Of a stretch of 22,643 bases of DNA, positions 1-22,643 are shown one piece after another. The stretch lies in IMG/VR virus record IMGVR_UViG_3300007363_000117, positions 1-22,643 of that record; one strand, given 5' to 3'. The notes beneath the pieces are model-generated. The model made no database searches, was not told where the DNA came from, and saw only the letters and a program-made list of their open reading frames with translations. Each line of letters begins with the position of its first letter. The stretch's first letter is position 1. The position numbers were made by a program, and so were the translations under genes. Source of the DNA: a virus.

Positions 1-1735
1 AGAAAAATTGACAGAAGGCATCGTTAATCGTAGTCTCCGTGAAGAAGGTGCTGCTCTTCTCACCAAGTGGGAAAGAACAGGTCTTCTTGAAGGACTCGAT
101 AGCGATCATGCCCGTGCAGGTATGGCACGCCTATTAGAAAACCAAGCTGCACAACTTTTGAAGGAATCAAGCTCGATGGCCGGTGGCGATGTCCAAGGTT
201 TCTCTTCGGTCGCATTCCCACTCGTTCGCCGTGTTTTCGCTGGTCTTTTGGCCAACGATCTTGTCAGCGTTCAACCAATGAGCCTCCCATCGGGTCTCAT
301 CTTCTTCCTTGACTTTACCACTTCAACAAGCGGTCCAGGTGTTCCTCGCCTTGGTTATGGCTCAGGTGCTGCTAGAGATTCTCTCTATGGTGGCGGTGTC
401 ATTGCAAGCCAAATCACTGGTGGTGTCACTATTAGTGAGTCTGGCCCATATTACTTGAACAATGGCTATGCATCTGCAACTGGTTCTGCTGTTGTTACAT
501 TGACAGCAGTTGCTTCAGGAACCTTTGGTGGAACTGGTAGCACAGCAACATTGGGTGGCTTAACACAAAATCAATTTGACAAGATTTGTAGATTCGATCC
601 AGATTTAGTTTCTGGTACTACTTCAGTCTATATTGCTAGAGCAGCAGTCTCTTCGTTCTCAGACTTGAATGTCAACAACTTGGTAGCAATTGCTACAACT
701 AGTTCGCTAACTGGTTCGCAAACATTGGTAAGAAGATTGACAGCATATTCTGCTTCAATTGACAGTTACCCAGGTGGCCCATCGTCACCAAACATCTACT
801 TGGTATTTGCATCGGTAGATGGTTCGTATACCCCAACAGCACTTGCTGGTGGTAAGGCAACAGTTGGTCTTGCTTGGCCAAGAAAAGATGCTTTTACAGC
901 AACTGGTGCTCCTTTGGGTGCAGTCGTTGGTACAACTACTTGGGGTCTAGAAGGCGAAACCCGCATTCCAGAAATCGACATCAAAGTCGATTCAGTTGCT
1001 GTCACAGCCGTCACCAAGAAGCTCAAGGCCAAGTGGACCCCAGAGTTGGGACAAGATCTCAATGCTTACCACAATCTTGATGCCGAAGTTGAATTGACCT
1101 CAATCCTCTCGGAACAAATCGCTCTCGAAATCGACCGCGAAATCCTTGAGGACTTGATCAAGGGTGCCACAGCCGGTACATTCTACTGGTCACGTTCCCC
1201 AGGTCTATTCGTAAACCGTGTTACTGGTGCTGAAATTGGCGCAAGCTCTGCTGCTCCAGAATTCACTGGTAACGTATCAATGTGGTACGAAACCCTCATC
1301 GAAACAATCAATGACGTTTCGGCTCAAATCCATCGCAAGACCCTTCGTGGTGGCGCTAACTTCGTCGTAACATCTCCAGAAGTTGCCAACATCCTAGAGT
1401 TCACCGCTGGCTTCCGTGCCTCCGTCACCGCTGACGATGAGCGTGGTTCAATCGGAGCAGTCAAGGTCGGTTCACTCTCCAAGAAGTTTGACGTTCACGT
1501 TGATCCTTACTTCCCACGCAACCTCCTATTGGTCGGTCGCAAGGGTGGTAGCTTCCTAGAGAGCGGCTTCGTTTACGCTCCTTACGTTCCACTACAAGTC
1601 ACTCCTACCATCTTTGGTACTGAGGACTTCGTACCTCGCAAGGGTGTCATGACCCGCTACGCCAAGAAGATGGTTCGCCCAGACATGTACGGTCTCGTTA
1701 TCGTTCGTGGTCTTCTAGGTGAAGCAGGAGCCTGA
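1..1735 (+). CDS. gp23: Major capsid protein, T4 gp23-like (5' partial)
   Basis: Encodes the main head shell protein of a T4-type capsid. The frame is open to the first base of the window and the only early start-like codon is a TTG at 8, so the true start very probably lies upstream. Counting from that TTG, residues near 330-375 (KLKAKWTPELGQDL, then LDAEVELTSIL and LEIDREI) match the gp23 core closely, and the C-terminus (FVYAPYVPL, GVMTRYAKKM) matches the gp23 C-terminal region. An L-K-E/S sequence at residues 51-54 fits the (I/L)-x-E site cut by the T4 prohead protease, so removal of an N-terminal propeptide is likely. Residues about 100-320 form a Gly/Ser/Thr-rich, probably beta-rich region with no clear T4 counterpart. 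An intrinsic terminator follows. The family call is firm; the propeptide cleavage is inferred. Confidence 0.93.
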   Translation, partial: EKLTEGIVNRSLREEGAALLTKWERTGLLEGLDSDHARAGMARLLENQAAQLLKESSSMAGGDVQGFSSVAFPLVRRVFAGLLANDLVSVQPMSLPSGLIFFLDFTTSTSGPGVPRLGYGSGAARDSLYGGGVIASQITGGVTISESGPYYLNNGYASATGSAVVTLTAVASGTFGGTGSTATLGGLTQNQFDKICRFDPDLVSGTTSVYIARAAVSSFSDLNVNNLVAIATTSSLTGSQTLVRRLTAYSASIDSYPGGPSSPNIYLVFASVDGSYTPTALAGGKATVGLAWPRKDAFTATGAPLGAVVGTTTWGLEGETRIPEIDIKVDSVAVTAVTKKLKAKWTPELGQDLNAYHNLDAEVELTSILSEQIALEIDREILEDLIKGATAGTFYWSRSPGLFVNRVTGAEIGASSAAPEFTGNVSMWYETLIETINDVSAQIHRKTLRGGANFVVTSPEVANILEFTAGFRASVTADDERGSIGAVKVGSLSKKFDVHVDPYFPRNLLLVGRKGGSFLESGFVYAPYVPLQVTPTIFGTEDFVPRKGVMTRYAKKMVRPDMYGLVIVRGLLGEAGA

Positions 1736-1763
1736 TAGAGATCTTATCTTATAGATAACCTCT

Positions 1764-1799
1764 GGCCTCGGTCCTTCGGGATCGGGGCCTTTTTCTTTT
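1764..1799 (+). terminator. Strong intrinsic terminator after the capsid gene
   Basis: An 11-bp GC-rich stem (1764-1774 paired with 1779-1789, two G-U wobbles) is capped by a UUCG tetraloop closed by C-G. It is followed directly by TTTTTCTTTT at 1790-1799. It begins 26 bases past the capsid stop codon and is positioned to insulate the highly expressed capsid transcript from the neck genes. Confidence 0.93.
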
Positions 1800-1802
1800 G
1801 GG

Positions 1803-1816
1803 ATAAACTACTTAAT
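1803..1816 (+). promoter_or_regulatory. Candidate promoter motif, copy 1
   Basis: The sequence ATAAACTACTTAAT lies just after the capsid terminator and about 18 bases before the gp13-like start. It resembles AT-rich motifs at 4549, 9247 and 10391, all in intergenic gaps. The ATAAACTA part is reminiscent of, but not identical to, the T4 late promoter TATAAATA. Promoter function is inferred from position and recurrence only. Confidence 0.35.
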
Positions 1817-1834
1817 ACAGCGGAGGTCTAATGA

Positions 1835-3148
1835 ATGGCATTACCAGTTTTAACGCCAGCATCAACAATAAGTGCCGTTGTTCTGCCCGCCACAGGCTCA
1901 ACAGCAACAACAGGTAACGGAGCGGGCAACTTATCAAATTATGCTTTTGGTATGTATGTGGATCCCACTTCTCCGCTTTATGATTCAAATTTTATTTCAG
2001 GCGCATCAGATCAAGTTGCTTATGTTTATCACAAACTTGGCGGTGATGTATTAGATTTAGAAATAATGCCTGCGAATGTTCACAACGCTTATGAAGAAGC
2101 TGTGCTTGAATATTCTTATATGATCAATCTTCACCAATCCAAAAATGTTCTTGGAGATTATCTTGGAGCAACAACTGGCACATTTGATCACGATGGACAA
2201 ATAAAAGAAAACTCTTTATCGGGATCACACATTAATCTTGCTTATGGTCGTCAATCTTTTGAAGCTATTCTAAGAATGGCACAAGGAATTGGGGATGCTT
2301 CTGGAATAGTAAATGGCTCTATGCCACATTATAGTGCTTCTATCGATCTTGTTATGAGCAAACAAGATTACGATATACAACAAATATTAAAAGATAAGGT
2401 TACGTCAGATCCAAGTTTGCCTTATGCAAGCGCTTTCTCAGGTTCGTTATCAAAAAGAACATTAATAAGAAGAGTGTATTTTAAAACACCTCAATCAATG
2501 TGGAGATTTTATGGATATTATGGGGGTCTTAACGTTGTAGGAAATTTAAATTATTATGGCCAATTTGCAGATGACACCACTTTTGAAATAATACCTGCTT
2601 GGCACAATAAACTACAAGCTATGGCTTTTGAAGACCATATATATACAAGACTTTCACATTATTCTTTTGAAATATTCAATAATAAATTAAGAATTTTTCC
2701 AACACCAGATACAGGCTTGTTCACCAAGATGTGGTTTGAGTTTACAATAGATGATGGAACCAATCCTTGGGATAAAGTCGGTGGTATTGATAATAAAGAA
2801 GGTGGCATTACAAATATGAATGCTTTGCCTTTTGATAATATCCCTTTTAAAAATATAAATTCAATCGGCAAACAGTGGATTCGTCGTTATGCTCTGGCTC
2901 TTGTAAAAGAAACACTCGGACAAATTCGATCCAAGTTTGGTAATATTCCAATCCCAGGAGATTCGGTTCAACTCAACGGTACTGCTCTAATCTCAGAAGC
3001 AAGAGAAGAACAAACAAAACTTAAAGAAGAACTAAAGACAATTCTAGATGAATTAACTTATGCTAAACTTGCTGAACTAAAAGCATCACAGGTAGAGAGT
3101 GCAGCAAAGATTCTTGAAGAAATACCATTACTAATTTACCAAGGATGA
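1835..3148 (+). CDS. gp13: Neck protein, T4 gp13-like
   Basis: Probably the head-completion/neck protein that connects the filled head to the tail. The C-terminal part (residues about 347-425) aligns well with T4 gp13. It has W-x-x-x-x-A-x-A-L-x-K-E followed by GQIRSKFG, then IPGDSVQLNGTALISEA, where gp13 has LPGGVTIDGQRLIEEA, and then a charged helix. At 437 aa it is much longer than T4 gp13 (309 aa); the extra length includes a low-complexity Ala/Thr/Gly-rich N-terminus. GGAGG at 1822-1826 lies 8 bases before the ATG at 1835. Another ATG at 1831 is out of frame and opens no gene. The gp14-like gene follows three bases after the stop, which matches the T4 13-14-15 order. Confidence 0.82.
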   Translation: MALPVLTPASTISAVVLPATGSTATTGNGAGNLSNYAFGMYVDPTSPLYDSNFISGASDQVAYVYHKLGGDVLDLEIMPANVHNAYEEAVLEYSYMINLHQSKNVLGDYLGATTGTFDHDGQIKENSLSGSHINLAYGRQSFEAILRMAQGIGDASGIVNGSMPHYSASIDLVMSKQDYDIQQILKDKVTSDPSLPYASAFSGSLSKRTLIRRVYFKTPQSMWRFYGYYGGLNVVGNLNYYGQFADDTTFEIIPAWHNKLQAMAFEDHIYTRLSHYSFEIFNNKLRIFPTPDTGLFTKMWFEFTIDDGTNPWDKVGGIDNKEGGITNMNALPFDNIPFKNINSIGKQWIRRYALALVKETLGQIRSKFGNIPIPGDSVQLNGTALISEAREEQTKLKEELKTILDELTYAKLAELKASQVESAAKILEEIPLLIYQG

Positions 3149-3151
3149 TAA

Positions 3152-3652
3152 ATGGCAAACAATAAATGGACACCACCAGAATCACCACCAGCACCTTTAT
3201 TTCTTGGGCAAAAAGAAAAAGACTTAGTTAAACAAGTTAACGATGAATTACTTGAAAGAGTAATAGGTCAATTAATAATTTATTATCCAATAGATTATGA
3301 AACAACTAATTTTCATCCGTTATATGGAGAAGCACAAGTAAAAAACTTTTTACCTCCTATAAGAATATATGCTTTGGTTGAGTGGTCATCCTATGGAACT
3401 AAAGTTCTTGAAGGGTATGGCCTTGATAAACAAACAGAAATAACAATACATTTTCACAGACGCAGGTTGACAGAAGATCAAAATCTATTTGTTCGTGAAG
3501 GAGATTTTGTAAGATATGACGGTATATTTTATGAAATAGCTTCTCTTTCTGAACCTAAGCAAATATTTGGTCAGATAGAAGATGATAGAAATTCTATTGA
3601 AATATTGGCCAAATGCATAAAGTCAAGAAAAGGGGTTTTCGATGCCTCCTGA
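3152..3652 (+). CDS. gp14: Neck protein, T4 gp14-like
   Basis: A 166-aa protein placed between gp13-like and gp15-like genes, as T4 gp14 is. It is shorter than T4 gp14 (256 aa). The central part carries TEITIHFHRRRL followed by REGDFVRYDGIFYEI. This parallels the gp14 segment in which a beta strand is followed by KEGDLIYFP and a short FEI stretch, and is typical of head-closure proteins. The N-terminus is proline-rich. A Shine-Dalgarno sequence AAGGA (3141-3145) lies inside the end of the previous gene, so translation is probably coupled. Its last 11 bases overlap the next gene. The assignment rests on motif pattern plus gene order, so it is less firm than that of gp13. Confidence 0.7.
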   Translation: MANNKWTPPESPPAPLFLGQKEKDLVKQVNDELLERVIGQLIIYYPIDYETTNFHPLYGEAQVKNFLPPIRIYALVEWSSYGTKVLEGYGLDKQTEITIHFHRRRLTEDQNLFVREGDFVRYDGIFYEIASLSEPKQIFGQIEDDRNSIEILAKCIKSRKGVFDAS

Positions 3653-4532
3653 TTATAGTTACACAAAAGTAGATAACGCAAATAATATAATAAACGAGCA
3701 ACTTATATCTCCATCAACAATTGAGACAGTAGATACAGCTATGTTTAATTACATAAAAGAAAAAGTAGATTTATTTGCCTACTCAAATGATGGATACAAA
3801 AGACTAAAATTGATATGGCTTGGGTCCGAAAGATCGTTTCAGATAAAATCAGATCCAGAAGCCAGAGATGATACAGGAACTTATATTTTACCGATAATGT
3901 CTCTTAATAGAACTTCAATTGAAAAAGATAAAACATTTAAAGGGGCATTTCAAGCCCATTTTTCAGAAGGGACAGGTGCAGAAAGAAAAGCTGTCCCAAT
4001 AGCTAGAAAAATAGTACAAGATAAAACAAATAATTTTGCAACAGCAGATGCAAAAAGGAAAAGCGGTACAGCTTACACGATAAATTATAATCTTGATCCT
4101 AATAAAAAAAGAAAGAACTCAAAGGTTGTATATCAAACAGTATACGCTCCAATACCTGTTTATGTTAAAATTATGTATGATTTAAAAATAAGAACAAATT
4201 ATCAACAACAAATGAATGATTTAATTATACCTTTTATAACGTCTACAGGACAAATAAATTCTTTTTCTATAGTATATGAAAAACATCGTTATGAAGTTTT
4301 TGTTGAATCAGACTACAGTTTTACTAACACTTTAAACGACGAAACCCAAGAAAGGTTTTATGAAACAACTATAAAGTTTAGAGTCTTGGGGTATCTTATG
4401 GGAGAAGGACCTAACGATAAAAGACCTGTGTATACAGTGGAAGAGAACTTTGTTGAAGTAAAGTTGCCAAGAGAGAATGTTTTACTAAATACACCAAATA
4501 TCACCACAGATAAATCATTTTATAAACCATAA
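3642..4532 (+). CDS. gp15: Tail sheath stabiliser/completion protein, gp15-like
   Basis: A 296-aa protein (T4 gp15 is 272 aa) that probably forms the hexameric ring at the head-proximal end of the tail and interacts with the sheath and tube. Residues about 171-200 (PVYVKIMYDLKIRTNY, then a hydrophobic IIPFI) match the T4 gp15 segment with PIKMIYELSIFTRYED and ILPYF. Later, ETTIKFRVLGYLMG corresponds to the conserved gp15 strand ending in GWMYPP. It starts at an ATG 6 bases after AAGGGG (3630-3635), overlapping the gp14-like gene by 11 bases. A gap containing a candidate promoter motif follows before the sheath gene. Confidence 0.78.
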   Translation: MPPDYSYTKVDNANNIINEQLISPSTIETVDTAMFNYIKEKVDLFAYSNDGYKRLKLIWLGSERSFQIKSDPEARDDTGTYILPIMSLNRTSIEKDKTFKGAFQAHFSEGTGAERKAVPIARKIVQDKTNNFATADAKRKSGTAYTINYNLDPNKKRKNSKVVYQTVYAPIPVYVKIMYDLKIRTNYQQQMNDLIIPFITSTGQINSFSIVYEKHRYEVFVESDYSFTNTLNDETQERFYETTIKFRVLGYLMGEGPNDKRPVYTVEENFVEVKLPRENVLLNTPNITTDKSFYKP

Positions 4533-4548
4533 GGTTTTTGATTTACAA

Positions 4549-4567
4549 ACAAACTATTTATTTTGAG
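4549..4567 (+). promoter_or_regulatory. Candidate promoter motif, copy 2
   Basis: AAACTATTTATTTTGAG at 4551-4567 is identical over 17 bases to 10393-10409. It lies in the gap before the tail sheath gene, upstream of AAGGAG at 4572-4577. A role in starting a separate transcript for the highly expressed sheath gene is plausible but inferred. Confidence 0.35.
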
Positions 4568-4585
4568 TATTAAGGAGTTAATATA

Positions 4586-7513
4586 ATGGCTGACGAAAGA
4601 AAGTTTAAGTTTATATCACCAGGAATTTCTATTAACGAAATAGACCGCTCCCAAATCCCCGCTATTCCAGAAGCGATAGGACCGGTTATTATTGGTAGAG
4701 CACAAAAAGGACCATCAATGGTTCCTGTCAAAGTTAGCTCTCTTGCAGAATTTACAAGTATTTTCGGTGATCCAGAACCTGGCAACCAACAACTAACAGA
4801 TGTTTGGAGAGAAGGTTCTAAGTCGGCCACGCTTTACGGTGCTTACGCTGCTAAAGCTTATTTAACAGTTGGTTCCACTCCTATCACATTCATGAGACTT
4901 GCTGGTATCAATACTTCGGATAGTAACTCGGGTGTAAGATCAAGAGCAGGATGGAATATTTCTCAATACAGCGCATTTAACAGCGAAGCACAAAGCGTAG
5001 ATGGAGCATACGGCTTGTTTGTGCTTGGAAGTGACAGCACAAGTCAAAATATGACAGGAACATTAGGTGCTATATTCTACACATCTGGTTCTGCCATATT
5101 CCCAACAAATGTAGATGATTCCATTAAAGGTATGAATACTATAGTTTCCGGAAATGCGCTTAAAGAAGCACGTTTGATTCTTTCTTCTTCATCTGGAGCT
5201 ACTAAGTACCGAGTCTCTTTTGATCGTAATTCTCCAAACTTTATCAGAAACGTATTCAACACCAATCCTCAACTTATTGGCTCTTCTAGAAAAGATGGTA
5301 CTTCTGTAGAAGATTCCTCTAATATAAAGAAATACTGGCTTGGTGAAACATTTGAAAGAACTGTAAAGAAAGAAATAATTGACAGACCATTTAATACCAT
5401 CTCTTATATTATGGTTCCTTTGGTTTCTGGTTCTTCAAATTCTAAAGCCGATAACCGTTCTTCTTACAGAGAAGCACAAACACCATGGGTAATCAAACAA
5501 GATACTTCAGGTAATCCAGGATCTTACAATCCTGCTGAAATGGATAAACTATTTAAACTTGTTTCTCTCAACGGACAAGGTGATTATTGTTCAAGCAATA
5601 TCAAAGTTTCAATCGATAACATAAGATACTCAGTAAATGAAAATGATGTTTACTCTACATTTGATGTTGTTGTTAGAGACGCAAAAGATAACGATGTAAA
5701 ACAAACAGTATTAGAAAGATTCTCAAATCTAAATCTAAATCCAAATTCTTCTGATTATATCGCCACAAGAATTGGTGATCAATATGTTGAATTTGATTCA
5801 GCTACTGAAGAAGTAAGAGTGCATGGTGACAGACCTAATAATTCTAGATATGTCCGTGTTGTTATGAGTCCATATGCTCAAACAAACATTAAACCACAAG
5901 ATGTTCCATTTGGTTTCCACGGAACTGTAAGACCAAAATCGGCAAGTATTGAAACCAATAAGACCCTCCAACCAAACACTTACATAAAAGCAAATGGTTT
6001 CTTAGGCCCTTCTGCTACAATCGTATTTGGTGCTGGAACACATAGTGAAAGCCAAACTACAGCTTCTATCAGCTTCCCATCTATTCCTATGAGATTGTCT
6101 GCTTCATCACACGCAACCAACCATTTGAATGCTTACTTCGGTGTTGATACCAATAGAAGCGAGACAGTTTCTGTCTACAATCCTGGATACATCGATTATG
6201 TCAGGTTCCTTGGAAGTAACTTAATCTCTTCTACTGTTTGGGGAGATTCTTTCGGTCTAGGAAGCGCACCAAGTGGTCTAGAATACCAATATGGATTCTC
6301 ATTGGATGAATTAGTTGTCACAACAGCAACTGGATATGACTTCTCTGGTTCGCCTAAGCGTAATATCACTGACGTTACATGGGTCTCTGGTTCCAGAGCT
6401 GGTGACACTTCTTGGACAACAGTTGATGATGGAAGTACTTTACCCGCTTCAGCAAGCTACAAAAATATTATTGACATTGGTGTAAACAGATTCACTATGC
6501 CTATGTTTGGTGGCTTTGACGGATTAAATGCATTCGAGAGAGAACCACTCAGAAATTCATACATTCAATCTGGCGATAGTGCAGACACCAATTATGTTCA
6601 AGCAACATACGATAGGGCAATAAATATTATTTCAAGCCCTGAGTTTGTAGAATATAACCTTGCTTCTATTCCTGGATTAACAAACGCTGGCTTGACCAAA
6701 AAGCTAATGGATGTTTGTCAAAATAGAGGAGATGCAATGGCAGTCGTAGATTTGCCAGGCGGATACGATCCAGCGCATGAAAGTTACCAATCCACAGAAA
6801 CAGCAAGAAGAGGCGTTTTGACTGACGTTTATTCAAGTTTGGATACAAGAAACTTAAACAACTCTTATGCAGCAGCATATTACCCTTGGGTAACAATTAG
6901 AGATGACAGAACAGCGGCGTTTGTCAAGGTTCCACCATCTGTTGTAGCTTTGGGTGTATTGGCTAATACTGAAAGAGTTAATGACGTATGGTTCGCTCCA
7001 GCAGGATTTAGAAGAGGCGGTTTGTCTTTTGGTGCAGCAGGTTATCCTGTAGTATCTGTTGATCAGAAACTAACAAGCACAGATAGAGACGACCTCTACA
7101 AGAGAAATGTAAATCCTATTGCCAGCTTCCCATCAGAAGGAATAGTAATATTTGGACAAAAGACCCTACAAGCAGCCCCAGAGGCATCAGCATTGTCTAG
7201 AATCAATGTTCGTAGACTTATGATCTTCTTGAAGAAAGGAATTTCACAAATAGCTTCAACAGTGCTCTTTGAACAAAATGTTCAAGCAACTTGGAACGAT
7301 TTCAAAACTAGAGCAGACAATTTCCTATCTGGTGTTAAGGTCCGTTTTGGATTAGATGATTACAGAGTTGTTCTTGATGAAACTACAACAACACCTGACT
7401 TGATTGATAGAAATATCCTATACGCTCAAGTCTACGTCAAGCCAACTCGTTCTATCGAATTTGTCGCACTTGATTTCATAATTACAAGATCTGGCGCATC
7501 TTTTGATGACTGA
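4586..7513 (+). CDS. gp18: Contractile tail sheath protein, gp18-like (enlarged)
   Basis: The tail sheath protein that stacks around the tube and contracts on infection. The N-terminus (FISPGISINEID, then VIIGRAQKGP and FTSIFGDP) and the C-terminal third are classic gp18. The latter has VNDVWFAPAGFRRG, DLYKRNVNPIASFP, INVRRLMIFLK, LFEQN, a DYRVV strand, IDRN and a final SIEFVALDFIITRSGASFDD. At 975 aa it is about 300 residues longer than T4 gp18 (659 aa). The added length lies in the middle (residues roughly 110-690), where surface domains of sheath proteins vary. AAGGAG at 4572-4577 gives a strong, well-spaced ribosome site. The tail tube gene follows after 45 bases. Confidence 0.94.
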   Translation: MADERKFKFISPGISINEIDRSQIPAIPEAIGPVIIGRAQKGPSMVPVKVSSLAEFTSIFGDPEPGNQQLTDVWREGSKSATLYGAYAAKAYLTVGSTPITFMRLAGINTSDSNSGVRSRAGWNISQYSAFNSEAQSVDGAYGLFVLGSDSTSQNMTGTLGAIFYTSGSAIFPTNVDDSIKGMNTIVSGNALKEARLILSSSSGATKYRVSFDRNSPNFIRNVFNTNPQLIGSSRKDGTSVEDSSNIKKYWLGETFERTVKKEIIDRPFNTISYIMVPLVSGSSNSKADNRSSYREAQTPWVIKQDTSGNPGSYNPAEMDKLFKLVSLNGQGDYCSSNIKVSIDNIRYSVNENDVYSTFDVVVRDAKDNDVKQTVLERFSNLNLNPNSSDYIATRIGDQYVEFDSATEEVRVHGDRPNNSRYVRVVMSPYAQTNIKPQDVPFGFHGTVRPKSASIETNKTLQPNTYIKANGFLGPSATIVFGAGTHSESQTTASISFPSIPMRLSASSHATNHLNAYFGVDTNRSETVSVYNPGYIDYVRFLGSNLISSTVWGDSFGLGSAPSGLEYQYGFSLDELVVTTATGYDFSGSPKRNITDVTWVSGSRAGDTSWTTVDDGSTLPASASYKNIIDIGVNRFTMPMFGGFDGLNAFEREPLRNSYIQSGDSADTNYVQATYDRAINIISSPEFVEYNLASIPGLTNAGLTKKLMDVCQNRGDAMAVVDLPGGYDPAHESYQSTETARRGVLTDVYSSLDTRNLNNSYAAAYYPWVTIRDDRTAAFVKVPPSVVALGVLANTERVNDVWFAPAGFRRGGLSFGAAGYPVVSVDQKLTSTDRDDLYKRNVNPIASFPSEGIVIFGQKTLQAAPEASALSRINVRRLMIFLKKGISQIASTVLFEQNVQATWNDFKTRADNFLSGVKVRFGLDDYRVVLDETTTTPDLIDRNILYAQVYVKPTRSIEFVALDFIITRSGASFDD

Positions 7514-7558
7514 AAAACTTAATTATAGCCTAATTAATATAAATAGGAGAAACTGATA

Positions 7559-8134
7559 ATGCCTTTCTGGACCGATAATTTATTGATTAACTCTAAAGAT
7601 CCTAAGAGAAACTTTAGATTTAGAGTCACATTTAATAATAATTCACAATTTGGTGATTCCTCTACCGCACAAGGTATCTGGTATGCTAAAAAAGTGACCC
7701 AACCATCAGTTACTATTGGCGAAGCAAAGCATGACTTTATGATGCACAAATTTTATTGGCCAGGAAAAGTTGAGTGGAATGAACTAGAAATGACATTAGT
7801 AGATCCGGTACAGCCTGATGTTTCTACTCAATTCCTTTCAGCTATCCAAAATGCTGGATTTGTTGTACCAACCAACGGTAACTTCACCTCGGTTTCAAAA
7901 GCAGCAGCTACTCTTGCTCTTGGTAACGTCCTTATTGAACAATTAGATGCAGATGGTAATTATAATCACCAATGGACACTTCAACACGCTTGGGCCAGAG
8001 AAGTTAAGTTTTCAGATCTAGACTATGGTAACGAAGACCTTATGGAAATTTCTTTAAAAATTCGTTATGATTGGGCAGAATTTAGTAGCCAATTTGCTGG
8101 TGCTGCTGGGTCAAAGATTTTCTCTCCTTCGTGA
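7559..8134 (+). CDS. gp19: Tail tube protein, gp19-like
   Basis: The protein that polymerises into the inner tail tube. At 191 aa it is slightly longer than T4 gp19 (163 aa). It shows the family pattern of N-terminal beta strands (NFRFRVTF), then IWYAKKVTQPSVTI, then VEWNELEMTLVDP followed by a helix ending QNAGF. It closes with LDYGNEDLMEISLKIRYDW. The position directly after the sheath gene is the T4 18-19 order. AGGAGA at 7545-7550 lies 8 bases before the ATG. It is clearly paralogous to the next gene, with which it shares the same sequence blocks in the same order. Confidence 0.92.
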   Translation: MPFWTDNLLINSKDPKRNFRFRVTFNNNSQFGDSSTAQGIWYAKKVTQPSVTIGEAKHDFMMHKFYWPGKVEWNELEMTLVDPVQPDVSTQFLSAIQNAGFVVPTNGNFTSVSKAAATLALGNVLIEQLDADGNYNHQWTLQHAWAREVKFSDLDYGNEDLMEISLKIRYDWAEFSSQFAGAAGSKIFSPS

Positions 8135-8162
8135 TAAATTAATTTTCGTATCTAATTAAGAT

Positions 8163-9242
8163 ATGGCATTTGTAAAATCGGCAGAGAATTTCAAAAACTT
8201 TTGGGCCAATCCCAATGCTCACGAAGTACACCAACCTAAGCAGAGAAGTTTATTCATGCTTAGGATGGGAGATAAAGGCCAAGCTCCCGCTTGCGGGTTT
8301 GGTATGGCTATGCTTGACGAAAGAACAAATGCCAGATGCGTTCAGACTGATGCTTTTGATGATGATACAAACGGTCTCGTATGGTATGTTAAATCTGTGT
8401 CTAAACCTTCTATCAAACTTGAAGCTGTTGGTGTCAACGGAGAGTTTAACGAAAAATATGTTTTTGGTAGTACGGTTAAAGAATATGCTTTTAACGCAGT
8501 AACTTGGGAACCGTTAAAGATAAAGTTGATAGACCCCTCTTATCCAAATGCTACAAGAAAGTTATTGAGAATTCTTAGAAGATCTGGATTTGGAGACAAA
8601 AGCATAAGACTTTTAGATGGCACTTATTCTGAAGGTAACTTTGACCTTGACACCCATCGTTTTATAATGGGCCAAATGCAGTTATATCAATACATACCAA
8701 TACCTGTATCAGATCCAACTGGGTATTCTAAAGGATCAAATAATGTAAATAATAAATCTTTTAAAAGTTCTGAGCTATATGTAGCTGAGAGGTGGTTTTT
8801 TAACGAGTGTATCTTATTATCTGTAAACTTTGGCTCAATGGAGTATGGCGTAGACGATTTATTAGAAATAGATATAGAAGTTATTTTTGGATCTTGGCAA
8901 GTTGAGACATATGATATAAACGATAAAAGAGAAATTGAGTTTAAATATAATAAAGATTACTTGCCAAGAACAATAGAAGACCGTCTAAAAGCAAAAGAAG
9001 ATGCCAGAAAACTTTTAGAAGATCAAGAAGCAGCAGCAAAAGGTTCGGGTCCAAAGCCTAGCGGACAAGCTCCAACACCTGGTGCTAGCACAGGGGGAGG
9101 TTCTCCTCCGGCAGTCCCAACACCACCAAGAACACCACCGCCTTCTTGGGCACCGCCAGAACAGCAAACTCAATCAACTGGGCAGGGTAATGGGGGAAAT
9201 CCTTTTACTGAGTCGGAAGGACCAATTGGTGGTGCTTTGTGA
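8163..9242 (+). CDS. Second tail-tube-fold protein with proline-rich C-terminal tail
   Basis: A 359-aa paralogue of the neighbouring tube protein. It repeats the same blocks in order: VWYVKSVSKPSIKL for IWYAKKVTQPSVTI, VTWEPLKIKLIDP for VEWNELEMTLVDP, a helix ending RRSGF for QNAGF, and MEYGVDDLLEIDIEV for LDYGNEDLMEISLKI. It has a longer insertion between blocks, a charged helix (residues about 265-290) and a final 70 residues rich in Pro, Gly, Ser and Gln, likely disordered. It may cap or initiate the tube (as the tube-like T4 gp48/gp54 do), or form a special tube segment; the exact role is inferred. No clear Shine-Dalgarno sequence precedes the ATG, which suggests lower or coupled expression relative to the main tube protein. 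Confidence 0.75.
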   Translation: MAFVKSAENFKNFWANPNAHEVHQPKQRSLFMLRMGDKGQAPACGFGMAMLDERTNARCVQTDAFDDDTNGLVWYVKSVSKPSIKLEAVGVNGEFNEKYVFGSTVKEYAFNAVTWEPLKIKLIDPSYPNATRKLLRILRRSGFGDKSIRLLDGTYSEGNFDLDTHRFIMGQMQLYQYIPIPVSDPTGYSKGSNNVNNKSFKSSELYVAERWFFNECILLSVNFGSMEYGVDDLLEIDIEVIFGSWQVETYDINDKREIEFKYNKDYLPRTIEDRLKAKEDARKLLEDQEAAAKGSGPKPSGQAPTPGASTGGGSPPAVPTPPRTPPPSWAPPEQQTQSTGQGNGGNPFTESEGPIGGAL

Positions 9243-9246
9243 TTTA

Positions 9247-9260
9247 ATAAATTATTTGAC
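9247..9260 (+). promoter_or_regulatory. Candidate promoter motif, copy 3
   Basis: ATAAATTATTTGAC lies a few bases after the second tube gene's stop and 40 bases before the gp26-like start. It shares ATAAA-Y-TATTT with the copies at 4549 and 10391. This is the weakest of the four related sites. Confidence 0.25.
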
Positions 9261-9300
9261 TTATAAAATAAACATGTTATATTAATATTAGAGAGGAAAC

Positions 9301-10185
9301 ATGAGAAGAAATAGCGACAGAGTAAGTCCAGAATTAAATGACGATATCACAAGTCAACTGGCAGCGGCTCAAAAAATAGTAGATAGAGATATTAGAAACG
9401 AAAGCGTATCTCAACAAAATGTCAATTTTCCACTGCAAACAGAAATGGTAAAGATCCCTTCCGGTGGTAAGTATTACCCAGAAGATCACCCTCTATGTGA
9501 TGAAGAATTTGTAGAAATTAAATACATGACAGCAAAAGATGAAGATATTCTTACTTCTAAGTCTTTGCTAAAACAAGGCATAGCAATTGATAGATTTTTG
9601 GAGAATGTTGTATTAAACAAAAAGATTAAAGCCAAAGATTTATTAACAGGAGATAAAAACGCTATTCTTGTTGCCGCAAGGGTAACAGGATTTGGACCAG
9701 AGTATAGTACAAGAGTAACTTGTCCTAATTGCTCTAGCATCACGCAACATTCATTTGATTTGTCAGAATTAGAAAACAAAGAAGAACCAGATTGGGACGT
9801 TCTTGGGGTTGATAGAACAGAAGAAGGAACCTTTTTGGTTACACTTCCAAGAACAGGGTATGAAGTAGAATTAAGATTATTGACCGGGAAAGATGAAGCA
9901 GAAATGCTTCTTTCCTTGGAAAAGAGAGAGAAAAAAGGGTTACCTTCATCAAGCGCAACAACACAACTATCTTATATAATTAAATCAATAAATGGTAATT
10001 CAAACAGAAGCGAAATACATCGTGTCGTAGAAACACTACCTTCATTTGATTCAAGATATATCAGAGATATTTATACTCAAATAATACCTAATCTTGATAT
10101 GACTCAGGAATTTAACTGTTCTAAATGCGGATATGATCAGGAGGTGAGTATCCCGGTAACGGTTGACTTTTTTTGGTCTAAGTGA
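9301..10185 (+). CDS. gp26: Baseplate protein, T4 gp26-like, with zinc-binding cysteines
   Basis: A 294-aa protein of the T4-type baseplate/gp26 family (T4 gp26 is 208 aa). The family hallmark is visible at residues 51-85: IPSGGKYYP, then VEIKYMTAKDEDILTS and a GIAIDRFLENVV helix. Two CxxC pairs, C141/C144 (CPNC) and C273/C276 (CSKC), could together bind one zinc ion in a ribbon. The protein ends VTVDFFWSK. GAGAGGA precedes the ATG by four bases. Its last 23 bases overlap the next small ORF across a run of seven T residues (10168-10174). The family call is firm; the zinc ion and the exact step in baseplate assembly are inferred. Confidence 0.8.
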   Translation: MRRNSDRVSPELNDDITSQLAAAQKIVDRDIRNESVSQQNVNFPLQTEMVKIPSGGKYYPEDHPLCDEEFVEIKYMTAKDEDILTSKSLLKQGIAIDRFLENVVLNKKIKAKDLLTGDKNAILVAARVTGFGPEYSTRVTCPNCSSITQHSFDLSELENKEEPDWDVLGVDRTEEGTFLVTLPRTGYEVELRLLTGKDEAEMLLSLEKREKKGLPSSSATTQLSYIIKSINGNSNRSEIHRVVETLPSFDSRYIRDIYTQIIPNLDMTQEFNCSKCGYDQEVSIPVTVDFFWSK

Positions 10186-10369
10186 CGAATATATACAAAA
10201 CGTATATGAAGAGATTTTTCTTTTAAAATATCATGGCGGGTTTTCCATAATAGAGAGTTATAGTTTACCTATTCTTATACGTCGCTGGCTACTCCAAAGA
10301 TTGGTTAAACAAAAAGAAGAAGAAAAAGAAGAATACGAAAAAAATACTAAAACCCCTAAAGCCAGGTAA
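10163..10369 (+). CDS. Small ORF overlapping the gp26-like gene; possible chaperone or frameshift extension
   Basis: A 68-aa frame in +1 relative to the gp26-like gene. It opens only after an in-frame TAA at 10157, so the sole start is TTG at 10163, or the frame is entered by slippage on TTTTTTT at 10168-10174. A near-perfect Shine-Dalgarno AGGAGGTGA sits at 10139-10147, but 15 bases from the TTG, which is long. The protein has an amphipathic stretch (IQNVYEEIFLLKYHGGFSIIESYSL split around residues 11-35), then IRRWLLQRLVKQ and a very charged Lys/Glu tail. Small helical proteins of this kind at overlaps in tail gene clusters often act as assembly chaperones. No family was recognised. It ends in the loop of a terminator hairpin. 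Confidence 0.6.
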   Translation: MTFFGLSDEYIQNVYEEIFLLKYHGGFSIIESYSLPILIRRWLLQRLVKQKEEEKEEYEKNTKTPKAR

Positions 10370-10389
10370 AAGCCTGGCTTTATTTGTTT
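10358..10389 (+). terminator. Intrinsic terminator spanning the small ORF's stop codon
   Basis: AAAGCCAGG (10358-10366) pairs perfectly with CCTGGCTTT (10373-10381) around a 6-base loop, followed by the T-rich stretch ATTTGTTTA. The TAA stop of the small ORF lies in the loop, so ribosomes finishing that ORF would cover the stem. A candidate promoter motif follows at once. Confidence 0.75.
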
Positions 10390-10390
10390 A

Positions 10391-10409
10391 ATAAACTATT
10401 TATTTTGAG
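10391..10409 (+). promoter_or_regulatory. Candidate promoter motif, copy 4
   Basis: ATAAACTATTTATTTTGAG immediately follows a terminator and shares 17 identical bases with 4551-4567. Its GAG is also the start of the GAGG ribosome site (10407-10410) for the next gene. If ATAAACTA acted as a -10 element, the transcript would start near 10405 and just retain that ribosome site. Confidence 0.35.
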
Positions 10410-10416
10410 GATAGTT

Positions 10417-12135
10417 ATGCTGAAAGAAGAAGATTATTTTGTAGATATTTCCAGAGGCTTGAACAGGGCACAAGCTAGCGAAACAGACGTAAGTAATATA
10501 GAGTCAAAACTATTAAGATTTTATAATAAAGATGTTAATCTTTACAAAGAAGTCATGTATTTTATTGGCCTTGTTTATACATTAAAAGAAATTCAAGAAA
10601 AAAAGACAAAACCCAATCAGACAATATCAGCAGAAGATCAAAGTGATTTAAAAGAAATAGCTAAAAATCTTCATAGAATGAGAGAAGATGGTAGGACGGA
10701 AAACTATGATCAAGCATACGCTCAGACAACAAGTAGACTTTCACCACAAGAAAAAGCAGTTCTTGATACATTATTAGATGATTTAGATAATCCTACTGCA
10801 ATAACAGAGGAAGAATCAGCAAATAATTCTACATTAATTTTTAATACCGTTTCACTTATTTATAAACAAATATTTAAATTTAGTACAACCGGCAATGAGA
10901 TTCCGGTTTTTAATGATAAAACTATATTTGATATTATAGAAAATAATGATTTCTTTATTGCCAGACCATTTTCAGAACAGTTATCTAAAGCTAACGAGAA
11001 ATTTAGAAAAACTGAAGTTGGCAAACAATATGATAAAAATATTAGAAATATGGCTAATAAAAAAGTTCTTCCGTTTTTTACCAATATTCAAAGAACACCA
11101 GAGTTTATAGAGAAATTTAAGAAACAATATACTAAATATATTTCAACTACTCCGCAATTATCAGATGAAATGTTTAATCTAATAAAAGTTGCCATCTTTA
11201 TGGCCAATAGTGTGGATCCAAATGCAAGCGACGTAAAAACTATAGCAGAAGAATTTGTACTCAAAGCACCAGACAATAACAGAACAAGAGAACTTGCTTC
11301 ATTTGCGATGGGGTCGGATGTTGTTAGAAATAATGTTAGAGAAGAAGTAAAAGATCTTAGAAATTTTAATAATGAAATAAAAAATAATATTATTTTAAAA
11401 TTTGAGAAAGCAAGATTATCAAGCACAATCTCTAATATGTTTTTATTAAACAAAGATCTTGATGCTACACATGAAACAAATTTTAGAATAATACTTAAAG
11501 ATATTAGACAAATTTTGATTCCAATAAAAGAAGTTTTATTAAAACTAAAAAAAGGAATAGACAAAACTGCCCCAATATATCTTAAAGGGTCCTCGGAAGA
11601 AATAATTCAAGAAATATATAGAACTGCTAATTTATATTATCAACAAAATGTTGCAAGACAACCCGATATAACCGATGAACAATTCGTAGAATCTTATGCT
11701 TCAGTACCAGAAAAGCAATTTGCTAGATTAAAATTTGCTATATCACAAATAACTAATCAATCCCTTGAAAGCGAAGAGTCAAAAGATACTGAAAATGTAA
11801 CAGAATCTTTAGCATTAGATAAAAAAATATATGTAATAGATTTAGATAAACTAAAGACAAATAAGCTAAATGAATCTTGGATAAGAATGTTTGGAAGTTG
11901 GATGGAGACAATATTGTCCAAAATGTTATCTGGATTTTCTGTGCCTGTAAATGTTCGCGGTTCTAGGAAAGATGTAGAAGCATTTGGAAAAGTTTTTTAT
12001 AACGAAAAAAGATACCTAGAAATAGCAAAAAAGTATGGGTTAGATCATCCAACAACGTATGCTTCAAAATCTTTACTAGATAAAGCTGTATCTGGATTTG
12101 AAAAGGAGACTGGCCTTAAATGGCCTTTTAGTTGA
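10417..12135 (+). CDS. Unrecognised 572-aa helical protein between baseplate and tape measure genes
   Basis: The start chosen is the ATG at 10417, which has GAGG at 10407-10410 at a good distance; a TTG 33 bases upstream lies within the promoter-like motif. The protein is Lys/Glu/Asn-rich and largely predicted helical, without signal peptide or membrane segment. The last 60 or so residues look like a separate module: NVRGSRKDVEAFGKVFYNEKRY, then GLDHPTTYASKSLLDKA split by short turns, ending FEKETGLKWPFS. Its place after a terminator and just before the tape measure fits a tail, internal-head or ejected protein, but no family could be assigned. The tape measure starts three bases after its stop. 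Confidence 0.8.
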   Translation: MLKEEDYFVDISRGLNRAQASETDVSNIESKLLRFYNKDVNLYKEVMYFIGLVYTLKEIQEKKTKPNQTISAEDQSDLKEIAKNLHRMREDGRTENYDQAYAQTTSRLSPQEKAVLDTLLDDLDNPTAITEEESANNSTLIFNTVSLIYKQIFKFSTTGNEIPVFNDKTIFDIIENNDFFIARPFSEQLSKANEKFRKTEVGKQYDKNIRNMANKKVLPFFTNIQRTPEFIEKFKKQYTKYISTTPQLSDEMFNLIKVAIFMANSVDPNASDVKTIAEEFVLKAPDNNRTRELASFAMGSDVVRNNVREEVKDLRNFNNEIKNNIILKFEKARLSSTISNMFLLNKDLDATHETNFRIILKDIRQILIPIKEVLLKLKKGIDKTAPIYLKGSSEEIIQEIYRTANLYYQQNVARQPDITDEQFVESYASVPEKQFARLKFAISQITNQSLESEESKDTENVTESLALDKKIYVIDLDKLKTNKLNESWIRMFGSWMETILSKMLSGFSVPVNVRGSRKDVEAFGKVFYNEKRYLEIAKKYGLDHPTTYASKSLLDKAVSGFEKETGLKWPFS

Positions 12136-12138
12136 TAA

Positions 12139-14685
12139 ATGGCACCTCCAAAAACACCACAAGAGATTCTTAGAAGGCTTCAAGAAGAAAAACAAAATCC
12201 AAATACAAGCGCCGAAAGATTGGCAGAAATAGAAAGATTAGAAAAATCTATAAATGAAGAAATTGGAACAAGTATAGAACTTCAAAGAAAACATTTAAAT
12301 CAATTAAAAGAAGAACTTGATTTGATAAAACAAGTAACTTCCGACATGCAAACTCAGTTTATCATTAATGATAAGTTGCTGGAAATTGAAAACCAAAAAT
12401 TAAGAGTTCAATCAGAAGAATTGAAGAATCAGTTTGAAGCAGCCAAAAAAGCTGGTACTCTTACTGAAGAATACAAGAAACAATATATTGAACAGCAAAA
12501 AATAATAAAAGCACAAAGAGAATCTTTAGACGTACAAGAAAAGGGACTAGGATTTGGAAGAAAATTAGCCCAAAGTTTTGGAGTCGGAAGAGCAGAAGAT
12601 TCTACGATAGGGAACTTTCTAAAAGATCCACTAGCATTTTCATCAAAAGCAGTAGATGGATTCACAGATATGATGACTCCTGCGAACCTTTTGTCCTCTA
12701 CTCTTGAAAAGGTTGTTGAATCTTCTATTGCGCTTGCTGTTGCTCAAGATCAAGCAGTTGTTTCTTTTAACAAAGTCACTGGTCAAGCCGGGACTTATAA
12801 CTCAGAACTAAGAAATTTATCCCAAGAATTGACTCGTTCTGGCGTAGATGTTGGTGCTTCAACTCAAGCTTTTACTAATCTTTTTAAAACATACAAAGAC
12901 TTCACAGATTTAAACAAAAGTGAAAGAAGAGAACTAACTGTAACTGCTGGTTTGTTAGAAAAGATGGGTGTATCATCACAACAATTTTCTTCCAATATGG
13001 TATTCCTAACAAAATCTTTTTCAATGTCAGCACAGGAAGCTGGTCAATTTAATACGAAATTGGTTTCTCTTGCTAATAATCTCGGCCTTTCAGTAGATCA
13101 AATTACAGCAGATTTTGATAAAGCTAAATCAGTTTTAGGGGCTGTCGGTGGCGATGTGGGACAAAATTTTGCTAATTTACAAGCAATAGTAAAAGAAACG
13201 AACTTAGAATTAGATAAAGTACTTTCTATTACGTCTAAGTTTGATACATTTGATTCTGCTGCTCAAAGTGTAGGAAGATTAAATGCAATTATGGGTGGAC
13301 CATATTTGAGCACATTGGAAATGATAAGCGAAACAGATCCATCAGAAAGATATAAAATGGTTGCTGAAGCTGTCCAACAAGCTGCTGGAAGTTTTGATAC
13401 TCTATCTTACTATGAAAAGAAGGCATATGCTGATGCTTTGGGTTTGCAAGACGTAAATGATTTAGCATTAGTCTTAAGTGGTAATATGGAGGGATTACAA
13501 CCGCCAGAGATGGACGCACAATCTATTATCGATATGAAGATGCAAATGAATCAGTTTAATACTGTTTCTGAAAAATTTCAATCAGCAATGATGAGCTTGG
13601 CTATTGGATTAGGGCCGTTGGTGGATGTATTAAAAATTGTCTTAGACCTATTCGCTGTAATTGGCCCAGCATTATCATACTTAGTTATGGGTTATGGAGC
13701 TTATAAAACAGTAGTTGCTTCTGTTGTTGCTGTAATGGAACTTCAAGCACTTGTGGAAACGTTAGTTGCTGGTGCTACGGGCGCTTCAACTGTTGCACTA
13801 GAAGCACAGAATGCGGCTCTTATTCAACAGAAGGCAGCAATGGCTGGAACGATTGTGGGAGCAGCAATTTTAGGCTTTGGTGTTCTAAATTGGCTTTTTC
13901 AATTTGGTGATGCAGTTGGATACGTAGCAACAGCTATAGCAGGGATTGCTGGAATGGTAATACTTCTTGGAATAGCCGAAAAGGGAACCACGCTTTTTGG
14001 TGGAGGCATAGCTTTATTGGTAGCTGCCTTCTCAATGTTGGCAACTTGTCTTGTAGTTGGATGCTCGCCACCGCTAATATTTGCAATAGGTGCTTTGGCA
14101 GGGGCAATACTAGGACTCGGAATTGCTTTTTCAATCGCACAGCCATTTGTCTGGCCGATGATTGCAGCATTCTCTGTACTATCTGTTGCGGCTCTTGCTT
14201 TTGGTGGAGCTATCTATATAGCTTCACTGGGTGTTGAAAAAATGGTTGCTGCAATTTCCAATATTGCTGGTGATGTATTTATGGGTATTGCTATGGGCAT
14301 ATATGAAATCAGTAAGGCACTTGATGAATTGCCTTTAGCCAAGACAATTGCTATGACAGCATTGGTTGCAGCTTCTACTCCTGCGGCCATTGCTCTTGGA
14401 CCTGCCGCTATGGCCGCGACTACTGCTGCTACTTCATTTGGAGCCAGTGTCGCTGCTGGAACAAATGCCGGGGTAGGTGAGACGGTTTCTACAACCACAA
14501 ATAGTACTACAACCACAAATAATACAACTAATGGGCAACAAATACCTCCACTAAATATAACTCTTTCTATAGACGGAGATCAAATAAGAACTGTAATAAA
14601 TAAAGTTAAAGTAGATAGAACCAAAAGCCCAGAGCTATATAATTCAATTGCTTCAATGATTAATAGAGGTCAGGAGGCTGTATAA
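12139..14685 (+). CDS. Tail tape measure protein (gp29 role)
   Basis: Probably sets tail length and is ejected or remodelled as DNA passes. The 848-aa protein has a long charged N-terminal coiled-coil region (residues about 1-140). A helical middle follows, with the pattern typical of tape measures (VSFNKVTGQAG, then ELRNLSQEL and LGLSVDQITADFDKA). Hydrophobic segments lie at about 490-530 and 570-700, many of them Gly/Ala-rich and long enough to cross a membrane. A Thr/Asn-rich linker near 784-796 contains a short DNA repeat. A terminal segment (PPLNITLSIDGDQI) could bind the baseplate hub. T4 gp29 is 590 aa, so a longer tail is expected if length scales in the usual way. No clear Shine-Dalgarno precedes the start, so coupling to the upstream gene is likely. 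Confidence 0.85.
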   Translation: MAPPKTPQEILRRLQEEKQNPNTSAERLAEIERLEKSINEEIGTSIELQRKHLNQLKEELDLIKQVTSDMQTQFIINDKLLEIENQKLRVQSEELKNQFEAAKKAGTLTEEYKKQYIEQQKIIKAQRESLDVQEKGLGFGRKLAQSFGVGRAEDSTIGNFLKDPLAFSSKAVDGFTDMMTPANLLSSTLEKVVESSIALAVAQDQAVVSFNKVTGQAGTYNSELRNLSQELTRSGVDVGASTQAFTNLFKTYKDFTDLNKSERRELTVTAGLLEKMGVSSQQFSSNMVFLTKSFSMSAQEAGQFNTKLVSLANNLGLSVDQITADFDKAKSVLGAVGGDVGQNFANLQAIVKETNLELDKVLSITSKFDTFDSAAQSVGRLNAIMGGPYLSTLEMISETDPSERYKMVAEAVQQAAGSFDTLSYYEKKAYADALGLQDVNDLALVLSGNMEGLQPPEMDAQSIIDMKMQMNQFNTVSEKFQSAMMSLAIGLGPLVDVLKIVLDLFAVIGPALSYLVMGYGAYKTVVASVVAVMELQALVETLVAGATGASTVALEAQNAALIQQKAAMAGTIVGAAILGFGVLNWLFQFGDAVGYVATAIAGIAGMVILLGIAEKGTTLFGGGIALLVAAFSMLATCLVVGCSPPLIFAIGALAGAILGLGIAFSIAQPFVWPMIAAFSVLSVAALAFGGAIYIASLGVEKMVAAISNIAGDVFMGIAMGIYEISKALDELPLAKTIAMTALVAASTPAAIALGPAAMAATTAATSFGASVAAGTNAGVGETVSTTTNSTTTTNNTTNGQQIPPLNITLSIDGDQIRTVINKVKVDRTKSPELYNSIASMINRGQEAV
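14489..14521 (+). repeat. 15-base direct repeat in the tape measure linker
   Basis: CTACAACCACAAATA occurs at 14489-14503 and again at 14507-14521, an 18-base period. It encodes the Thr/Asn-rich linker near the tape measure C-terminus and probably arose by local duplication. Confidence 0.7.
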
Positions 14686-15281
14686 TGAGTTTAACTGTAC
14701 CAAGAGTAGCGCAATATAAAGATTATTTGGCTTTTTTTAATCCATTTTTTAGTAAAACAATACCAGTTGCTGCATTTTTTATAAATGATTCTATTACATA
14801 TCAAATAACAGATACTGCTGACATGGAAGTTGGAGAAACAAAAATATTTGGTAGAACAGATCCAATTTATATTTATGGAGGAACAAAAAGAAATATTAAT
14901 GTTTCTTTTTCCATTTCAGATACTATTGTAGTAGACCAAGACGGTATTAGGCAGTCCATAAATTCTACACAAGGTCAAAGACTTTTATCTTCTGCTTTTC
15001 CGCACTATAACTCAAATAGGACACTGGCTACGCCTCCTATATTTTTGGTAAATCTACCAAAAAGATATGATGGAATGTTTTATTGTTATCTTGATAAAGT
15101 TGATGTAGGAACGGGTAATATGATAGGACCTACAAGGTTGGTTGGTGCTGATGGGAGTGTCGCACCTTTCGGTAATACAATTACTTTTAATATGAAAGTA
15201 ATGCATTTAAATACAATAGATCCTGGTGCTCTATTCGGTGAGAATTTAATAAACGGCGACGTTATAAGGTTTGGTGAATAG
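14685..15281 (+). CDS. Probable baseplate tube-initiator protein (gp48/gp54-type)
   Basis: A 198-aa, beta-rich protein directly after the tape measure and before the LysM protein, where contractile-tail phages often encode the protein joining baseplate hub to tail tube. Visible features are DSITYQITDTADMEVGE, a strand RNINVSFSISDT, then IFLVNLPKRYDGMFYCYLDKVD and a strand TITFNMKVMHLN. These suggest a tube-like fold with paired strands, but sequence matching to gp48 or gp54 is too weak for a firm call. The ATG overlaps the tape measure stop by one base (TAATG) and has a perfect AGGAGG at 14672-14677, so expression is coupled and strong. Confidence 0.55.
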   Translation: MSLTVPRVAQYKDYLAFFNPFFSKTIPVAAFFINDSITYQITDTADMEVGETKIFGRTDPIYIYGGTKRNINVSFSISDTIVVDQDGIRQSINSTQGQRLLSSAFPHYNSNRTLATPPIFLVNLPKRYDGMFYCYLDKVDVGTGNMIGPTRLVGADGSVAPFGNTITFNMKVMHLNTIDPGALFGENLINGDVIRFGE

Positions 15282-15288
15282 GATAAAA

Positions 15289-15630
15289 ATGTCAAGATAT
15301 TTTAAAAAAGAAGTTGTTAAAAATGATTTAGATTTTTATTCAGATTTATTAGAGAATAGAGATCTGAATGTAATTTATCATCATCGTCAAACGCAAGACC
15401 TTGGGCTAACCCCAGAGTTTGTTAAAAATTTACGTTTTAAACAAACAACATGGACAATTAGTACAAAACTGCATAAGTTGTCATACGAATATTATGGAAC
15501 AACTGAACTGTGGTGGGTAATAGGTTTAGTTAACACTAAACCAACAGATGTCCACTGGAAGCCTGGAGATATTGTGTATATACCTACGAATCCCGAGGAA
15601 ATAATAAAGAGAGTCAGACAAAATGGCTGA
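15289..15630 (+). CDS. gp53: LysM-like baseplate protein, gp53-like
   Basis: A 113-aa protein starting at the ATG at 15289 (AGGA at 15280-15283); a start further upstream would overlap the previous gene without a ribosome site. The C-terminal half carries a LysM-like pattern: L61 to G70 (LHKLSYEYYG), then the aromatic pair W75-W76 in ELWWVIGLVN, then P92-G93-D94 and IP at 98-99. T4 gp53, a baseplate wedge component, has the comparable IYGNPQLYWVLLMCN. In other contractile phages a LysM protein of this size next to the hub gene binds baseplate parts rather than acting as an enzyme. It overlaps the 1038-aa gene by 8 bases. Confidence 0.7.
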   Translation: MSRYFKKEVVKNDLDFYSDLLENRDLNVIYHHRQTQDLGLTPEFVKNLRFKQTTWTISTKLHKLSYEYYGTTELWWVIGLVNTKPTDVHWKPGDIVYIPTNPEEIIKRVRQNG

Positions 15631-18600
15631 TTTTTTCTTAGATATAGATGCTTATAATAAAGCTTATGGCAATTATAAAGATTTTCAAAATTTTTATACT
15701 GCTGATACGAATTCGGTTTTACTCACTTATAAAAAACTAGTAAATGAATTTATAAATTTGTTAGCAATTTCTGAAGCGGAAAATGGTGGTAGAATAATTA
15801 ATGCAGCAACTAACAAAGTTAGAAAAGAAGATATAGATTATCAAACTAGAGCGGGAGCGGCTGCTACCGCTGCTAGATTACGGAACATTCTGACACCAGC
15901 AGAAGTCTGGCTAGAAACCAAAGGAGTGCAGTTTTCTTCAGCTTCAAGTAGAATTGGTGCCGAAGAATATCTTAGACTGGCAGGTGTAGATGAAAGAGGG
16001 TTTAATATAAAAACCTCTTTAGTTGATATAGTCGCACCAACCCCTCCTAAAAACGCAACACCAGAGGAGATTTCCGCAACACCAATACCAGAAGCGCCAG
16101 TGCCAGCAGTCCCAACTGAACAACAAACACAAGCAGCAGCGGAAGCGGAAGCGGAACTTGATAATAAATCAGATTCAACACAATGTAAAATATTCCGTTT
16201 ATACGAAGGTTTAGCGAAACATTATAATGAAATTATAGCTCCTGCTAGAATTCAATCGGAAGGCAAGCTTTATATCAATGGAGATATATTAAAAGTTGCT
16301 GTCCCTGGTTCTAGTAGTGTTGGAGCCAATCTTTATAGTATGAATAAAAATAAAAATAATGGCGCAATGCATCTTTTTTATTTAAAAAATCACGTATATT
16401 CATCTATGGTCCCAAAAATAGAATTCTATAAAATTAAAAAAACAGTCAATAGTAAAGAAGTGTTAGATGTATATAAAATAGATATCCCAAACACAATGAA
16501 CGATTCTCTGGGTAAAGTGTTTGTAGAAGGAGCTTATACTGCCACAACGCCAGAACAACTCTTAAAAAATTTAAATTGGCAAATTGGCATAAAAAACTTT
16601 GAATACAGTTTCATTGGAACTGATAGATTTACAGCAGAAAGAGATATCAAGGCTGAATTGACAATAGTTGCCGAAAGTCTAGAGGCGGTTTTTGCTGAAC
16701 GAAGACACCCTGATAAACCTAGTGTAATCTATAGAATTTCTGATTTGTTTATATCGCCAAGTTGCTATGAAAAAACAACACCAAAAAGTGTTAGTAGCCC
16801 ATCTAGTACAAATTTTTCCGAGATAGGATCGCAGGGCACTATAAAATATAAACCAGAATGTTATGAAATAGTTGCAAAAGTTGGATATGAGGTAGATGAA
16901 ACAACTTTAAATACTTTGATAAGTCTAGAAAATACAACCAGCGGAAATACAATAAAAGATTTAGCCATTTCTTCCAAGAGAGTCAGTGACGTTCCATTGA
17001 ATAAGGAAAATTTTAATAGGTTGCAAACTTCGCTGTATCTTGTTGTAGTAGACCATACAATTGATTTAAAAGAAAACGGTTTTGTTGAGATAAAGATAAG
17101 CTATAGAGCGAGATTAGAAGGTTCTCTTAGGGATCCAGAACTTAGTGCAACAATACCTTATGATGCGAATTTGACAACATCAGAGATTGATGATTTTGGG
17201 TCTTTAGCCCCAAAACAAATAGCCGATAAATACATATCTTATTCCGAGGAAGTAGGAATAAATTTTGTAAGAGGAGTAACTGCTGTAATAAACCCAGCAC
17301 AAGCTGGCTCTGAGGATGCCGCAAATTTAGCACGCGGAGTTACTGGTACTAGTGGACAAAAAAAGACCGTAAAATTAAAAGTATTTGTCAAAGAGGTTGA
17401 AGAATATATAGATGATGCCAAAAATAGAAGGGAAAATATCTCAGAATCCCAAGATGCAACATCAATTGAAGAAGAAATTAAAAATTGCGAAGAGTTATTA
17501 AAAAATGTATATTCTGTTTATAATACGTCATTTTATAAAAGAGTAGAAGAAAAGTTGTATGAAACTAATAGAGTTTTTCAAATAGATTTTTCTCAAATAG
17601 ATACGGAATACAAAGAATATGTAAAAGCTTCTCCTGCCGAAAGTTATCCTACACTTACAAAATTAACTAGTGCTTTTACTAAAGCTATTGTCGGAGGCTT
17701 GGCTACAACAACTGGTGTTGGTGGAGCTATACCAGGCATAATCGCACTGTACTCGGCCATCAACGATGTGTCCAGTGCAATGAATACTTATCCATTTGTT
17801 TATTTTGGTGATCTATTAGATATTATCTTTGAAACTATAAGAGGTGAAAATAAAGAAGAATATTTAAAAGACTTGTTAATAGTTCTAGGAATAGCTAAAT
17901 TACCAAGCTTTTCAACAGGTAACGTTAAAGATCCAAGCACTTGGATACCTATTAGCGTAGCTTCAATACCAATAGCTTTAGAATCTCTAAAATCATATAC
18001 AACAAAGATAATATCAGAAAAGAAATCAATTTATCCACTAATGTCTGTTTTAAGAGATTTGTTTAACGAATTGTTGCTACAAAGTATGGGAGCCACATGT
18101 TTTGATTCTGACAGTTTCCCAAAATATAGACCAAGGTTGTTACAAATAACTGATTACGGAAGATATGGCGCGAGCTTGCACGATGTGTCTGTTCCTGGAA
18201 TTGATTTAGACACGCTTTCTTCAAGAATACAGACATATTTTGAACCGGATGCTCTTTTGCAAAGAGGTGGCTCTGTATCTACAGACATTTTATATATGAA
18301 TTTTGAGCCTAAGAATTTTGGAAGAGCAAGTAGTGGAAATTTTGCTGAAGATTTTAAAAATGGTATAGCTCATTTTGTATATAAATCAGATCATGGAATC
18401 TTTAAAAGTATTTCTTTAAGTAAAACTGACCAGCCTTTTGTCAAAGAAGCTAGGTTCCAGAGAGCAAATAAAACAAACGTAATATCTCAATTGACAAACG
18501 TATATGATGCATCTTTTGAAACAGTTGGTAACGACTTGTTTACTCTTGGTGATTTGATTTGGGTAGACTCCAGTTCTCTTTCTCCATCACTTGGGAACCC

Positions 18601-18739
18601 AAATGATCCTGGATCTCTATCTTATATCATGGGACTTGGCGGTTTGTTTTTAGTAACCGAAATATCAAGTAATATAAATAATGATGGAAATTTTACAACA
18701 AAAGTAAAATGTAGATTTGTATCGCGTGGCGAAGTATAA
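15623..18739 (+). CDS. Large tail/baseplate protein, hub candidate
   Basis: A 1038-aa protein of unrecognised family. Its position directly after tape measure, tube-initiator and LysM genes is where contractile-tail phages encode the central hub. Visible regions are: a helical N-terminus; an Ala/Pro/Glu-rich linker at about 137-185; mixed beta regions; a charged helical stretch near 585-640; a Gly/Ala-rich hydrophobic segment at about 680-720 (AIVGGLATTTGVGGAIPGII) that might enter a membrane; and a beta-rich C-terminus (FTLGDLIWVDSSS, then GGLFLVTEISSNI and TTKVKCRFVSRGEV). The C-terminal pattern resembles the end of baseplate hub proteins. No clear glycosidase or peptidase motif was seen. 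It overlaps the previous gene by 8 bases with no strong ribosome site. Confidence 0.8.
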   Translation: MADFFLDIDAYNKAYGNYKDFQNFYTADTNSVLLTYKKLVNEFINLLAISEAENGGRIINAATNKVRKEDIDYQTRAGAAATAARLRNILTPAEVWLETKGVQFSSASSRIGAEEYLRLAGVDERGFNIKTSLVDIVAPTPPKNATPEEISATPIPEAPVPAVPTEQQTQAAAEAEAELDNKSDSTQCKIFRLYEGLAKHYNEIIAPARIQSEGKLYINGDILKVAVPGSSSVGANLYSMNKNKNNGAMHLFYLKNHVYSSMVPKIEFYKIKKTVNSKEVLDVYKIDIPNTMNDSLGKVFVEGAYTATTPEQLLKNLNWQIGIKNFEYSFIGTDRFTAERDIKAELTIVAESLEAVFAERRHPDKPSVIYRISDLFISPSCYEKTTPKSVSSPSSTNFSEIGSQGTIKYKPECYEIVAKVGYEVDETTLNTLISLENTTSGNTIKDLAISSKRVSDVPLNKENFNRLQTSLYLVVVDHTIDLKENGFVEIKISYRARLEGSLRDPELSATIPYDANLTTSEIDDFGSLAPKQIADKYISYSEEVGINFVRGVTAVINPAQAGSEDAANLARGVTGTSGQKKTVKLKVFVKEVEEYIDDAKNRRENISESQDATSIEEEIKNCEELLKNVYSVYNTSFYKRVEEKLYETNRVFQIDFSQIDTEYKEYVKASPAESYPTLTKLTSAFTKAIVGGLATTTGVGGAIPGIIALYSAINDVSSAMNTYPFVYFGDLLDIIFETIRGENKEEYLKDLLIVLGIAKLPSFSTGNVKDPSTWIPISVASIPIALESLKSYTTKIISEKKSIYPLMSVLRDLFNELLLQSMGATCFDSDSFPKYRPRLLQITDYGRYGASLHDVSVPGIDLDTLSSRIQTYFEPDALLQRGGSVSTDILYMNFEPKNFGRASSGNFAEDFKNGIAHFVYKSDHGIFKSISLSKTDQPFVKEARFQRANKTNVISQLTNVYDASFETVGNDLFTLGDLIWVDSSSLSPSLGNPNDPGSLSYIMGLGGLFLVTEISSNINNDGNFTTKVKCRFVSRGEV

Positions 18740-18757
18740 AACAACGGAGTTATTAAA

Positions 18758-20224
18758 ATGCAAAAAAAGTTTGATTTTGAATTTGAAGACTCTGAGATAT
18801 CTGAGATTCAGGAAAAGATAAAAAAAGATTTATCTAAGCCAGTTTTATTAAGAGGCCCTTATGGAAAAAGTTCTGTAGAATTATATGAAGTTAGAACAAG
18901 TTTTAGAGATAACGCTTTAAGAATACAAAATGACTTCATACCAAGCGTAAGAGTACCTAATCCACAACTGGAAAACAGAGCAATTAAAGATTTTTATATA
19001 AATGAAAGATATAATATAGGGAAATTAGACCTCAATGATTCTGTAATATTACCAAAACAAGAAAAAATAGTATCATCAATTTATTATCCTAGTACCGGTA
19101 TCTCGCAACCAAAAGCTTTTGATTTTGTTGTAAAAGCATATGAAGCGATGAAATTTAGGCTACAGAATGCCATAACAGAAGGAAAAGTTTTTGCACCGCC
19201 AATAGGTTCCAATATTAATGATGACTCTGGTAGAATCTATGAATTAAAATTTATTAAAGGATATACTGACCCTGTTACGGAATACACTAGAAGAAACTTT
19301 GTTCCGATATTTCGTCAATTATTTGAGTATTTTTCTCAAAAATCTAAGTCCATTAAAATCAGAAATTTTTCGGATTATATAGATGTATATGTTTCTTTCT
19401 TGTTACAACCATCTAGTTTTTCAAGTATTAGACAAAAAAACTATTTTATAACAGATTATGTTTTATCAACTCAAAACAGTCTATTGAACACAGGTCTATT
19501 CATAGAGATACATAATCCAGGGGCTGGAGCTTATAACGATATATCGTATCCTATAAAAAACTTTTATCAAGATATAAATTTTTCATTTTATCAAGATTTA
19601 GCATTCTCTTATGGATTCATAATAGACAAAAATATTCCATGGAGACTTATGGCAGATATTAGTTCACCACAAATGCAATCATTCATATATCAATCTAGTC
19701 CAAATCTTTTAAAATTTGAAAGATTAGATACGCAAACTATTTTAGAAGAATATTATAATCCTATAGAAGTTGATTATACCTACTACATTTACGAACTTAT
19801 GACATCCTATAATAATTTCATAGACACTTATGGTATAAATTTTAAGTATTTTGAAGAGACTAAATGTCATACTTTACGTTCTGTTTTCGCAAAAAGAGAA
19901 AAAATTGTTTTTGATAATTTAACTAATGAAGAAAATTATAAATTAATGTCTTATTACATTTTATTAAAAAATAAGTTTTCCACAATTAATTTTCCGAAAC
20001 AAGAGTTAGAATTCCTTAAGAGAACTGCACTTTCGGCTTATAAATTAAATGGTCTAGACTCAGCAATAAAGTATATTGACAGTAAGTTTACATTTAATAA
20101 TCATTACCCCGGAAGTCTCCAATACGAGGAGACTAAAAAGTTTTTTAAAAACCAAGGATATGATATTAGTGCTAAACAAGCAATATTAGAAAAATATTAT
20201 ATTGAAGCATTTAATCCCATTTGA
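18758..20224 (+). CDS. Unrecognised 488-aa protein at the end of the tail gene cluster
   Basis: An acidic N-terminus (FDFEFEDSEISEIQEKI) is followed by a protein unusually rich in Tyr, Phe, Ile and Asn, with no signal peptide, membrane segment or catalytic motif that could be recognised. CGGAG at 18745-18749 lies 8 bases before the ATG, giving a clear start. It follows the hub candidate after 18 bases and precedes the polymerase by 11 bases. Its base composition is AT-rich like the tail genes, not like the polymerase, so a structural (baseplate or fibre-attachment) role is more likely than replication. That is inference from position alone. Confidence 0.78.
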   Translation: MQKKFDFEFEDSEISEIQEKIKKDLSKPVLLRGPYGKSSVELYEVRTSFRDNALRIQNDFIPSVRVPNPQLENRAIKDFYINERYNIGKLDLNDSVILPKQEKIVSSIYYPSTGISQPKAFDFVVKAYEAMKFRLQNAITEGKVFAPPIGSNINDDSGRIYELKFIKGYTDPVTEYTRRNFVPIFRQLFEYFSQKSKSIKIRNFSDYIDVYVSFLLQPSSFSSIRQKNYFITDYVLSTQNSLLNTGLFIEIHNPGAGAYNDISYPIKNFYQDINFSFYQDLAFSYGFIIDKNIPWRLMADISSPQMQSFIYQSSPNLLKFERLDTQTILEEYYNPIEVDYTYYIYELMTSYNNFIDTYGINFKYFEETKCHTLRSVFAKREKIVFDNLTNEENYKLMSYYILLKNKFSTINFPKQELEFLKRTALSAYKLNGLDSAIKYIDSKFTFNNHYPGSLQYEETKKFFKNQGYDISAKQAILEKYYIEAFNPI

Positions 20225-20235
20225 TAGAGTGATTT

Positions 20236-21408
20236 ATGATTTTTCAAACCCTTGACGACAAGCCTGACTGCCCGTGTTACTATGTGGGCGGTGAGGCGAT
20301 GATGACCCTTGTAGGAAACAATTTTAAAACTTGGTCTTGGAACCCGAACATTCCAAGTGGTGCCGAAGTAGCACAGATTTGGACCGGCGGCAAGTCTCTT
20401 GAAGAAGTTTGTCCGGAAAATCTAAAAGACAACTTTAAGACAATTGACAATAAACTAAAAGCATTATATAGATCTTTTAATATTGCTAAAATTGATCTTA
20501 ACGAAACCTGCTTTTATGACCTAGTTAATGAAGGGGACATAAAAGAGTATGCAACTCTTAAAGATAAAATTACTGAATCTGTTTTTCAGAATTATTCCAG
20601 ACCCATCAACTATGGATTTATGGTTTCGCTTTATGCGTCTCTTGCAGAGATTGAACGAAACAATGTAAATATTGATTGGGAATGGTTGGCAACAAAGAGA
20701 TTTACCCAGAAAGGCAAAGCAGTTTGGGATAAACTACAAAACTCAAACAAGAAAATTGCTTTCTCTCCTTATGGTTCAAAGACAGGTCGCTTGACTTTGA
20801 AGGATAATGCTATCCCAATTTTGAACTTGGATAAGGAATACAGAAAAGCATTTAAACCAAACAACGATTGGTTTGTGGAATTTGATTACAACGCTGCCGA
20901 TTTGCGTTCTTTCTTCTATGTCTTGAATAAACCACAACCAAAAGGCGATCTTCACGATTGGAATACCACAGTTGTCTATAAAAATGCTATTGACAGAGAC
21001 CAAGCAAAGAAAGCGATGTTTGCTTGGTTGTATGATCTAAACAAAGAAGATCAACAATTGGAAAAGTATTACGAAAGAAACAAAATACTTGACACCTTCT
21101 ACAAAGAAGGTAAGATTGTAAATCCTTTCGGAAGAGAAATAGAGTGTGATAAAGACCACGCTATTCCTTATCTTATTCAATCAACCACAGCGGACTATGT
21201 TTTGAGGAGATTGAATGAAGTTAATGTTCTTTTGAAAGACAAAAACACAAAAATCTTCACAACAATCCACGATTCTATTGTTATTGACCTTGATTGGTCA
21301 GAAAGAGCGATTATTAACGACATTCTTGCTGTCTTGCGTAAAGACAACTTTGTCGTTAATACCTCAACAGGCAAGAATTTTGGAGAAATGAGAGAAATTA
21401 AACTATGA
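20236..21408 (+). CDS. Minimal family A DNA polymerase (no exonuclease domain)
   Basis: A 390-aa protein with the palm and fingers core of DNA polymerase I. Visible motifs are T183-G184-R185 (SKTGRLT) and motif A D217-Y218 (DYNAADLR, with Asp in place of the usual Glu). Motif B has R254, K258, F262 and Y266 at the standard spacing (RDQAKKAMFAWLYD). A glutamine motif follows at Q315 (LIQSTTAD), and motif C is H345-D346 (IHDS, with Ser in place of the usual Glu). Both metal-binding aspartates are kept, so activity is plausible. Residues 1-120 show no 3'-5' exonuclease motifs. A separate exonuclease gene might lie elsewhere. T4 itself uses a family B polymerase, so this is a distinct replication module. 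Its stop overlaps the next gene's start (ATGA). Confidence 0.85.
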   Translation: MIFQTLDDKPDCPCYYVGGEAMMTLVGNNFKTWSWNPNIPSGAEVAQIWTGGKSLEEVCPENLKDNFKTIDNKLKALYRSFNIAKIDLNETCFYDLVNEGDIKEYATLKDKITESVFQNYSRPINYGFMVSLYASLAEIERNNVNIDWEWLATKRFTQKGKAVWDKLQNSNKKIAFSPYGSKTGRLTLKDNAIPILNLDKEYRKAFKPNNDWFVEFDYNAADLRSFFYVLNKPQPKGDLHDWNTTVVYKNAIDRDQAKKAMFAWLYDLNKEDQQLEKYYERNKILDTFYKEGKIVNPFGREIECDKDHAIPYLIQSTTADYVLRRLNEVNVLLKDKNTKIFTTIHDSIVIDLDWSERAIINDILAVLRKDNFVVNTSTGKNFGEMREIKL

Positions 21409-22226
21409 ATGTGATTGGTCTTGGTAATGTTGGATCAAAAATAGCAAAGTGTTTTGAGAAATATCCTCAATACACTGTCGGAACCATCGCAAACCAAGAC
21501 CACGGAGACACAGTAATAGTAAAAGAACAAAGTCATCCAGAAAAATATGAATCTCTAGCCCCGAACCTAGAAAAGATTATTAATTCTTTAGAAGACGAAG
21601 TTCTTTTTATTGTTTGCGGTGCTTCATTCACTTCGGCTTTGTCTTTGGTTGTCTTGGAACAACTGAAACATAAGCCAGTTGATGTTCTTTACATCAAAAC
21701 AGACACAGAAATGTTAAGCCAAATGAAGAAGATGCACGAAAAAGTCGTTTATAATGTCCTTCAACAGAAAGCAAGGTCAGGGGCATTCAGAAACCTTTAC
21801 ATAGTGTCAAACCAAAAGGTGGAAGAAACTCTTGGAGACCTTCCAGTTATTGGATTCTGGGATAAAATAAATGATTTCATCGCTTCGACTTTTCATATGG
21901 TCAACGTTTACACACACCAAGACCCCGTAATGGGAGTTTTAGAGGCTCCACCCGACACTTGTAGAATCTCTACTGTAGGTGTCAAGGAGTTGTCAGGAGG
22001 GCAGGAGACAGACCTGTTTGAACTTGACAGCGCTAGGGCGACCCGTTATATGTATGGTGTGAACGAGGACAGACTGAAAGCATCCTCCGACACACTCAAA
22101 AAAATCAAATCAGAACTGAAAACTAAAATAACCGAAGACCATTCGGTTTCTTATGGGATTTACCCAACCACATATAAAGTGGACTATTGTTGGTTTATCA
22201 AATCAACATCAATCATTCAAAGTTAA
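21405..22226 (+). CDS. Divergent FtsZ/tubulin-like protein (candidate)
   Basis: A 273-aa protein whose layout follows the FtsZ/tubulin core. It has an N-terminal strand and glycine loop (VIGLGNVGSK, residues 3-12), then a strand and loop at residues 66-78 (VLFIVCGASFTSA) where FtsZ has its GGGTGTG signature. A helix (LEQLKHK), a strand (VDVLYIKTD), a long helix, a strand ending VSN (N136), and an Asn-bearing helix (FWDKINDFIAS) follow, as in the FtsZ nucleotide-pocket region. The signature loop lacks the GGGTG glycines, so GTP binding may be altered. A Rossmann NAD-binding protein is the main alternative for the N-terminal GxGNxG. Translation is coupled to the polymerase through ATGA. Assigned by eye from motif order, so moderate confidence. 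Confidence 0.5.
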   Translation: MNVIGLGNVGSKIAKCFEKYPQYTVGTIANQDHGDTVIVKEQSHPEKYESLAPNLEKIINSLEDEVLFIVCGASFTSALSLVVLEQLKHKPVDVLYIKTDTEMLSQMKKMHEKVVYNVLQQKARSGAFRNLYIVSNQKVEETLGDLPVIGFWDKINDFIASTFHMVNVYTHQDPVMGVLEAPPDTCRISTVGVKELSGGQETDLFELDSARATRYMYGVNEDRLKASSDTLKKIKSELKTKITEDHSVSYGIYPTTYKVDYCWFIKSTSIIQS

Positions 22227-22227
22227 G

Positions 22228-22250
22228 CGACGTGGAGAAGTGCCACGTTG
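22228..22250 (+). promoter_or_regulatory. Leader hairpin upstream of the ssDNA-binding protein gene
   Basis: Bases 22228-22235 pair with 22243-22250 (eight pairs including one G-U) around a 7-base loop. There is no T-run, so a standard terminator is unlikely. It lies 39 bases upstream of the gp32-like start; T4 gene 32 has a structured translational operator at a similar distance. It could instead be a weak terminator or an mRNA-stabilising end. Confidence 0.5.
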
Positions 22251-22289
22251 ACTATAGAGTTGTACTCAAACCATTAAAGGAGAAATAAA

Positions 22290-22643
22290 ATGGCTATTGA
22301 TCTATCTAAAATGAAGGCTAAACTAGAGGCTCTGCGTAGCAAGGGCGAAGGCGGCGGCGATAAGCAGTCCGTTCTATGGAAGATTACTGACGGTGACCAC
22401 GATGTTCGTATTGTAAGTCCATCAGACGGCGATCCGTTCCGCGATCTACACTTCCACTACATGGAAGTTAATGGCAAGAACGTTTCGGTTCTGTGTCCAA
22501 AGCGCAACTACGGTGATGAGTGTCCAGTTTGTGAGTTTGCTTCTGCACTATGGAAGGAGTCTTCTGCATCAGGCGACCAAGAGGGAATGAAGATGGCGAA
22601 GTCACTATTCGTCAAGCAACGCTTCTTCTCACCAGTTTTGGTT
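22290..22643 (+). CDS. gp32: ssDNA-binding protein, T4 gp32-like (3' partial)
   Basis: The first 118 residues of a gp32-type single-stranded DNA-binding protein; the frame is open to the window end. The zinc site is clear: H56-x12-C69-x8-C78-x2-C81, compared with H64-x12-C77-x9-C87-x2-C90 in T4 gp32. The sequence around it (MEVNGKNVSVLCPKRN, then ECPVCEFASALWK) also fits. A basic N-terminus (KMKAKLEALRSK) corresponds to the gp32 region that drives cooperative binding between monomers. AAAGGAG at 22276-22282 lies 7 bases before the ATG. The gene uses GC-richer codons, like the capsid gene, fitting a highly expressed protein. It probably coats template DNA for the polymerase encoded upstream. 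Confidence 0.9.
   Translation, partial: MAIDLSKMKAKLEALRSKGEGGGDKQSVLWKITDGDHDVRIVSPSDGDPFRDLHFHYMEVNGKNVSVLCPKRNYGDECPVCEFASALWKESSASGDQEGMKMAKSLFVKQRFFSPVLV

Follow-up and report, generated by a model that had tools for sequence, protein, structure and literature searches.

Could replication in some T4-like phages be organised by a cytoskeletal fold? The question is raised by a 273-residue protein encoded in the virus record IMGVR_UViG_3300007363_000117, the whole stretch of which, 22,643 bases of DNA from a T4-type phage, is referred to here as the window. A first-pass annotation had placed an FtsZ-like protein beside a phage polymerase and adjoining gp32 in a T4-type genome. This setting is borne out: the upstream neighbour belongs to polymerase family A, the downstream gene matches a gp32-like PHROG family, and the major head protein, tail sheath and baseplate hub likewise match PHROG families and are T4-type. 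The genes concerned are:

20236–21408, plus strand: family-A DNA polymerase of 390 aa, the upstream partner gene (Pfam DNA_pol_A, E 9e-10)
21405–22226, plus strand: tubulin/FtsZ-superfamily protein of 273 aa (AlphaFold2 model, VIA and Foldseek comparisons)
22290–22643, plus strand: gp32-like single-strand DNA-binding protein, 5′ part, as the window ends inside the gene (PHROG 1192, E 6e-15)

The end of the polymerase gene overlaps the start of the 21405–22226 reading frame through the sequence ATGA, and a full-length homologue of the gp32-like gene, in locus L001, matches Pfam gp32 with an E-value of 2e-13. The polymerase keeps the palm/fingers motifs DYNAADLR, R-x3-K and HDS, and its catalytic motifs are conserved in the family alignment; no exonuclease domain was recognised in its 390 residues, a size (∼390 aa) that is kept across the loci of the clade. 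Almost always directly 5′ of the polymerase lies a conserved gene, of 488 aa in the window (18758–20224; family c5, ∼430 aa), which has no Pfam or PHROG match. The closest homologues of the tubulin-like protein are 83–96% identical to it, and their dN/dS values of 0.05–0.13 indicate that the gene is under purifying selection. Since these values are low and distant homologues (34–45% identity) occupy the same genomic position, we conclude that the gene is real.

In order to define the fold, an AlphaFold2 model of the window protein was built from 62 sequences (mean pLDDT 93.2, pTM 0.91). The best Foldseek match was TubZ (E 4e-13), with many FtsZ chains at E ∼1e-12, and all 50 PDB matches listed for this model belong to the tubulin family. 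VIA-align matched the model to CetZ 3zid_B (Z 25.0, 253 residues, rmsd 2.7), TubZ 4ei7_B (Z 23.2, 269 residues, rmsd 3.1) and FtsZ 2r6r (Z 23.1, 263 residues, rmsd 3.4), the alignments covering residues 1–273; PhuZ chains are absent among the best 50 VIA matches, which carries no weight either way. A second model, of a family member on a 204-kb contig (L208) and built from a separate alignment of 49 sequences (pLDDT 95.1, pTM 0.92), matches CetZ, TubZ and FtsZ at Z ∼21–23 across residues 1–281. Both models contain a Rossmann-like GTPase domain, a central helix H7 and a C-terminal mixed sheet domain. The FtsZ-like order of elements that had been noticed from residue 3 to about 165 thus extends through all 273 residues of the model, and the structure prediction and fold search that had been proposed as a check return tubulin, FtsZ, TubZ and CetZ over both domains in two models. 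It is virtually certain, judging from these models, that the protein adopts the two-domain fold of tubulin and FtsZ from end to end.

Sequence comparison alone is insufficient to place the family. A single-sequence search of Pfam, PHROGs and NCBIfam gave no significant family for the window protein, and scores of the family against Pfam PF00091 and TIGR00065 stay under the curated cut-offs. Of the 62 members, 5 match Pfam Tubulin weakly (best E 0.02) and 4 match TIGR00065 ftsZ weakly (best E 0.03), whereas Pfam TrkA_N outscores both models (best E 9e-6, in some members), as is expected because the GxGxxG loop is common to both. A profile search of PDB sequences with the family missed FtsZ, and hhalign against a single FtsZ or a single PhuZ was not significant; against an alignment of 18 FtsZ sequences, T1 and T4 fall in register at a P of only ∼0.007. 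In profile searches, the other check that had been suggested, the FtsZ signal is weak.

A search with the window protein yielded four close relatives, and iterated searches of IMG/VR raised the family to at least 527 loci, with contigs as long as 172 kb (204 kb for loci found through the polymerase). One viral scan used as bait a consensus blended by hand from the window protein and close relatives; it served for fetching loci only, and the analyses that came after it rest on the loci's own sequences. When three different family members were compared by tblastn with 50,697 phage records, no relative was found; weak matches in one of these searches (E 0.1) proved to be terminase genes and were rejected. 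Cellular copies were sought in GTDB, and the one match lies on the WOR-3 MAG chromosome CP070664.1, where an unknown gene, polymerase, tubulin, gp32 and RecA are bounded by N runs (L102:3505–8864). This fragment looks like a piece of the phage operon, either an assembly chimera or a phage insertion. The uncultured T4-like phage group that carries the family is large and known almost only from metagenomes.

The gene order is shared by ∼90 loci: a ∼1,000-aa gene, the ∼430-aa unknown gene, polymerase, tubulin, gp32, RecA/UvsX, 5′–3′ exonuclease and DnaB helicase, followed in one locus (L094) by a class II ribonucleotide reductase. In 36 of the 74 loci compared, the polymerase and tubulin genes overlap by 4 bases. 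Linkage was assessed independently by a polymerase-led scan that was blind to tubulin, in which 79 newly fetched loci, a few on contigs already seen, were checked. Tubulin lies just downstream of the polymerase in all 78 testable loci, the remaining one stopping 9 bases past the polymerase. A small conserved protein (∼81–106 aa; L013:7142–7384 and orthologues) comes after tubulin in ∼15 of the first loci; it could be assigned to no family and is a possible partner of tubulin.

Judged by capsid and helicase, the closest isolates are Flavobacterium phage immuto and Microcystis phage Mel-JY01. They have the same replication operon and a related T4-type capsid, but their slot between polymerase and single-strand DNA-binding protein (SSB) is filled by other small genes. 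The same holds for an uncultured 484-kb phage that has the operon common to the tubulin clade. The tubulin-family HMM gave no match in the genomes of these three phages, while the same query detects the WOR-3 record; the idea that the immuto slot contains a tubulin in two pieces was rejected. Among the tubulin-less relatives, a common gene of 129–151 aa with the motif HRKKxxNTxYTINxLN lies between polymerase and SSB and is a possible alternative occupant of the slot:

L143, 1346–1801: 129–151 aa slot gene
L099, 11980–12369: 129–151 aa slot gene
L144, 11267–11656: 129–151 aa slot gene

Tubulin seems to belong to the core genes of one T4-like clade, in which its position is fixed. Since the nearest isolates have the operon without the gene, it is not required for replication of this kind.

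The nucleotide site was then defined from secondary-structure order and conservation, with residues counted over 116 non-redundant sequences. The relevant elements of the window protein are:

21411–21446, plus strand: T1 loop and start of H1, residues 3–14, VIGLGNVGSKIA (family IIGLGxAGCNIA, of the FtsZ G-x-G-x-x-G-x-N type)
21615–21638, plus strand: T4 loop, residues 71–78, CGASFTSA (usual family form GGSGxISG; FtsZ GGGTGTG)
21762–21779, plus strand: residues 120–125, C-terminal end of H5, with Q120 (116/116), R124 (115/116) and S125 (116/116)
21810–21812, plus strand: N136 at the end of S6 (T6), guanine-contact position (N in 110/116)
21855–21896, plus strand: central helix H7, F151–H164, with N156 (110/116) and H164 (112/116)
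21915–21965, plus strand: expected site of the T7 loop and H8, residues 171–187, mostly variable, without NxDxxD and without a helix

The glycine-rich T1 loop follows S1, with G5 and G7 invariant and G10 present in 115 of the 116 sequences. S5 ends in xPD in most members. H7 spans residues 151–170 in the window model, and in most members an aromatic residue stands four positions before N156; this aromatic-x3-N arrangement matches the tubulin pattern Y224/N228, and we take N156 to be a guanine-contact position. The strict T4 signature, GGGTGTG or GGGTGSG, is absent from the family, while the loop itself is in the expected place. The earlier observation that CGASFTSA replaces GGGTGTG holds for the window, but this is an extreme variant of the window's small clade and the family form is usually GGSGxISG. 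The same small clade is further degenerate (G74 to S, P99 to T, and D29, the likely T2 aspartate, to A), with N136 and N156 kept. Taken together, the conserved sequence positions suggest that most family members probably bind a guanine nucleotide, GTP or GDP.

At residues 171–187, where T7 is expected, there is no conserved acidic motif, neither NxDxxD nor the tubulin glutamate; helices H8 and H9 are absent from both models, and the window protein ends five residues past S10. In Staphylococcus aureus FtsZ, the T7 residues N208, D210 and D213 and the T2 residue D46 are each needed for assembly, and D210 and D213 are catalytic, acting on the nucleotide bound by the adjacent subunit (PMC8936486). 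Considering that the family lacks this T7 set, canonical FtsZ-type assembly and hydrolysis would be unlikely, and T7-type hydrolysis is very probably absent from the family. The suggestion, made from the letters of the window, of a non-hydrolysing scaffold fits the lack of the T7 loop and H8 in the models.

The pocket has decayed further in some lineages. In six non-redundant members (L155, L168, L174, L175, L180 and L221) both N136 and N156 are lost and T4 carries E or D at position 74; Q120, R124 and S125 are kept in all six. On a tree built without the trait columns, the joint loss corresponds to four changes, and two independent pairs remain when only well-supported branches are considered. 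Because N136, N156 and residue 74 were lost together in about four lineages, the pocket residues appear to act as one unit, which in turn would support nucleotide binding in the other members. Retention of the gene despite pocket loss suggests a conserved task that does not need nucleotide in every lineage. A second tubulin copy, as in an alpha/beta-like pair, was sought in the pocket-lost loci and none was found, each locus having one copy. In a separate locus (L181:5167–6018) a stop or frameshift divides the tubulin gene into two open segments, which is either real decay or an assembly error.

Q120, R124 and S125 at the end of H5, together with H164 and N167 at the end of H7, mostly conserved, are family-specific. 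From the topology of the fold they would lie on the face opposite the nucleotide, in the place of T7. In addition, each of the six pocket-lost loci has a gene resembling NTP pyrophosphohydrolases inserted between its polymerase and tubulin genes, compared with an insert of any kind in 24 of 100 others (Fisher P 3e-4, with loci counted as independent though they represent about four events). The inserts, named from sequence, are:

L155, L175, L180 and L221: MazG-like inserts
L168 (2931–3335) and L174 (6306–6713): NUDIX-like inserts

The link between insert and pocket loss is suggestive.

How might such a protein act? On balance, we favour a role of the family in phage replication. Our preferred reading, to which we assign a probability of about 0.42, is that of a minimal, hydrolysis-deficient tubulin-fold subunit. 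Most members would bind GTP or GDP without hydrolysing it by the tubulin mechanism, so that the subunit would serve as a nucleotide-bound scaffold, or a nucleotide-free one in some lineages. The family-specific face (Q120, R124, S125 and probably H164 and N167) would be in contact with either a further subunit or a protein of the replisome, and these contacts would gather or position the phage replication complex. The operon position of tubulin may instead reflect expression timing. A more specific version, possible but not one that we would favour, is a dedicated non-cytomotive replisome component, made from the polymerase message, for which GTP would be a structural ligand only, dispensable in several lineages, while the contact face is kept.

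Alternatively, the protein could form cytomotive filaments of the PhuZ/TubZ kind that position or segregate phage DNA, with GTP turned over without T7, for example by R124 or H164. Phage tubulins that position or segregate DNA exist (PMC4244570). The full two-domain tubulin fold and the conserved guanine-contact positions speak for such a filament, and a replacement longitudinal contact could be provided by the family-specific residues that are conserved where H5 and H7 end. However, the family is without the T7 NxDxxD, H8 and H9, there is no C-terminal extension past S10, the pocket has been erased in about four lineages in which the gene was retained, and the gene context is all replisome. 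We therefore consider filaments of this kind rather unlikely.

Another possibility is an accessory factor of the replisome (a polymerase clamp-like protein, coupling protein or nucleotide sensor) that would use the tubulin fold without ever building filaments, being monomeric or assembled into a closed oligomer. Its strict adjacency to the gene of the exonuclease-less polymerase of 390 aa, and the overlap that the two genes often have, point in this direction, as do the fixation of Q120, R124 and S125 even where the nucleotide site is gone and the MazG or NUDIX gene at the 6/6 pocket-lost loci. The enzyme association is, however, based on about four events, and we regard this alternative as unlikely. 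A further argument against it is that no replisome known to us has been described with a tubulin fold among its parts.

It is improbable that the protein is a decoy which imitates FtsZ and thereby poisons the division ring of the host, a possibility that the first-pass annotation had also considered. FtsZ is inhibited by other phages, for example by lambda Kil (PMC3961180). An FtsZ-like fold without the catalytic T7 would make a plausible capper, but at ∼12% identity and with T7 and H8 missing, the face that would have to mimic FtsZ is not FtsZ-like, and the gene is strictly linked to the polymerase, in a replication operon and not among small host-takeover genes. Finally, an ordinary NAD(P)-binding Rossmann protein resembling FtsZ by chance, for which the GxGxxG loop and the best sequence match, to Pfam TrkA_N (E down to 9e-6 in some members), would speak, can be dismissed with near certainty: the matches listed in both PDB and both VIA comparisons are tubulin-family chains covering both domains at Z 20–25, the models have a tubulin C-domain where a single Rossmann domain would have none, and a plain NAD(P)-binding fold, named beforehand as the outcome that refutes the FtsZ-like assignment, did not occur.

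Most known phage tubulins come from jumbo phages (PhuZ) or from partition systems (TubZ), the two settings in which the open-access literature describes them. Two FtsZ/tubulin types have been noted in jumbo phages (PMC7824862; PMC7162821). Within the open-access literature, we found no account of a tubulin beside polymerase and SSB in T4-like phages. The proteins described here are roughly as long as a tubulin core without additions, and their gene is tied to replication genes. It has no match in the records of isolates and seems to be part of the core gene set of a large T4-like clade. Within this one orthologous gene the nucleotide site ranges in nature from intact to erased, so that what GTP binding, hydrolysis and the T7 surface each contribute to a tubulin fold can be compared. 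If the protein were indeed a non-cytomotive replisome component, the tubulin fold would here serve a purpose different from those that it has in cell division, DNA segregation and the cytoskeleton.

Among known systems, PhuZ (201phi2-1 gp59, phiKZ gp39) is likewise a phage-encoded tubulin fold. The 315-aa PhuZ of 201phi2-1, however, is encoded among unrelated genes and not beside polymerase and SSB, hhalign of the family against it gives P 0.03 over 44 columns, and the C-terminal tail past S10 that is used in PhuZ filament contacts is absent from the window protein. Two phage FtsZ-like proteins in BFVD, A0A6J5RW92 and A0A8S5UFG9, match the fold (E 4e-14 and 2e-11) but are 387–452 aa long and 10–15% identical, and so are not close members; no close relative of the window family was seen in the BFVD search. 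TubZ of plasmid and phage partition systems (4ei7, 2xka), which works with the DNA-binding partner TubR and the tubC centromere, is matched at Z 23.2 over 269 residues (Foldseek E 4e-13), its chains being ∼380–410 aa and 14% identical compared with 273 aa for the phage protein. Archaeal CetZ (3zid, 4b45) gives the best structural match (Z 25.0 and 24.2 over 253–256 residues, rmsd 2.5–2.7) at 13% identity; its chains are longer (∼330–340 aa against 273 aa) and, unlike CetZ, the phage protein is without the T7 catalytic residues, H8 and H9. Compared to FtsZ, the family has ∼12% identity, falls under the PF00091 cut-off and is without GGGTGTG, NxDxxD, H8 and H9, but it shares with FtsZ the T1 motif GxGxAGxN, KP after S5, the asparagine that ends S6 and the aromatic-x3-polar pattern in H7.
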